Source: Scheffersomyces stipitis CBS 6054 (lineage: Eukaryota; Ascomycota; Pichiomycetes; Serinales; Debaryomycetaceae). Taken from it: a DNA stretch of 64,000 nt. The position numbers and the translations under genes are program-made. Numbering within the stretch: the first letter of the stretch is position 1; every line of letters begins with the position of its first letter. The notes below the pieces were generated by a model. The model was not told where the DNA came from. It was given only the letters and a program-made list of their open reading frames with translations, and searched no databases. The stretch spans positions 1,984,001 through 2,048,000 of the forward strand of contig NC_009068.1 in NCBI RefSeq assembly GCF_000209165.1. Reading direction: 5' to 3'. This document shows positions 1 to 64,000 of this stretch, piece after piece.

Positions 1-121
1 AACTACCGAACACAGACTTCTTTCCGCAATTGTCGTACATGGCACAATAGCCACTCTTGTGGATGGTGGCCAGACATAACAGCAACGTCCATAGGAGAAG
101 CAGCAATATCGTGAGCTTCAT
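1..121 (-). CDS. NCR1: NPC1-type sterol transporter, N-terminal fragment (partial)
   Basis: The gene starts at the ATG on 119-121 and runs leftward out of the window, so only about 40 codons are visible. They encode a very hydrophobic signal peptide followed by GYCAMYDNCGKKSVFG, which resembles the start of the cysteine-rich luminal N-terminal domain of fungal Ncr1/NPC1. In the family this multi-pass protein moves sterols and sphingolipids out of the vacuole or lysosome lumen. The reading frame is open upstream of the ATG but offers no earlier ATG in what I traced. It is divergent from DCD1, with a 974-base region between. Identity rests on a short stretch, so it is probable rather than certain. 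Confidence 0.72.
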   Translation of the reverse strand, partial: MKLTILLLLLWTLLLCLATIHKSGYCAMYDNCGKKSVFGS

Positions 122-1095
122 GGTGCTACTGGCGGTGGATAGTGTCGAAAACAGGATAGTTTGATATGTGGGGATAAAAATTCAGTCTGAAAAATGAGAT
201 AACGAAGTGGGATTGAACGAGAATAATAAGATTGATACTGAAAATTGCTATGGGAATGGAGATGATATGAAAAGCAAGGAATTTGAGTGCCAATACGGTG
301 AGATAAAAGTGCCTGAAGATGAAAGTGAAGTGGCTAAGAAGACAAGGAAGAGAGAGAATGTTGAATCTTACGAGGTTGTCCCTATCCTGGTATGGAGTGC
401 ATAGGCTGGAGTCATGATAGTGAAATACGAGATTCTCCGAGGAGCGCAAAACCAGAGGACGGAGTTGGGGGAAGAGGAACAGCACTTTTAAGTCAGTTAT
501 ATATACGAATAAATGTAACTTTGGGTTGGCAGTTATGGTCCTAAATGGAAGTATTGTTCCAATTGCTTTTTCTTGTGGTGAAGTGGATAAGCTACTTTTT
601 TGGCTTAGTTCATTTAGTTTCAATTAGTGAGTAGAGAAGCTCGCTAAATGTGAGGCAAGTATAGACGAGTACTGGAGTACCTCAAGTTTCTTCTTTTGAG
701 AATTTGCTGAAGGTGACTCTTGGAGACTCAGTAGGGTGACATTGAGAATACAATAGCTAGAATAGAGTGGTCAGAAGAGAATAATTGCCATCCAATTTGC
801 CTCGCTCAACTGCTATCCTAGTTGCCTATCAGTGAAATCCATATCATGGTCCACTCTGTAGTTCTCTTTCCAATATTCAGCTGTGTCTTCTTGATATCTC
901 TTGTTTTTCATCTTCTATATTTCCTTATCTTCTATTTGCGTTCTGCCTATTCTCTTCTTTCAGTATTCCTATTTGCACCCAATGCAAAAACGCGTTTGCG
1001 CGCATCTGAAAATTCATGCATAAATGAAAATAAGTAACTTCTGAAAATCCAGCTTCACATTAGCGTATTGTTTAATATCCAACTCTTACCACTCC
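122..1095. other. intergenic region between divergent NCR1 and DCD1
   Basis: The small open frames here have no recognisable protein features and no partner motifs. The part nearest DCD1 holds an MluI cell-cycle box, listed separately. Otherwise I see only AT-rich promoter sequence. Confidence 0.6.
990..995 (+). promoter_or_regulatory. MCB-like element (ACGCGT) upstream of DCD1
   Basis: ACGCGT lies about 100 bases before the DCD1 start and is followed directly by TTGCGCGC. In yeasts, MBF binds ACGCGT in front of S-phase nucleotide-synthesis and replication genes, so the placement fits a dCMP deaminase gene. Binding itself is inferred. Confidence 0.5.
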
Positions 1096-2289
1096 ATGTT
1101 GATCGGAATCTCAGGAACTCTCGCCTCGGGAAAGACGGCTGTTGCCCATTACCTCTCCTACCAGGGCTTCAAGTTGATCTCCTTCCAGAATGCCATAGAT
1201 GATTCATTCGACGGTAGTTCCACCCCAGGATCCCAGGACCTCGAGTCTTCCACGGCCTCATTGGCATTGTCAGAGCCGTTATCTCCAAATCCTTTGTCTT
1301 CAGAGCCCTCTTCCACAAAAGTTTTATCGTCGGAAATTTCTTCAGAACCGCAATCCTTACAGAAACGCTCCCAAAGAGCAGACTCCAGACCCGAGTCTCC
1401 ACTCACATCTTCATCTGAGTATGCCAGCCTCGAGGTGTTCAAACACTTTGACGACTTGACAGAACTCCTTGAGTTTGTCACTTTCAACTGGCGAGAAAAC
1501 TACGTCATCTCTCATATCAACGACATGGAGATGCTTGTCGCTTTACAGAAGAGACCCTTCTTCTTGCATATTTCCATAGATGCCCCCATGAACTTGAGAT
1601 TCAAGAGATGGCACCATCGATTCAAATCACTTGCAAACTCCCATCAGAAGGACGAATACACCTTTGAGCAGTTTGTATTCAGAAACGACGAGTTACTCTT
1701 CAGCGTCAGGAATCCATTGATCGAGATCAACAACCAGGCCCAGGTAAAAATCATTAACACTTCAGGCTCCATCAAAGAATTGTATGTCAAGCTTTCTGAG
1801 CTCAACTTGCTCGACAGCTCGCGGTTGAGACCAACGTGGGACTCGTACTTCATGAGGTTGGCGGACTTGGCTGCATTGAGATCCAATTGTATGAAACGTA
1901 GAGTAGGCGCTGTGATAGTGCACGAGAATAGAGTCATAGCCACAGGTTATAATGGAACACCTAGACACTTGACCAATTGCAATGAAGGAGGCTGCGATAG
2001 ATGTAATAAGGGTCTGGTTGGAGGAACGTCGTTGTTGACATGTCTCTGTTTGCATGCTGAGGAAAACGCGTTGCTTGAAGCTGGACGAGACAGAATCAGA
2101 GGAGAAGCAGTCTTGTACTGTAATACATGTCCTTGTCTCACATGTTCCATCAAAATAGTCCAGAGTGGCATAAAGGAGGTGGTTTATGCCCAGAGCTACT
2201 TCATGGACTCTCTTAGTCATAAAGTGATGAGTGAGGCTAATATTATACTAAGACAATTCCAGCCTCCCACTGAAGGTATATTTATATGA
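1096..2289 (+). CDS. DCD1: deoxycytidylate (dCMP) deaminase
   Basis: This enzyme deaminates dCMP to dUMP, the substrate of thymidylate synthase, and so helps set the dCTP/dTTP balance. The 397-residue protein has the two-part fungal architecture. An N-terminal P-loop-like segment (GISGTLASGKT, residues 4-14) comes first. The C-terminal zinc-dependent cytidine/deoxycytidylate deaminase domain carries HAE at about 320-322 and PCLTC at about 346-350, the catalytic Glu and zinc ligands. An extra CNEGGCDRC cluster, typical of yeast Dcd1, precedes them. It is longer than S. cerevisiae Dcd1 (about 312), largely because of a Ser/Pro-rich low-complexity insert at residues ~36-115. An MCB-like element sits just upstream. 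It converges with FMP41, with about 200 bases between. Confidence 0.93.
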   Translation: MLIGISGTLASGKTAVAHYLSYQGFKLISFQNAIDDSFDGSSTPGSQDLESSTASLALSEPLSPNPLSSEPSSTKVLSSEISSEPQSLQKRSQRADSRPESPLTSSSEYASLEVFKHFDDLTELLEFVTFNWRENYVISHINDMEMLVALQKRPFFLHISIDAPMNLRFKRWHHRFKSLANSHQKDEYTFEQFVFRNDELLFSVRNPLIEINNQAQVKIINTSGSIKELYVKLSELNLLDSSRLRPTWDSYFMRLADLAALRSNCMKRRVGAVIVHENRVIATGYNGTPRHLTNCNEGGCDRCNKGLVGGTSLLTCLCLHAEENALLEAGRDRIRGEAVLYCNTCPCLTCSIKIVQSGIKEVVYAQSYFMDSLSHKVMSEANIILRQFQPPTEGIFI

Positions 2290-2496
2290 ATTCGTCTTCT
2301 ATATACATCAAACTTAGATGAAGAGTTGTTACATGAATGGTATAGACAATATAGACTTCATCGTTAGTATACCACTATGCTAGTCTATGTACTAAGTATA
2401 TGCTACATTGTTGCTAAATGATGGTTTATGATAATAAATGACTACATTGCTGATAGATATCTTATTGTTGTTCAAGTCTTATTGAATGTTTGCCAT

Positions 2497-3192
2497 TCAA
2501 GTCTCTCTGTATTCATATGGTCCAGGCTTTTGCTCTGCTTCGATCTTGATTTCTTCGATGATCTCTCCATCTACCTTGATGTATGCTTCGATCTTGTCTC
2601 CTGGAACAATAGCTCCAACACCCTTGGGCGTTCCCGTGAGGATCAAGTCTCCCTTTTCCAATGTCATGATAGCCGACATGTGGCTCAAGATCTTGTGAAT
2701 GGGGAAAATCATCAAATCTGTCTTGTCCTGCTGTTTGACCTCTCCGTTGATCTTAAGCACCAATTCGGCATTGTAAGGGTCTGGGATTTTTTCCTTAGGG
2801 ATAAAGTTCGACAATGGCAAGAAGGTATCGAAACCTTTTCCAATAGACCAGGGCAAGCCTTTCTTCTTGGCTTCGTCCTGAACGTTTCTGGCTGTCATAT
2901 CTATGGAGAGAGCATAACCTTCAATACACTCCAAGGCTTCCTGGGCCGAGAAGTCTGGCGACAAGTCCTTCAAAGTCCGGTTCAAAGTGAAGGCCAACTC
3001 AACTTCATGATGAACAACAACACCCTTTGGCACTAAAAAGGGCCCGTCGTTGGGCTTCAAGATTGAAGACGACGGTTTCAAGAAGAAGAAGGGTTGTTGA
3101 GGTTTGGCATTGTTGAGCTCCTTGATATGGGCCGCGTAATTACGGCCGATACACAAAATCTTTCTGGCGTTGTCGATATACTTGAGAGACAT
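2497..3192 (-). CDS. FMP41: FAH-family acylpyruvase/oxaloacetate decarboxylase, mitochondrial (FMP41/FAHD1 type)
   Basis: The 231-residue protein is a single fumarylacetoacetate-hydrolase-type domain of the FAHD1 size class. It opens with RKILCIGRNYAAHIKEL. The metal-binding residues are visible as HHEVELAF (the E-x-E pair) and SIDMTARNVQ (the Asp), and LILTGTPKGVG near the C-terminus is the other family hallmark. FAHD1 relatives hydrolyse acylpyruvates and decarboxylate oxaloacetate in mitochondria; the yeast member is Fmp41. The ATG at 3190-3192 is a good start, and no clear presequence is visible. It is divergent from SLM3. The exact substrate in this yeast is not shown by the sequence. 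Confidence 0.85.
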   Translation of the reverse strand: MSLKYIDNARKILCIGRNYAAHIKELNNAKPQQPFFFLKPSSSILKPNDGPFLVPKGVVVHHEVELAFTLNRTLKDLSPDFSAQEALECIEGYALSIDMTARNVQDEAKKKGLPWSIGKGFDTFLPLSNFIPKEKIPDPYNAELVLKINGEVKQQDKTDLMIFPIHKILSHMSAIMTLEKGDLILTGTPKGVGAIVPGDKIEAYIKVDGEIIEEIKIEAEQKPGPYEYRET

Positions 3193-3777
3193 TAGAGCCG
3201 ATGGATAAGCAGTAGATATGAAATAATGTATATCACTTGAAAAGGTATATTTGTGTAGTGAATTTTTCAGTCATAAACTCACAGAAAAATTGTGCATAAA
3301 GCTTTCGCGATTTATGGGGAATTTCCAGAATGGCCTGGGGGATTTTGGGTGCAAAATGGAGGAACCGGATTGGTCGACTTGAACAGTTAGTGTTCAGAAA
3401 AAGTTAAGTTCAATGAGTTACCAGACCAATCCTTCCAGACGATTTTGATTGCATTTGGTTTGTTCTGAATTTGTGCCAAACTCATGGGATCTTCTTCTAA
3501 GTGTTGGTGTAGGATAGTTTTTTCTATGGTACTCTGAAAGTCCAAATCTCGATTATTTATGATATTCATGATATTCATGTCAGAATGAACATTCACAATG
3601 CTGAGTCACATAAGTTCCAAAGTTACACACACTGCTCTCCGACTATCATTTGAATGTACTTTCATCTCTCTTCTCTTCACTTGCTTTCTTCAGGTGCAAA
3701 ATTGTGGTGCGAAAAATCATTTGAAAAATTGAAAAGCTTCGGATTTGTCATTGATAGGCCATGGCCAGAGCAACAGT
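3193..3777. other. intergenic region between divergent FMP41 and SLM3
   Basis: A 585-base divergent promoter region with no gene I can support. An open frame on the minus strand (3387-3596) has no recognisable features. Confidence 0.6.
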
Positions 3778-5130
3778 ATGAGACCGGTCCGACTACTGCC
3801 AGGATCCCACATAGGTTCCTTTCTCAGATGTATACCGAAGTCTTCGTTGCGATTTCAAAATGCTGTGTTATTTCCCAAGATAGCGAGAAAATACTCGTCT
3901 CACCTCATCGCTACTACTACATCTTCAAGTACAAGTAATTCTTCATCTACATCAAAGTTTGCAAATATCCACAGCATTATCTCGACTCCGCGAGTCAACG
4001 AAGTCTCGTCGGATTACGTGCGGGTTGAGCCTAAACAGGAGGACGAGATTGTTATAGCTATGAGCTCAGGTGTGGACTCACTGGTAGCTGCAGGGATCTA
4101 TGCAAAAAAGTATAAGAATGTCAGAGGCATATACATGGCCAACTGGTCCCAAACTGCCAAGTGTACGGAACGAGATTGGAACGACGTTCAGAAAGTATGT
4201 CATGATCTCAAAATCCCCTGTGAGCGAGTTAATTTTGAAAAGGAGTACTGGAACGACGTATTCCAGCCTATGCTCAACATGTACGAGAAAGGTTTAACAC
4301 CAAATCCAGATACTGGGTGTAACAAGTACGTCAAGTTTGGCTGTATGATCGATCATTTGACAGCAAAATTCCCCCGGGACAAGAAATGGTGGTTGGTGAC
4401 TGGCCATTATGCTCGTGTGATGCTCCACCAGCCTTCTGGCCAGTACCATTTACTTAGAGCTTATTCCAAGGATAAGGACCAGTCGTACTACTTATCTTCA
4501 ATTCCCCAGGAAGCTCTTTCGCGTGTGTTGATGCCAATCGGCCACTATGTGAAACCAGATGTACGTGAACTCGCTAAAGAGTTGAACCTTCATGTCAGCT
4601 CCAAGCCAGATTCACAAGGTCTTTGCTTTGTGTCCCAGGAACAGAATTCTTTCCGGGACTTCTTGAACGACTACATCGAGCCAAATCCTGGCAACATAGT
4701 TACTGAGGATGGGAAAGTCTGGGGAAAGCATCAAGGGCTCTGGCATGCTACCATTGGTCAGAAGTCTAGTATATCTATGCCCCAGGGAGATCCCCAGTAC
4801 AAAGGAGTGTGGTTTGTCAGCGAAAAGAACTTTGAAACAAACGAACTTGTCATAGTCAGAGGCAGAGACAATCCTAAATTGTATAAACAAGAAGTGAATG
4901 TAGACGACTTCCAATGGATGAATTCTGATAATTCGGATTCATCCAGTGAGATCACCTTTCAGTACAGATCGCTTCAGACTCCTATCAAGGTAGAGTCTAT
5001 GGCGAGGAAAGGGGCAAACTATACGATCAAGTTGGCAGAAAAGGTTCGTGCCTTGGCCCCAGGGCAGAACGTCGTATTGTATAGGGGAAATCAGGTATTG
5101 GGATCGGGCGTCATCGGTAAAGCCATGTAA
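3778..5130 (+). CDS. SLM3: mitochondrial tRNA-specific 2-thiouridylase
   Basis: Slm3/Mtu1 (bacterial MnmA family) adds sulfur to the wobble uridine of mitochondrial tRNAs for Lys, Glu and Gln. Starting at the ATG at 3778 gives 450 residues; the open frame extends to a TTG at 3745, which is not used here. The first ~80 residues are Arg/Ser-rich and suit a mitochondrial presequence plus a low-complexity linker. The ATP-binding PP-loop reads AMSSGVDSLVAAG, with Ser replacing the first Gly of SGGVDS. The catalytic cysteine lies in TPNPDTGCNKYVKFG and the second catalytic cysteine in SKPDSQGLCFV. The C-terminal beta-barrel part (GQNVVLYRGNQVLGSGVI) is complete. It converges with RIM101. Confidence 0.93.
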   Translation: MRPVRLLPGSHIGSFLRCIPKSSLRFQNAVLFPKIARKYSSHLIATTTSSSTSNSSSTSKFANIHSIISTPRVNEVSSDYVRVEPKQEDEIVIAMSSGVDSLVAAGIYAKKYKNVRGIYMANWSQTAKCTERDWNDVQKVCHDLKIPCERVNFEKEYWNDVFQPMLNMYEKGLTPNPDTGCNKYVKFGCMIDHLTAKFPRDKKWWLVTGHYARVMLHQPSGQYHLLRAYSKDKDQSYYLSSIPQEALSRVLMPIGHYVKPDVRELAKELNLHVSSKPDSQGLCFVSQEQNSFRDFLNDYIEPNPGNIVTEDGKVWGKHQGLWHATIGQKSSISMPQGDPQYKGVWFVSEKNFETNELVIVRGRDNPKLYKQEVNVDDFQWMNSDNSDSSSEITFQYRSLQTPIKVESMARKGANYTIKLAEKVRALAPGQNVVLYRGNQVLGSGVIGKAM

Positions 5131-5593
5131 ATAGTGTAATATTGTAAATAGATAAGTATCTAGAATAGAAAGATACTGAGGAATTAGACGTGAAGAGGTG
5201 ATTAAAGACAGTAAGATGAGACAGCATTTCACATACAAGTCACCTAAAAATGTTATGCTACATGGATAGGTATTGTGTGAATACATGAGATATCTGTCTT
5301 ACTTGATAAGAGAAAGAATTATAGCATATGTGGGTGATCCATCACCAATATCCTACTCTCCGATTGTTATACGGTTGAACAGAAGGCTTTATGTATAATC
5401 ATTATGTTCTTCTACATTTCCTAAGTTAACGTCAAAACATTTTATAGTTAGATACAATGAATAATCAAAATTAAACTATCACCAAACATAATACAAAAAT
5501 CAAATAAAAGACCAAATCAACCGATCTATCCGCATGAAGTGAAACAATAATGACAATATCAACCCAGAAATCTAACAGTGCTCTTCAAAATGT
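5131..5593. other. intergenic region between convergent SLM3 and RIM101
   Basis: 463 AT-rich bases that must hold the 3' ends of both transcripts. No gene or RNA is recognised. Confidence 0.6.
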
Positions 5594-7780
5594 TTAGAAT
5601 GCGGCAATTGTAGGGTACAAGGACTTCTTTTCTTCGGCTTCAGAAGGGGAATCCTGTTCTTTCTTCTGCGATTCGATCTGTTCTCTCAAGTAGTCCAAAA
5701 CCATGTCTATCATAGCCTTGTGCTTCATTACAGAACTCAAGTCGAATTCTTTACCGTTGATCGTCATCTTGCCGAACAAAGCTTCGATTTCTTCCTCTTC
5801 GTCCACGTCTTCTTCTTCTTCTGCCGATGACGCTACAGAGCTTTCAGAGTCAAACTCTTCTTCAGAAGTGAACTCTTCCTCGTCATCGTCCAACTCTTGG
5901 GCAGATTTCTGGTAAGTCGAAACTCCACCCATCTCCATCGACACTGGATGCTGTTGCTGACTATAGTAGTGATGGCTGTGGAATCCGCTTCCAATAGGTC
6001 TATTGATCTGTGGATAAGAAGGCAAGTGGCTTCCAGCAGATGCTACTTCATTCTTGCCAGCAGAAGCTGACAACTGAGGCAAAGGTGGATACAACTGTGA
6101 AGTCGCAGAAGGAGCTGGTTGATATTGGCTAGACATCGTCTGGTATTGAGCATCGATAGAGTTCGACAATGAATTGAAGAACTTCTCGGCTTCGTATATG
6201 TTACTTCCTTGAGCAGGTTGAGGAACACTAGCATTGGCATTAAAGGAAGCAGCGGCACCAAACGAAGGATTGTGTTGTGGTTGAGGTTGTTGGTGAGGCT
6301 GTTGGTGATGGTGTATGTTCTCATCCAAGTGGTTCAATTTGTTGAAGATGTCCATGTTGTACTGAGCCTCACCATGCTTCAACTTCTTAGCTGGATACTC
6401 ATGAGCCTGCTGCTGTTGTTGGTTCACATTATGGAAGTTGAAGTCGTTCAAGATGCTGTTCACGACATACATGTTGTGCTGGGAGTTATTTTCACTCCTT
6501 CTCTTTCTCGACGAGTTCTGATCGTAAAGATCCAGATGCTGATGGTTAATGCTTGGGTAATTGAACGACATGTCTGCAGACAACTGGGTTCCAGTATAGT
6601 AGTTGCCTCCATAAGTTCCAGGCATAGGTAAAGTGGAGAAGTCTCCCATCTTGCCTGTCAAACGAAGTCTCTGTCTGGCTTCCCTCTGTTGTTGCTTCAT
6701 CAACTCCTTCTGAGCTCTCTTCAACTTCTTGGGACGGTCGTCAGCATGAATCTTGGAGTGCTTCTTCAAATCCTGTGGTCTCTTGAAAGACTTTGGACAC
6801 AAGTCACAGTGGAAAGGCTTCAATGGCACGTGAACACGCAAGTGCGATGTGATATGGTCTCTCTTAACAGTTGTGATTCCACAGTTGTCCCAGTGACATG
6901 TCAACAGCAAGTTGTTGGACGACTTTCTTCCCACGTGATCGTCACACAAGTGGTCGTACAACTTCTCTGGTGTTTCGAAGATAATGGAACAGTCGCCCCA
7001 GGAACACTTGAAGGGGCCCCTCAAGTCTTCATCCTTGATCTTCTTGTATGTCTTTTTAGCAGGTTTGTTGGTCTGGCCAGTTCCGGTGGGAACTGTGGCA
7101 ATAGTTGCGTCTTTCTTCAAGCCGGCATTCAAGTCATTGATGGAGGGAATGGAGATGTTGCTGTTTGGGAAGAACGAGTTCAACAACTGGTCTCCCTCGT
7201 GGTGGTAGTTCTGCGAAGGATAGAGGAACGAAGCAGGCTGGTTGGTATATGATGGGCCCAAGTACGAAGGCTGTGGGTAGTGGGTATTAAGCTGGGGATG
7301 GAGAGATTGTGGAGGCTGAGTAGAGTAGGACGAGGTGGTGGTGGTAGCGGTGTTTGAAGTAGTGCCGGCGCTGGAAGTGGAAGTGGCCGAAACAGCAGTA
7401 CTACTAGCAGCAGAGACATTGGTATCGTTACTGGTGCTAATTCTACTCTCGTTGTTATTGGTACTAGCGTTAGTGGTGCTATAGTTGTTGTGATGGTGGC
7501 GGTGGTGGTGATGGTGGTGTTCGGAAGACTTGCTGTCGTGAATAGGACTGTTTGTCGACGACTGTGAAGTGTACGACGAGTGGGGCAGGCCGTTGTTGTT
7601 TGGCAGCGACGAGTTGGAGGTGGACGAAGGGGACGTTGAGTCCATTTCCATATCGAGGGCAGACGAGCTGGAAGTCTTTGCTACGGGGGCCGTTGGCTGG
7701 GGAGCGGATTCCGTCAACGTCGAGACGGACTGGTTGGAGTCGGCGTTGAGGTACGAGACGGGATGCAAATTGTAGTTCAT
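5594..7780 (-). CDS. RIM101: pH-response C2H2 zinc-finger transcription factor Rim101/PacC
   Basis: Rim101/PacC is activated by proteolytic removal of its C-terminus at neutral to alkaline pH and then controls alkaline-response genes. The 728-residue protein has three C2H2 fingers at about residues 255-345, in the order typical of PacC: a first CSWGDC finger with [16 protein letters not shown], a second CHWDNC finger with [18 protein letters not shown], and a third [17 protein letters not shown] finger. A basic [14 protein letters not shown] tail follows. Flanking parts are low complexity: Ser/Thr/Asn and a His run before the fingers, Gln/Asn/His after. Near the C-terminus an acidic block is followed by [16 protein letters not shown] and a helical end. 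Two matching GCCAAG sites lie upstream, suggesting autoregulation. Confidence 0.95.
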
Positions 7781-8280
7781 ATTGGATACAAGACCAGTAG
7801 ATTAGCAGCTGACACTGGGAACAGTAGCTGGAAGAGCTGGAAGAGTGGAAGTCGACGCTGGCAGACAAATACGAGTGGCCGTGGCAGTCGAGACTGATCT
7901 GGTAGAGACTGGATCTGTAGATTTGGCGTCAGAGATCGGGCAGTTTTCGGTAAAACTGGGCAATTCTGAGACTGGCTGGAACTCGAGTATGGGACGATGT
8001 CCTGTGGGAGCTAGCAGTAGTGTAGAGTCGTGGGACGGGGAAACACTGGCAGGACGAGCTGATAGTGCTGTTAGAAACCTGAGATGAAAAACCTGAGCAA
8101 AAGAAGTAAACGAGCCAATATCCAATTTCCAGGATTTGCCCTCATATAAGGGGCATCCAGAATGAAGCCATTCAGTTCCAAAAACCTCTGGGCTCAGACT
8201 CTGCCTGACTGTTGGATTCACTAAGCTTTTTTACGACTCTAGGCGGAGCTGCGTGCGCGGCCCAAAATAAACCTTTTTTT

Positions 8281-8292
8281 CTTAGTGCCAAG
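8281..8292 (+). promoter_or_regulatory. PacC/Rim101-like site, copy 1 (CTTAGTGCCAAG)
   Basis: GCCAAG matches the PacC core GCCARG. It is about 500 bases before the RIM101 start, and the 12-base context recurs at 8755-8766 with one mismatch, which favours a real element over a chance hexamer. Confidence 0.45.
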
Positions 8293-8593
8293 CTTTCACC
8301 ACAATGTGGTAGTGGTGGAATGTTGCAACGAGATGGCCATACTTAACTAGCAAATGAGATCCCGGCAAAGTCCACGGCTCGGCATTGCGGTTTGCGCGTT
8401 AAGCCCGGAATATAGCCAAACGTCTTCAGGTCGATGCGCTCGCTCCCTCGGCACAAAACCACCTCTTCCATACATTCTTTCTCTTCTGTACGTCCAGCTT
8501 CCCTTCCTCACCTCCGTCAGCCTCGCCGTTCCACCACTCTATTCTTCTCTAATGTACAGTTTCCGCCCAAGCTGTAAAATTCAAGTTAATATA

Positions 8594-8629
8594 CAATATG
8601 CATGCCGATATGCATGCTGATATACATGC
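8594..8629 (+). repeat. three tandem 12-base units containing ATGCAT/ATACAT
   Basis: The units are CAATATGCATGC, CGATATGCATGC and TGATATACATGC, back to back. The ATGCAT core is palindromic. No known function; possibly a protein-binding array in the RIM101 promoter. Confidence 0.7.
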
Positions 8630-8754
8630 ACGCTCAAAATTGTCACAAATGTCTGGAAATTGGTCAATAAACCCATCACGTGCTCGAGCCATCACCGTTT
8701 ACAGGTTGGACCGGTGCGACTGGCGGCACTTTTCTTTTTCCTACTCCCTTTTTG

Positions 8755-8766
8755 CTTAGCGCCAAG
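8755..8766 (+). promoter_or_regulatory. PacC/Rim101-like site, copy 2 (CTTAGCGCCAAG)
   Basis: This is the second GCCAAG site, about 980 bases before RIM101. It differs from the site at 8281 at one base of twelve. Its role as an autoregulatory site is inferred from the PacC consensus and the repeated flank. Confidence 0.45.
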
Positions 8767-8992
8767 ACACAGCGTATTTTCTACAACACAGTCACGTGTG
8801 TACGCATCTTGTTTCATGTGCAGTTTATGCGGGGCCTGCAAATTAAAAACGATGAACTTTAAGCGAGCCTGTGTCACGTGAGCGAATCGACCCATCTTAT
8901 CTAGATCTCTCTGTCAAGCCCTCGACCTGGTCTTACAATAGCTTACGATTTGGCTTGATACCGTTTAAGCTCGTACCAGCAGAACTAAACCT

Positions 8993-8999
8993 AAAAAAA
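8993..8999 (-). terminator. RNA polymerase III terminator (T7 on the minus strand)
   Basis: A run of seven T on the minus strand begins three bases after the 3' end of the tRNA-Thr. No T4 or longer run lies between the two tRNAs, so this is the first terminator for both. Confidence 0.8.
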
Positions 9000-9002
9000 T
9001 GA

Positions 9003-9075
9003 TGCCTTCAGCCAGATTCGAACTGACGATCTCCTCATTACTAGTGAGGTGCCTTACCAACTTGGCCATAAAGGC
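9003..9075 (-). tRNA. tRNA-Thr (anticodon AGT)
   Basis: This 73-base tRNA folds cleanly. The acceptor GCCTTTA pairs with TGAAGGC, with one G-U and discriminator A. The D-arm TGGCCAAGTTGGTAAGGC supplies the A box. The anticodon stem CCTCA/TGAGG encloses loop CTAGTAA with anticodon AGT, and the T-arm is GTCAG-TTCGAAT-CTGGC (B box). It closely resembles S. cerevisiae tRNA-Thr(AGT). There is no intron. It lies 14 bases downstream of a tRNA-Tyr on the same strand. Confidence 0.96.
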
Positions 9076-9089
9076 GTCATATGCAGGAG

Positions 9090-9186
9090 TCTCCCGGGGG
9101 TGAGTCGAACACCCGATCTCAAGATTTCAGTAGTACTGAAGAGTAACTTTACAGTCTCGCGCCTTAGCCAGCTTGGCCACCGAGAG
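9090..9186 (-). tRNA. tRNA-Tyr (anticodon GTA) with a 23-base intron
   Basis: The acceptor CTCTCGG pairs with CCGGGAG, with discriminator A. The anticodon arm CGAGA-CTGTAAA-TCTTG is interrupted one base after the anticodon by a 23-base intron at 9126-9148, the canonical position and as in all yeast tRNA-Tyr. Exon 1 is 9149-9186 and exon 2 is 9090-9125, giving a 74-base mature tRNA before CCA. The T-arm GGTGTTCGACTCACC is intact. The next tRNA starts 14 bases downstream with no T run between. Confidence 0.96.
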
Positions 9187-9949
9187 GAATTCCTGTGCGA
9201 GTTTTTGCAGTTTTGCTACGGCACGTTTATTTATCACGGGGTTTTGGTCATGTGTTTTCCTGTATATAGACGTGTTCAATGCCTCTTAAACTTCAGTCGG
9301 TATAGCCTTTATGTCTTCAATAGCCATTGAAATGGGTAAGAGAGTATTACAATATCTGAAAATTGAAATATTCTCTTTTTAGCTTTGGTTCCATTATTCT
9401 TATTCAAATTTCGTTCAATTTTGGCCTTTTCCCAAAGAACTGGCCATTCCCAAATGTTGCGTCTGTTTCTTAGAATATCTTGTAGTATAAAACACTGTAA
9501 CAGGATGGAGATAGAGGATTGATATGTCTCACTACTGGTGAGACCTTTAAATCATGCTTTCCTTATTTTCAATTAGTTTTATAGTGAGTATTGTACTATT
9601 TGCCAGAAATACTTCCAAATAGTAGTCAATATATATGAAAATTACATTTACAAATTTGAATACCTTCATTAGCCATGGTTTCGAAACTATATACTCATTA
9701 AGATGAAGCTCCTTTATGGTCTGATAGCCATTCGAGAGCCTTAGCAAAGAGAGTTGAGCAAAATCTCTTTTTGCAATCTACTTCTGCAACCATTTCAAGT
9801 CACATGATAAATCACGTGCCAAAATAATATAAGTTATCAAGGATAAAGTGAAGCCCCAGAATTCAACTTCTATTCCCATTTCTTCAGGTTATTCTATGGA
9901 TATCGCACAGATGTGTACATAAAAATAGCAGAATTGTTACAAAAGCCGA
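9187..9949. other. intergenic region between tRNA-Tyr and YPI1
   Basis: 763 AT-rich bases that include the 5' flank of the tRNA-Tyr and the YPI1 promoter. A minus-strand open frame (9547-9747) has no recognisable features. I looked for long-terminal-repeat ends near the tRNAs and saw none. Confidence 0.55.
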
Positions 9950-10432
9950 ATGTCGAACAGAACCTCCAATACAACCGTCGAACCTAGAGGTTCAGAAGTT
10001 GAGAATAGAGAAAATGTGCTATTGTTAAGAAGACAATCGGTTCCAGAACATGAGCTGAACCCACAAGAGAGAACCAAAGCGACGCAAAAGAAGAAAAAGA
10101 AGAAGCCAAAGGTCAGATGGACAGAGGATGTGGTCGATAACGAAGATATGAACAAAAAGAAAACAAAAATCTGTTGCATTTTCCATCCTCAACGAAACTT
10201 CGATGATGGAACCGATTCTGACCATTCGCATTCCGACTCCGATTCATCGTCTGATTCTTCGGGAGACGAACGAGGAGGACATGAAGGAAGCAGCAGAGGA
10301 CCCGATGGTGGTAACGATAGCAAGAAAATTGTCGATGGAGTCAAGAAAGAACCCATTCCCAATGCGTATGAATACCAGCCTGTTTATAAAAATGAATCGA
10401 AGTTGCCTCCAGGGATCAACGATGAGAGATGA
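9950..10432 (+). CDS. YPI1: type 1 protein phosphatase inhibitor (inhibitor-3 family)
   Basis: Ypi1 binds and regulates Glc7, the catalytic subunit of protein phosphatase 1, in the nucleus. The 160-residue, highly charged protein contains the family core at residues ~52-82: a basic run, then [12 protein letters not shown], which includes the PP1-docking RVxF-type motif VRW, then [16 protein letters not shown] with the conserved CCIFH. The C-terminal half is acidic and Ser/Asp-rich, as in other inhibitor-3 proteins. Size and layout match S. cerevisiae Ypi1 (about 155). The start has good support because the conserved region lies well inside. It converges with the WSC gene. Confidence 0.93.
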
Positions 10433-10849
10433 GATGGATGGGTTAGCAGAAGTATATAGTCAATAGAGTGTGTCAAGGAAATAGATCTGGTAGTGATAAT
10501 GATAAGATGTACTATAAGTAGCTGATCTAGCTACAGTATAAGTTTACTGATTCGTTGATAGTGACGAAGATACACTTTAGGCATGTTCTAGCAAGATATT
10601 CTTATGTCTATTAACATTTTGTAATGCAGAAGCATAAAACGGAAAGCTACCAGGCAGAAACATGCCATAGTCCTACCATAATCTACATATCTACAATATA
10701 CAACATACTCTACATACCTACAATATACAACTAAACCGATATCCTGTATTAACAAGTAAATGCAAAGTAACGAGTGATAATTAGAAGAAATGAATCCGTC
10801 GTATGAGCGTGGGTGCAAATTTCGCAGCCAATAAATAGATGAAATTAAG
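10433..10849. other. intergenic region between convergent YPI1 and WSC gene
   Basis: 417 bases of shared 3' sequence. A short imperfect repeat of CTACAATATACAAC occurs around 10690-10730. No gene is seen. Confidence 0.55.
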
Positions 10850-12277
10850 TCAGCTGTCGGGGTTGGCGATCTTTAACGTCTTACGTGAGTAGTCGAGTTG
10901 GTCGTTCAACGACTTGTAGCTGGGGTTGTTGTTCATGAACATGTTCTGAGGATCAAAACCTGTGTCGAGCTCGGAAATAGGGAACATGATTCCGTCTCGG
11001 CTTCCTGCGTCGTTGCTGGCGGAGTCGTCCATCATCAACTTCTTTTTGGACAAGCTTCTGCCGACTTCAGGGCTCGAAACGACTGCGCCATTGAAAAACG
11101 ACAAGAGCGATTTGCCCAGGTTGTCCCGGTTCAATGGAGATGAAGGAGGCGATTTCGCCAGAGCGGAGGCGATAGCTACTGGCACCGCCTTCTCGTTGTA
11201 TGAGAGTTCATCAGATGAGACCTGGTTCTCTTCATCGGTGAAGCTGTCTAAATCACCGCCGGATCTTCTGGCACCTCCTACACAACAACAGCAGTAGAGA
11301 ATTCCCAGAATCAAGCCGAGAATCACCAACCCCACGGCTGTAAATGTTCCTGCAACTTTCCCCTTCGAGTCAAAGAACGATGCAGACTTAGACGTAGAAG
11401 AAGTTGAGGGTGAGTTAGTCGAATCTGGATCGGTATTATGCTGACTTTCGCCGGTTGGATCCGAGTCCAGCCCAGTGCTGGAGTCGCTTGGAGAACTAGC
11501 ACCATTTCTGAGAGCGGTCACATAGAGTGTTTGAGTTTGGACCGTTTGTGGAACAGTTCCGTTTAGAGTCACGATAGAGTAGACAGTGGTTTCTTTGACT
11601 TTGGCCGAGGAATCAGACTCAGAATCAGAAGATAATGACGATGAAAATGACGATGAAGATGTAGTAGAAGGTTTACTAGATGTAGATGGAGTTACGGCAA
11701 CAACTGTAGAGTACGTGACAACCACATTCAGGTAAATAATGCTCTGGATGACGGTAGTACTGGCAGCTTCAAGTGTCTTGGTCACTTGGGTCGTCTGGGT
11801 GATCAAGGCTGTACCTGTCAGGGTAACTACTGTGGTAGAGGTGTCGGGGTCTGGCGTCTCCTCGGTATTATCTTCTCCATTACCACTATCATTAGTATCG
11901 CTAGAAGAAGCAGAGCCGCTTATTGTGGACGAAGGTGTCCCAACAAGGAAATAGCCATAGAAACCTGCTTGAGCACAATCCTCTAAATCGTAGCTTGGAC
12001 ACTTAACCTGGCAATTGGACAAATCTACGGTATCAGCTGGTACGGAGTTTGAGCACCAACATGAATAACTTTGGAGTATAGCCACAGCGTAGCCTGCATT
12101 ACGGCAATTATCCAGGCAATACCCAATTGAGTTGTACTGATATGTAGACTGAAAAGTTCCCAAGTTCGAATTAGAACACAGATTAAGAGTCAATGCCGAG
12201 ACCACAGCTGTGTACATCATAAATATGAGGAACACGGCTCGAAAAGCCAAGGGTGTTCGTTTCGACGCTAGCACCAT
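10850..12277 (-). CDS. WSC-domain cell-wall integrity sensor
   Basis: Wsc proteins span the plasma membrane, sense wall stress and signal through Rom2/Rho1 to the cell integrity MAP kinase path. From the ATG at 12275-12277 the protein has 475 residues; an upstream extension begins at a TTG and is rejected. The order is a signal peptide (FRAVFLIFMMYTAVVSA), a WSC domain with the expected cysteines (NLCSNSN... GYCLDNCRNAGYAVAILQSYSCWCSN... VDLSNCQVKCPSYDLEDCA, residues ~30-110), a long Ser/Thr-rich stretch expected to be O-mannosylated, one membrane segment (AVGLVILGLILGILYCCCC), and a cytoplasmic tail with charged and Ser clusters. Which WSC paralogue it is (WSC1, 2 or 4 type) cannot be settled by eye. 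Confidence 0.9.
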   Translation of the reverse strand: MVLASKRTPLAFRAVFLIFMMYTAVVSALTLNLCSNSNLGTFQSTYQYNSIGYCLDNCRNAGYAVAILQSYSCWCSNSVPADTVDLSNCQVKCPSYDLEDCAQAGFYGYFLVGTPSSTISGSASSSDTNDSGNGEDNTEETPDPDTSTTVVTLTGTALITQTTQVTKTLEAASTTVIQSIIYLNVVVTYSTVVAVTPSTSSKPSTTSSSSFSSSLSSDSESDSSAKVKETTVYSIVTLNGTVPQTVQTQTLYVTALRNGASSPSDSSTGLDSDPTGESQHNTDPDSTNSPSTSSTSKSASFFDSKGKVAGTFTAVGLVILGLILGILYCCCCVGGARRSGGDLDSFTDEENQVSSDELSYNEKAVPVAIASALAKSPPSSPLNRDNLGKSLLSFFNGAVVSSPEVGRSLSKKKLMMDDSASNDAGSRDGIMFPISELDTGFDPQNMFMNNNPSYKSLNDQLDYSRKTLKIANPDS

Positions 12278-14238
12278 GCCGAGGACTTGCTCTCTAGCGC
12301 AATTGGACAGAGTCGGGATCGACTCGAGAATAAAACTGAAAAATTGACTGAACAACCAGAAGCCGAGATGCAGAAATCAGAAGAGAAACCCGGCAAATCT
12401 TGAAGCAAATCTAGGAAAGGAAGGAAAGGGAGGAAACCTGATCCCGACACAGAATGTCTACTCGATCAGGGAGCCAGAAGCTTAGCTCTGAAAAAGGCAA
12501 AGGGGATGCTAGCACAATGTGGTGGAAGCAGCAGCACTTTGGGATGGAGTAGTGCGTGGAGGCTCGGAGTTCTGGGCTATGGACTGCTACAAGCTATGCC
12601 GCGAAATTGTAGGTTCAGCTGAGTTCTGGAGATGATTGGAAACAGTTGTGGTCCTGGAGCTTCCGGTTTCGAATTGCTAGCGAGAATATCTACTCAAACT
12701 CAGCAGTCGCTCTGAGCCCGTCTTTCGTCTCTCTATATATATGTCTAAATATAATTGCTGAGAAAAAGAAAAATATGAAATCCGGTCGCTGTACGAGATG
12801 CAGCTTGCGCTAATTGGGTCTGTACGGATGAGACAAGGGAGAAACGAAATTCCTTCACAGCACTAAGCGGCGACAACTCTGGAACAAGACGGGAAAAACT
12901 GGATGGTCCCGCCAGAGGTGATGGGCCACTGTTTATAAGCTGTGGTACCTGAATTTTGCCCATCGGGTTGAGATTCCACCTGAAAAATCTGTGGTTAGCA
13001 GTAGCCCAGATTAGGCTTAGGGTTGGACTCTGCTTCTGTTTTGCTTCTCCAGCGGAAAAAATAATCCTGGAAATCCCACATCAACGCTTCGCTGAGCACT
13101 TCCGACCACACATAGCCAAGTTCCGAGGGCCGACTTGAAATTTCCCATCCCATCCCTGATGAATGGGCTTGAGGTGCCGTTAGGGAAGGTAACTAAGGGG
13201 TGACGGGGTGACGGGGTGCTGGCAGCTTTGTTGTTGTTATGGGATTGAGAAGTTGCTATAGTTAGAACAGGAAGCTACAGATCGAGTAATTTGGATCTAC
13301 ATTCCATCAACTCGTTTATTCGCTGAGTTCTGTCTGGCGCAGATCTGACCAACTGACACAGCTTGATACAAATGCTGAGCAATTGCGGCACATTTGTCGA
13401 ATTCTATTTTTTGCTTTGAAACTCTCTGCCTGTTTGTGGCAGTTTGTCATTTCTGAGTCGAATCACTACAGCTGCCCGATTCTGCAGTCTGGCTCTATCG
13501 TTTTCGACTTTACCAGGGCGATTTTTTCCAATTCCACACCACGTAACAAGACGTCGATTGTAGATCCGGACCATCTGGCATTTCATCGACTATCTGGCAA
13601 TTGAGATGAAACCAATCCTAACGTAGCTTCCCTATTTCACGTGCCTGAAATCATCGTCGCTGCCGTCAAGGTTATCCGTCTTGACCGATTCAGCACATCC
13701 CTGCCCTTATCTGGAAAGATAGCGGATCGCAGATATTCGAGGCCGAGGTTTTCGAGGGGCGGCAGGCGGTCGGATATAGCAGGGCAATTACCGCATGCGG
13801 AATTTGTGGTACAGTTCCGGGCTCACATTTCAATGCAGCATCCCCCGGATCTGCACCCATTATTATGGTATAGCTGCTAAAAAATTCACTCTTTGTTCTT
13901 CATCTACGTCATCGTCCTTCTACCAGGAACATATCAATTAGGACTTGCATCTGTGGAATGCTATATACACTGTCTATTAAAATACCCAGGAGTGGTGCTT
14001 CCCGATTCTCATCAAACGCATCTCATTAACGCACCTCATTAAATTTTCTGGTGCAAAACGGTGTTGGAAATTGTGCAAATGCCGAAAGAAGAATATATTG
14101 TCAAGAAAGAAGGGTAGAAAACTATAGACGACGATCGAGAGAAAGTGCCAGAAAGTTTGTACTTTATTCTTTCGATTTCTTTCCGCTCAAGCTTTGTTTA
14201 AATCTTGTTATTCACCACTTATCACATCTTTCATTGTC
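12278..14238. other. long intergenic region upstream of the WSC gene
   Basis: Nearly 2 kb without a supportable gene; both flanking genes are on the minus strand. The small open frames at 12956-13138, 13383-13604 and 13641-13880 lack protein-like features. A short GGGGTGAC repeat (two and a half copies) lies at 13197-13218. The length suggests a complex promoter or an unrecognised non-coding transcript. Confidence 0.5.
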
Positions 14239-16323
14239 CTAAACTGTATCGAGATTTTTATTTATTATCTCTTCTCCGTTATCTTTATCCACGCCCATAT
14301 TTTCTCTACTGTCGTAGATGCCCCTTGTTCTCATCTGTTGTCTTGTATGCTCTTCTACACCTAACTCCATTTTGTTGCTGCGTTCTCGTGCTCGTACTGT
14401 CTCATACTTGCGCAATTGTGCTTGACGATACTTATCCACTGCTCCGGGTGGAATCGTTAAGGGAACACAATGGATCTGGGCTTTAATCTGCTCGTAAACA
14501 GAATCTTCTTGTTTCTCTCGGCAAATTCCGACTAGCAAGCTTCGCTCTGATTCTGCTGCGTTATTGTCGATCTTGATGCTGGATTTAAGCTTCTGCCACA
14601 TCTGAATTTCATCCTCAGAAAACGGCTTGTGGGGTTCCGTTATGGCTGCAACTTCAGAGAATTTCTCCATCATCTTGTTGTAGATGTCTGTGATTGCCTC
14701 TAGCTTCTCTAATTTCCCGCATGATACTCGCCGTAAGATCTTGTAGTTCTCCGATGCAGACCTCTTGCTGTTGCCGTACTGAGTGATTTCTGAAGGCAAT
14801 AGCAACTCCCCACTGGCTTCATAGACTACACCTCTCGCTATAAATGTGTTTATACCTAGAAGCCGTGGCTCTCTTTCTGACTCTCGAACCAACTCCTCTA
14901 GCAAGAATTGGTACACTCGTAATACGTTGGAAAGAGAATCATACTGTATTGTTTCGACAACATTAACATAGATAGACAACATCAACATTGCTTTGCTGTA
15001 GTGCTGTGAATCCAAAAGCTTGTTCTTTCTCACTCCCTCTAAGAACGACTTCAAGGTGTACTCATCTACATCGAGATCTTTTTCATTAACAAACCTCCAT
15101 AGCCTGTCCACATCCTCATCTCTTTGGATCTGTAGAGCCTTGTGGTAAACCACCTTGTTGAGTATCTTGCTATCACTTTTCCAGTTACTGTGTCCCAAGT
15201 CATTCTCGATGAAGTTGATTACTTCGCCTGTGTCTTTAGTAGTAGCCATGAAATCGTCTAAAATCTTGAGAAGCAAGTTCTTCAGAATAGGAAGCTTTAT
15301 GCGCTGAATATGATTGAGAAAAGACTCTTTGAGAAAGATGTTATTAATCGAGTCGTAGATTCTACTGAATGTTGATAGGTTTATGTCGATATTCATCGAC
15401 TGACAGAGCTGGAGATACTTCATGATTACCTGGTAGGTATTGGTGTTTGTCCTGATGTGCGAATGGGTCTGGGCCAACTTTAGCAAATGGTTTATGGTGT
15501 CGATATTGGGCTTGTGGCCATCTTTGTTCATGACCAAAAGCAATTCCCTAGCAAATGAGCTTTGGTTTTTGTCAAATCCAAAGAACTTGATAAGGTAGTT
15601 ATATGTATGCACAGATCTATACGGCTTGAATTCGTCGTTCGTGAGTTTATGAGTGTAGAGCAAGATATCTGGAACCAATCCGGACGTCAACGACAGCGAG
15701 TTCCGGTAGTAGAAGTTCAGATGTGTTAAGGTATAGATGTATTCTTGGAAATTCTGGACCGTTAGAGGTTGAGGCATAGACGGGACTTCTCCGAATGAGT
15801 TACGGGGGGATAGCTCTGGAAACCGGTTAGTGTCGGATTCCTTTTCCTCTTGTTCTAAAACATGTCGTACCACCATATCGTTGCTGAAGTTGGTATTTTT
15901 GAGATGCTCCGGCGTGATATTTATAAGAAAGTCCATCATCTTTTCAAAGAGCAGTCGGTCCTGAAGAAAGTTGTTGAACATATTTACAGGTTTGGAGTTC
16001 TGTTTCTTTCTCCAGTTCTGATGAGCGGAAGAATGGCTATACGGTGGAAGTTCATCGTTGAAGACCTTGAGATTAGGGATGCCCAACGGCGCCAAGAAGT
16101 CTCTGTATGTGTGGATCTGGAAATTGGTGCCCTGGGTGTTCTTTAGGTCAACTTTGACGTCTTTTCGGTGAACTATCTTGGGCTTATTGTAGATTCCTGG
16201 AGAAGTAGAGGGTGATTTTGACTGAGAATGAGACTTTGTTTTCGGTTTGGTGTATTTTGAAGCCGGCTCAGTCTGCCGCACCGTTCGAGCGATGCGGGAG
16301 ATCGTATCTCGTATAGAGATCAT
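14239..16323 (-). CDS. AEP3: mitochondrial PPR-like mRNA stability/translation factor, AEP3 homologue
   Basis: S. cerevisiae Aep3 is a mitochondrial inner-membrane PPR-type protein that stabilises the ATP6/ATP8 mRNA. The 694-residue protein has an Arg-rich, acid-poor N-terminus fit for import. Its middle follows the Aep3 pattern: a QNFQEYIYTLTHLNFYYRNS segment, then RSVHTYNYLIKFFGF, then KPNIDTINHLLKLAQTHSHIR, which lines up with the KPNTITFNLLLR...NSHIR part of Aep3 as I recall it. Helical repeats continue to about residue 480. It is longer than Aep3 (about 606). The start ATG is at 16321-16323. Assignment is from remembered family patterns; another mitochondrial PPR protein is the alternative. 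Confidence 0.7.
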   Translation of the reverse strand: MISIRDTISRIARTVRQTEPASKYTKPKTKSHSQSKSPSTSPGIYNKPKIVHRKDVKVDLKNTQGTNFQIHTYRDFLAPLGIPNLKVFNDELPPYSHSSAHQNWRKKQNSKPVNMFNNFLQDRLLFEKMMDFLINITPEHLKNTNFSNDMVVRHVLEQEEKESDTNRFPELSPRNSFGEVPSMPQPLTVQNFQEYIYTLTHLNFYYRNSLSLTSGLVPDILLYTHKLTNDEFKPYRSVHTYNYLIKFFGFDKNQSSFARELLLVMNKDGHKPNIDTINHLLKLAQTHSHIRTNTNTYQVIMKYLQLCQSMNIDINLSTFSRIYDSINNIFLKESFLNHIQRIKLPILKNLLLKILDDFMATTKDTGEVINFIENDLGHSNWKSDSKILNKVVYHKALQIQRDEDVDRLWRFVNEKDLDVDEYTLKSFLEGVRKNKLLDSQHYSKAMLMLSIYVNVVETIQYDSLSNVLRVYQFLLEELVRESEREPRLLGINTFIARGVVYEASGELLLPSEITQYGNSKRSASENYKILRRVSCGKLEKLEAITDIYNKMMEKFSEVAAITEPHKPFSEDEIQMWQKLKSSIKIDNNAAESERSLLVGICREKQEDSVYEQIKAQIHCVPLTIPPGAVDKYRQAQLRKYETVRARERSNKMELGVEEHTRQQMRTRGIYDSRENMGVDKDNGEEIINKNLDTV

Positions 16324-16912
16324 CTAGACGGTAAGGCGGCGGGGCAATAGAGCTGACAAAATCAAAAGCGTTTTGGTTACTGAAAAATTCCTAGCCTACA
16401 TAGTGAAAAATTATTAGTACGAAAAAAGATGGAGGAGCGAATAGCGAGAAAAAAGCTACTAGTGAATGGTGAGACGAGTGAAAAGTGAGAAGACAAAAGT
16501 GGAGTCCAGTAGGGCCACCGACTGCTACATTGTGAATAGGGAGTAGTCAAGAATGAGAGACTGTTCCTCCAGCGAGAGCAGCACTGAGAGTTGGAGTAAG
16601 GCAGAAGAGGAGTGAGTAGCAAGATCCGATAAGGTAGGTACAATTTTGCTAGAAAATGATACGGGTTTCTGCCTTTTGGAGGGTCACAATATACTACTTT
16701 GTAACCAAATGGAACAAAATTGTTAGCGGCATGACACCAACAAGACGGTTAAGAAATATAAACCTCAGCAGGCTACGCCAGTTTGTGAAAGTGTCACTTC
16801 TTTATTGGCTATTATAAGGTCAGATTCCACCTAACTTATACTCTCCAGAAGGAAAACCCACTACTTCACACCATAATTCTACTAGAGAAAAGATCAAAAA
16901 AACCAATTCAAA
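16324..16912. other. intergenic region between AEP3 and the interrupted frame
   Basis: 589 bases forming the divergent promoter of AEP3 and the broken gene to its right. A minus-strand frame at 16377-16643 has no recognisable features. The A-rich leader before 16913 looks like an ordinary yeast 5' leader. Confidence 0.55.
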
Positions 16913-17947
16913 ATGCCTATTTCCGCTGCTCAAACTCAAGATCGAATCGAAAATGAATTGAACAACATGCATTCAAAGAACGAGGTGCTATATACTGGAA
17001 ACATTGGCGATGCCGATATTGGATCACTTCGTCCAGTTTCGGGCTCGTCACTGGATCCAAACGAACTGGTGGATGATAGCCACACTTCTACGTCTGACGT
17101 CCTTGTCAATCAAAGAGGACGTAGAGTTTCACGCCTGAAGATCATGAATATGGTATGGGACGTAGTTGACGGTTTTGAGGATCGATTACTGAAATTGCCA
17201 GTATTGGATGCATATTTTGAAATTTTGGCAAAGTATCAAGCAGTGCTTGATAGTGTGTACAGACGGTTTCCACAACTAAGGGAGATTGTTTTGAATGACT
17301 TCGACGTCAGCTCAATTCCGGAGACTAGGTTGTTTTTGGATAGGTTCGATCAAGAGAGCAGGGTATTCTTCTACAGATTATTGGCTCAATAAATTGAAAA
17401 TATATTAAGAGATAACGTAGAACCAGCCTTCCAAAAAGAAGCAAAGACTATTACATTGAAGGACATTATCACCTATATTGAATCAAAGGATTGTGTTGAG
17501 GTTACAGAACAGATCATTGAATACTTCAAGCAATTTAATATGAACAACAGATTACTTAGCACAATTGATATTGAAAAGAACCATGCAAGAATAGTATCAT
17601 CCACCCATCGAAAGATCGTTTTGTTCGTCAAAACTATGAACCCATAGGACTTTATTGAGTATTTCTTGTATATTAATAACAACAAAGAAGCGAATGTCAA
17701 TGTATTAGGTCCGCAACTAAATGAACAGTTCCAACTCTTCAGGAATGATTCGTCAAAAGTGGCTCCTCCTCTTCGCTACACTTTTAGTCAGATACGATCC
17801 TATTCTGCATTTGCCGAACCCTGCAAACATCGTTCTGGTAAAAAAGGAAAGGTGACTGAAGTAAAACCCGAAAAAGGTTATGGGCTCAAAGAGAACATAG
17901 AGATCTTAGCAAATACAATGTTTTTCTTAGAGGTTAATTCGAAGTAG
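16913..17947 (+). pseudogene. 345-codon reading frame interrupted by two in-frame stops
   Basis: From the ATG at 16913 one frame continues to a TAG ending at 17947, broken only by TAA at 17390-17392 and TAG at 17645-17647, with no frameshift. The three open pieces (159, 84 and 99 codons) are all in the same frame and keep protein-like composition. At this AT content about a dozen stops would be expected by chance over the last ~185 codons. The first piece holds VSRLKIMNMVWDVVDGFEDR and a helical LDAYFEILAKYQAVLDSVYR region; the rest is Lys/Ile/Asn-rich. I do not recognise the family. It may be a young pseudogene, a truncated 159-residue gene with a decaying tail, or a readthrough gene. Confidence 0.65.
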
Positions 17948-18121
17948 AATTCAATAAATTTCTATACTCCACAAGTAAAACCGGTATATAGCTTACCATA
18001 CAGGACGTAATCACATGACATAAATATTGCGCACTATCAGATTTTTCATTTCTCATCACATTTCAAGTTTAGAAATCAAAGAGTCTAACTTCTTAAACTA
18101 GTCATCTTCACCATATCAAGC

Positions 18122-18340
18122 ATGTCTGCTCCAAAAGAAGGATTCATCATCCCAGCTTCTATCTCCCACGCTGCACTCGGTCAGGTGACGAACAAGTCCT
18201 TAGGTGTAAGATACAACTGTGCTCAGTGTGCTGCTTCTTTTTCATTGTCGAAGAACGATGCCATCAGATGCAAGGAATGTGGTCACAGAGTCATCTACAA
18301 GGCCAGAACCAGAAGAATGGTGCAGTTCGAAGCTCGTTAG
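18122..18340 (+). CDS. RPC10: RNA polymerases I, II and III shared subunit ABC10-alpha (Rpb12)
   Basis: This small essential subunit is common to all three nuclear RNA polymerases. The 72-residue product has the zinc ribbon [21 protein letters not shown]2-C-GHRVIYK with four Cys ligands (CxxC...CxxC) and ends in the diagnostic [13 protein letters not shown]. Length matches S. cerevisiae Rpc10 (70). The short N-terminal tail varies within the family. It converges with MLH3, with 373 bases between. Confidence 0.96.
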
Positions 18341-18713
18341 AGTAAGGAGTAACGTAAATTTCATGAGATAAGCAAAGCATTTCTTGAGTTTTTGAAGTTC
18401 TTTATTGAAGTTAATCATTGAAGTTCGTATGCGAAGACTTTGAGCTCGAATCATTTTTCTATTGAAAACATGAAATTATATTCATTATTCGATAAGGGGA
18501 GTATTATTGTCAAGTATGTGAGTTCATTCATTTAAGATTTCAATATACTCTTGAAAGGAAGAATCATCATATGTTGTATTTTTCCCTCATCTTCATTTCA
18601 ACAAGACCATTGCATTTCCCCGGTTCCTGGAGCTCTGCTCCACTGTATAGATAAAAGCTAGTGTAAATTATTGGGAGTAATATATATTATTATTGAATTG
18701 AACTTCTGTAGAC
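18341..18713. other. intergenic region between convergent RPC10 and MLH3
   Basis: 373 AT-rich bases carrying two 3' ends. Nothing else is seen. Confidence 0.55.
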
Positions 18714-20618
18714 TTACTGTATGTTTACTAATGGAACTATAGATGGCCGTCCGTGAGCACATTGAAACGGTAGACGACAGTGCAAGAGCTGCCGTACCAT
18801 TTTCTCCATTTCAGAATACTCCAATACCTCTCCGAAAACCACAGAAGAATGGCATGCCTTAGAATTGATAATATCGATCAAGAAGGTGGGCAAGTGACGA
18901 ACAAAAGGAAACCAATCATTAATAGAATATGTATCTACGATTGCCGACTTGCTTTCTTCTTTTAAATCGTTTACATGCAGCAACAACCACCTCCTCAAGA
19001 TATCAGCATCTATGTCTGACTTCTCCAAAATTATTTGGGGCATGTGGGTTACGACTATAGTTAGACCTTCAATGATGAACCTAATTCCAAACTTGTTAAG
19101 ATTCTCCGCATATTCCTCGAACAACTGAACTTCTACGCTACTAACAGCAAACGTTACAGGCTCAACCACTCGTAGCAGCAAATTGGTGTGAGCATCTAAG
19201 ACAAGAAATATGAAGTCTTTAAAGAGTGCCTCTACCTTTATTCTTTCATCGCAAGCATGTTGGTCAATAACTAGAAGTACTTTGCCTCCAAGATTATTCG
19301 AACTGCTCACCAAGATAAACTTGCTATCAAGTTGTCTCACAATTCTATAGTTGCCCGAAGTTAAACCTGATTCTGCAACATTTAGAAAAGTACTATCAAG
19401 CTGATCACTTTTCTTCACTCTAGGTTCCTCATCTCCACTGGGAGATGTCTTTCTTCGTTTCGATGGAGACAATGATATCCGGGGAGAGCCAAATACGGAT
19501 GGCCCAGAATCAACCTGAAACCCTTGAGAGACCAAAAATTGCTTGAAGACTTTCACCACAAACTTAGTGATTTCATCGGCTTCAATAGTAGCCCCTTTTT
19601 TAACGCTTTCTATGCAAACAAGAAAGACTGGCCAAACCCACAGCAACCTAGATCGCTTCTTAGAAGGAGATTCCCCTGTACGATAAGAAACAGACTCAGG
19701 TATATCTCCAAATCTCGATTCTTTGAAAGTTTGGTTTACAGCTATACGTGTGGTCTCATAACCTTGGAGAGAACCATTGAAGAATATGTATTGGAACCTC
19801 TTCGAGCTTACAGGGTCCGTTCCTACAAATCCTGTCAACTGCAATCCTCTTTGTTCAGCTTCTAGGGTGTGAAATTTTGGTAGAACAGACTTTCCATAGA
19901 TGTTCCTGAATATACAAGCAAAATTATCAGTCTTTCGTGTGTTACTGGGAGAATAGTTTATGAGAATATCTGGATTCAAGGAATCATGGTCAAGTCGTAG
20001 TACTTTGATACTCACATCTGGAAATTTGACAAGACTCTGAAATACAATATGTCTAATTTCATCAATAATCTTGAATTGCGAAACTGCTCTAATCTGTTGT
20101 CGACGAACAGGAAGGTTGCAATACAATCCTGTTGCCGTGACTATGGTTCCGTTCTTTTTGATCGGCTCTACCCGAAAGAAGCCATCGTTCGTATAATTTT
20201 GATAATCATAGACTTCTGTATTCGAATTATACGAAATCATTCGAACAAAAGTAACGTCTCCAGAGTCACTTTTAGACACAATAGAAAGTCGAGATACCAA
20301 ACCTAAAGCGTATAATGCTTCTCCCCTATAGCCATATGTAGAGATAAAAGGCAAGTCCTTAATTTGCTTCAACTTTGAAGTGTGATATCTCTCGCCTACC
20401 ATCAGCATATCATCAGCAGGAATTCCAACTCCATTGTCGGCAACCTGTACAGCGAGCGAATCCAAGTCTAGACGTATTTCTACCACCTTGGCTTGAGCAT
20501 CCAAGCTATTTCTTAACAATTCCTGAACTACCGAGGCTAAAGAGTTGAAGATAGTTTGCGATCTCAATTCACTCAGAACCTGTGGATTTAGTTTTCGAAT
20601 CCTACCACTCGACAACAT
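18714..20618 (-). CDS. MLH3: MutL-type DNA mismatch repair/meiotic recombination protein Mlh3
   Basis: Mlh3 pairs with Mlh1 to form an endonuclease that resolves meiotic crossovers and joins in mismatch repair. The 634-residue protein has the MutL GHKL ATPase domain: VVQELLRNSLDAQAK (motif I, Glu and Asn present), VADNGVGIPADD (motif II), and TYGYRGEALYALG (motif III). The C-terminal endonuclease domain shows DQHACDERIKVE (the DQHAx2Ex4E metal site), ACHSSVVFGE and FQCAHGRPSIVPL. These three are typical of Mlh3/Pms1-type catalytic MutLs. The central linker is short and Ser-rich. The start ATG is at 20616-20618. Upstream it faces the 3' end of Hsp70 gene 1. Confidence 0.93.
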   Translation of the reverse strand: MLSSGRIRKLNPQVLSELRSQTIFNSLASVVQELLRNSLDAQAKVVEIRLDLDSLAVQVADNGVGIPADDMLMVGERYHTSKLKQIKDLPFISTYGYRGEALYALGLVSRLSIVSKSDSGDVTFVRMISYNSNTEVYDYQNYTNDGFFRVEPIKKNGTIVTATGLYCNLPVRRQQIRAVSQFKIIDEIRHIVFQSLVKFPDVSIKVLRLDHDSLNPDILINYSPSNTRKTDNFACIFRNIYGKSVLPKFHTLEAEQRGLQLTGFVGTDPVSSKRFQYIFFNGSLQGYETTRIAVNQTFKESRFGDIPESVSYRTGESPSKKRSRLLWVWPVFLVCIESVKKGATIEADEITKFVVKVFKQFLVSQGFQVDSGPSVFGSPRISLSPSKRRKTSPSGDEEPRVKKSDQLDSTFLNVAESGLTSGNYRIVRQLDSKFILVSSSNNLGGKVLLVIDQHACDERIKVEALFKDFIFLVLDAHTNLLLRVVEPVTFAVSSVEVQLFEEYAENLNKFGIRFIIEGLTIVVTHMPQIILEKSDIDADILRRWLLLHVNDLKEESKSAIVDTYSINDWFPFVRHLPTFLIDIINSKACHSSVVFGEVLEYSEMEKMVRQLLHCRLPFQCAHGRPSIVPLVNIQ

Positions 20619-20937
20619 ACCATCACAACATTGTCTTCAATGAGCTGTACAGATAAAAGTTGGAAAAGTTGGAAACCGCAGAATCAATTTTCAATTAAAT
20701 CTCATAGTAATGTCGCACAACTTCTCCAGCCTCCATAGTGAGGAACAGATTCTGAGGCTACAATGCTCTTCTACAAAACCAAAAAGACATCAAATCGATC
20801 AGCTAATCAAACATCCTTATCGTATTATCTTAAGATGAAATGCCTTACAACTCTATATATTCTACTTAATCATTTTGTTAAGTTATCGCTTAGTAGCGAC
20901 ATTTCACTCTTGTGTTTTTGCACCCAATGTAAAAGGC
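20619..20937. other. intergenic region between Hsp70 gene 1 (3' end) and MLH3 start
   Basis: 319 bases holding the MLH3 promoter and the end of the neighbouring Hsp70 transcript. No gene is seen. Confidence 0.55.
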
Positions 20938-22764
20938 TTAAGAAAGATGATACGCTTCCGACAAATTCTTTAACCTATCAAGTCGTCCTCTCATTTCTTT
21001 GGTGGTTGTTTCGTCTGTGATATTCAACCAGCCAATTTGCTCAATCATAACTAACAAATCCTCTCTTTGTTGAGTACCGAGATTATCTTGTCTTTTTGCT
21101 GTTCTTCGGAGGCTTACAGCAAACCTCTCTAGGTTGTCTCTGGCTTCAAGACGTTCTCTTGTAAGCAAATCTGCTTCCCGATATACCTCCGCTTCACTGA
21201 TAAGCTTCTGTATCTCAGCTTCTGGCAATCTGCTCTGATTGTTTCTAATCGTAATCTGATGTGAGATTCCAGACCGTACTTCAACAGCAGAAACTTCTAG
21301 AATACCATTATCATTTACAGTAAAGGTTACTTCAATTCGTGGTACTGCCTGTGGAGCAGGGGGTATATTAGTTAATGAAAACAGTCCTAACAAATTGTTA
21401 TGTTTCGTAAGTGATCTTTCTCCTTCAAACACCTGGATTTGAACAGCGGATTGATTATCGGTGCTTGTAGTAAAAAGCCTGGTAACAGAGTTAGGAATGG
21501 CTGTGTTTCTTGAAATAAGATTGGTCATTAACCCTCCTCTTGTTTCTACTCCTAGGGATAGAGGCGCCACTTCTAGTAAGACTATAGCACCATTATCTGA
21601 TTTTGACTTGAGAGTTTCCTCTGGAGTAAACGTGGCAGCTGCAATGGATGCACCAATGGCTACAGCCTCGTCGGGGTTGACTCTCCTAGTCAATTCGGCT
21701 CCGTCAAAGTACTCCGAAACCAATTCCTGAATTCGAGGTATTCTTGTAGATCCTCCAACCATCAAAATTTCGTCTACTTGATTCTTTGTCATTCCCGCCT
21801 CTTCAATTACTTCGTCTAGATAGACCAACGTTGATTGAAAAAGATCCTCACAAAGATCCTCAAACCTTGCTCTGGTGAGGGACAATGTGAAATCAATTCC
21901 ATTATAAAGAGATTCGATTTCAATTGAACTTCTAAGAATTCCAGTGGATAGTGTCCTTTTTAGTTGTTCACAGTTGTCTTTCAATTTCTGCATAGATTTA
22001 ACATTAGTGCTAATGTCCAACTTATGCTGTTCATAAAATTTACCTTTGAAATACTCAACTAGCCTGATATCCAAATCTTCACCTCCCAAATGGGTATTTC
22101 CACCAGTAGCTTTCACTTCAAACATATTTTTATAAATTTGCAATAAGGAAGCATCAAAGGTACCCCCTCCAAAATCGTAAACCAATACAGATTTGGTTTC
22201 TTTCAAATTCTGGTGATAGCCATAGGCAATAGCTGCTGCTGTAGGTTCATTTATTACTTTCAAAACGTTCAATCCAGCTATCCTTCCTGCATCAATAGTT
22301 GAATTTCTCTGAGAATCATTGAAAAAGGCTGGTACTGTGATGACAGCATCTTGAATTTCTACCCCAAGGAATGTCTCTGCTGTTTCTTTCATTTTTGACA
22401 ATACCATGGAGGATATGTTCTCTGGTGAAAATATTTTAGCCTCATTTCTGTACTCTGCTCTAACAAAAGGCTTACCATCTCTATCTACTACCTCGAATGG
22501 AAAGTTTTTAATATCCAGTTGAAGTTCATCATCATTAAATTCTCTACCAATCATTCTTTTAACACCGTAAATAGTATTAGTAGGATTCCTTCCAATTTGA
22601 AATCTTGCAGCTTCTCCAATCAATCTTTCAGATTCGTTGAAAGCTACACAAGATGGAGTTGTTCTATTACCTTGATCGTTAGCTATTACTTCTTCTCGGC
22701 CATTTTGAAAGATAGATACACATGAATAAGTTGTACCCAAATCGATTCCAATTGTTAGAGACAT
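20938..22764 (-). CDS. diverged cytosolic-type Hsp70 without EEVD tail (cluster gene 1)
   Basis: From the ATG at 22762-22764 the protein has 608 residues; the longer frame begins at a TTG and is not used. The ATPase domain is intact: [19 protein letters not shown] with the catalytic Lys, [22 protein letters not shown], and [10 protein letters not shown]. The interdomain linker and SBD start read [17 protein letters not shown]. The SBD beta part and the helical lid (to about residue 600) are present. It ends in SEAYHLS, lacking the Gly-rich segment and EEVD of SSA proteins, so docking to TPR co-chaperones such as Sti1 is not expected. It resembles SSA more than BiP or mitochondrial Hsp70 and has no targeting or HDEL signal. 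It shares a 660-base divergent region with gene 2. Likely an active ATPase with altered clients; function unknown. Confidence 0.92.
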
Positions 22765-23424
22765 TAGTAATTGTTTTGATACGCGAGCAAAGGATCTAAT
22801 ACGATTCAAACACTTGTATTTATACTCTCGAGAAGAAGAGCCGGTTTATGAGTTCGTAATGTATACCATTCAAACGATTGGAACAATTCTGACACAAAAG
22901 TCAAGAGTCATGAAAACATGATCGGATGGCTATGTCTACAGGTTTCGCCAATTGTGGAACACCACTTGGGAGATAAGCTTCTCCAAAATCGATATGCTGG
23001 AACTAATATTTTCTCATATGCACCCCTCTAAAATGGATTTTGCATCTATATGATCCATGCAGGAATTCAGCGGAGAAAGGTAAGCTAAATATAGAGTATG
23101 GATAATATTCGTACAGGTTGAACTTACAACAAGTCAGACAAACACCAAAAAAAAGGGATTGCCATGTGCCACCAACAGGCAGAGAAAATACTAATTTAAT
23201 TACTGAATGAAATGGTATTTGTCCACAAACACACAATATTAATAAAGTCACAAGTGGGTTGAAGCTCCTGAAAGGCTGTGAGACAACAAAAAGAAAAGAA
23301 AATACGAGCTTAGTGGTTGGATGTTTAACCTTACAAATAATAGAGAAAGCTGCCCCTACTTAAATCTTCAAAACAAATATGAGCCTGAAATCAGAGGCAA
23401 TTCTGCTCCATCCATTTCAATATA
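22765..23424. promoter_or_regulatory. divergent promoter region of Hsp70 genes 1 and 2
   Basis: This 660-base region serves two chaperone-like genes. Two stress-response-type CCCCT motifs are present at 23023-23027 and 23353-23357. I find only an imperfect heat-shock element (GAAGCTCCTGAAA near 23261), unlike the strong elements before gene 7. Next to the gene 1 start is TTCTCGAG beside a TATAAATA-like box; a similar TTCTCGAGTATAC occurs in front of gene 3. Confidence 0.5.
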
Positions 23425-25473
23425 ATGATTATTGGAGTTGATATAGGAAACTACAAGTCTGTAGTTGCAATCAACCAAGGTGGCATGATAAATATCCTAG
23501 CGAATGATTATGGTGAAAATTTCACTCCTTCTCTTGTCGGGCTAGGACAGAGAAACAGATTGTTCGGAGAAATAGCAAGGCACCAGCAGCATTCTTATCT
23601 AACATCAACAATTGGCAATCTCAAAAGATTACTTGGAGTGAGACCACGCGAGGAAAATTTCGCAACAGAATTGGAATTTGTAAAAGATTTAGAATTACAG
23701 ACTGCTGATGAACTAATGGTAAGAATTGACAAGAAAGGATCATACACAGCAACTCAACTAATGGCCATGATACTAAATAAACTAAAAACTTATAGTAAAT
23801 GCGAAGTGGATAAGATCTGTTTTTCGGTTCCTCAGTGGTATGATTCTTATGGGCGACGAGCGGCATTGGAAGCTTGCCAGATTGCAAATTTCAAAGAAAT
23901 AAAGATAGTCAATGAATTAACATCGGCAGCCACATGGTACGCTCATTCCAGACCAGTAGTATGCCCTACCATTGTATGCTTTATAGACATTGGATACACT
24001 TCCTTCCAGGTAGCGATCGCTGAAGTCAAACCCAGAAGTATTAGCATTCTAGGGTCAGCCAGCAACAGAAACTTTGGCGGTAGGAATATCGATTATGCAA
24101 TTGCTGAAATATTCAGAGAAAAATTTAGAAAAGAAAAAACAGATATAGCAAAAGCAGGCAAAGACTATTTCAAACTCGTCAAAGCAGTTGAAAAATTGAA
24201 AGAAATATTGTCAGTCAACAACGAAGCATCAGTTACCATAGAAGTGAATTTAGGAGGTTCCAATATCGAAGAAAAAGAACTTCACTTAACTAGAAAAGAC
24301 TTAGAAGATATCGTTGAGCAACAATGCAGAGTTTCTCAATTAATCACGGGCACTATAGAGGAAGTCATCAAGATTGCCCAAAAGACTATTTCATTCTCAA
24401 AATCGAAAGTTGAATCCATTGTGCTCATTGGAGGTAGTTCCAGAGTTCCTTGTATAAAGAAGGGTATAGAAGATTATTTTGGTAAACATCTTTCATTTAC
24501 ATTGAATCAAGATGAAGCCATAGCAAAGGGAAATGCATTGACAATGTCGGGCAAAGATGAAATCTTAGTGGAAGAATATAGAAACAGCTTCATTGAAGGT
24601 TCTTACAGACCTGACGATGCTCCAACGAGACTGTTTAGATTCCCTGATAGTTATCATCCAAGACTGGAAACCAAGTCGTTCTTGGGTAAAAGGAATTGTA
24701 AAATAAGTGTAAGGAGAGATGGTGAACAGCCAATCGAATGGTCAATTTCGAATGTGAAACAAATTTCAGATTGGGAAACTGTTATAAGGATAGAATTTGC
24801 CTTTGACCAGTTTAATATCCAACTCAAGAAGGCATACACTTGCCAGGGAACAGTGGTGAAACTGTCCAATGAGAAAATGGAAGTTAATGAAGAGAAAGCA
24901 GATATAAATGAGCAACAAATTCAAGATAGAAAACAATTGGCTGAAATATCCGACAGAGTGAGTAGATTTAAAAACATAGAGGACAAACTACTATTACAGG
25001 ATAAGGCTATAGAAGATAAAGAGAAAATGAGGAATATGTGTGAAGAAACTCTTTTAGGTTTGATTAGAAAATATGAAAAGCTGCAAGTTATAAAGGTTGC
25101 CCAAATGTTTATTGAGCAAGACGATCACAAAATAGAGGAATATGAAAAGGTGGTAAACAAAGCAGTGGTAGAGACGAGAGCTGCAGTGCAAGCAAGAAGA
25201 GCCTTCGAACAAGAGAAAAGAGTTATGGAAGACCAGAGGAAGAAGAAGCAAAGAGAAGAGCAAAGAGAAGAGCAAAGAGAAGAGCAAAGAGAAGAGCAAA
25301 GAGAGGAGCAAACAGAGGAGCAAAGAGAGGAGCAAAAGAAAGTAATAAAGACAGAAAAGAAAACGACAGAAGCCGAGGAGGAAATAAAGAGAGTGAACGA
25401 TGATAAGAAAGGTGAGGAAATATATTTTTACCTGAATGATGAATTGTCCAATGTGCCAATAATATATGAATGA
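23425..25473 (+). CDS. Sse1/Hsp110-like protein with coiled-coil and QREE-repeat tail (cluster gene 2)
   Basis: The 682-residue protein follows Sse1/Hsp110 rather than Hsp70: GVDIGNYKSVVAI, NLKRLLG, FSVPQWYDSYGR, IVNELTSAATWY, CFIDIGYTSFQVAI, NFGGRNIDYAIAE, LIGGSSRVPCI, LNQDEAIAKGNAL. Hsp110 proteins are nucleotide-exchange factors for Hsp70. After a shortened beta domain (to about residue 480) the expected Hsp110 lid is replaced by a long charged helix (residues ~490-600) and a run of seven QREE-type units encoded by a 12-base minisatellite (25249-25332). There is no EEVD. It is divergent from gene 1 and meets gene 3 tail to tail. Whether it still binds Hsp70 is unknown; the tail suggests self-association or a new partner. 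Confidence 0.9.
   Translation: MIIGVDIGNYKSVVAINQGGMINILANDYGENFTPSLVGLGQRNRLFGEIARHQQHSYLTSTIGNLKRLLGVRPREENFATELEFVKDLELQTADELMVRIDKKGSYTATQLMAMILNKLKTYSKCEVDKICFSVPQWYDSYGRRAALEACQIANFKEIKIVNELTSAATWYAHSRPVVCPTIVCFIDIGYTSFQVAIAEVKPRSISILGSASNRNFGGRNIDYAIAEIFREKFRKEKTDIAKAGKDYFKLVKAVEKLKEILSVNNEASVTIEVNLGGSNIEEKELHLTRKDLEDIVEQQCRVSQLITGTIEEVIKIAQKTISFSKSKVESIVLIGGSSRVPCIKKGIEDYFGKHLSFTLNQDEAIAKGNALTMSGKDEILVEEYRNSFIEGSYRPDDAPTRLFRFPDSYHPRLETKSFLGKRNCKISVRRDGEQPIEWSISNVKQISDWETVIRIEFAFDQFNIQLKKAYTCQGTVVKLSNEKMEVNEEKADINEQQIQDRKQLAEISDRVSRFKNIEDKLLLQDKAIEDKEKMRNMCEETLLGLIRKYEKLQVIKVAQMFIEQDDHKIEEYEKVVNKAVVETRAAVQARRAFEQEKRVMEDQRKKKQREEQREEQREEQREEQREEQTEEQREEQKKVIKTEKKTTEAEEEIKRVNDDKKGEEIYFYLNDELSNVPIIYE
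25249..25332 (+). repeat. seven-unit 12-base minisatellite in cluster gene 2
   Basis: Units of CAAAGAGAAGAG, later CAAAGAGAGGAG, with one CAAACAGAGGAG, seven in a row. Each encodes QREE or QTEE. Such repeats change copy number easily, so length may vary between strains. Confidence 0.92.
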
Positions 25474-25507
25474 GTTCCAAGTTATATATATATAGTTACG
25501 CAAATAA

Positions 25508-27388
25508 TTAGTTCTTTTTAAGTTCTGTCATTCCTCCTGTAAAGTATGGAGGTGGAGGCGGAAATAGTAATGATGATGCAATTTGTTCTAAATTTGCTTT
25601 CATCTCTTTAAAGTCATTAACAGTAGCAGTAGATGAACCCGAACTTTCGAGCCAAGTTTTGTTCCTATTTATATGTAAACGCATCTGCTGTTTATCTTCT
25701 TCAGATATTTCTGCTAAATCTGTCTTTCGTATTAGCGATAAGTTATAACTTTCAAATTCAAACTTGGCTCTATCTCTATCAGTGAGGGCTTCTTCTTCTC
25801 GTCTATAGGTATCAGAATCTGCAATCATTCTATCCATTACTGAAGCCGACAATCTTCCTCTTTCGTTTCTCACAAGTACTCTCTGCATCCTACCAGTTGT
25901 CCTCTCTACCGCTGAAACATGTAAAATACTGTTAGGGTCAATTTCGAAAGTTACTTCAATTTGAGGTATTCCAGCCTTCGTTCTCGGATAGTCCTTGAAA
26001 TCAAAAACTTCAAGCAAATTATTATTGATAACCTGTTTACTTTCACCTTCGAAGACCTCGACAGACACTTTTTCTTGAAAGTCTGTAATAGTAGTGTAAC
26101 ATCGTTTTCTTGATGTTGGAATTCTTGAATTTCTAGGAATCAAAACTGACATTTTACCATCATCAATTGCAACTCCAAGCGACAACGGGGCCACATCGTT
26201 GAGAATGACATTAGGTACAGATTCTCCCGATAAGATAGATGCTTGAATGGCTGCACCATAGGCTACTGCTTCATCTGGATTTATCGATTGACATGGTCTT
26301 TTCCCACCGAAAAAACCTGACACTTTCTTCCTAACAATAGGAATTCTGGTTGAACCTCCTACTAAAACCACTTCATCAACTTGCGACCTATCTATACCAG
26401 AATCCGCGAGAACTTGTTTCACTGGTCTCAAGATAGAATTAAGGAGGTCTTGACAGAGATATTCAAACTCTTGCCTTGTGATTGTTGTAGTAAAATCTGA
26501 GCCGGGAAGTAACGCTTCAAGTTCAATATTAACTTTTTCGCTAACACCCAACCGTTTCTTTGTAGACTCACACGCTCTTCTTAGTCTACCAAGTGCCTTG
26601 GGTTCGGAAGAAACATCTCTTCCCGTTTTCTGCTTTACTTGATGAACTAAGTGCCCGAGAAGCCTATTATTAAAATCTTCCCCTCCCAAGTGAGTATTAC
26701 CAGAAGTTGCTTTCACATCAAAGACCCCATCCTTATTATTAGTTGTTACCAAAGAGACGTCTAAAGTTCCACCTCCCAAGTCAAAGATGAGAACATTGCG
26801 AGACGGGATATTATCATTACGAGTGTTCAATCCATATGCAAATGCAGCTGCAGTAGGCTCATTTATGATCCTTAGGACGTTGAGTCCGGCTATTCTACCA
26901 GCGTCCTTTGTAGCTCGTCTTTGAGAATCGTTGAAATAGGCAGGCACCGTAATCACTGCGTCTGTTATTACTTCCTTAAGACGCCTCTCAGCTAGTGTTT
27001 TCATTTCCACTAGAACCATCGCTGAAATTTCTTCGGGAAAAAATAGCTTCATTTCTCCCTTATATTCCAACCTGAATACTGGTTTTCCATTCTGATTTAC
27101 AACATCAAATGGCATATGTCTGATGTCATTCTGAACCGAAATATCATTGAAATTTCTACCTATGAATCTTTTGGCTGAGAACACGGTGCTCCTCAAGTTT
27201 TTAGAAGCATTATTCTTAGCAGACTGTCCAAGTAACCTACCTTCTTTACTGAAGGAAACATATGATGGTGTAGTTCTATTCCCAGCGTCATCACTGATTA
27301 TCTCAACCTTGTCGTTTGAATAATAAGCCACACAACAATAGGTAGTCCCAAGATCAATACCAATTGCCTTTGATTTTCTTGACGACAT
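25508..27388 (-). CDS. diverged cytosolic-type Hsp70 without EEVD tail (cluster gene 3)
   Basis: A 626-residue Hsp70 with all ATPase motifs: [46 protein letters not shown] (Leu for the usual Phe), GGSTRIPIVR. The linker region is [18 protein letters not shown]. The substrate-binding beta domain contains DPNSILHVSA in place of the usual D(A/N)NGILNVSA. The lid is present, and the protein ends in a short FPPPPPYFTGGMTELKKN tail without EEVD. The start ATG is at 27386-27388, with a basic SSRKSKA N-terminus. It converges with gene 2 (34 bases between stops) and shares a 548-base divergent region with gene 4. Codon use is less biased than in gene 7, suggesting lower expression. Specific role unknown. 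Confidence 0.92.
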   Translation of the reverse strand: MSSRKSKAIGIDLGTTYCCVAYYSNDKVEIISDDAGNRTTPSYVSFSKEGRLLGQSAKNNASKNLRSTVFSAKRFIGRNFNDISVQNDIRHMPFDVVNQNGKPVFRLEYKGEMKLFFPEEISAMVLVEMKTLAERRLKEVITDAVITVPAYFNDSQRRATKDAGRIAGLNVLRIINEPTAAAFAYGLNTRNDNIPSRNVLIFDLGGGTLDVSLVTTNNKDGVFDVKATSGNTHLGGEDFNNRLLGHLVHQVKQKTGRDVSSEPKALGRLRRACESTKKRLGVSEKVNIELEALLPGSDFTTTITRQEFEYLCQDLLNSILRPVKQVLADSGIDRSQVDEVVLVGGSTRIPIVRKKVSGFFGGKRPCQSINPDEAVAYGAAIQASILSGESVPNVILNDVAPLSLGVAIDDGKMSVLIPRNSRIPTSRKRCYTTITDFQEKVSVEVFEGESKQVINNNLLEVFDFKDYPRTKAGIPQIEVTFEIDPNSILHVSAVERTTGRMQRVLVRNERGRLSASVMDRMIADSDTYRREEEALTDRDRAKFEFESYNLSLIRKTDLAEISEEDKQQMRLHINRNKTWLESSGSSTATVNDFKEMKANLEQIASSLLFPPPPPYFTGGMTELKKN

Positions 27389-27936
27389 GCTGTATACTCG
27401 AGAAATGGTCCTATCTTTATTCTACTGTGAGTTCTGGCCGTAAATTCACTAGCTTGCTTGAAAAGATTAAAAGTCTTTATTGAATGTGGGAATTGTTCTA
27501 ATCCTACTGGAGACCACCGAAAAATTACATCCTGGTGGGGATACTTAGAAAGCAGCAAAATTTAGATCCCTCTCACCTTACATCTGAAAAAGATGATATA
27601 GATTAGCATGCTTAAAAAATAAATAAAAATATACTTCGTAATTTTCATAACTGCATAAAAGTATAGACATTGGGACCTTTTATATCAGGAGAAATCAGAT
27701 GTCATCAATACTCAAAGCATCTGTCAACAGGGCAGTGTTCTATTCTATCATCTTGCGCGAGAAAGTCCAAAGGAAATTTGGATAGCCTTCTTTATGCTTC
27801 ATGTATCAAAGAAGATTTCTTTTCTGAATCGCTAGTAAATTCACTCAGAAAAGGTGTTCAGTTTTGGATCTTCCTCTTAGAGCTACAATAAAGCAAATTC
27901 AATTTATAGTTTCTTTGCGTCTCAACACAATTAATA
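27389..27936. promoter_or_regulatory. divergent promoter region of Hsp70 genes 3 and 4
   Basis: 548 AT-rich bases. I found no perfect heat-shock element by eye; GAAGATTTCTTTTCTGAA near 27810 is a weak candidate. TTCTCGAGTATAC near the gene 3 start matches the corresponding site by gene 1. The plus-strand frame at 27670-27891 has no recognisable features. Confidence 0.45.
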
Positions 27937-29799
27937 ATGAATAAACCAGTAATAGGAATTGATCTCGGGACAACCAACTCGTGCGTCGCAGTCTTTAATA
28001 ACAAAGTGGAAGTCATTGCCAACGTATTAGGTAGCAGAATAACACCTTCCTGTGTTTCTTTTGATGATAATGAAACTATTATTGGAGAGGGGGCAAAAAA
28101 TCAATTAGGAAAGAATCCTGAGAATACTGTCTATGGAACAAAGAGGTTAATTGGAAGAGACTTTGATGATCCCGAAGTTCAACATGATATAACTCATTTC
28201 CTATTCAAGGTTGTGAATAGAAATGGAAAGCCATTCATTCAAGTACAATACAAGAAAGAGATCAGAACTCTTCCCCCTGAAGAAATTTCTGCAATGGTAT
28301 TAGAAAGTGTGAAGTGCACAGCAGAAGAATATCTAGGTGTAAAAGTCGAGGATGTGGTTATTACAGTTCCAGCATACTTCAACGATTCCCAAAGAAAAGC
28401 AACCAAAGCAGCTGGTGAAATTGCTGGTCTCAATGTCCTAGGGATCATCAATGAACCAACTGCTGCAGCACTTGCCTATGGGCAGTCCAACAACAAAGAT
28501 TGCAAAGAAAGAAACTTATTGGTATATGACCTTGGAGGTGGAACCTTTGATGTTTCTTTGGTCACCCATTGCAAAGACGTCTACGAAGTGAGAGCAAGTG
28601 ATGGCGATAGCCATCTAGGTGGAGAAGATTTCGACAACATTCTTGTTGACTATTTTGCTAGTGAATTCATAGAAAGTTACCCTTGTAACCTCAAATCCGA
28701 CAAAACGTCAATGGCTAAACTCAGAAAAGAATGCGAGTCTGCGAAGAGAAGATTATGTGCTTCTCCTTCAACTGACATAGAAATTTCGTCCCTCTATGAT
28801 GGAAAGGCATTTAAAAGCAAACTCAGCAGGGCAAAATTTGATGAATTGTGTGGAGATCTCATAATGAAAACAATGAATACTGTTAAAGCAGTTATCGAGG
28901 CAGGTGGAATTATTAAAAGTGATGTGGACGAGGTTCTTCTTGTGGGAGGGTCTACAAGAATTCCAATGGTTCAGAAAGAGGTTGCAAAGTTTTTTGAAGG
29001 CACTAAGATTAGCAAAAAAGCGAATGCGGACGAAGTTATAGCAGAAGGAGCTGCAATTCAGGCTCATATACTATCGACAGAGCCTAGAGTAGTGCTTCTA
29101 GATGTTGCTCCTAAATCCTTAGGATTAAAGGCAATTGGTGATCGAATGGTGAAAATGATTCCTAAGAACCTGGCTATACCTTCTACTAATTCCAAAGATT
29201 TCACAACAGTTTCAGATTATCAAACTAATTTGGTAGTCAAAGTATTTGAAGGAGAGAATGAAGTATGTTCAAAAAACCGTCTACTTGGGGAGTTTGAACT
29301 AAGTGGAATCCAAAGGGCCACAAAGGGAGAAGCTAGAATAATCGTGGTGTTCAATGTCGACGACAATGGTATATTGAAAGTATCTGCTACAGAATCAAAA
29401 ACCAACAAGACAAAGTCTCTCACTATTACCAAATTAAAGGAGAGTTGGACAGAAAAGGAAAAACAACGAGTTTCAACTGAAATTGAAGAGTTTAAAAGAG
29501 ATCGAGAGCTTCACTCAGCAATGAGTAAAGAAATAGAACAAGAAATCTATAAAATTGAACACCTTCTCAGTGCAATGAACAATGTTCTCACAGATCCTAG
29601 AATTAAAAGCAAGATACCTGCTAAGATTAAAAGAGATATCATCATACAAATCATTGATGCCAACAAGTGGTTACTGAATGCAGATAAGGAGTCTTTACAA
29701 ACTTGTAAAGATAAATTTTCTACTCTTAAATTCTTTTCACAGGCGTGTATTCCAAATGGGTATGTTAACTATTTTGAGACAAGAAAATCAAATCTTTAG
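27937..29799 (+). CDS. strongly diverged Hsp70 with altered linker, no EEVD (cluster gene 4)
   Basis: A 620-residue Hsp70: [53 protein letters not shown] and GGSTRIPMVQ are all conserved, so ATP binding is likely. Two usually fixed places have changed. [11 protein letters not shown] is NADEVIAEGAA, and the linker/SBD entry DVAPLSLG is DVAPKSLGL, putting a lysine at a hydrophobic position. The lid is Lys/Glu-rich and ends in ETRKSNL with no Gly-rich tail or EEVD. The CTG codon at 29170-29172 falls in PKN-CTG-AIP, where relatives have Thr, Ser or Ala, which supports CTG meaning Ser here. It is divergent from gene 3 and upstream of gene 5. Interdomain signalling may be altered; this is inference. 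Confidence 0.91.
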   Translation: MNKPVIGIDLGTTNSCVAVFNNKVEVIANVLGSRITPSCVSFDDNETIIGEGAKNQLGKNPENTVYGTKRLIGRDFDDPEVQHDITHFLFKVVNRNGKPFIQVQYKKEIRTLPPEEISAMVLESVKCTAEEYLGVKVEDVVITVPAYFNDSQRKATKAAGEIAGLNVLGIINEPTAAALAYGQSNNKDCKERNLLVYDLGGGTFDVSLVTHCKDVYEVRASDGDSHLGGEDFDNILVDYFASEFIESYPCNLKSDKTSMAKLRKECESAKRRLCASPSTDIEISSLYDGKAFKSKLSRAKFDELCGDLIMKTMNTVKAVIEAGGIIKSDVDEVLLVGGSTRIPMVQKEVAKFFEGTKISKKANADEVIAEGAAIQAHILSTEPRVVLLDVAPKSLGLKAIGDRMVKMIPKNLAIPSTNSKDFTTVSDYQTNLVVKVFEGENEVCSKNRLLGEFELSGIQRATKGEARIIVVFNVDDNGILKVSATESKTNKTKSLTITKLKESWTEKEKQRVSTEIEEFKRDRELHSAMSKEIEQEIYKIEHLLSAMNNVLTDPRIKSKIPAKIKRDIIIQIIDANKWLLNADKESLQTCKDKFSTLKFFSQACIPNGYVNYFETRKSNL

Positions 29800-30050
29800 A
29801 ATGAAGTCACGAAAGATGAACAATCTGTCTGTCATTAATTGTCGATTAATAATATGTAATGTGTTTGTAATTACTTTAGTTTGCAAAAAAAATCTTTACC
29901 CTAATCCCGGTAGGGAAGGTAGGCTGTACCAATGTAAAATTAGACACCACACAAAAGCAACTTGAAGACAAGAAGGTTCTCTTGGTTAAAACAAATGAAA
30001 TTTCCCGACTTTGAAAGTTAACACAACTTGTGGTGAGTATACCATTTTCC

Positions 30051-31079
30051 ATGAAACTCTTCGTAGGAATTGATATTGGATCTACACAAAGTCGGCTCTT
30101 TGCCATCAATGACGATAAGGAATTCGCCAGTCCGTCCAAACCAGAAGCCGAAGTCCAACAAAATGAACTTGAACTATGCGTGCTAACTGTACCCAGTATT
30201 TTAAGTTCGAAACTATTAGCGAACCCTGATATAAGTGGGAGAAACCAAATGGTTATCCAAAGGGTAATAGATGATATTAAGAAAAAGACAAAGCTGAAAT
30301 ATGATATTGAATTCCAACAGTGCTACATTTCACTTCCCAGGTGGTATATCGAGAAAAATAAGTTACCGAGTGAGTTCAAGATACAAGACAGATGTAAATG
30401 TTTAAGAAATTCTTATATATCCAAAGTTCCCAATGGAAAAGTTCTATTCATTGATGTTGGAAGTCAACTTGAAATTTCTTGCTTCGCAGGAAATAAGATT
30501 ATTTTTAGTCATTATTTCTCCAAATTGGGTGGTAACAAGTTCGATAAGGACCTAGTAGCATCATGCGTTGAATCATTTGAGCCAAGACATATATCTCTCT
30601 ACAGAAAAGATCCAGTAGCACAAAAAAGACTTGAGTTTGCCTGTAGACTAGTGAAGGAGAGCTTTGGAGATAAAGACGAAGTGACGGCCAATATTTACGA
30701 CTTTTTGGATAGCACTGATTTTGTAAGGCTGATCTCCAAAGATAAGTTGATTGCAATATTAAAGAACAGCTTCAATGAATTAAGAAGAGCAATTTCAGAG
30801 AAACTTAAAATCGAGAGAGTGGACGAAATAGATGAAATTGTGTTAGCTGGAAGAGCTGCAAATGTTCCAGGTCTCCAAAATTTTATAACAAGAGCATTCA
30901 AGGGTGCTAGCATTGACACCTTAGATAATTTTTCCATTGCTAAAGGTGCTGCTCTTGAGATGAAGAAGAAGGAAAGACTGGAGAAGATTGACAAGTCCTA
31001 TTTCACTACACCGAAGAAGTTCTTCAATGTAATCTCCAAACATGCGGCTACTACTCTTCACCAAGGGGATGGAAATTGA
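30051..31079 (+). CDS. Hsp110-like protein reduced to the nucleotide-binding domain (cluster gene 5)
   Basis: From the ATG at 30051 the protein has 342 residues; seven codons of upstream open frame begin at a GTG. It keeps the actin-like fold markers in weakened form: FVGIDIGSTQSRLFAI (phosphate 1), ISLPRWYIEKN (Hsp110-type PxWY), LFIDVGSQLEIS (phosphate 2, where Hsp70 has DLGGGTFD), LGGNKFDKDLVAS, IVLAGRAANVPGL (adenosine motif) and FSIAKGAALEM. The protein stops about 40 residues later, so there is no substrate-binding domain. Several loops are shortened relative to the ~385-residue domain. The frame is intact, so it is probably a real gene. An Hsp110-like domain alone could act as an exchange factor or decoy for the neighbouring Hsp70s; untested. 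Confidence 0.85.
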   Translation: MKLFVGIDIGSTQSRLFAINDDKEFASPSKPEAEVQQNELELCVLTVPSILSSKLLANPDISGRNQMVIQRVIDDIKKKTKLKYDIEFQQCYISLPRWYIEKNKLPSEFKIQDRCKCLRNSYISKVPNGKVLFIDVGSQLEISCFAGNKIIFSHYFSKLGGNKFDKDLVASCVESFEPRHISLYRKDPVAQKRLEFACRLVKESFGDKDEVTANIYDFLDSTDFVRLISKDKLIAILKNSFNELRRAISEKLKIERVDEIDEIVLAGRAANVPGLQNFITRAFKGASIDTLDNFSIAKGAALEMKKKERLEKIDKSYFTTPKKFFNVISKHAATTLHQGDGN

Positions 31080-31876
31080 GAGAATACTAGTACTGGCTAA
31101 GAAGGCATCATCATTTTCTTACGACTTACAAAAAAAATGAATATCTTCCGCATAGCGTAATTTGTATCTTCAATACAATCTGATTATCATGATATTTATG
31201 ACCTCGTAATACCTAGAGGCTCTTTCATAACTTTTAGAGATCTATCTAATTCGGGACAGAATCAGAAGATCAGAAGATCTCTTTGAAATCACTATAAAAG
31301 TGAAGATTAGCCAAGAGCTACTTGAAAAATAAAGCAAATATAATTCTGCTTTGGTGTCCATGAAGAATAAAACCTTGTATTGGCCACGGGTCACCAAGAT
31401 AAGTAAGTGACTTCCGTACATGATTCGATTGCAAGATGCTCTCACATATTTCTAATTTCCAAATATGAAGTTCACTCGTGGGAAGAGCATTTCTATTATT
31501 TTTCTTAACTGCATGGTATTTGTTAGAGTAGCCATGGATTACTAGGAGCAGATGTCTTATTTTTTTAGGAGTTGATTGCAAAAATATTCATTCAAGTCTA
31601 CCTTTCTTACCAGGACAGACTATGAAGATTACGAGGCTGAGGGGATGTATGTAGAGAAGATAATACCCACTGAGATAATTATTTATGTACTAAATGCAAG
31701 TACTTGGCCCACAGATCATCTCAATTCTTAACTTTACCGTTCACAGCATATACCTACTTTTATCCTTTGTAAAATTCCTCGATTATATAAGATTCCCTAT
31801 AAAAAGACTTCGTGTGGAGTTTGCTTGCTCACTCTCTATTACATACCTTCTTGCTGAAATAATTGCTTGAGAGACT
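31080..31876. other. intergenic region between cluster genes 5 and 6
   Basis: 797 AT-rich bases with no supportable gene; frames at 31242-31445 and 31318-31581 (minus) lack protein features. A TATAAAAAG box lies about 80 bases before gene 6. I looked for leftover ATPase-domain sequence upstream of gene 6 and recognised none in the frames available. Confidence 0.5.
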
Positions 31877-32977
31877 ATGGGTGTGCTCAACCACATATTT
31901 CAAAAGAAGTCGAAGTCGAAAGAAAAAGGATCACAGAAGAAGTTGTCAAAGGAAACCCGCAAAGTTCAAAATTATGCGTCGATGACAATTGGCATTAGGG
32001 TGAAAGATGATGTAATTGTCGACGTGATCTACATTGGCACTGCAATTCCAATAGTCAAGTCCATTATGTACTACCCTAAACCGTCAAATTTCTCTGAAGA
32101 GCCAACAGTATTCGAAGTTGTTGGTGGATATGACTATAAAATTCTAGGACAGTTTCAATTATATGGAAAAGCTTTGAACAATCCACAATTTCAAATAGAT
32201 TTCTTGATGAACGAAAACAAAGTATTGAATATTACCGTCGTTGACTTGGATTCCGGAAGGTACGGCAACATAGAGATTTCAAACTACAGCGGAATAGAGC
32301 AGCAAATGGAAGGGGCAAAGCTTCCATCAAAGGAAACCAGGCGACCACAATCCTATACACCAATGTCAATTGGTATTAGGGTGAAAGATGATGTAACTGT
32401 CGACCTAATCTACGCTGGCACTGCAATTCCAATAGCGAAATCCATTATGTACTACCCTAAACCTTCAGATTTCTTTGAAGAGCCAACAATATTCGAAGTT
32501 ATTGGTGGATATGACTACAAAATTATAGAGCAGTTTAAGCTATATGGAAAAGCTTTCAGCAATCCTCGATTTCGAATTGATTTTTCAATGAACGAAAACA
32601 AAGTATTGAATATTACCGTCGTTGACTTGGATTCGGGAAGATGCAGCAAAATAGAGATTTCAAAGTACACAGCCATGGAGCAACATGCCGACTACAAGTA
32701 TGATAATAGCAGCCGAGATAGCAGATCGTCTGAAATCGATCAAATCAAACAATTAATATCCATAGTTAAATATGCTGTAAGGGATGGAAATCTCAGAGCA
32801 AAGATATCTGTTATTAGTAAACAAGAGATGAACTCCATGGCCTACGAGATAGAAGACTGGATGAAGCTTTCGCAAGATGCATCGCTTGGTGAACTTCAGC
32901 TCAAACACGCTAAGTTGCAGGCAGTTATCAGGGAGCAAATTCCCCCTGGATACAAGCCATGGAGGGTGGAGGGATGA
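31877..32977 (+). CDS. tandem Hsp70 substrate-binding-domain protein with no ATPase domain (cluster gene 6)
   Basis: This 366-residue protein has no nucleotide-binding domain. A basic N-terminus (residues 1-33) leads into two copies of a ~127-residue unit (about 23-142 and 149-268). Each unit matches the Hsp70 SBD beta sandwich: (M)SIGIRVKDDV, AGTAIPIAKS (compare NATIPTKKS of SSA), YGKAFSNPRFRIDFSMN and ENKVLNITVVDLDSG (compare [15 protein letters not shown]). The C-terminal ~80 residues resemble the Hsp70 lid: VRDGNLRAKI (compare NDGELKEKI of SSA) and EIEDWMKLSQDAS (compare [13 protein letters not shown]). The two units share a 47-base identical stretch, so the duplication is recent or kept alike by conversion. 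It sits just upstream of SSA. A nucleotide-independent holdase or a partner for gene 5 is conceivable. Confidence 0.85.
   Translation: MGVLNHIFQKKSKSKEKGSQKKLSKETRKVQNYASMTIGIRVKDDVIVDVIYIGTAIPIVKSIMYYPKPSNFSEEPTVFEVVGGYDYKILGQFQLYGKALNNPQFQIDFLMNENKVLNITVVDLDSGRYGNIEISNYSGIEQQMEGAKLPSKETRRPQSYTPMSIGIRVKDDVTVDLIYAGTAIPIAKSIMYYPKPSDFFEEPTIFEVIGGYDYKIIEQFKLYGKAFSNPRFRIDFSMNENKVLNITVVDLDSGRCSKIEISKYTAMEQHADYKYDNSSRDSRSSEIDQIKQLISIVKYAVRDGNLRAKISVISKQEMNSMAYEIEDWMKLSQDASLGELQLKHAKLQAVIREQIPPGYKPWRVEG
31940..32305 (+). repeat. SBD-beta unit, copy 1, in cluster gene 6
   Basis: First copy of the duplicated unit; period is 381 bases (127 codons) to the second. Bases 32207-32253 are identical to 32588-32634. 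Boundaries are approximate and were judged from the protein alignment. Confidence 0.85.
32321..32686 (+). repeat. SBD-beta unit, copy 2, in cluster gene 6
   Basis: Second copy, separated from the first by a short linker. Differences from copy 1 are spread out and mostly conservative, as expected for a functional repeat. Confidence 0.85.
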
Positions 32978-33307
32978 AATGGGGCAAGTGGATAATGCAT
33001 TTCCCTTACCCCAGATATTGGTATCCACACGTGCATTTCACATGTACTATTTCCTGCACGCGTGCATAATTTGCAACCCTGAATGCATCAAATATGCAGG
33101 GATAATTAATCAGGAGACTTGAGATCTTGAGGTCAAATGGATCCCTTGTTGCACCGCTGAACTGCTGGATGAATTCAAGAAGTAAAACGAATAAGCCGAC
33201 TTAATACCAGGGCATGGAATGAAATCACTGACATACTATTGATGCCCGTCGCCACCAAAACTTGCCACTGGAACCAGATTTTCTCTTAGCCGCTGCGTCC
33301 CAATTAG

Positions 33308-33345
33308 GAAGGTTCCAGACTCAGCGCGAAAATTCTGGCACTTTC
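33308..33345. promoter_or_regulatory. heat-shock element cluster upstream of SSA
   Basis: GAAGGTTCCAGAC (33308-33320) gives two perfect and one near-perfect alternating HSE units. GAAAATTCTGGCACTTTC (33328-33345) gives four units, with GCA as the only weak one. The pattern nGAAnnTTCn is the binding site of Hsf1 trimers, and the position about 220-260 bases before the SSA start is typical. Confidence 0.8.
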
Positions 33346-33392
33346 TAGTCAATCAGATCAGTTTTTTTTTTTGCATCTGCACTCCCCTCATA

Positions 33393-33405
33393 GAACTTTC
33401 TAGCA
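33393..33405. promoter_or_regulatory. additional heat-shock element upstream of SSA
   Basis: GAACTTTCTAGCA has two perfect units and one partial unit in correct phase, about 165 bases before the start codon. It adds to the cluster at 33308-33345. Confidence 0.65.
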
Positions 33406-33567
33406 AACTCCTTATACCCCTTAGTGGATGGGGTTAGAATAGTATTTAAGTGGAGGTTGAGACGGCGTTAGAATCAACCTCCTGTTTTCAGTTCCAATTG
33501 AAAACTCTATTGTTTTTACTTTTTCAAGTAGTTTTGAACATACAGATTAAGTATTGTCATCACCAAA

Positions 33568-35526
33568 ATGTCTAAGGCTATAGGAATTGATTTAGGAACC
33601 ACATACTCGTGTGTGGCTCATTTCGCCAACGACCGTGTGGAGATTATTGCCAATGACCAAGGTAACAGAACAACTCCCTCATACGTTGCCTTCACCGATA
33701 CCGAGAGATTGATCGGTGATGCTGCCAAGAACCAGGCTGCAATGAACCCTTCTAATACTGTATTTGATGCTAAGAGATTGATCGGTAGAAAGTTCAATGA
33801 GGACGAAGTTCAGTCAGATATCAAGCATTGGCCGTTCAAAGTCATCGACAAGGGTGGAAAGCCCAATATTCAGGTTGAGTTCAAGGGTGAAACCAAGGTA
33901 TTCACCCCAGAAGAAGTGTCATCTATGGTTTTGACTAAGATGAGAGAAACCGCCGAAAACTTCTTGGGAACAACTGTCACTGATGCTGTTGTCACTGTAC
34001 CTGCCTATTTTAACGATTCGCAGAGACAGGCCACCAAGGATGCTGGTTTGATTGCCGGATTGAATGTTTTGAGAATCATTAATGAACCAACGGCAGCCGC
34101 AATTGCCTACGGATTGGATAAGAAGGGTCAAAGCGCCCACGAGCAGAATATTTTGATTTTTGACTTGGGAGGTGGAACTTTTGATGTGTCCTTGTTGGCT
34201 ATAGATGAAGGTATTTTCGAAGTTAAGGCCACAGCAGGTGATACTCACTTGGGTGGAGAAGATTTCGACAACAGATTGGTCGCCCACTTCATTAACGAGT
34301 TCAAGAGAAAACACAAGAAGGACTTGTCCTCCAACCAAAGGGCTTTGAGAAGATTGAGAACTGCCTGTGAAAGAGCCAAGAGATCGTTATCTTCTTCAGC
34401 TCAGACATCCATTGAAATAGACTCTCTTTTCGAGGGTATCGATTTCTACACTTCCATCACTAGAGCCAGGTTCGAAGAATTATGTGCTGATTTATTCAGA
34501 ACGACCTTGGATCCAGTTGAAAAGGTGCTTAAGGATTCCAAGATCGACAAGTCCCAAGTTCATGAGATTGTCTTGGTTGGTGGATCCACTAGAATTCCAA
34601 AGATCCAGAAGTTGGTTTCTGATTTCTTTAATGGAAAGGAGCCAAACAAGTCCATCAACCCAGATGAGGCCGTTGCCTACGGTGCTGCAGTTCAAGCTGC
34701 CATCTTGACTGGTGATACTTCTTCCAAGACGCAGGACTTGTTGTTGTTGGATGTAGCCCCATTGTCCTTGGGTATCGAAACTGCCGGAGGTGTTATGACC
34801 AAGTTGATCCCAAGAAATGCCACAATTCCAACCAAGAAGTCGGAAATATTTTCGACCTATGCTGATAACCAGCCAGGTGTCTTGATCCAAGTTTTTGAAG
34901 GTGAAAGAGCCAGAACGAGAGACAACAATTTATTGGGTAAATTCGAATTGTCTGGTATCCCACCTGCTCCAAGAGGTGTACCTCAGATTGAAGTTACATT
35001 CGACATTGATGCAAATGGTATTTTGAATGTTTCGGCTTTGGAAAAGGGTACTGGTAAGACTCAAAAGATTACCATTACCAATGATAAGGGTAGGTTGTCT
35101 AAGGAAGATATTGAAAGAATGGTCAACGAGGCTGAAAAGTATAAGGAGGAAGATGAGAAGGAATCATCCAGAATTGGTGCTAAGAATACCCTTGAATCTT
35201 ATGCATATTCTTTGAAGACCACAATCAATGATGGCGAATTGAAGGAAAAGATTCCAGCTGACGACAAGGAGAAGTTGCAAAAGGCTATTGATGAAACGAT
35301 TTCCTGGTTGGACGAATCACAACAGGCTACAACTGAAGAGTACAATGACAGACATAAGGAATTGGAATCAGTTGCAAATCCAATAATCACAGCAGCCTAC
35401 TCCGCTGCTGGAGGTGCTCCAGGCGGTGTTCCAGGTGGTGCTCCAGGCGGAGGAGCTCCAGGCGGTTTCCCAGGAGCAGGTCCCTCGCAGGACTCATCTG
35501 GACCAACTGTGGAAGAAGTTGACTAA
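33568..35526 (+). CDS. SSA1: canonical cytosolic Hsp70, SSA subfamily (cluster gene 7)
   Basis: The 652-residue protein is a textbook Ssa Hsp70: [71 protein letters not shown], linker [19 protein letters not shown], full beta domain and lid, a Gly/Ala/Pro-rich tail and the terminal EEVD that binds TPR co-chaperones. Ssa proteins fold nascent and stress-denatured proteins, disaggregate with Hsp104, and deliver clients to Hsp90 and organelles. Codon use is strongly biased (nearly all Leu as TTG), a sign of high expression. Several heat-shock elements lie upstream. It is the last gene of the cluster and the probable parent type of genes 1, 3, 4 and 6. SSA1 is used as a subfamily label; orthology to SSA1 versus SSA2 is not resolvable. 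Confidence 0.96.
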
Positions 35527-35639
35527 ATTGGGTAGGTTTTTGTAGGATTAAGATTAAAATTTTTTTATAGGTTCTATCGTGTTTTCATAAATGAATAACA
35601 GTTATTTACAATAAGTAGTATACAGAGTTGTAGAGGAAA

Positions 35640-37838
35640 CTATTTGAAAGTTTCACTAATAATGCAAAGTATTGTGGCAACAAACCAGTTGCCTAATAAA
35701 ATGTAGCCCGTTCTCTTGTCCAACATCCATCCGTTTCTGGGTATAATGAACAATAGAAATATGATATTAGCAACCAATGCGGTAGAAGTAATGGCAAGTG
35801 TACGGCTAAACACGAGAGGAAACCCCGAAGAAGGATTTTCATAAGGTATGATAATCAATCCACTCATGCCAAGAGAGCAAAGTGACAAGAGAGGACCCCC
35901 AAGACATGCACCAAGTGCCATAGCAGGCATTCCCATTTTCGCTATCGTGAAATTAGAAATGAGATCGCCTATGGAATTCCCTAAGGCAAATACCGTCACT
36001 CCCAAGATATCGTCACTAAGGCTATATATGATAGAAATTGACTTCAATATAGCAATGATTTCTGTAGCAAATATGGCTATCCATGTTACTGAAACGATGA
36101 ATCCAGCAAACGAAGCAACGCGGTTGATAACCTTCAACTTGAAGAGTTCACTGGAGCTGAAATTGGAAGTAGAATAATTTAGGAAAACAACATAGGCTAA
36201 AAGAGCATGAAACAAGCCTCCAAGCAAAAACCACAAGATTCCATATGATTGTCCACTTAAATAGATGTAATTGACAAAACTTAGTCCCACAAAGGTTTGA
36301 ATTGATATCAATGTTCTATCTAGTTCGAAATCAAACTTGCCTATTTCTTCGCCAATAGCGTCCAGCTCTCCATTGAAAAGTGGGTTGGATTGAGACTTCT
36401 CAATTTCTGAAAGCATCAAGAGAATGGACTGATCTCTGACAGGACTAGTTATTCTCAATATGGTTGAAGTAGGTATAGTTACTATGTAATAAAACTTGTT
36501 GGCCAAGGACTCTTCATGAAAACTTGCTAGCTGAGGAGCAAACAATTCAAGGATTTTAGAATCCTTTCTTCGCAAATAATTCCACCAGTTTATCGTTGAA
36601 GTAAATCTCAACATGTCATGGAGTTCAGAGTCAATTTCCTGAGTTTCTTCGTACCACGATTGTGCAGTTGTGAGGTTATGTCTAGGTTCGGAACCCAACC
36701 TCCCTGGAGCTGAACTACTGGTAGGACCAGATTCAATATCATCAGGAAGGGAAGATGAATCCACTGGGTTGGGAGCTGTTAGTGGTCTTTCTGACTCTAA
36801 CTGAATATCTCCATGGAGATGAGAATGCTTCTGCAACTCTTTGACCAACAATTTGAGACCATAGGAACCGGTTCGTACCATGCTATCTGCTGCAGTTGGA
36901 GGTTTAACCCTCAAAATTGTATCTACTTCTTCAACAAATTCCATATTTCGATGGTCTAGGTTCAATTCTTCTATTGTTGGGAGATTGGCGAATGTATCGA
37001 GGTAAATATCGTCGATCTCTTCATTGTCATTAAGAACTCCGTTTGCTGAATCACTCTGTAAAGTGAAGTTTGCTCTAGATCTTTCGCTTCGGAGACGTTT
37101 GGTGATTTGACGCTTCAAGTACGAGTGATCCAAGACAACAGCACCCACGTAGAGAACGTAAGAGCTGACTAGAATGATTGAAATCGGTAAGGTCAAGCTT
37201 TGCCTTACCAACGTGAAAATCAAAAGGCAGGCGATCATGAGATAGAATATGGTATCTCTGACAAACAGTCGTCTCGGCACCTTTAATGGGTGTACAATGG
37301 CTATACAACCAATGACTACAGTGGTGACAAAGAGTGACGCTCCCATGAGCTCAGAGATAGCTAACGAGCCAGACCCAAAGCTCATTGCCTTGAAAGTACT
37401 CAAGACATCAGGAGAGCCATTTCCCAATGCCAACAAAGTCAAACCAGATAAGTTGTCGGAGAGTTTGAGGAACTTGGAAATGGTATACAAGTTGGGACAC
37501 AAATAGTCTGAAGCCGTGAGTCCCAAAGATATAAAAAAAATGGATAGAGCTCCAAGCAAAGGCAAAGAAGAAAACACCAGCAACCATGACAACCTGCAAT
37601 AGTAAACAGACAAATAGTTTATACGACCAATGAAGTAATCCTCTCCGCTACAATGGTCCAATACAAATTGACATTGGGAATCTTGGGGAATATTAGCAAT
37701 TTGAGAGCAGGAATCGTTACTATCTGATCTCGCTGAAAATGATAATGGAGACAGCAGAAGTCGTGGGGAAAGCAGTGAAGCTGACATGGAAACACAAATG
37801 GCAGCATGAAATGCCACTGCCAAAATGCCAAGCTTCAT
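35640..37838 (-). CDS. NCLX-like sodium/calcium (cation) exchanger, YDL206W type
   Basis: A 732-residue member of the Ca2+/cation antiporter superfamily, CCX/NCLX branch. After an N-terminal signal-like hydrophobic segment comes a short luminal part with Cys residues. The first alpha repeat (LLALGNGSPDVLSTF, about residue 140) lies in a multi-pass N-terminal membrane half. A hydrophilic loop of roughly 250 residues follows, then the second half with the other alpha repeat (VFALGNSIGDLISNFTIAK). The GNGSPD and GNSIGD pair places it with NCLX and yeast YDL206W rather than with vacuolar Vcx1. Predicted to exchange Ca2+ or other cations across an internal membrane; which one is not shown. The start ATG is at 37836-37838. 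It faces SSA tail to tail, about 110 bases apart. Confidence 0.85.
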   Translation of the reverse strand: MKLGILAVAFHAAICVSMSASLLSPRLLLSPLSFSARSDSNDSCSQIANIPQDSQCQFVLDHCSGEDYFIGRINYLSVYYCRLSWLLVFSSLPLLGALSIFFISLGLTASDYLCPNLYTISKFLKLSDNLSGLTLLALGNGSPDVLSTFKAMSFGSGSLAISELMGASLFVTTVVIGCIAIVHPLKVPRRLFVRDTIFYLMIACLLIFTLVRQSLTLPISIILVSSYVLYVGAVVLDHSYLKRQITKRLRSERSRANFTLQSDSANGVLNDNEEIDDIYLDTFANLPTIEELNLDHRNMEFVEEVDTILRVKPPTAADSMVRTGSYGLKLLVKELQKHSHLHGDIQLESERPLTAPNPVDSSSLPDDIESGPTSSSAPGRLGSEPRHNLTTAQSWYEETQEIDSELHDMLRFTSTINWWNYLRRKDSKILELFAPQLASFHEESLANKFYYIVTIPTSTILRITSPVRDQSILLMLSEIEKSQSNPLFNGELDAIGEEIGKFDFELDRTLISIQTFVGLSFVNYIYLSGQSYGILWFLLGGLFHALLAYVVFLNYSTSNFSSSELFKLKVINRVASFAGFIVSVTWIAIFATEIIAILKSISIIYSLSDDILGVTVFALGNSIGDLISNFTIAKMGMPAMALGACLGGPLLSLCSLGMSGLIIIPYENPSSGFPLVFSRTLAITSTALVANIIFLLFIIPRNGWMLDKRTGYILLGNWFVATILCIISETFK

Positions 37839-39432
37839 GACTGCTGCAACGTCTCTTTATGGAGTAGAGTATTGTAAACCAGAATAGGCTTATAAAAAGA
37901 AGTGAAATACCGGTTTCTGATACTGGTCCAAGACTATGTACAGGAAAAGTCAACTAGCATTTTATAATTAGATTTGGAAATCGTTACAGTTGTAGAGACA
38001 GCCATAGTTAATGCTGTCCATTGTTAATTGGTATAAGAGTCTAAATATGTGAAATTGTATTCAATTAGAAAAGTTAATTTTATATAGTTAGTACAAGTTT
38101 ACGGGACTCTAAATTTGTTAAACATGGTCGATTTAAATCTTCATCCACTAATACTCAGCCTCGTATTCTGTAGCTAGAAGTATTTTGTACTCCCAAGGCT
38201 CCCTTTCAACGTCAATATGCAATAGCCCACTTGTAATAATAACACTGGCATCCAGGATATTACTCAATTCCCACCACATTTCCATCTATAATACTTCACC
38301 AGATTATTTTCGCGACCAAATATTTCTCATTCACTAAATGGTTGCAACTTTATGAAAGGTGGACCAGTAATTCCATATCTCCCTGGAACTCATATAAGGG
38401 CTACTCCTATAAGGCCTTGCAATGAATACTTGGAAATTCACTAATACCCACGGCAATTCTTTGCCCTCCTGGCTCGGTCTCGGGTTATTCTTCTTTTAAC
38501 CGAGAGGCTGGTTAATATCTCTGGCAACTATTCGCGGCCCTTTGCCGTACCACCCGTACCACACCGTTGCCTCCTTTCGCTTGTAGCTGTATAGTCCTAC
38601 TCCACTGAATTAAATCCAGCAAAGCTATGTCTACAAATCAATTCGGATCAAATCAAATTGTTCAAACTATTGAGAACTTATATTGTATTGTTAATCTGTA
38701 AGGGCAGTGCTCGCTCTCTTGTTTTCGAGCATCCAGAACTTTTACCATAGACTTGCCTGCTTAAATATGGAGGGCAAACAATGCCACGCTTAGCCTATTA
38801 TTGTTCCAGGGATGGTCAGTCCATTACATCCTCAAAGAAGCTTCTTCCAATTGCAGAATGCAGCCATTGTTCCACTTTGCTCTACTGTAGGAAGAGAGAA
38901 CAGCATGCAGGATTTTTACATACAAAATGCAACCATTGCGCTGAAGTGGCTGGCTGCGAAATCGCAAGCATATTTTTCAAACCAGCAATGGTACTATGAA
39001 AACAGCACAAGTTGCAGAGGACAATGTCCGGTTCAATCAAGCGGATTTTGGAAATACTATTTTGTCATCACTGTTGCCTTTTTGGGACATATATTAGAAT
39101 TTTTTTGGGTATTTGTCTTTTTTTTTTAATGTGCTTGCTTCCAAATGGATCTCGAAGAATGAGTTTTTGCGAGTTGACAATGTATCCGACGGGTGCTTGT
39201 CCATCCCACTCATATATATATATATAAGCTTCTGTAATTACAGTCTCCGACTACAATTTTACGAATTTAATTATCAACTTAAAAAAAGAAAGAAAACACA
39301 GCTTTTGGTTCGTTCTGTTTTAATTGAAAATTGTCACTCTTTTAAACCAACTATAGTCACTCCTTTGGAAGTCATCTCTTCTATCATTCAACTACCCAGA
39401 CGAACCCGAGCTTGAGATAAAAGTTTTTAAGT
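37839..39432. other. long intergenic region upstream of the chitinase
   Basis: 1.6 kb, divergent between the exchanger and chitinase genes. Frames at 38781-38999, 38812-39129 and 39113-39415 overlap, run through low-complexity DNA and lack features. An Ace2-type site is listed separately, and a TATATATATATA tract at 39212-39226 is the likely TATA region. Confidence 0.55.
38980..38987 (+). promoter_or_regulatory. Ace2/Swi5-type site (AACCAGCA) upstream of the chitinase
   Basis: It matches the RRCCAGCR consensus, about 450 bases before the chitinase start. CCAGC cores also occur nearby in reverse (near 38950 and 38510). Yeast separation chitinases are Ace2 targets, so the site is plausible but unproven. 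Confidence 0.4.
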
Positions 39433-41256
39433 ATGTTTTCCAAAAGCATCTTTGTCCTTTTGGCTACCGCCCTTTTACAGGCTCTTTCTGCTTATGCTTT
39501 TGACCCGTCCTCCAACTCCAATGTTGCTGTCTACTGGGGCCAAAACTCAGGTGGAACACAAACTAGATTGGCTGACTACTGTCTGTCGAATTCAGTTGAT
39601 ATTATCATTATTTCTTTCCTATATGTCTTTCCAGATAACTTGCAAGTTAATTTCGCCAATGCATGCGGTGGTGCCACCACTCCAGATGGTACTTTGAGAT
39701 GCGACCAGATAGCTGAAGACATCAAAACCTGCCAGGGCCAAGGCAAGAAGGTATTGTTGTCCATGGGTGGAGGAGTAGGTACTTATGGATTTACAAGTGA
39801 TTCCCAGGCAGAAGAATTTGCTGAAACTTTATGGGATTTGTTTGGAAACGGCAGTATTTCAGAAGATGAAAGACCACTTGGAGATGCTATCGTTGATGGG
39901 TTTGATTTCGATATTGAAAACCAAAACCAGGTAGGATATGCTGCGTTGGCAACTTCTCTCAGAACTTACTTTGCTCAAGATACTTCTAAGACTTACTATC
40001 TTTCAGCTGCTCCTCAATGTCCATACCCAGATGCTTCTGTCGGAGACTTGTTGGCCAATGCTGACATCGATTTTGCTTTTATTCAATTCTACAACAACTA
40101 CTGTCAATTGGGTCCAAACTTCAACTTCAATACGTGGGAGGATTATGCTGAAAATGTTTCCCCCAACAAGAACATCAAGCTCTTTGTTGGATTGGCTGCT
40201 GCTCAAAGAGCTGCCAGTTACGGCTATGTGGATGCTGCTACTGTTGACACTTATTTGACAGACGATATCTTGTCCAACCCCAACTTTGGTGGTATTTCAC
40301 TTTGGGATGCTTCTGCAGGTTTCAGCAATGTAGATGAAGTATCTGGACAAAATTATGTTCAACAGATGAAAGCAATTGTGGTTGGAGATGGTGTTGCAAC
40401 TACTTCTACTATCTCAACTTCAACCACACAAACTAGTACTTCTAGTACTTCAACCACTTCAAGTACTTCAACCACTTCGAGTACTTCGACCACTTCGACC
40501 ACTTCGACCACCTCAACCACCTCGAGTACTTCGACAACTTCAAGTACTTCGACCACTTCAAGTACTTTGACTACTTCTACTACTTCAAGTACTTCTAGCA
40601 CTTCTAGCACTTCGGCCACGTCCTCCACCGCTTTGACGTCTTCAACTGAATCCACTCCAAATGAAACATCATCTACAACAGAGACTTCTACGGAGTCTTC
40701 TACAGAGACATCTGCTGAAACAACCACAACTGGGGCCTCTTCTGAGACTTCTGCTGAGACTTCCGCTGAGACTTCCGCTGAGACTTCTTCTGCAGAAGAA
40801 ACTTCAGTTGAAACAACTACCGCTGAGGCATCTACCGATACTGCTGAAACAACTTCTTCTGAAACAACTACTACCGATGCCCCATCTGAGGCTTCTTCTG
40901 TCGCCTCTTCCGATGCAACTACAGCTGAGACTTCTGACGCTTCTGCTGATCCAACAACTTTAGTTACAGTGAGCACCACAAAGTTATCTTCTGAAGAAGG
41001 TAATGAAGCTTCTACCTCTGAAGATCCAGCAATCACAGCTGCGGAAGAAACTACGGTGCACACATTCTATACTACTCCTACAACTCACACTGAAGTAGTT
41101 ACCTTTACTGCCCCACGTTATTCAAAAGTCACACATGTTGTCACACTCTATACTACTCCTCCATTGCAGGATGGTGCCTACTACACTACTGGTTGGGTTC
41201 CTCAAGATGGACAGTACGACAACTCCAAGTTCAATGACGGCCAATGGCACGAATAA
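39433..41256 (+). CDS. secreted GH18 chitinase with Ser/Thr-rich tail
   Basis: A 607-residue endochitinase of the yeast Cts1/Cht family, used in cell separation and wall remodelling. A signal peptide (about residues 1-22) precedes the GH18 barrel starting SNVAVYWGQNSGGTQ. The catalytic motif DxxDxDxE is DGFDFDIE with the acid/base Glu. KVLLSMGGG, FIQFYNNYC and GGISLWDAS are other family blocks. From about residue 320 the protein is Ser/Thr-rich, first as STT/SST repeats, then Glu/Thr/Ser repeats. The C-terminus (TTGWVPQDGQYDNSKFNDGQWHE region) has neither a cysteine-rich chitin-binding module nor a hydrophobic GPI signal, so it is predicted to be secreted. TGT-CTG-TCG early in the barrel would read CSS rather than CLS in a CTG-Ser yeast. 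Confidence 0.92.
   Translation: MFSKSIFVLLATALLQALSAYAFDPSSNSNVAVYWGQNSGGTQTRLADYCLSNSVDIIIISFLYVFPDNLQVNFANACGGATTPDGTLRCDQIAEDIKTCQGQGKKVLLSMGGGVGTYGFTSDSQAEEFAETLWDLFGNGSISEDERPLGDAIVDGFDFDIENQNQVGYAALATSLRTYFAQDTSKTYYLSAAPQCPYPDASVGDLLANADIDFAFIQFYNNYCQLGPNFNFNTWEDYAENVSPNKNIKLFVGLAAAQRAASYGYVDAATVDTYLTDDILSNPNFGGISLWDASAGFSNVDEVSGQNYVQQMKAIVVGDGVATTSTISTSTTQTSTSSTSTTSSTSTTSSTSTTSTTSTTSTTSSTSTTSSTSTTSSTLTTSTTSSTSSTSSTSATSSTALTSSTESTPNETSSTTETSTESSTETSAETTTTGASSETSAETSAETSAETSSAEETSVETTTAEASTDTAETTSSETTTTDAPSEASSVASSDATTAETSDASADPTTLVTVSTTKLSSEEGNEASTSEDPAITAAEETTVHTFYTTPTTHTEVVTFTAPRYSKVTHVVTLYTTPPLQDGAYYTTGWVPQDGQYDNSKFNDGQWHE
40400..40630 (+). repeat. Ser/Thr-coding tandem repeats in the chitinase
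   Basis: Imperfect repeats of ACTTCAAGTACTTCAACC-like units encode Ser-Thr runs. A second Glu/Thr/Ser array follows at about 40740-40800. Both are prone to length change. Confidence 0.85.
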
Positions 41257-41389
41257 TTAGATACCCCGACTTGAAGTCATTTTCTCTAGTTTAATTTTCA
41301 TTTTGTAACATACAACTTTTATGTATTTTTATGACTCTAATATAATACACCGTTTGATTTTGATTTTGACTCTATAACCGATTCTGATG

Positions 41390-42211
41390 TTACTCTGATT
41401 TTGATTCTGTACCTGAGTTGATTATTGGTGGTAACATTGATTTACGTTGAATGAGTTTCATCTGTAGCTCCATACTCAACCCATCGAGGTATTCCCTAGC
41501 CTGACTATTTATGTATGCTGAAACCAACTCGCCTCCCGTCCAGTGTTCTGGATCATAGATATCCTTGTTATCACTACCTCCGTACTCCAAGGGAGATATA
41601 CGTAGATGAATGATGGGAATAGTGGCACTATCTGCTAGAGCAACAGCCTGTGGTGTAAGAATGTTCTTGCTTATAAGAAACAAGTAGTTTTGAACCGGCG
41701 GATCCAGTTTGACATTCATATGATAAGTTCCTATGATCTCCCGAATTAACCCAGCGCCGATCTTGGACGAAACATTCTTACACTGTATCAAAACTTTTAT
41801 GTCTCGTTTCAAGTTTATGCTACGACCTTGTTTGCTATTTGTCTTCAGATCTATATACTTCAGCAGGAGTCGTAGCACCAGCCCAACGCTTAACTTACTT
41901 AGTTTCTTCTTTTGCAACTGCTGGAAGTAGTCCAAGTTCCATTTCCCTCGGATGTCCACGCCGTTATCACCAGCTCCACCAACTTTGACTAGTTCAAAGC
42001 ACGCGAGGTTAGCCAGAAGAAAGTCCTTGACATATAGCTCATACAATGTGCCCCGAAAGATGTTTGTATCTATATCTATAAGGTTTCTTCTACAGTGGCT
42101 AAGATAGAGCCTGTAGTCCTGGATGGACGAAGCATTGGTAAGTAAGCTTCGAATCTGTGATGGAAATGGCAACTGCAGAGGTCGTACGAATCTACAGAGA
42201 CATGTCCACAT
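41390..42211 (-). CDS. RRG7: mitochondrial restriction-endonuclease-like protein Rrg7
   Basis: Rrg7 is needed for respiratory growth and mitochondrial genome maintenance in S. cerevisiae. The ATG at 42209-42211 gives 273 residues; the longer frame starts at a TTG. The N-terminus is basic and acid-poor, suited to import. The PD-(D/E)xK nuclease-like core is visible: GTLYELYVKDFLL, VKVGGAGDNGVDIRG with the catalytic Asp, and VLIQCKNVSSKIG giving the QxK part, then REIIGTY. The C-terminus is charged. Substrate and cleavage activity are not established. It is convergent with the chitinase and divergent from EMC10. Confidence 0.85.
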   Translation of the reverse strand: MWTCLCRFVRPLQLPFPSQIRSLLTNASSIQDYRLYLSHCRRNLIDIDTNIFRGTLYELYVKDFLLANLACFELVKVGGAGDNGVDIRGKWNLDYFQQLQKKKLSKLSVGLVLRLLLKYIDLKTNSKQGRSINLKRDIKVLIQCKNVSSKIGAGLIREIIGTYHMNVKLDPPVQNYLFLISKNILTPQAVALADSATIPIIHLRISPLEYGGSDNKDIYDPEHWTGGELVSAYINSQAREYLDGLSMELQMKLIQRKSMLPPIINSGTESKSE

Positions 42212-42626
42212 TGACGAAGACAAAGAGTTGGGAAAAGAGTCTTGAAAGAGTCTTGAAAGACCAACTATGATCCTATTGGTTCCAAAAGAAGGTTCCAAAA
42301 GTAGGTTCCAAAAGTATGGCGAAAAAAGTGAATATGCAGAGAGCTTAACTATGGAAGCTTAACTATGGGCCACAATTAATCCTGGAAGACACTGAAATCA
42401 ACAAACGACTTTGTCGATGTACTTTCAGCATTTCTGAAGAAAGGTATGTTTCCTAATGTTTCAACCAGTGTGTCAATTGCCACTTGGTGGAGCATTTTGT
42501 ATGGGTTCTTAAAAGAGAATCAACTATGGGATTTTAACTGTGTCGCATTTTTCAGTTGATAATTCCAATTCTTCACAGCAAAGCTCGTATTCTTTCTCAT
42601 TATCAACTATTTACATAGACCAAGAC
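42212..42626. other. intergenic region between divergent RRG7 and EMC10
   Basis: 415 bases. Short direct repeats occur here: GTTCCAAAAG three times near 42278-42315 and AACTATGG-type copies near 42350-42370 and 42521. No gene is seen. Confidence 0.5.
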
Positions 42627-43283
42627 ATGAATTGGTTCAATTCGGTACTACTCGTTCTTGGATTGTGGATCCAGTTCGCTTTGGCGCAAGATTTACAACA
42701 AAATCTTCAAAGAATATCTGTCTACACAAAAGAAGTGAAATCCCATTCCATAAAACCATATGGAACATTAGTTTACAACAAATCCAACAAAAGAGGCCAA
42801 TTTGAAAAGGCAGACACCGACATATCAATAGATGAATCCCAGGACGTTTGTTTGGGCACAGATGACTTGGCTGAACACGGCTGTTTTTCGTTTTTGAGCA
42901 ATGGAGCCGATGCTGGTGGTTTGGATTATCATGTCTACTTGGACGGTTCCGGTGAAATCAACCATATATCTGTTAGCAACAATGTCAAGCAAAATAGCTC
43001 AGTAGTGGTGCATCCTGTGGTTGAAGCTCCGGCACCCAATTTGAACCCCGAGTCAAGAAAGAATGCTCCAAAGCAAAACCAACAGCAAGGTCCAAGAAAA
43101 GAAGTGGTGGTAAAGAAGAAGAAAGTCGTGAATGTTGATGATGAAGGTAACGAAGTCGTTGAGGAAGTCGAAGAAGAAGTCGAGGTTGAAATCGACGACA
43201 GATCGTGGATCCAAAAGAACTGGTTCTATATCGCACTTCCATTGGTGTTCTTCTTGTTGATGGGCGAGGAAAAGAAAGAGTAG
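42627..43283 (+). CDS. EMC10: ER membrane protein complex subunit 10
   Basis: Starting at the ATG at 42627 gives 218 residues with a signal peptide (NWFNSVLLVLGLWIQFALAQ). The longer open frame begins at a GTG and is not used. The luminal domain is followed by a Lys/Glu/Val-rich stretch (KEVVVKKKKVVNVDDEGNEV). The C-terminal membrane segment, SWIQKNWFYIALPLVFFLLMG, is the mark of Emc10, where the family reads a WxxKxWxYIxP-like pattern. Emc10 is an accessory subunit of the ER membrane insertase complex. S. cerevisiae Emc10 is YDR056C, about 205 residues, consistent in size. Confidence 0.8.
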   Translation: MNWFNSVLLVLGLWIQFALAQDLQQNLQRISVYTKEVKSHSIKPYGTLVYNKSNKRGQFEKADTDISIDESQDVCLGTDDLAEHGCFSFLSNGADAGGLDYHVYLDGSGEINHISVSNNVKQNSSVVVHPVVEAPAPNLNPESRKNAPKQNQQQGPRKEVVVKKKKVVNVDDEGNEVVEEVEEEVEVEIDDRSWIQKNWFYIALPLVFFLLMGEEKKE

Positions 43284-44429
43284 GTATACAGAAAGCAAAG
43301 AGAGATAATCCTATGTGAAATTGTCGATACTGTAGTATCTAGTCTATAATGCATGGCAGCTATATCCAATGGTGCTGGCTCTGTTTTATCCCATCATGAA
43401 TTGTAACTAAGGTGCTAACTATAGCGATTATTAGATCAGCAAGAACCAATAACACCAAAATCAGTACGTAAGACGCTTGTCAACGAGAAGCTAAAACATT
43501 TCCATGTCAATTACATCAGTTTACTTAACAATCTCCCATATCTTTGCTGTAGTTACTCTTTAACTATGTTCCGATCCTTTCCCATTCTCCATGTAGTCTC
43601 AACTGTGATCCTAACTTACCAAAAATTAAATATGGAGTCTTATCAAGGCAAGCCAGTTTAGTAGAGCTATGTAACTAGTTCTACATCTTCTCACGAACAA
43701 CAGAGAAACAGTAATTCCACCTAACCCGTTACGACTGGGCCATATATAGCTATCAATTACATAATCGTATATAAAGAAATTACATAAGCTTGTCTATTCA
43801 GTGTCCAGCGACATTCTCTGTCATGGTGTCGCATGTCGCTTGCCAGCTCCCATTCACAGCCAAGGCACTACCTGATTTTAGCGAATCAGAATTTAAATAT
43901 TGTCATGGAGTGCATACAAACACATTTTCTCACAGAAACCAGCGGGTATGCAGTCCGAGCCAATGGTAGCTGAAAATTAAAGAATAACCAAATTTTATGA
44001 ACCAACAAAACCAGAAAAACACTACGAACAACTCAACAAGTGGAAACGCTACAAATTCGGTTCTCTTACGTCGTGTGTGCAGTGGCAGAGTTTGAATCCT
44101 TCATTTCTTTCGATTTTGCTACCAGATTTTAACGTATCTGAAAGTGAATTGGATAGTAGAGTCTTTTCGTATCACAGATTTGTATCACCATAGTCATCTA
44201 ATAGTCTTTCGTTGGCTGGATTTTGACCGATATCAACAACAAGTTTGATACAGCATTATTAAAGCATTATTGTCATCAGTATTTGCTTTTGTCAATTTTC
44301 AAAACTCATACCTGAAAGGTTCTGAATCTCGAACATAATCTTATTGATTAAAATTCATATTTGAAATCATAACTTCAACTGATAGCTGGAAATTTCATTA
44401 CTATAAATCACAATATAAAATTTCATAAG
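43284..44429. other. intergenic region between EMC10 and NUAM
   Basis: 1.15 kb of AT-rich DNA upstream of NUAM, with no recognisable coding frame or RNA. Confidence 0.55.
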
Positions 44430-46598
44430 ATGCATTCCGTCAGAAACAACCTCTTGAGATCGTCCAGACGTTACCTTTCGGCCTCGATGAGAAGAGCTGC
44501 TGAGGTAGAAGTCACCGTTGACGGCAGAAAAGTGCTGATTGAAGCTGGCTCGTCGATTATCCAGGCTGCTGAGTTGGCTGGTGTAACTATTCCTCGTTAC
44601 TGTTACCACGAGAAATTGGCCGTTGCTGGTAACTGTCGTATGTGTCTTGTAGATGTTGAGAGAATGCCAAAGTTAATTGCCTCGTGTGCCATGCCTGTTC
44701 AGAACGGCATGGTGGTCCATACAGACTCTGAAAGAATCAAGAAGGCCAGAGAAGGTGTCACCGAGATGTTGTTGGAAAATCATCCTTTGGATTGTCCTGT
44801 GTGTGACCAGGGTGGAGAATGTGATTTACAAGAACAATCACAGAGATATGGATCAGACAGAGGCAGATTCAAGGAGTTGGTAGGTAAGAGGGCCGTAGAA
44901 AACAAAGCCATTGGTCCCTTAGTCAAAACTTCGATGAATAGATGTATCCATTGTACCAGATGTGTCCGTTTCATGAACGATGTCGCTGGTGCTCCAGAGT
45001 TTGGAACAGCTGGTAGAGGAAACGACATGCAAATCGGAACCTACATAGAGAGAAACATCAACTCCGAGATGTCGGGTAACATTATCGACTTGTGTCCTGT
45101 TGGTGCCTTAACTTCCAAGCCATACGCTTTCAGAGCCAGACCTTGGGAGTTGAAGAGAACTGAAACCATCGATGTTTTCGACGCTGTAGGTTCAAACATC
45201 AGAGTAGATGCCAGAGGTATTGAGGTAATGAGAGTTTTGCCCAGATTGAACGACGAAGTCAACGAAGAGTGGATCTCTGACAAGTCCAGATTTGCATGCG
45301 ACGGTTTGAAGACCCAACGTTTGACTTCTCCTTTGATCAGAAATGGCGACAAGTTTGAAGTCGGCACCTGGGACGAAGCCTTATCTACTATCGCTGCCGC
45401 ATACGCCAAGATTGCACCAAAGGGCGATGAGTTGAAAGCTATTGCTGGTGCTTTGACTGATGCCGAGTCCATGGTGGCACTCAAGGACTTGGTCAACAAG
45501 TTGGGATCAGAAAACACGACAACTGATGTCAAACAGGCTGTAGATGCTCATGGCGTGGATATCAGATCCAACTACATCTTTAACTCGACCATTGATGGCA
45601 TTGAAGATGCAGACCAGATTTTGTTGGTTGGTACCAATCCAAGACACGAAGCTGCTGTGCTCAACACCAGACTTAGAAAAGTGTGGTTAAGACAAGAATT
45701 GGACATTGCCTCTGTAGGCCAGGAGTTCGATTCGACCTTCAAGTTGCAACACTTGGGTGTAGACGCCAACGCTTTAAAGCAGGCCCTTGCTGGAGATGTA
45801 GGAAAGAAGTTGTCTTCTGCTAAGAAGCCTTTAATCATCGTAGGTTCTGGTGTCGCAGACTCTGAAGACGCTTCTGCTATCTACAAGTTGGTAGGTGAAT
45901 TCGCATCCAAGAACACCAACTTCAACTCTGCTGAGTGGAATGGTGTTAACTTGTTGCATCGTGAGGCTTCTAGAGTTGCTGCCTTAGACATTGGCTTCCA
46001 GACATTATCACCTGAAACGGCTAAGACAAAGCCTAAGTTCGTCTACTTATTGGGAGCAGACGAAATCTCCAACAAGGATATCCCCAAGGACGCTTTTGTT
46101 GTCTACCAGGGCCATCACGGTGACTTGGGAGCCTCTTTTGCTGATGTAATCTTACCTGGCTCTGCTTACACTGAGAAATCTGCCACCTACGTGAATACTG
46201 AAGGTAGAACCCAGGTTACACGTGCTGCTACCAACCCTCCTGGTGTTGCCCGTGAAGACTGGAAGATTGTCAGAGCCTTGTCCGAATACTTGGATGCCAC
46301 TTTGCCCTACGACGACATTGTCTCTGTAAGAATCAGATTGGGTGAAATTGCACCTCATTTGGTGAGACATGATGTCATTGAGCCAGCTTCCAGTGACATT
46401 GCTAAGATCGGTTTCGCTGCCTTAGTCTCAAAGAACAAGAGTGCCACCATCTCTGGAACACCTTTGAAGAACCCAATCGACAACTTCTACTTCACTGATG
46501 TCATCTCCAGATCTTCGCCTACTATGGCCAGATGTATTTCTTCTTTTGGTGCCAAGGTTGACAAGATTACCGACGACAAACCCGACATCAACTTCTAA
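44430..46598 (+). CDS. NUAM: NADH:ubiquinone oxidoreductase (complex I) 75-kDa subunit
   Basis: The largest matrix-arm subunit of complex I carries one 2Fe-2S and two 4Fe-4S clusters between NADH and ubiquinone. The 722-residue protein has an Arg/Ser presequence (MHSVRNNLLRSSRRYLSAS). It shows the cluster ligands in order: YCYHEKLAVAGNCRMC (2Fe-2S, residues ~58-73), HPLDCPVCDQGGEC (N5-type His/Cys), CIHCTRC and later DLCPVGAL (N4). A molybdopterin-oxidoreductase-like domain without cofactor follows. The sequence is complete. Presence of nuclear-encoded complex I shows that this is not Saccharomyces or Schizosaccharomyces. Codon use is biased, suggesting high expression. Confidence 0.96.
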   Translation: MHSVRNNLLRSSRRYLSASMRRAAEVEVTVDGRKVLIEAGSSIIQAAELAGVTIPRYCYHEKLAVAGNCRMCLVDVERMPKLIASCAMPVQNGMVVHTDSERIKKAREGVTEMLLENHPLDCPVCDQGGECDLQEQSQRYGSDRGRFKELVGKRAVENKAIGPLVKTSMNRCIHCTRCVRFMNDVAGAPEFGTAGRGNDMQIGTYIERNINSEMSGNIIDLCPVGALTSKPYAFRARPWELKRTETIDVFDAVGSNIRVDARGIEVMRVLPRLNDEVNEEWISDKSRFACDGLKTQRLTSPLIRNGDKFEVGTWDEALSTIAAAYAKIAPKGDELKAIAGALTDAESMVALKDLVNKLGSENTTTDVKQAVDAHGVDIRSNYIFNSTIDGIEDADQILLVGTNPRHEAAVLNTRLRKVWLRQELDIASVGQEFDSTFKLQHLGVDANALKQALAGDVGKKLSSAKKPLIIVGSGVADSEDASAIYKLVGEFASKNTNFNSAEWNGVNLLHREASRVAALDIGFQTLSPETAKTKPKFVYLLGADEISNKDIPKDAFVVYQGHHGDLGASFADVILPGSAYTEKSATYVNTEGRTQVTRAATNPPGVAREDWKIVRALSEYLDATLPYDDIVSVRIRLGEIAPHLVRHDVIEPASSDIAKIGFAALVSKNKSATISGTPLKNPIDNFYFTDVISRSSPTMARCISSFGAKVDKITDDKPDINF

Positions 46599-47716
46599 AC
46601 GCCATCCACTTCCAACCATCAACCCTAAACACACATTCCTGTTTTTATTGTTCTTGCATATTCATATTCATCGTGTTCAGCGGAACATGCTCATGACGTC
46701 TTTGACGACACCAAAACCACCTTCTAACGTTGAACGCTGAAAAGTTGTTAAACTATTTATTCATTGAAGATGTTCTTTTTCCCTATTTGTTTCATAGGCA
46801 TACATATACATAATATTAGAGAGAGCGTAGACACTATTAATAGTAAGCGTAGGGAGGGGACGAGAAAGTATAAGTTTAAGAATATGCTACTTGACTTGCT
46901 TTCATTTTCAGCAATTCCAATTTATCACGTACTTTCATCTGGAAGGAGTTAGAGCAGAAAGGAATAATAAGAGATAGTTAAAGATTTTGAAATGCAATAG
47001 AAATAGGTATATGGTACTGGGACTCGTCTTCAGTCCTTTCTTCTGAATTGTATTAGAGATATTTATCTGTCCTCAGTGGTCTGTAGTCTGTTTCTATTAT
47101 CCCCAGACTTCGGCAAGTTCCGCACTGAACTGAAATTTAGCGATGCTCCACGGAACCTTAATAAATTTATTCCACACATACAGATCTATCTAAAATATCA
47201 AGGAAATAGAGTAAATCTCAGCAATTCCAGGTTTAATAGCAACGGCATCTGTATCTAAGTGCTAAGCTTCACTCTTTGAATAGTCTCTGGTTTCTGTTAA
47301 TATTGAAATTGCCGAGTCTTGATAATCGGTCTAATATTATTCATATTCCATTCTAAACAAGCTATAATCAATTTACTCAATTCTGAGTCCAGAGACCATA
47401 TTTTACCATAAAATTCTTGATTGGCTGGTACAATTACCGAATACATGGTATCCAGTAGTATCGATTAGAATTTCTTCTGATACTATCTTCAGTTGACTTT
47501 CACATCTTGTATCGCAAACCATTTATCACCAAGTGATTGATAGATATCACATATTAATAGATCCACGGAAACATAGACTACAATTTTTTACAAATCGTTC
47601 GTCATTTTCAATCTGCCATTGTATGCCATTCATTTGCACATTCTTTACTTCAATTTTCATATCAAATTGTATTCTAAACTTCTTCTAGCCTACTTATCAT
47701 TATATTATCTCATGCC
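46599..47716. other. intergenic region between NUAM and the Zn2Cys6 gene
   Basis: 1.1 kb holding the NUAM 3' end and the promoter of the regulator gene. Frames at 46764-46952 and 47076-47258 show no features. Confidence 0.55.
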
Positions 47717-50203
47717 ATGACGTCGCGGTTTTCACGATCAAAAAGCTCCTTCTCATCCCCTTCTTCGATTGGAAACACCATCATCAACAGCTTCATCAGT
47801 ACCGATGGATCCACTGGAAATTCCAATATGAATGGTACTGGTTCTTCAGCAAACGATTCTAATACAGTATCATCAACATCTACCACTTCGTCTGGCACTT
47901 CGTCTACTGGAGAGTCAAGACTTTCTCTTGCTGAGCTCCAGGCTGAGTTTGCTTCCAAATGGAGACTGTTACGAGCCTGTGCTCGCTGTAGACGACTCAA
48001 AATGAAATGTTCATACGAGAATCCTTCATTCAAGTCATGCATAAGATGCCATGCTGCTAGTGTGGACTGTTCGTTTGAAGAGGACCCAACAGCAAAATAT
48101 GCTAAGAAGAGAAGGAAGAAAAGCGAAACATTCAGAAAATCAACACCTTCTCAGGCACCTCTTTCTGTTCGGGATAAAGAAGTTCTTGGAACTTCTATTC
48201 CTGTTAACTACGACGGCCTTCAACAACAACATAACAGTGCTACTTCGTTTGATTTGGATGTCATGGTACGCCAGTCAGAACAAGCTCTCAACACTCTTCT
48301 GGGCCAGGATATTGCCAGTGCTCAGGAGAAAGAACAATTGCAGGCATTACTAAACAATTATAGACAAATATCAGAGAGTCTTAGCGAGAAATTGCACCAT
48401 AGTGACAAGAGCAACGCCCCGTTGATCCAGGGAAATTATCCACACATTTCGTTCCATTTGAATCTCATAAAACAGATGATTGTTACGTATAAGTTTTTCA
48501 CGGTAGAGGAAGCTCGGAATCGTTTCCGCTTCTTTATAGAACACATGCTTCCTTACTATCCCACCATAGCGCTCTCAAAGGACTTGAAGCTGTTTGATAA
48601 TCTTTATGAAAACTTCCCCTTATTGCTAATTGCCTGTATCTCAGTAACAGCTGTTAATGATAACAACCTTTCAATAGATCACACAAAAGTTTCCAACTCA
48701 CAGTTGTACAATCTTCTCAACCATTATCTTTACAGCTTCATTTCTTACCAGGTGTATGTGAAGTGTGAAGATTTCAGCATTGACCTTATATATGTTTGTT
48801 TGATCTTGTCGTGTTGGTGTCTACCCCCGAACAAGATGGGCCAGTTCAGAAATCAGTTGAATTCACTAACGGCATTCAATATGGGTCTATGTATAGATTT
48901 AGGCGAAATATCCAAGTTCAAGGATACAATGTCTCTAGAAGACGCTTCTGTCCAACGTAATGATTTGCGGGCATTGCTAGCTATATACTGCTGTTGTGGT
49001 TCCTTAGAGCTCTCATTGCGTAGATTCAAGCTAGTTTCATGGACAAAGAATCACGAAGCCGCCACAGAGCTTTTAATGAAACCACAGGGTCCTGATTTAC
49101 CCACGCGGGAAGATAGGTATCTTGTGTATTACTCCAAGTTTGTATCGATGGCTAAGGAGATCATAGATTTCATTTCTCCCATCGCTCAGAACTACTCTAA
49201 TCTTCCCTCGAAGACAAAACCAGAAGAATGCTCTATTCCTGGAGTTACTTCTCATGGAATATATCTTTCTCCCAAACAGGTGAAATATGTGTTAAACTCA
49301 TACGAAAAGAAACTTCATCAACTATTGGGAGAAAGTGGGTTTATGAGGGATTGTTCTGATGGTGAGCAGGAGCCAAAAGAAAAGCTCGTCTTAAGCATCA
49401 TGTACCATCATTTGCTCACCATTTTATACGACAATCTCATCAGTAATCTTCTTCATGTCCACGACGATCATAGAAACAATACATCGCTATTCCAGGGAAA
49501 CGAGGTCGAAGATTGTTTGCACAACATCATCAAACTTCTCAACATCTGTGGGAATTTGATGAAATGCTTCATGAAGTTGAACTCTGAGCACACCGTAAAC
49601 TACCCCACTGTTCTCTACTATAGGCCCATGCATTCTTTGACTCTTCTTGTGAGGCTAAAGTTAGTGTTGAAGTCGAGCAGGTTTGCTAATGTAGAAGGAA
49701 TCGCAGACGTAATCAAGGATATCGATATCGAAAAGTATTTTGCCGACATAAGCAAGATCATTGTCGAAAATCAGAAGGTGTACAACTCTGTAGTGTGCTC
49801 TAAAATGATGATTATCTTGAACAAAATCGAGAAGTGGATGAAGGTGTCTTCTGCCTACAACTTTAACCAGAAACCTACCAATGGGACATCAGACCTCAGC
49901 TTGGATTTGGTCAAGTTGATTAGCATGAGCAAAGATCAGGAGATTGAAAGTCTAGATCCTCCTAAGGACTTCTTAGAGAAAAAGAAAGAGACGAGCACAG
50001 CGCCAGAAGATAGTCCAATAGTATATAACCAAAATAGCAGACTTCAATCTCCAGATCCGGCTGGTGCCGATATTGTCAAAACTTTCAGTCCTTCTATTGA
50101 GAAAATTTTTGAGCAAATCGATGCAGACATCATGAATTATTTGAATCCTCTTGAATCGTACTTCAATGATTTTGGTGGATCGATGGAAATGTTTGACACT
50201 TAG
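47717..50203 (+). CDS. Zn2Cys6 fungal-type transcription factor
   Basis: An 828-residue zinc-cluster regulator. A Ser/Thr/Asn-rich N-terminus (1-70) precedes the binuclear cluster ACARCRRLKMKC...CIRCHAASVDC at about residues 93-121, with six Cys in the usual spacing, followed by a basic KKRRKKSE segment. A coiled-coil-like region (residues ~175-215) suits dimerisation, and a helical fungal-specific middle region follows. The acidic C-terminus (DADIMNYLNPLESYFNDF) may be an activation segment. I cannot assign an orthologue, so target genes are unknown. The start used is the ATG at 47717; another ATG at 47712 is in a different frame. Confidence 0.9.
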   Translation: MTSRFSRSKSSFSSPSSIGNTIINSFISTDGSTGNSNMNGTGSSANDSNTVSSTSTTSSGTSSTGESRLSLAELQAEFASKWRLLRACARCRRLKMKCSYENPSFKSCIRCHAASVDCSFEEDPTAKYAKKRRKKSETFRKSTPSQAPLSVRDKEVLGTSIPVNYDGLQQQHNSATSFDLDVMVRQSEQALNTLLGQDIASAQEKEQLQALLNNYRQISESLSEKLHHSDKSNAPLIQGNYPHISFHLNLIKQMIVTYKFFTVEEARNRFRFFIEHMLPYYPTIALSKDLKLFDNLYENFPLLLIACISVTAVNDNNLSIDHTKVSNSQLYNLLNHYLYSFISYQVYVKCEDFSIDLIYVCLILSCWCLPPNKMGQFRNQLNSLTAFNMGLCIDLGEISKFKDTMSLEDASVQRNDLRALLAIYCCCGSLELSLRRFKLVSWTKNHEAATELLMKPQGPDLPTREDRYLVYYSKFVSMAKEIIDFISPIAQNYSNLPSKTKPEECSIPGVTSHGIYLSPKQVKYVLNSYEKKLHQLLGESGFMRDCSDGEQEPKEKLVLSIMYHHLLTILYDNLISNLLHVHDDHRNNTSLFQGNEVEDCLHNIIKLLNICGNLMKCFMKLNSEHTVNYPTVLYYRPMHSLTLLVRLKLVLKSSRFANVEGIADVIKDIDIEKYFADISKIIVENQKVYNSVVCSKMMIILNKIEKWMKVSSAYNFNQKPTNGTSDLSLDLVKLISMSKDQEIESLDPPKDFLEKKKETSTAPEDSPIVYNQNSRLQSPDPAGADIVKTFSPSIEKIFEQIDADIMNYLNPLESYFNDFGGSMEMFDT

Positions 50204-50292
50204 CTGGACACCATTCCAATTCTATTATTTATATAATTCCATTTATACAACCTATTTATTGATAAATTGCTATATCCATAGAAATGCATCGT

Positions 50293-51804
50293 CTAGAACT
50301 TGAACTTCTTCTTAGGTTCAAGAGTTTCAACCTTCGTATCCTGTTTAACAGGTGTCTCATCAACTTGTGAATCTTTGGAGAGGTCGTAGGAAAAGCCACT
50401 CTGTAATAGACCAGCTCCTTCCAGAGGTTGTTTCTCTTTGATTACAGTGTAAAGCGACTTGTGTTCATTGCTTTCATCAACAGGCTTGTGTGGTCTTGAC
50501 TTTATTCCACCATATTCTGAAATCTGCACCTTCACAGGTTCATCATCAGCTTGTTCCTCTTCCTGTTCATATGCAATCATTTCGTCATCGTCAGCATCCA
50601 GCTCTTCATCTTCCTCTTCACCATCCACTTCTTCTTCTTCAGATTCTTCGTAGTCCTCTAGCTTCCCCCAATGTTCTGTTTCGTGCAATTTACTAGTGTT
50701 CACAGATTTACTATCTCTGTAGCCGTCATTATCGTATGAAGTATCTAATCCAGGTATTGCTAGACTGGAATAGGCAGGAGGCTTACCTATATCCTTCATA
50801 ATGGAAATCCAAGGAGGTGCACCTTCAGGAATACCTAAAGCTTTACGTAGCTCAGATGACACCTTGCCAGGTCTTATGCTAGAGAGATCATTGCTATATT
50901 CATCAGCTGCTTCTCTACCTTCAAAGTATACATCTCCAAAACCAAGCAATCGTGGCTTTTCCTGATATTTAAAAAAAGCATCATGAAGGCGCTGGTAATC
51001 GATATCCAATCGACCCATCTTGGGCTGTACTCTGTCTCTTTGCTGTTGCCTCAACGTTTGATCATCACTATGTCTCATATCTTGAATACCTGTATCGGTG
51101 ATAAATTTTGGCAACTGAAACGGTAATCGTTCTATTCCTTTCTTCGATGAAAGATACTCTCTCTTTGCTGACCAGTGGCTCGGTACCTGAACCGCATTGG
51201 GGCTCGTCTTTAATGCTACGAGGAAGAACGGGTCCAGAGCATCTACATCATACCATTCAACGAGTTGTGGCCGTATAGTTGATGCCTTGAGCGAGGCCAA
51301 TGGCACTTTGTTACGTTTACGAAGTTGTCGTTTAGAAAGCTCTTCCTCTTCTTCAGAATCCAGGGACTCCAATTCTGACTCTTCATCAGACCCACTATTA
51401 TAGAGAACATCACCTTTGGATTCTGGAACAGATTCTACTTCTTCTTCAGCAACAGTAGCTCCTTGAAACTTACTGAACACTCCCTGGAACTGCTGATAAA
51501 GAGACTCATCTATTGAAGTATTAACCGGAACAGATTGAAAAGAATCTTTGGCAATCGCTATAAAATCTTCAAGATTCTCAACAGACTTTTCGACTGAATC
51601 TTTCTGCTCTTCAGCGGTATCTATGTCGTGAGCTTTGTCATTTCTATGTTCTTTATTGTCATTATTTGTCGTTTCTGAATCTTTTACTTTGTCTGGCTTT
51701 TGTATTTCAGTGCTCTCCAATGTATCTTCTTTCTTGTCAGCTTCTAGCTTTCGGAGCTTCACCCGTTCTCTACGAAGCTGGTTCTTGCTTCTCTTGGGTG
51801 GCAT
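50293..51804 (-). CDS. CUS1: U2 snRNP SF3b complex subunit (SF3B2/SAP145)
   Basis: Cus1 helps bind U2 snRNP to the intron branch site in pre-spliceosomes. The 503-residue protein starts with a basic PPKRSKNQLRRERVKLRK stretch and acidic linkers. The SF3B2 core then follows: LPKFITDTGIQDMR, QQQRDRVQPKMGRLDIDYQRLHDAFFKYQ, and the PSP motif region GKVSSELRKALGIPEGAPPWISIM. The AIPGLDTSY segment and acidic C-terminal part (EESEEEEVDGEEED) fit too. Length is near that of S. cerevisiae Cus1 (436). The start ATG is at 51802-51804. It converges with the zinc-cluster gene, with about 90 bases between. Confidence 0.92.
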   Translation of the reverse strand: MPPKRSKNQLRRERVKLRKLEADKKEDTLESTEIQKPDKVKDSETTNNDNKEHRNDKAHDIDTAEEQKDSVEKSVENLEDFIAIAKDSFQSVPVNTSIDESLYQQFQGVFSKFQGATVAEEEVESVPESKGDVLYNSGSDEESELESLDSEEEEELSKRQLRKRNKVPLASLKASTIRPQLVEWYDVDALDPFFLVALKTSPNAVQVPSHWSAKREYLSSKKGIERLPFQLPKFITDTGIQDMRHSDDQTLRQQQRDRVQPKMGRLDIDYQRLHDAFFKYQEKPRLLGFGDVYFEGREAADEYSNDLSSIRPGKVSSELRKALGIPEGAPPWISIMKDIGKPPAYSSLAIPGLDTSYDNDGYRDSKSVNTSKLHETEHWGKLEDYEESEEEEVDGEEEDEELDADDDEMIAYEQEEEQADDEPVKVQISEYGGIKSRPHKPVDESNEHKSLYTVIKEKQPLEGAGLLQSGFSYDLSKDSQVDETPVKQDTKVETLEPKKKFKF

Positions 51805-52075
51805 ATACGTCTTCCTTTTTTTTTACAAATAGTAGCTTGTACAATTCTAAAATTTCTATAGATTCTACAATAAAGACCTTTTTCTGGAGATGCCATCCTG
51901 ATTATGTCACAAACGCGACCCTCATATATAAGGCTCATATAAGTTCATACGATAACAGAAGAAGAATCGGATCCATTGGCAACACCTGGAAGTTATAGAT
52001 CCTACTCCTACTGCTATTGTTATTCCAAAGTTGCCCTAATTTCTATCAAATTTCAACTTTTCTTCTTTTTGTTCC

Positions 52076-52327
52076 CTACAGTTCGTTTTCTAGCTTCGAT
52101 ACTCTTTCTAAAAGCTTGTCGATTCTTTCGTTGATTTCCTTCTCCTGATTATCTACAACCTCCAAGACAGACTTTAGACGGTCCTGAATTTCGTTCGCTA
52201 TTTCGAATGTAGAAACCGCTTTTGTAGGTGTGGTGGTGGCTTCTTCTGTGTTCTCTGCATCGTGAAATGTTTCATTTTCTTCACTATTCAAATGTGGAGT
52301 CAGAAGTCCAGCAGTGGTATCTGACAT
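52076..52327 (-). CDS. small coiled-coil protein, possibly HSBP1-like
   Basis: The ATG at 52325-52327 gives 83 residues; the longer frame begins at a TTG. An acidic, Thr-rich N-terminus is followed by a C-terminal heptad helix (FEIANEIQDRLKSVLEVVDNQ, then EINERIDKLLERVSKLENEL). The pattern MQDKF...I..RID.M..RI.DLE of heat-shock-factor-binding protein 1 is similar in length and spacing, so HSBP1 is a candidate, but any short trimeric or dimeric coiled coil would look alike. It lies upstream of CUS1 on the same strand and is divergent from YOS9. Confidence 0.7.
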   Translation of the reverse strand: MSDTTAGLLTPHLNSEENETFHDAENTEEATTTPTKAVSTFEIANEIQDRLKSVLEVVDNQEKEINERIDKLLERVSKLENEL

Positions 52328-52810
52328 TGTGAAACTAGAAATAAATGGAATGGGATAACGAAAAGAAGGTAGATATGAATAAGAATGTAGATTCAGGAAT
52401 GGATACAAGAATGGATATGAATAAAGAAAAGATAATCGGAGACTATTTGGTCAAGATAGATCTGATTGCTTGAACACTTTCTCACTACTCGCGCTATTTG
52501 CACTCTCACCGCCCGTCGCTATATTTCTCAGTATTCTCAGTATTTTCACTCACACTTCCCACTATCTCGATTTGTCCTCTCCCTCTGTTGGACCCATTTT
52601 CTCGCTAACAGTACACTTTCTCACTAGATTTTTCACTATTTCGCTCTATACCGACCCCGCAGAACAGCGAGATTTTTGAACAAGTTGCAACTTTACAAAC
52701 ACTACAATTCAATTACTTTCAAGAGCAACTTAGCCTCTTGCCATCTTTTTCTATCCTACCCATATATAACCACAATACCTCAATAAACTGGAGGTCGAAT
52801 AAGTATAGCC
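52328..52810. other. intergenic region between the coiled-coil gene and YOS9
   Basis: 483 bases, pyrimidine-rich on the plus strand in the middle. Short repeats CACTTTCTCACTA-like recur near 52480-52630. No gene is seen. Confidence 0.5.
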
Positions 52811-55024
52811 ATGCGATTGTCGTTGTTTCTTCTCCTATCCATCGCTGTGGCTATTCTGCCTGAGTTCAGGGTCTCCTACTACCATGCCAACATCCCCCAA
52901 GACATTGCAAAGTCATTTCTACAGTTGAATAGTGAGATAAAAGAAGATGGGCAATTCGAATTGCTCAACATAGACAGAACTCCAGCCAAGTCGGAGAAAT
53001 ATCTCTGCTTCCGACCTCTGAACATCACACTACAGAAACTGGATTCAGATCTAGCCCAAGAGCAAGTCTCTTCTCCCACATTGGACGATCTCAAACTCAA
53101 GGCTGTTCAAACGGTTGCAGACTCTTTCAAACGAGAAGTGTGCACTTTCCATTCCGGTTCCTACTGGATTTATGGCTACTGCTTTGGAGATAAGATTATC
53201 CAGTTCCATCCTGACATGGAGCATTTCCGTCTAACTGGAAAACACAAACCAACCGAGCCCGATTACGTCTACACTTTGGGACGTTTTAAAGGTGGACCTA
53301 GAAACGAGATCGTGAAGATTGAAAACGAGGCACAAAAGCATAATAATCAACTTGATCCTGGCGACTTTTCAATTCACGATGATTTATCCACTCCTTTTAG
53401 TAATTCTCTAGAACCTAAGAAGAAGTCGCCGTTGGTAATTCTGCATGTCATTAGTGACGGTGAGATTTGTGACTTGACGGGCCAACCGCGCTCAGTAGAG
53501 GTCGTCTACAAGTGCCATGCTTCTAATAGTGGCTTCGCTGCAATTATGGAAACATCTGAGGTCAAGACTTGTCAGTATCAGATGACAATAAACCTTCCTG
53601 AACTTTGCAACATTGAAGGCTTTAAGCCAATACGTAACGACGAGAATGTTTTGGAAATAGAATGTAAACGTGTAGATACTAATAGTGTTGCAGGTAAAGA
53701 ATCTAATCCAGTGGGTTCAGACAAGACTGTACAGCTTCTGGATTTCTATGAGTATACTGACGATTTACCTTTCAATGATAAGTTGTTTCCAGTCACAGCA
53801 AATTACAAGATCAACGTTCGTGACTATAAGCTGATACCCTGTGGTTCTGGTTTCTTTCTAGGAGTACCTACAAAGTTTGTTGACAGCAAAAATATGTACT
53901 GGAACAACCGTTACATTATGATATACAGTGGGATGTTCAATTCTGAGCATGATTTGCTAGATAGAGTTTCTGCACTTTTCCGATCCAGCCTTAATACCAA
54001 GTTCCCGTCACCAGTATTTATAGATCAACATTCAGCTACTACTTTAAGATGGGACGATTCGTTCATTGTGTGGTTTGAACTTTATGACTTTTATGGTGAT
54101 CTCATCACTTTAATCAGATTGGAAAGAGAAGGAACCAGAAAGGATGATACATTATTTATACTGTTGGTAAATCCAGACACCATGAAAGATCAAGATGGTG
54201 ATCTAGTAGAAATAGTTTCTTTTGCTGCTCCAAATCATCAGTGGAATTTTGAGCTGTTCAGAAGATACACACAAGAAGAAAAGAAGAAGATAGCGGCTGG
54301 AGAGCCATTAGATGATCACATACTCCAACAGGAAAACAAGTTGATCATTGTGACAGTGACAGAAACTGCTAAAGTTCCAGGTTCTACAGAGGTTGATGAA
54401 ATAGTTTTTGGCGAAGAAAAGCCAATAGGAGAGATCATAGATGTTAAAAAGGTTAATGACGTTGTTGTGGATGAAAACGAAGTGAGAGAGTCAGCTGAAG
54501 GGGGTTTAAAGCAGGATGAGACCAATTCTCTTGATGCTGAGATCGAGAGAGTTATTAAGGAATTGTTGGAACGCGATTCACTAGATAAGGTCGAAGAAGT
54601 AAAAGCAAAAGAGCCAAAACCTCAACAACCTTCGAATATTGATCCGGAACTTGAGAGGAAGATAAAGTTGCTTCTAGAGATAGCCAAGAAAGAGGTTGTA
54701 GATATACCACAGACGGTGGAGTCTATGGACGGTGAAAGAGGAGCTGTGGAAGTTGAATCCAAGAACAATTATAGAATACTTGAAGAGAAAGAGAAAGAAG
54801 AAGAAAAAGAGAAGAAGAAAGAATCGGCTGTAGATATTGAACCAATTGAACAATTAGTGGAAACTTCTAAACACCATCAAAAGGAAATGGACCCGAAGAC
54901 TCATGCAACAGAAGAAAATAAAGAAAATAAAGAGAAGGGTACCAAACATAAAAAGGAAATTACTTTAGACATCGAAGAGACTATAGAGAAAGTGAATACC
55001 GAAGTCGAACATGACGAACTCTAG
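52811..55024 (+). CDS. YOS9: ER lectin for glycoprotein degradation, Yos9
   Basis: Yos9 reads trimmed N-glycans (exposed alpha-1,6-mannose) on misfolded ER proteins and hands them to the Hrd1/Hrd3 ligase. The 737-residue protein has a signal peptide, then the mannose-6-phosphate-receptor-homology domain: CTFHSGSYWIYGYCFGDKIIQFH, YTLGRFKGGPRN, and VISDGEICDLTGQPRSVEVVYKC, with the paired cysteines and the Gln/Arg/Glu/Tyr sugar-binding residues of the family. The C-terminal 200 residues are Glu/Lys-rich and low complexity, and the protein ends in HDEL, the ER-retention signal. It is longer than S. cerevisiae Yos9 (542), mainly because of this tail. Confidence 0.93.
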   Translation: MRLSLFLLLSIAVAILPEFRVSYYHANIPQDIAKSFLQLNSEIKEDGQFELLNIDRTPAKSEKYLCFRPLNITLQKLDSDLAQEQVSSPTLDDLKLKAVQTVADSFKREVCTFHSGSYWIYGYCFGDKIIQFHPDMEHFRLTGKHKPTEPDYVYTLGRFKGGPRNEIVKIENEAQKHNNQLDPGDFSIHDDLSTPFSNSLEPKKKSPLVILHVISDGEICDLTGQPRSVEVVYKCHASNSGFAAIMETSEVKTCQYQMTINLPELCNIEGFKPIRNDENVLEIECKRVDTNSVAGKESNPVGSDKTVQLLDFYEYTDDLPFNDKLFPVTANYKINVRDYKLIPCGSGFFLGVPTKFVDSKNMYWNNRYIMIYSGMFNSEHDLLDRVSALFRSSLNTKFPSPVFIDQHSATTLRWDDSFIVWFELYDFYGDLITLIRLEREGTRKDDTLFILLVNPDTMKDQDGDLVEIVSFAAPNHQWNFELFRRYTQEEKKKIAAGEPLDDHILQQENKLIIVTVTETAKVPGSTEVDEIVFGEEKPIGEIIDVKKVNDVVVDENEVRESAEGGLKQDETNSLDAEIERVIKELLERDSLDKVEEVKAKEPKPQQPSNIDPELERKIKLLLEIAKKEVVDIPQTVESMDGERGAVEVESKNNYRILEEKEKEEEKEKKKESAVDIEPIEQLVETSKHHQKEMDPKTHATEENKENKEKGTKHKKEITLDIEETIEKVNTEVEHDEL

Positions 55025-55845
55025 GAATGAATTCTAAAGGAATGTTACAGCTGTATACTATAGACGTATTATTAGTACCCAAATTTACGCACGACGGAAC
55101 TACTAAAGAGAAACCGATTACTGTAGAGAGAGTAAGAAAAACCAAACGGAGAGAAAGTTCTGGACCGAACAAGAACATCTGAGACAAGAACTTCTGCTAT
55201 CCGCATGCCCCTCAGAGCAACTTGCTCAGGAACACATCATGTTCAATACCTCTTCAAGCTTCCTTGCTAGTGTTCTGTCTTAGAAATGGTCCCAATTTTT
55301 CCTTCACTAATTATGCAGCGGATTCTGGAATTTCTCGCTAGTTTTTACTCTGTAGCGAGAATTCCACTTTTTTCTCCCACCAGTGGCCATGTGCTCACAA
55401 CGCTTTTATTAATCAGAAGCGTAATTTTCAGTACACCACCTCCGCAAAAATCATACAATAATGAGCTGTTTAGCTATGCACAATGGAGCCAGGATAACCT
55501 TCCCCGGAATTCTCAACCGAAAGGACGCTAAAGCTGTAAAATTCTAAGAAATGCATCAAAAGTCCTAGACATTGACAGTCGTAGGCACATGTAGCAATCT
55601 GTTCTTGCAAAATCGAGAATGGTGCCAATTTTTCGCAATCTCAGCACTCTTAAGCCTGTAGTTCCCTGATTTTGATTTTGATACTGCGATCTGATTTTTT
55701 CGGGATATCAAATTGAAATTTTCTGTAACGGAAATTTTTCAACTTGACCAAAACTTCATCTTTGCCGAAACAACAACGTTTTATTCCTGACAAATTGGAC
55801 TCTTGTCTGTTTCCTCTGTTTTATAGGTAGCACAAACACATAGCC
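55025..55845. other. intergenic region between YOS9 and MSS51
   Basis: 821 bases upstream of MSS51. A plus-strand frame at 55286-55531 has no recognisable features. Confidence 0.55.
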
Positions 55846-57126
55846 ATGTTGTCGAACATAGGAACGGTCGCCCACAGTGTTTTGCGGAACATGGGCTCAT
55901 CCTCTAGCATCTCCAGACGAAACTTGTCTTTTTTCTGGAAGATGTTGGCTCTCGATAAACCCGAGTCCAAGGAGTCCGAACGTCCGCTCTACAACTGGGA
56001 CGAATCACCTTACGAAGATATTAGAACACGTGCAGCGTTCATAAGAGCCAAAGCCCTCTGTCCGGTCACCAAGAAGCCAGTCAACTTCGTTTGTCCATAT
56101 TCAGGAATTCCTACTCACCATTCGAGAGAAGCCTGGGAAAGCGATACTGAATACCACAAGAGAAAAACCTACGAGTTGTTGAAGAAGGTCAACTTGTACG
56201 AGCACGATGTCAGATCTGGTAGAAAATTCGACGAATTTGTATTTCCCCTCGAACAAAATAATGATTACATGGTCAACTTGTCTAGTTGGGATTCGTTCTT
56301 CTACACGAGAGATTTCGCTCCCATGAACACAGAATTCAACTTGGCTGCTGCCACTAAAGTATTGACATATCCCATGACAATTGCGGCTATTATTAACAAA
56401 TATTCACCCTACGAACCACAGCCTAAGGGACCAGTAACTGTAGAAGGTCTTCGTTCCTTGGCAGCTTTGAAGTATACTTTATATCCTCCATACACTAAAT
56501 CCACTGACGCTGTCACTTTCAAAGAAAGACCCATGAGAATTTTCATTCTCGGCGCTAAAATGGAATCCATGTTGCCTGGTTACGTATGGAAACAGTTTGG
56601 TTATCTTTTCCCAGAAACCAAGTTCGAAATCCATTTGGTAGGCCCGGAAGCTTATTTTGATAAGGAGACCAGATCGTTCGGCCCTACAAATGAGCCTCAT
56701 GGCCGTGCCCTAGTCAAAAGATTTGACGAGCAAATCACTCTTCACTACCATACGAGATACTTCCACGAGCTCTACGACATGGGTGACTTGTTCCCATTCG
56801 ACCCATACTTGGATATTTTCTTTTTGTTCCATCCCGGGTTCGGCACGGCTGACTCCATTTACTGGGACAAAGCCATGAAGGGATTGCTAGAGTCCAAATG
56901 TCCCATCTACGTCAGTGGGTACCACGACAAGGACATGAAGCGAGAAATACAGTGGTTGGAAAATCACCCCTTGCACGACGAAATGGATGTGTTGATGACT
57001 CAAACAGACAACAAGTTTGCCTGTACCAAGATCGACTTGGTGGACATCAACCCCACGGAAACATTTAACTCCAATAGTCAATTATATGCATTCAGAGGTA
57101 AGAGATACCACGCCATTAAGACCTAA
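55846..57126 (+). CDS. MSS51: mitochondrial COX1 translational activator Mss51
   Basis: Mss51 activates translation of COX1 mRNA and also binds new Cox1, coupling synthesis to cytochrome oxidase assembly. The 426-residue protein matches S. cerevisiae Mss51 (436) over its whole length. After an import presequence comes LYNWDESPYEDIRTRAAFIRAKALCPVTKK, then NFVCPYSGIPTHHSREAWE (two CP motifs able to bind haem). Next come LYEHDVRSGRKFDEFVFP, SWDSFFYTRDFAPMN and AAATKVLTYPMTIA, and the methyltransferase-like MRIFILGAKMESMLP region follows. The start ATG is at 55846, after a 3'-splice-like TTATAG with no evidence of an intron. Confidence 0.95.
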   Translation: MLSNIGTVAHSVLRNMGSSSSISRRNLSFFWKMLALDKPESKESERPLYNWDESPYEDIRTRAAFIRAKALCPVTKKPVNFVCPYSGIPTHHSREAWESDTEYHKRKTYELLKKVNLYEHDVRSGRKFDEFVFPLEQNNDYMVNLSSWDSFFYTRDFAPMNTEFNLAAATKVLTYPMTIAAIINKYSPYEPQPKGPVTVEGLRSLAALKYTLYPPYTKSTDAVTFKERPMRIFILGAKMESMLPGYVWKQFGYLFPETKFEIHLVGPEAYFDKETRSFGPTNEPHGRALVKRFDEQITLHYHTRYFHELYDMGDLFPFDPYLDIFFLFHPGFGTADSIYWDKAMKGLLESKCPIYVSGYHDKDMKREIQWLENHPLHDEMDVLMTQTDNKFACTKIDLVDINPTETFNSNSQLYAFRGKRYHAIKT

Positions 57127-58305
57127 GCCATATGATGTACATAACTATGATATAGGGGACTATGCTCCCATTCTTGTAAATACAATAAATAACAGGAACT
57201 AATAAGAAATCAAATGGTAATTTGCACTGATTATAATACCGTAATTCCTATGAACCGATTTATAATTTCACAACCTGCACCTATTCACTAAAATTTGCAC
57301 CCATTTATGCTGAACACAGCAGTGCTCCACCATGAAGATTTAGGTTTGTCGATATATATCGAAGCTCAAATTTGGTTTTGAACAACGTCAAAGCTCACAC
57401 TAACAGCTCTGATTTTTTGGGACTTGAACTAACTAGGATAGTAAAGAAAGAACGATTGTAAAGAATGGGAGGATCAACCTTCTTCCAATGCTAGCACTAA
57501 CCGTTTCCAGTGACTTATAAGAAAACATTGTACCATTTGCTGTTATGTATATGTTAGTAAAAAACCGTAGCAATATACTGGTACAATAGAAAGAAACTTA
57601 GGCTGGTAAATAGAAGTTCATCTGTTGAAACCGCTACTTCAAAACTTGCAGATCTGCGATTTTCACTCTCTTGTCATGAAAGATTAAGAAGGTCGATCAT
57701 CTTCTGTTTTTGTAGCGTGATTTTCACTGTTTCTCTTGCTCTGATCAGGGTAACTGACTACCAAGCTGTTGCTAAACATGCGATTCAGCCTCAAAACCGC
57801 AATCCCTCAAATGCTGTGGAACAAAGACTGCCATAAATGTACTTTCTTAAGTCTCTTAAAGTAAAAATATATCGAGAACAATGTGATCCTAAAACAAGAG
57901 TAACGAGAAGACTTCATGTTTCTCCATTACGAATGGATTTCAAATTCTTTTCGTTTCAAACATGGAGAAACAACGTCCTAAGAAGATGTTTCAAAAACCG
58001 CCACCAGATATTAGTCTAGTATGTTCAGAAGATTCTTTCCTTATCGCCTATATGGTACAAAGCCAACAGACTAAAATCATCACTCTACCGTCAAGTACAA
58101 TATCGACTCAATTCCAACACTGTGATTCCTACCCAACAACTCCATTCAATATAACCATATGACTCTTCAAGTAAATACAAGTATAATATTGCAAAAATGA
58201 ATACTAAACCAATATCTTCTGATCAAGACCTATCTATTGAGAATCAGCAGCGCTACCAATTACACAATTAAATTCGTGGGGAAATCTGACAGCACATACT
58301 GAAAG
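57127..58305. other. intergenic region between MSS51 and the next gene
   Basis: 1.2 kb. Frames at 57837-58019 and 57962-58162 lack features. A branch-point-like CACTAACC followed by TTCCAG at 57505-57521 was checked, but no matching 5' splice site with coding exons was found. Confidence 0.5.
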
Positions 58306-60192
58306 ATGGATATCACTAGCTTTTGCAATTCCTTATCTCTATATTTCTGTAACATGGAAGGTTATCAAGAAGAGGAAGTCGAGACCGGAGTAGCGGTTGC
58401 TGATATGTTTGAGACGAGAACTACAGAAACGGAAAATTTAAGTGAAAGTGCTGAGAATAATGTCGAAGCTTTGCAGAGTGAAAAGTTATTACAAACCACA
58501 AAGCTCAGAGTAAACGAGACAGATCTTTACGAAATAACTGGAGAAACCTATGAAGTAATCAGACGAATTGGTGGTGAAAATGGAACTTTAGACGGAAATA
58601 CAGAAGAGCCTCAGTTGATACGGCAATCGGCGGTTTCTTCAGTGGACTATGAGTTTTCCACCTTTGTAGACGGAAAGCTAGTGCGATTCCACCTTGATGC
58701 ATACCAGAGTATTGTTGTTGATAATGGCAAACATGCTCCGTATTTATTGTTAAATCCTTCGGCTGTAGCGAAGATGAACTCCGTATTAAAATCTGACGAC
58801 GGACAGCCATTGGCTCAAGAGACCGAAGTGATTCTCACCAACGATGCAAACTCTGACTATCTTCTTTCCGAAGATGTGGCCATCAACAATTTCAGACAGG
58901 GCCACAATATTGTTGTTGTCGGCGAGGATGAAGTAGAAAAGAATGGGAATCGTATTGAAGCTGACGAAGTAAGACCGAATGCTGTTGATGCCAATGTATT
59001 AGCTAACATCAATGCAGCTATTAATGCAGCTATCCTTGAAAATGCACACTTTAATAATGCTAATGCTAATGGTGATGCGAATATAGATGCCAATGTAGAT
59101 GCTGAGGCAGCTGCAAGACCGGCCAGAGTCGTATTTATAGATCTTTTGAAACGGTTATGGAATACTGGTCGAAGGGTGGTTTCATTTCTAGCAAAAGTCA
59201 TATTTGTGATGAGAATCCTTGGAATTGGTATTCCTGAAATTATTGTTAATCATTGGTTGAAGATTATGGTGTGGGTATTTTTGTTACTGAATGTGTATGT
59301 CTTGTTTTTTGGTGGTGATAGAGTTGCCACAAGAATCCAGAACCCTGCGCAAGGAAATGATGAAGAGGGAGCTCACAGGAACTGGCACGAACGGGTACGC
59401 TTGACCGCCACTGGAATAGCTCGCAATACGCGAACTGCAGCAAACAGAGTGGTAGAGTCCATCAGAGACGAACTTATTCACACTGCTCTTAGACGTGGAC
59501 GTGATTATGATCTCATTCTTGGTGGGTACAATAACTTCTATTTCAACTTCGAGAATATATGGAAGGATTTGCTACTTGGATTTTTGTCGATATTTCCATC
59601 TGTGCAATTTCGGATCGAAACAGTTTTGTCGGAGACGAAACCCAACGAAGTTGAGGAATTGACCCATAAGGTGAAGAACATGGTTGAATTGGTGGATACA
59701 TTGGCTATTTCGTATTCTGAACGGTTTGTACCTGTTATTGTTAATTCAATTACAAAAGAGGACATAGATAATGCTCTTGAGGCAGTCGCAAATATGCCTG
59801 CTGAACCTGAGGGTGAACCGTTGAACGAAGAGCAACAATTGGAAGAAGAGCAACAATTGGAAGGTGATCAAGGGCTAGAAGAACAAGAAAATGAAGCACG
59901 GATGTCACTGGTTGAAATCAATGAAAGACAATTCAATATGCTTATAGACTACTACAAAAGACTACAGGAGGTGTACGTGAAGCTTAACTGGTCATTTGTG
60001 AACAATCAGCCTCTCGAAGGAGGACGCAGACGGGGAGAACCTGCAGAGCCAACGAATGAGGTAGAAGTGGAAGTCGAAGTTGAAGAAGAAGAAAGCGAAA
60101 GTGAAGAGGAAATAGAAATTGAAGATGAAATAGAAGAGCTTCCACCTCACCAAGATCAATTTGCAACGGGTGCAAATGTCAATTTGGAATAA
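58306..60192 (+). CDS. membrane protein with two hydrophobic segments and acidic tail, possible Usa1/Herp-like ERAD scaffold
   Basis: A 628-residue protein; an alternative start at the ATG at 58354 would remove 16 residues. The N-terminal half is acidic and contains a possible small globular part (YEFSTFVDGKLVRFHLDAYQS, residues ~105-150). An Asn/Ala repeat lies at ~235-265. Two hydrophobic stretches follow: VVSFLAKVIFVMRILGIGIP and WLKIMVWVFLLLNVYVLFFGG, about residues 287-340. The region after them has helices and a very acidic, Glu-rich C-terminus. Herp/Usa1 proteins share this layout (N-terminal ubiquitin-like region, central hairpin, cytosolic tail), but I do not recognise a diagnostic motif, so the name is a suggestion only. 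YOS9 lies two genes upstream. Confidence 0.8.
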   Translation: MDITSFCNSLSLYFCNMEGYQEEEVETGVAVADMFETRTTETENLSESAENNVEALQSEKLLQTTKLRVNETDLYEITGETYEVIRRIGGENGTLDGNTEEPQLIRQSAVSSVDYEFSTFVDGKLVRFHLDAYQSIVVDNGKHAPYLLLNPSAVAKMNSVLKSDDGQPLAQETEVILTNDANSDYLLSEDVAINNFRQGHNIVVVGEDEVEKNGNRIEADEVRPNAVDANVLANINAAINAAILENAHFNNANANGDANIDANVDAEAAARPARVVFIDLLKRLWNTGRRVVSFLAKVIFVMRILGIGIPEIIVNHWLKIMVWVFLLLNVYVLFFGGDRVATRIQNPAQGNDEEGAHRNWHERVRLTATGIARNTRTAANRVVESIRDELIHTALRRGRDYDLILGGYNNFYFNFENIWKDLLLGFLSIFPSVQFRIETVLSETKPNEVEELTHKVKNMVELVDTLAISYSERFVPVIVNSITKEDIDNALEAVANMPAEPEGEPLNEEQQLEEEQQLEGDQGLEEQENEARMSLVEINERQFNMLIDYYKRLQEVYVKLNWSFVNNQPLEGGRRRGEPAEPTNEVEVEVEVEEEESESEEEIEIEDEIEELPPHQDQFATGANVNLE

Positions 60193-62205
60193 TAAGTAAT
60201 GAATAACGGTATTTACGAAGAGATTGAGGATTCTGCGATAGTGTCATATGGATTTGACATGAACTAGAACGGTCAATAAGAAATGCACACACAAGACATG
60301 AAGAATTCGTAGAACAATTTAACTTGGTTGCGAAAATTTCGGTGGAGGAATTCTTTCTCCAAAAGGAATATATGAATATAGTAATTTCGTAGGAAAAGGA
60401 AGGGGCACATTTCACCGTCTTACTTAGGTCATAGCCATATGTGTCTATCCAAACCCGCTGAGCGGAAAGGCACAAAAGGGCGGGTTATTGTTTCTATGGC
60501 CCACAGTGTGGTGAAAGGGAAGGCTTCGTACTACAAGTGTGACAATTGCAAAAGAATTCCGTATTGGCACATGAGAGCGTCACCAAGCATTCCGGTATCA
60601 CGAACACGTATTGTGGTGCAAACACGGCTAGATGAATGAGGTTGCAATTTAAGCTCTATCACAATGAAGGCTACAAGGTTACAAAGTTGCAGACGACCCA
60701 TACAGACTACAACTTGAAGATGGCGATTGCAATTTTGCAATTGCAATTGCAAAAATGTAAACATCCACACACAATAAACTAAAATCTTAAGCGTAAGTTC
60801 ACGTCAACGAGAGGAAGCTATTCCTAATCTGGCGAGTTGCATATGCGGTTTCTTTCGATTCCATGGAAGAACTGGTAAAATAATCCACCGCTAAAATAGT
60901 CAAAGTCAAATTTCGCGATTTTAGGACAACAAACATTACCGAGAAAGAGACACAATGCTGCCGTGGCCGGGTGCAGTCGTTAGTCTATTTGGAATGTCAA
61001 TACCCAGGCACCGATCCAGGCAGCCGAGGAGATTAGAGAGGTCATTCTGGCACAAGAGGGGTTAGAAAGACTAGAGATGTTTCATTTTTGAGGCTGGGCA
61101 ATGGTTAGAATGACGTCTAGCGACAAGTCTAGATTTCTAGCGACTAATAGTGACAAGACTAGAAAATTAGTGAGGGCAGCTAATTGTGGCCGCTTGTCGC
61201 GCGCTGGAGAATTTCCGGTTGTGGCCCAAATCTCTCTAAATGCATTGCAATTTTTCTATGCTAAAGTAAGCCGTCTCACTTGATTGGTTCACAAACCTAG
61301 CAGCACCAATCGGAACGATTATAGGGGAAGATCCAGCATACAATTGACAGACACAAACCAGCTACGGGGCTTTTAAGCGACAATCCCAATATTCCTGTTT
61401 CTGTTCCCTCGATTACCACCGCAATGCGTAACTTGGGGCCCGCACGGACTCCCGCTGTAAAAAATTTCCTGCGAACACAAGAGTGCTGTTAGGGACAGGA
61501 ATCTAGCGAGACGGGCTAGAACCACCAGGTCTTGTTACACTTTTACCATACAATCATTACGCTGATCTTCAGGTCAGTCCTCAGGCAGTTGCAAGTTTCC
61601 CATGCTGTTCAGGAAATAGCTGCGGTTGTTTTTCCAAACAGTGGCTGGTTTCAGCTTTACTGGATCGGCAACAGCCATTCATAAAATGTCTTTTTGAAAC
61701 CGCCTCCCTAGAAACTCTTCCCTATACCGGCAGCTGGTGCTGGAAATTATCAGCAGAATTCCGTACCACGACAACGCGAACAATAGAGACTTAAGCACGG
61801 TGTGCACATAAACCGCATGTGACGCGACGTCGCTGTTGCAACACTTCCTAAATGGGCCAGAACCATATCAAATGCGCTGGGAGTTGCGCCTAAATAATCT
61901 TTCAACAAGCAAAGCTTATCCAATAAATGTGAAGGATTTTTTTTTAATTGCAGTGTATTTATTGTTGTTATTTGTTTATTTGTTTGTTTTGAACTCTGCA
62001 GAACGTTTCGGAGAGGATTGCAAGCGTTATGGCATCATGGGTGGCTTTTGTCTGAAGCACCAAAAATTTTTCTCCGGTGGTTTTGACAGTCGTCTGCCCA
62101 GATCCTCGTGTATAAATATGGCTCCAATCTCGCTGTTTCTGAAATATAATTTATCTTTTTCCTCATCAAACAGATCCTATTCCAACTACTTCACATTCGT
62201 TAAAA
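60193..62205. other. long intergenic region upstream of the GPI-protein gene
   Basis: 2 kb, the longest gap in the window. Frames at 60439-60639, 61101-61283 and 61836-62273 (which overlaps the next gene) show no features. Contents noted: an 18-base palindrome TTGCAATTGCAATTGCAA at 60735-60752, a CTAG/GACAAG-rich repeat near 61105-61160, palindrome GCGACGTCGC at 61824-61833, and TATAAATA at 62111-62118 about 90 bases before the next gene. A long, complex promoter is likely. Confidence 0.55.
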
Positions 62206-62496
62206 ATGCAATTCTCTACCGTCGCCCTTTTCGCCGCTGCTGCTTCCATCGTCTCCGCTGGTGTTGTCACTGAAACCGTCAAGTCTGAAACCCTTGTCAC
62301 CATCACTGACTGCCCACCAGAAGTCACTGACTGCCCTGCTAGAGTTGTCACCTCTGTTGCTCCAATCGTCACCTCTGCTGCCCCAGTCGTCAACTACACT
62401 GCTCCAGCTAACGTCACCACCTTCGAAGGTGCTGCTGCCAGACAATACGCTGCTGGTGCCGCTGTTTTGGCTGCCGGTGCTTTGTTGGCTTTGTAA
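62206..62496 (+). CDS. small GPI-anchored cell-wall protein (Pga59/Pga62-like)
   Basis: The 96-residue product has a signal peptide (QFSTVALFAAAASIVSAG) and a short Thr/Val/Ser-rich body containing TLVTITDCPPEVTDCP with two Cys. An N-glycosylation-type NVTTF site and a C-terminal hydrophobic GPI signal (QYAAGAAVLAAGALLAL) follow. This layout matches the tiny wall proteins Pga59 and Pga62 of Candida albicans, which are covalently bound to glucan, and the MQFS start is similar. Codon use is strongly biased (GCT, GTC, ACC), so it is expected to be highly expressed. A TATA box lies about 90 bases upstream. Confidence 0.88.
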   Translation: MQFSTVALFAAAASIVSAGVVTETVKSETLVTITDCPPEVTDCPARVVTSVAPIVTSAAPVVNYTAPANVTTFEGAAARQYAAGAAVLAAGALLAL

Positions 62497-63049
62497 GTTA
62501 ATTAACTAAAATCAATCATTCATGAGTTCCTCTCTGCTAGCAGCTGAGGTTCCTCCTAATTTGTCATTAGAGTGTACTTTAGTTTTTAATTTGTCGGGTA
62601 ATATACAATAGACCATGGAAAATGTTTGTAGACATAGTAGTCAGTAGAAACAGTTGCAGAGAATTCGCAGCAGGCGTTGACTTTTGTTTTTGACTCATTC
62701 TTTCGGGCTAAAAGTCTTTGTTATTTTTTAAGTTGCAATAAAATAAATAAATCTAAGCGCGAAGACCAATTTCCGTTCATTTCCAGTTATCTTTTCGTAT
62801 ATCTCTAGATATCCTTTGATATTTGTTTCCAAAACGATTTTATGTTTCAAGTGGTTCGAAATCATGCTTTTTGAATCTTAATTGTAGCCTGTTTTGCCAG
62901 CAACTTTTATCCTCTTGCAACTCAAACATTACTCTTATTGTTCGTTGGCTATCTCATGCAGTCGCATGCTTATAAATCTAGATATCCAATTCAACTGTTC
63001 TGTTCTATTCTTCTTCAATCTCTAGGTTTAAATATCTACTTTCTACTAT
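62497..63049. other. intergenic region between the GPI-protein gene and ATL1
   Basis: 553 AT-rich bases with no gene I can support. Confidence 0.55.
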
Positions 63050-63546
63050 ATGAACCTCACCGATGAGAGCAAGAACTTCCACCACGGAGTGTACACCGTA
63101 GTGCTGCTTATACCCTACGGACATGTAACCAGCTACGGTAAGTTTAGTTTTGTAGATCAAACAGCTACCTTGCGGAGATGTGATCTCATACAAGTTAAGA
63201 ATTGGCAAACAGTAGAACAGTACTAACTTCTACAGGACATATAGCTTATTTGCTCAACAAGCCACAGAATTCACGACAGGTCGGCTCTGCGCTTAAACAC
63301 TTGAGCATTGTCTTGCAATCACTCAGACAAGACCTTCCTGAAGAGGAAAGGCAAGACTACTTCACCGTAGACACTTTGCCGTGGTGGAGAGTACTTCTGA
63401 GCGCAGGTAAGATCTCTCCTCGTGGCAATTCAAATGCCGAGTACATCCAGGCAATCAGGTTGCAAGAAGAAGGTGTAGCAGTTCTGTCAGGGCATAAAGT
63501 AGATCTTGACGAATATGGCTGGTTTCCGGATGAAGTTGACTTCTAA
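63050..63546 (+). CDS. ATL1: alkyltransferase-like (ATL) DNA-repair protein, two exons
   Basis: Exon 1 is 63050-63137 and exon 2 is 63236-63546, joined in frame to 132 codons. The N-terminus is MNLTDESKNFHHGVYTVVL up to IPYGHVTSYG, which continues across the splice to HIAYLLNKPQNSRQVGSALKHL. This is the O6-alkylguanine-DNA alkyltransferase DNA-binding fold with the Arg finger in SRQVG. The active-site PCHR of true alkyltransferases is replaced by LPWWRVL, so the acceptor Cys is absent, the mark of ATL proteins such as S. pombe Atl1. These flag alkylated guanines for nucleotide-excision repair. About 25 extra residues (including RQDLPEEERQDYFTVDT) precede the PW motif compared with Atl1. Confidence 0.85.
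63138..63235 (+). other. spliceosomal intron of ATL1 (98 bases)
   Basis: The 5' site is GTAAGT, the branch point is TACTAAC at 63221-63227 and the 3' site is TACAG at 63231-63235. Removing it joins a Gly codon (G|GA) and keeps the frame. All three signals match the yeast consensus. Confidence 0.92.
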
Positions 63547-63775
63547 TTTCAGAAACTTGAAGTCAGTTGACCTGTTGATTACAAGACTATGTAGGACACT
63601 TAACAAAGTCCCTACTCGGCTATGAATGTTGGATTTGTATTGCTATGTATAAGTTAATGATAATTAGGAGAGCCAAACACTAAAAAAAAGTATGTCGTAA
63701 TTTATGATTGAAATGTATAAATGATTCTTGCATCGTTGTAATATAGTACATCGCAAGACGTCAATAGTGGCGTCA

Positions 63776-64000
63776 CTAAAAGGCAAGTTGTTCTTCTCGA
63801 AGATCATCCTTGGTAGTCTTCTTTTTATTCTTTTTATGGTTAGTATTATTATTGACATTGACATTAGTGGTATTGCTGTTACTGTTGTCGTTGGACTTGC
63901 TACTCGTCTTGACATTCGTTCTATTCTTGTTGGTATTTACAGCATTATTGGAGGCACCCTCCGATTTGCGTCTTCCATTACTGTTGCTTCCCTTTCTACT
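63776..64000 (-). CDS. C-terminus of an Asn/Ser/Lys-rich protein (partial)
   Basis: Reading leftward from the window edge, 74 codons end at TAG on 63776-63778. The visible protein is low complexity: SRKGSNSNGRRKSEGASNN, then Asn/Thr/Ser-rich sequence, a basic HKKNKKKTTKDD stretch and a final LREEQLAF. The frame is open to the edge, so most of the gene lies outside. The composition suggests a nuclear or RNA-binding protein tail, but nothing identifies the family. Confidence 0.6.
   Translation of the reverse strand, partial: SRKGSNSNGRRKSEGASNNAVNTNKNRTNVKTSSKSNDNSNSNTTNVNVNNNTNHKKNKKKTTKDDLREEQLAF

What the first reader, a model, noticed from the sequence alone, without database searches (positions are those of the whole stretch)
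20938..35526. Cluster of seven Hsp70/Hsp110-related genes, six strongly diverged
Genes 1-6 have no unrelated gene among them and end at an ordinary SSA gene. Yeast cytosolic Hsp70 genes are normally dispersed and highly conserved. Here ATPase motifs are kept in genes 1, 3 and 4, while tails, linkers and substrate domains vary, and two genes hold only one half of the Hsp70 architecture. This looks like a local birth-and-diversification locus for chaperones, possibly a dedicated chaperone module.
Basis: partly seen in the sequence, partly recalled or inferred. Interest (0 to 1): 0.92.

Follow-up and report, generated by a model that had tools for sequence, protein, structure and literature searches.

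The report
Fast-evolving yeast Hsp70 cluster, PPxY tails
A xylose-fermenting yeast carries nine extra, very fast-changing relatives of the normally highly conserved Hsp70 chaperones in two gene clusters, and several have a tail motif that usually attracts a ubiquitin-tagging enzyme in place of the usual chaperone tail.

Summary
In detail: window 20938-35526 holds seven adjacent Hsp70/Hsp110-related genes, six strongly diverged, the last an ordinary SSA. The genome (15.44 Mb, 8 contigs) is most likely Scheffersomyces stipitis. It has nine canonical Hsp70-family genes and nine diverged ones: six here, three in a second cluster on contig 4. The five full-length diverged Hsp70s keep all seven nucleotide-site residues checked and preferentially keep SSA-invariant NBD positions, yet have end branches 10-30 times the usual SSA length. 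Gene 2 derives from SSE/Hsp110, gene 5 is a partial ATPase domain, gene 6 has two SBD-beta copies and no ATPase domain (dN/dS between copies 0.36). New: four of nine diverged proteins carry PPxY within their last 15 residues and none of the nine ends in EEVD; a fifth has LPxY. None of nine canonical paralogues and none of 239 retrieved relatives has PPxY. PPxY binds WW domains of Rsp5/Nedd4 ligases; RSP5 is present. Best reading: a lineage-specific Hsp70 family rewired towards Rsp5-linked quality control. Family and selection are shown; Rsp5 binding is inferred. No orthologue of gene 3 was seen, but searches with genes 2 and 6 did not return even themselves, so lineage restriction is provisional.

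The parts
20938..22764 (-). g1: full-length diverged SSA-type Hsp70, 608 aa; no EEVD, no PPxY
   Evidence: 53% to SSA; seven nucleotide-site residues kept; J-site R169 to Lys, Y147 to Phe, linker Asp to Glu
23425..25473 (+). g2: Hsp110/SSE-derived protein, 682 aa; SSE-type ATPase domain, poorly conserved SBD/lid part, REEQ repeat
   Evidence: 38% to own SSE1; best PDB match Sse1 (214.9 bits; best Hsp70 147.9); keeps 46 of 64 SSE-invariant NBD positions but 6 of 22 elsewhere
25241..25340 (+). 12-bp tandem repeat (8.3 copies) inside g2, coding REEQ repeats
   Evidence: translation
25508..27388 (-). g3: full-length diverged SSA-type Hsp70, 626 aa, C-terminal PPPY
25544..25555 (-). PPxY motif (PPPY, residues 612-615 of 626) of g3
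   Evidence: coordinates worked out from the ORF
27937..29799 (+). g4: full-length diverged SSA-type Hsp70, 620 aa; J-site arginine replaced by glycine; tail IPNGY (not PPxY)
30051..31079 (+). g5: partial ATPase-domain protein, 342 aa; catalytic Lys falls in a gap and catalytic Glu is not kept in the alignment; no SBD
31877..32977 (+). g6: SBD-only protein, 366 aa: SBD-beta copy 1, SBD-beta copy 2, lid, PPGY tail
31949..32296 (+). SBD-beta copy 1 of g6 (116 aligned codons)
32330..32677 (+). SBD-beta copy 2 of g6 (87 of 116 residues identical to copy 1; dN/dS 0.36, bootstrap 95% 0.22-0.62)
32942..32953 (+). PPxY motif (PPGY, residues 356-359 of 366) of g6
   Evidence: coordinates worked out from the ORF
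33568..35526 (+). g7: ordinary SSA Hsp70, 652 aa, ends in EEVD
33308..33405 (+). four HSE-like sites upstream of g7 (one mismatch each)

Best explanation
The locus is one of two clusters of a fast-evolving set of nine Hsp70-like genes born from SSA (and, for g2, SSE) duplicates in the lineage of this CUG-Ser1 yeast. Shown from sequence: the frames are intact; the five full-length Hsp70-type members keep the nucleotide-site residues and preferentially the SSA-invariant positions, while SBD, lid and tail have drifted most; none of the nine ends in EEVD; four of nine carry PPxY in the short tail (a fifth LPxY). Inferred: full-length members still run an ATP-driven client cycle with J-proteins; the PPxY tail docks on WW domains of Rsp5, so bound clients go to ubiquitination rather than to EEVD/TPR partners. 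Also inferred: g2 is an exchange-factor-like partner; g6 an ATP-independent holdase or adaptor with two client clefts and a PPxY; g5 a regulatory remnant. In effect these would be chaperone-type Rsp5 adaptors, doing in one polypeptide what S. cerevisiae splits between Ydj1 and Rsp5.
For: Nine canonical plus nine diverged Hsp70-like genes in the genome (17 PF00012 places, plus g6). PPxY in 4 of 9 diverged and LPxY in 1 more, against 0 of 9 canonical (LHS1 read only to 922 aa, where its locus ends) and PPxY in 0 of 239 retrieved Hsp70/Hsp110 proteins, some of them partial. Tail (last 20) PPxY or LPxY in 0 of 49 other ORFs from the window and fetched loci, canonical Hsp70s included; chance of 4 or more of 9 is 3e-10 with their tail composition and 1.3e-7 with the diverged tails' own; of 200,000 shuffles of the diverged tails 2 reached three and none four. 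The motif lies where the SSA tail was. Seven nucleotide-site residues kept in 5 of 5. SSA-invariant NBD positions kept more than variable ones (67-79% against 39-48%, p 1e-5 to 3e-12). g6 copies dN/dS 0.36, 0 of 5000 bootstraps at 1 or above. A frame with three WW domains and a HECT-like end (Rsp5) is present. Rsp5 works with the Hsp40 Ydj1, presumably a substrate adaptor, plus PY motifs on heat-misfolded clients (PMC5059457 and PMC7463752 passages); its WW domains bind PPXY of adaptors and some substrates (PMC3628405 passages).
Against: No binding, expression or phenotype data. The motif was noticed first and tested after, and the three contig-4 proteins are related, so independent origins may be as few as two or three. 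g1, g2, g4 and g5 have no PPxY, so the reading covers only part of the family. One of 49 background ORFs has LPxY in its last 30 residues and 3 of 49 have PPxY somewhere. Codon adaptation is low (0.26-0.31), like many window genes, implying low basal expression; g1-g4 and g6 have no HSE-like site. Lid identity as low as this is also seen in SSB (0.30), so lid drift alone is not special. In the lid and, for g4, the SBD-beta, preferential retention of invariant positions is weak. PPxY could equally mark the proteins as Rsp5 substrates or bind Wwm1-type proteins. No orthologue shows the motif conserved between species. No structure model could be obtained.
Confidence: 0.42

Rival explanations
1. 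The PPxY tails make these proteins Rsp5 substrates or bind another WW protein (for example Wwm1-like), tuning their own turnover or location; the proteins act as ordinary weak chaperones or co-chaperones without delivering clients.
For: PY motifs on some substrates, not only adaptors, are bound by Nedd4-family WW domains (PMC3628405 passage); the reference list of PMC5059457 cites a PY-motif-insertion method for preparing ubiquitinated substrates. Two Wwm1-like WW frames are in the genome (name recalled).
Against: Does not explain why the motif recurs in the tail position of client-binding proteins, including g6, which has no ATPase domain.
Confidence: 0.22
2. They are regulatory, atypical Hsp70s acting on the canonical SSA machine: g2 as exchange factor, g5 and g6 as half-proteins that compete for J-proteins, exchange factors or clients; the tails are secondary.
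For: Atypical SSE, SSZ and LHS evolve fast and modulate canonical partners (PMC3879978 passages). g2 is nearest to SSE. g4 has lost the J-site arginine, g1 carries Lys there.
Against: The five full-length Hsp70-type members keep all seven nucleotide-site residues checked, more than a pure regulator needs; g2 keeps only 6 of 22 SSE-invariant positions outside the NBD.
Confidence: 0.18
3. Relaxed, decaying duplicates kept for a while after duplication; PPxY tails arose by chance from proline-rich SSA tails.
For: Low codon adaptation; long branches; g5 and c4C have lost parts; PPP runs occur in some ordinary SSA tails (two of the fetched ones, P0159 and P0172).
Against: Nine open frames over deep divergence; SSA-invariant NBD positions preferentially kept; g6 copies dN/dS 0.36; 0 of 200,000 tail shuffles reach four PPxY.
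Confidence: 0.13
4. Arms-race or incompatibility genes: rapid evolution, clustering and apparent lineage restriction reflect a genetic conflict (for example with a killer element or virus that uses Hsp70 or Rsp5).
For: End branches 1.57-2.98 against a median of 0.15; no orthologue of g3 among the listed relatives.
Against: No direct evidence; none of the neighbouring ORFs that I read looked like a mobile or toxin gene (by eye, with Pfam only for the two flanks here).
Confidence: 0.05

Closest known systems
Canonical cytosolic Hsp70, SSA subfamily
   Same: g7 is one; g1, g3, g4, c4A and c4B share NBD, linker, SBD and lid and all seven nucleotide-site residues checked
   Different: 44-53% identity instead of 87% between the two own SSAs, no EEVD, lid 20-31% identical, end branches 10 to 30 times the usual SSA length of 0.10-0.15
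SSE/Hsp110 exchange factors (Sse1, Msi3)
   Same: g2 is nearest to SSE1 in the genome, in the protein database and in the PDB
   Different: 29-41% identity in the listed hits, best over the NBD; SBD and lid poorly recognisable; REEQ repeat
Rsp5/Nedd4 adaptors with PPxY motifs (ARTs)
   Same: short PPxY in a protein that could select clients (PMC3628405 passages)
   Different: Hsp70 fold rather than arrestin fold; Rsp5 binding untested
Ydj1-Rsp5 heat-stress quality control of S. cerevisiae
   Same: a chaperone is proposed as substrate adaptor for Rsp5 (PMC5059457 passages; PMC8698790 passages)
   Different: there the adaptor is an Hsp40 and the PY motif is on the client; here a PPxY is on the Hsp70-like protein itself
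SSA birth-and-death in the Yarrowia clade (PMC3879978)
   Same: lineage-specific SSA copy gain, two to seven copies (section 15)
   Different: that paper has a section on low SSA sequence divergence and explains the SSA pair of CTG species by one ancestral duplication; the parts I saw describe no cluster of strongly diverged copies

Membership tests
Canonical SSA Hsp70 (g1, g3, g4; contig-4 c4A, c4B) | Complete NBD with the nucleotide-site residues | tested here: met
   D8, T11, K69, E173, D199, T204, D206 (g7 numbering) kept in 5 of 5
Canonical SSA Hsp70 (g1, g3, g4; contig-4 c4A, c4B) | C-terminal EEVD | tested here: not met
   0 of 5 (0 of all nine diverged); g7 and the contig-6 SSA have it
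Canonical SSA Hsp70 (g1, g3, g4; contig-4 c4A, c4B) | Low sequence divergence and placement in the SSA clade | tested here: not met
   End branches 1.57-2.98; g3 placed beside SSB with low support, the other four outside the SSA group; long-branch effects possible, so the placement part is unsure
Canonical SSA Hsp70 (g1, g3, g4; contig-4 c4A, c4B) | ATP-dependent client binding and release with J-proteins | not testable with these tools
   needs biochemistry; J-site R169 kept in 3 of 5, linker Asp in 4 of 5
SSE/Hsp110 (g2) | Closest relationship to SSE rather than to Hsp70 | tested here: met
SSE/Hsp110 (g2) | SSE-type SBD, insertion and lid | tested here: not met
   6 of 22 SSE-invariant positions kept outside the NBD, against 45 of 289 variable ones (p 0.23); one genome match to SSE1 does run to residue 648 at 33% identity, so a remnant is likely
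SSE/Hsp110 (g2) | Nucleotide-exchange activity on Hsp70 | not testable with these tools
   needs biochemistry
PPxY-bearing Rsp5 adaptor | PPxY motif in an accessible segment | tested here: met
   g3, g6, c4A, c4C within the last 15 residues (4 of 9), LPxY in c4B; accessibility is inferred from the position after the lid
PPxY-bearing Rsp5 adaptor | Rsp5 present in the same organism | tested here: met
   802-codon frame with three WW domains on contig 4; HECT by reading the sequence, not by a family search
PPxY-bearing Rsp5 adaptor | Binding to Rsp5 and client ubiquitination | not testable with these tools
   needs biochemistry
Arrestin-related trafficking adaptor (ART) | Arrestin fold | tested here: not met
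   Pfam lists only HSP70 and MreB_Mbl for g1-g6 at E 0.001; the contig-4 proteins were not scanned with Pfam singly, only found with the HSP70 model

The most novel reading that the evidence does not exclude
An Hsp70 family that has exchanged the EEVD/TPR output for a PPxY/WW output: client-binding Hsp70-like ATPases, and an ATPase-free tandem-SBD protein, that are themselves adaptors of the Nedd4-type ligase Rsp5, maintained by fast lineage-specific evolution in two gene clusters.
Probability: 0.3. Interest if true: 0.86.

Novelty: new variant of a known kind. Interest (0 to 1): 0.7.

Why it matters
Hsp70s are among the most conserved proteins; a survey of 53 ascomycetes reports seven subfamilies (PMC3879978, abstract and section 14). 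A yeast with nine extra, selected, rapidly diverging members does not fit that picture. If the PPxY tails bind Rsp5, chaperone triage between refolding and degradation would be set by a swap of a few C-terminal residues, testable directly by tail exchange. The tandem-SBD protein without an ATPase domain is also an unusual natural test of what an Hsp70 clamp does alone.

Tried and rejected
Pseudogene cluster: rejected as the main reading, though g5 and c4C have lost parts. Head-to-tail tandem array: not so, g1 and g3 are on the minus strand. Heat-shock regulation of the whole cluster: not supported; three-unit HSE-like sites in 800 bases upstream: g7 four, SSE1 two, c4B two, g5, c4A, SSB and the contig-6 SSA one each, g1, g2, g3, g4, g6, c4C and KAR2 none, with 0.22-0.31 expected for each. 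Phylogenetic origin: the full tree and separate NBD and SBD trees leave the long branches unresolved; only c4A+c4B is firm. Orthologues: one search each with g2, the SBD-to-tail part of g3, and g6; g6 gave nothing. Further copies in the genome: searches with g6, g5, c4C and g2 showed no Hsp70-like place beyond those known; one weak match at E 0.46 on contig 5 was not followed. The first alignment of whole g6 with full-length Hsp70s (A1) put copy 1 on NBD columns and was dropped. Structure prediction never started. Literature: stipitis+Hsp70+tandem gave 3 papers, none on such a cluster by title; Scheffersomyces+HSP70+gene family none; Hsp70+EEVD+PPxY none; four of five terms on divergent yeast Hsp70 gave 3, none on it by title; five other searches listed nothing on it by title. 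The library lacks most subscription papers, so this does not show that nothing is in print. In the main text of the P. stipitis gene-cluster review PMC2784038 the terms heat shock, HSP70, SSA and chaperon occur 0 times.
Full report
What is there. The window is contig 1, bases 1984001-2048000, of a 15,441,179-base, 8-contig genome. The genome carries no name. Size and chromosome number fit Scheffersomyces stipitis (15.4 Mb, eight chromosomes; PMC8546629, passages), and the closest of three Scheffersomyces SSE1 proteins compared is that of S. xylosifermentans at 89% identity (S. amazonensis 81%, S. coipomensis 69%). I treat it as S. stipitis, a CUG-Ser1 yeast, read with table 12. Seven neighbouring genes between a MutL-type gene and a Na/Ca-exchanger-type gene all match Pfam HSP70 above its cut-off. 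The gaps between them are 34 to 797 bases, and no other ATG ORF of 100 aa or more is listed there.

Genome census. PF00012 finds 17 places; g6 is an eighteenth that this search did not list. I sort them by similarity, leaders and tails (gene names recalled) into nine canonical genes, SSC1, KAR2, two SSAs (g7 and one on contig 6), SSB, SSQ1, SSE1, SSZ1 and LHS1, and nine diverged ones: g1-g6 here and c4A, c4B, c4C at contig 4, 85-91 kb, between a PEX5-like and an ornithine-aminotransferase-like gene (names of these two recalled). c4A is in L011, c4B in L010, c4C in L016.

Divergence. The two SSAs are 87% identical. g1, g3 and g4 are 47-53% identical to them and score lower against each other; c4A and c4B are 49% identical to each other and 45-50% to the SSAs; g2 is 38% identical to SSE1. 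In a tree of 22 proteins under a site-mixture model the diverged end branches are 1.57-2.98 against a median of 0.15 for all rows and 0.06-0.22 for most SSAs (some near-identical Candida rows are shorter). Of the groupings that involve diverged genes only c4A+c4B is firm. One clade of the five full-length genes is not rejected for the whole protein, NBD alone or SBD plus lid (AU p 0.251, 0.305, 0.139). Long branches make the exact origin unknowable from these data. Identity to g7 falls from NBD (0.51-0.60) to SBD-beta (0.38-0.58) to lid (0.20-0.31). For comparison SSB has 0.72, 0.50 and 0.30, and the other SSA 0.89, 0.96 and 0.67.

Selection. Among positions invariant in 62 SSA proteins (60 of 79 EEVD-ending relatives, taken in order, plus the two own SSAs), the five diverged Hsp70s keep 107-125 of 159 in the NBD, against 89-112 of 231 variable positions (p 1e-5 to 3e-12). 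In SBD-beta they keep 33-54 of 67 (p below 0.01 for four of five; g4 p 0.09). In the lid the contrast is weak (p below 0.05 for three of five). All seven nucleotide-site residues checked are kept in 5 of 5. The J-protein-site arginine is kept in 3 of 5 (Lys in g1, Gly in g4) and the linker aspartate in 4 of 5 (Glu in g1). g2 keeps 46 of 64 SSE-invariant NBD positions (102 of 321 variable ones) but 6 of 22 outside the NBD (45 of 289 variable; p 0.23). g6 holds an in-frame 381-base tandem duplication of SBD-beta. Both copies match solved Hsp70 substrate domains separately (residues 35-146 and 161-352). Their dN is 0.137 and dS 0.379, ratio 0.36 (bootstrap 95% 0.22-0.62, 0 of 5000 at or above 1), so the copies have been under purifying selection since the duplication. 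g5 matches only about residues 157-303 to the later NBD; in the alignment the catalytic lysine falls in a gap and the catalytic glutamate is not kept, so it is not an ordinary ATPase.

Tails. None of the nine diverged proteins ends in EEVD. Four have PPxY within the last 15 residues: g3 PPPY 612-615 of 626, g6 PPGY 356-359 of 366, c4A PPPY 609-612 of 623 (with LPSY at 616), c4C PPPY 342-345 of 348. c4B has LPLY 614-617 of 625. g1, g2, g4 and g5 have neither; g4 has IPNGY. In g3 and g6 the motif follows the lid almost directly; in c4A, c4B and c4C a short linker lies between. None of the nine canonical proteins (LHS1 read to 922 aa, where its locus ends) has PPxY or LPxY, and none of the 239 other retrieved Hsp70/Hsp110 proteins contains PPxY; those 239 are the listed hits of two searches, not a random sample, and some are partial. 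Among 49 other ORFs of 150 aa or more from the window and fetched loci (canonical Hsp70s included, not checked to be genes one by one) none has PPxY or LPxY in the last 20 residues; one has LPxY in the last 30, and three have PPxY somewhere. Chance of four or more of nine is 3e-10 with their tail composition and 1.3e-7 with the diverged tails' own; three or more, 1.7e-7 and 1.5e-5. Of 200,000 shuffles of the diverged tails 2 reached three and none four. Caveats: the motif was noticed first and tested after; c4A, c4B and c4C are kin, so the proteins are not independent.

What it could mean. PPxY is the ligand of WW domains of Nedd4-type ligases; Rsp5 uses it on adaptors, and some substrates are bound the same way (PMC3628405, passages). 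After heat, Rsp5 is described as recognising misfolded cytosolic proteins through Ydj1, presumably a substrate adaptor, plus exposed PY motifs (PMC5059457 passages; PMC7463752 and PMC8698790 passages; the primary 2014 paper was not held). The genome encodes an 802-codon frame with three WW domains and, by reading, a HECT-type C-terminus (Rsp5), as well as PRP40-, SET2-, two ESS1- and two WWM1-like frames (gene names recalled). A client-binding Hsp70 that carries its own PPxY could hand clients directly to Rsp5. This is inference; binding, expression and phenotype are unknown. Codon adaptation of the diverged genes is low (0.26-0.31, against 0.57 for g7 and 0.87 for the other SSA, which is itself in the reference set; 14 other window ORFs span 0.26-0.57), which suggests low or conditional expression.

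Elsewhere. The SBD-to-tail part of g3 found 7041 proteins at E 0.001 or better among 7999 scored. Of the 120 listed, one is g3 itself and the other 119 are at 34-41% identity. I fetched six of these 119 to read: SSA-type, BiP-type or plant Hsp70 by sequence, some with duplicated parts. S. amazonensis is in the list with an ordinary SSA, and S. xylosifermentans and S. coipomensis are in the database, yet no orthologue of g3 shows. The g3 entry stands for two sequences in two contigs, the longest of 250,997 bases, so g3 or a close variant is recorded outside the 3.51-Mb contig used here. For g2, 402 proteins matched and 120 were listed, at 29-41% identity; the named top ones are SSE1/Msi3/Hsp88. 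g6 had none at E 1. Since these two searches did not return g2 or g6 themselves, at least these proteins seem not to be held, and their absence elsewhere is weak evidence. g1, g4 and g5 were not searched there.

Known work. Kominek et al. 2013 (PMC3879978; abstract, sections 5, 14, 15 and passages) find seven Hsp70 subfamilies in 53 ascomycetes, low SSA sequence divergence, and an SSA pair in CTG species. The main text never names stipitis, Scheffersomyces or Pichia, and supplements and figures were not seen. In the review of P. stipitis gene clusters (PMC2784038, passages) the terms heat shock, HSP70, SSA and chaperon do not occur. So the members belong to a known superfamily; the clustered, rapidly evolving, EEVD-less and partly PPxY-tailed set looks like a new variant of it.

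Limits. No structure model, no expression data, no synteny from other yeasts, one database search only for a full-length cluster Hsp70, and no strain comparison.

Noticed in passing
G000 contig 4, about 85-91 kb (L010, L011, L016, L018, L019): Second cluster of three diverged Hsp70-like genes, two full-length and one with most of the ATPase and substrate domains missing, all with PPxY or LPxY near the C-terminus.
   Followed up: yes
G000 contig 6, about 564.9-565.8 kb (L046, L048): Two neighbouring ESS1-like frames (WW domain plus, by reading, a prolyl-isomerase-like part; name recalled) on the same strand, a possible tandem duplication.
   Followed up: no
G000 contig 7:137016 (L039) and contig 5:518621 (L045): Two WWM1-like single-WW frames (name recalled) with glycine- or proline/glutamine-rich tails; possible alternative partners for PPxY motifs.
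   Followed up: partly
window 9089-9186: ARAGORN calls an odd tRNA-like element with a four-base anticodon (aaag), 13 bases from a tRNA-Thr; may be an intron-bearing tRNA or a false call.
   Followed up: no
P0122 (Sungouiella intermedia, 913 aa): An SSA whose annotated sequence repeats the substrate domain and tail almost exactly; could be an assembly or annotation artefact, or a recent duplication reminiscent of g6.
   Followed up: no
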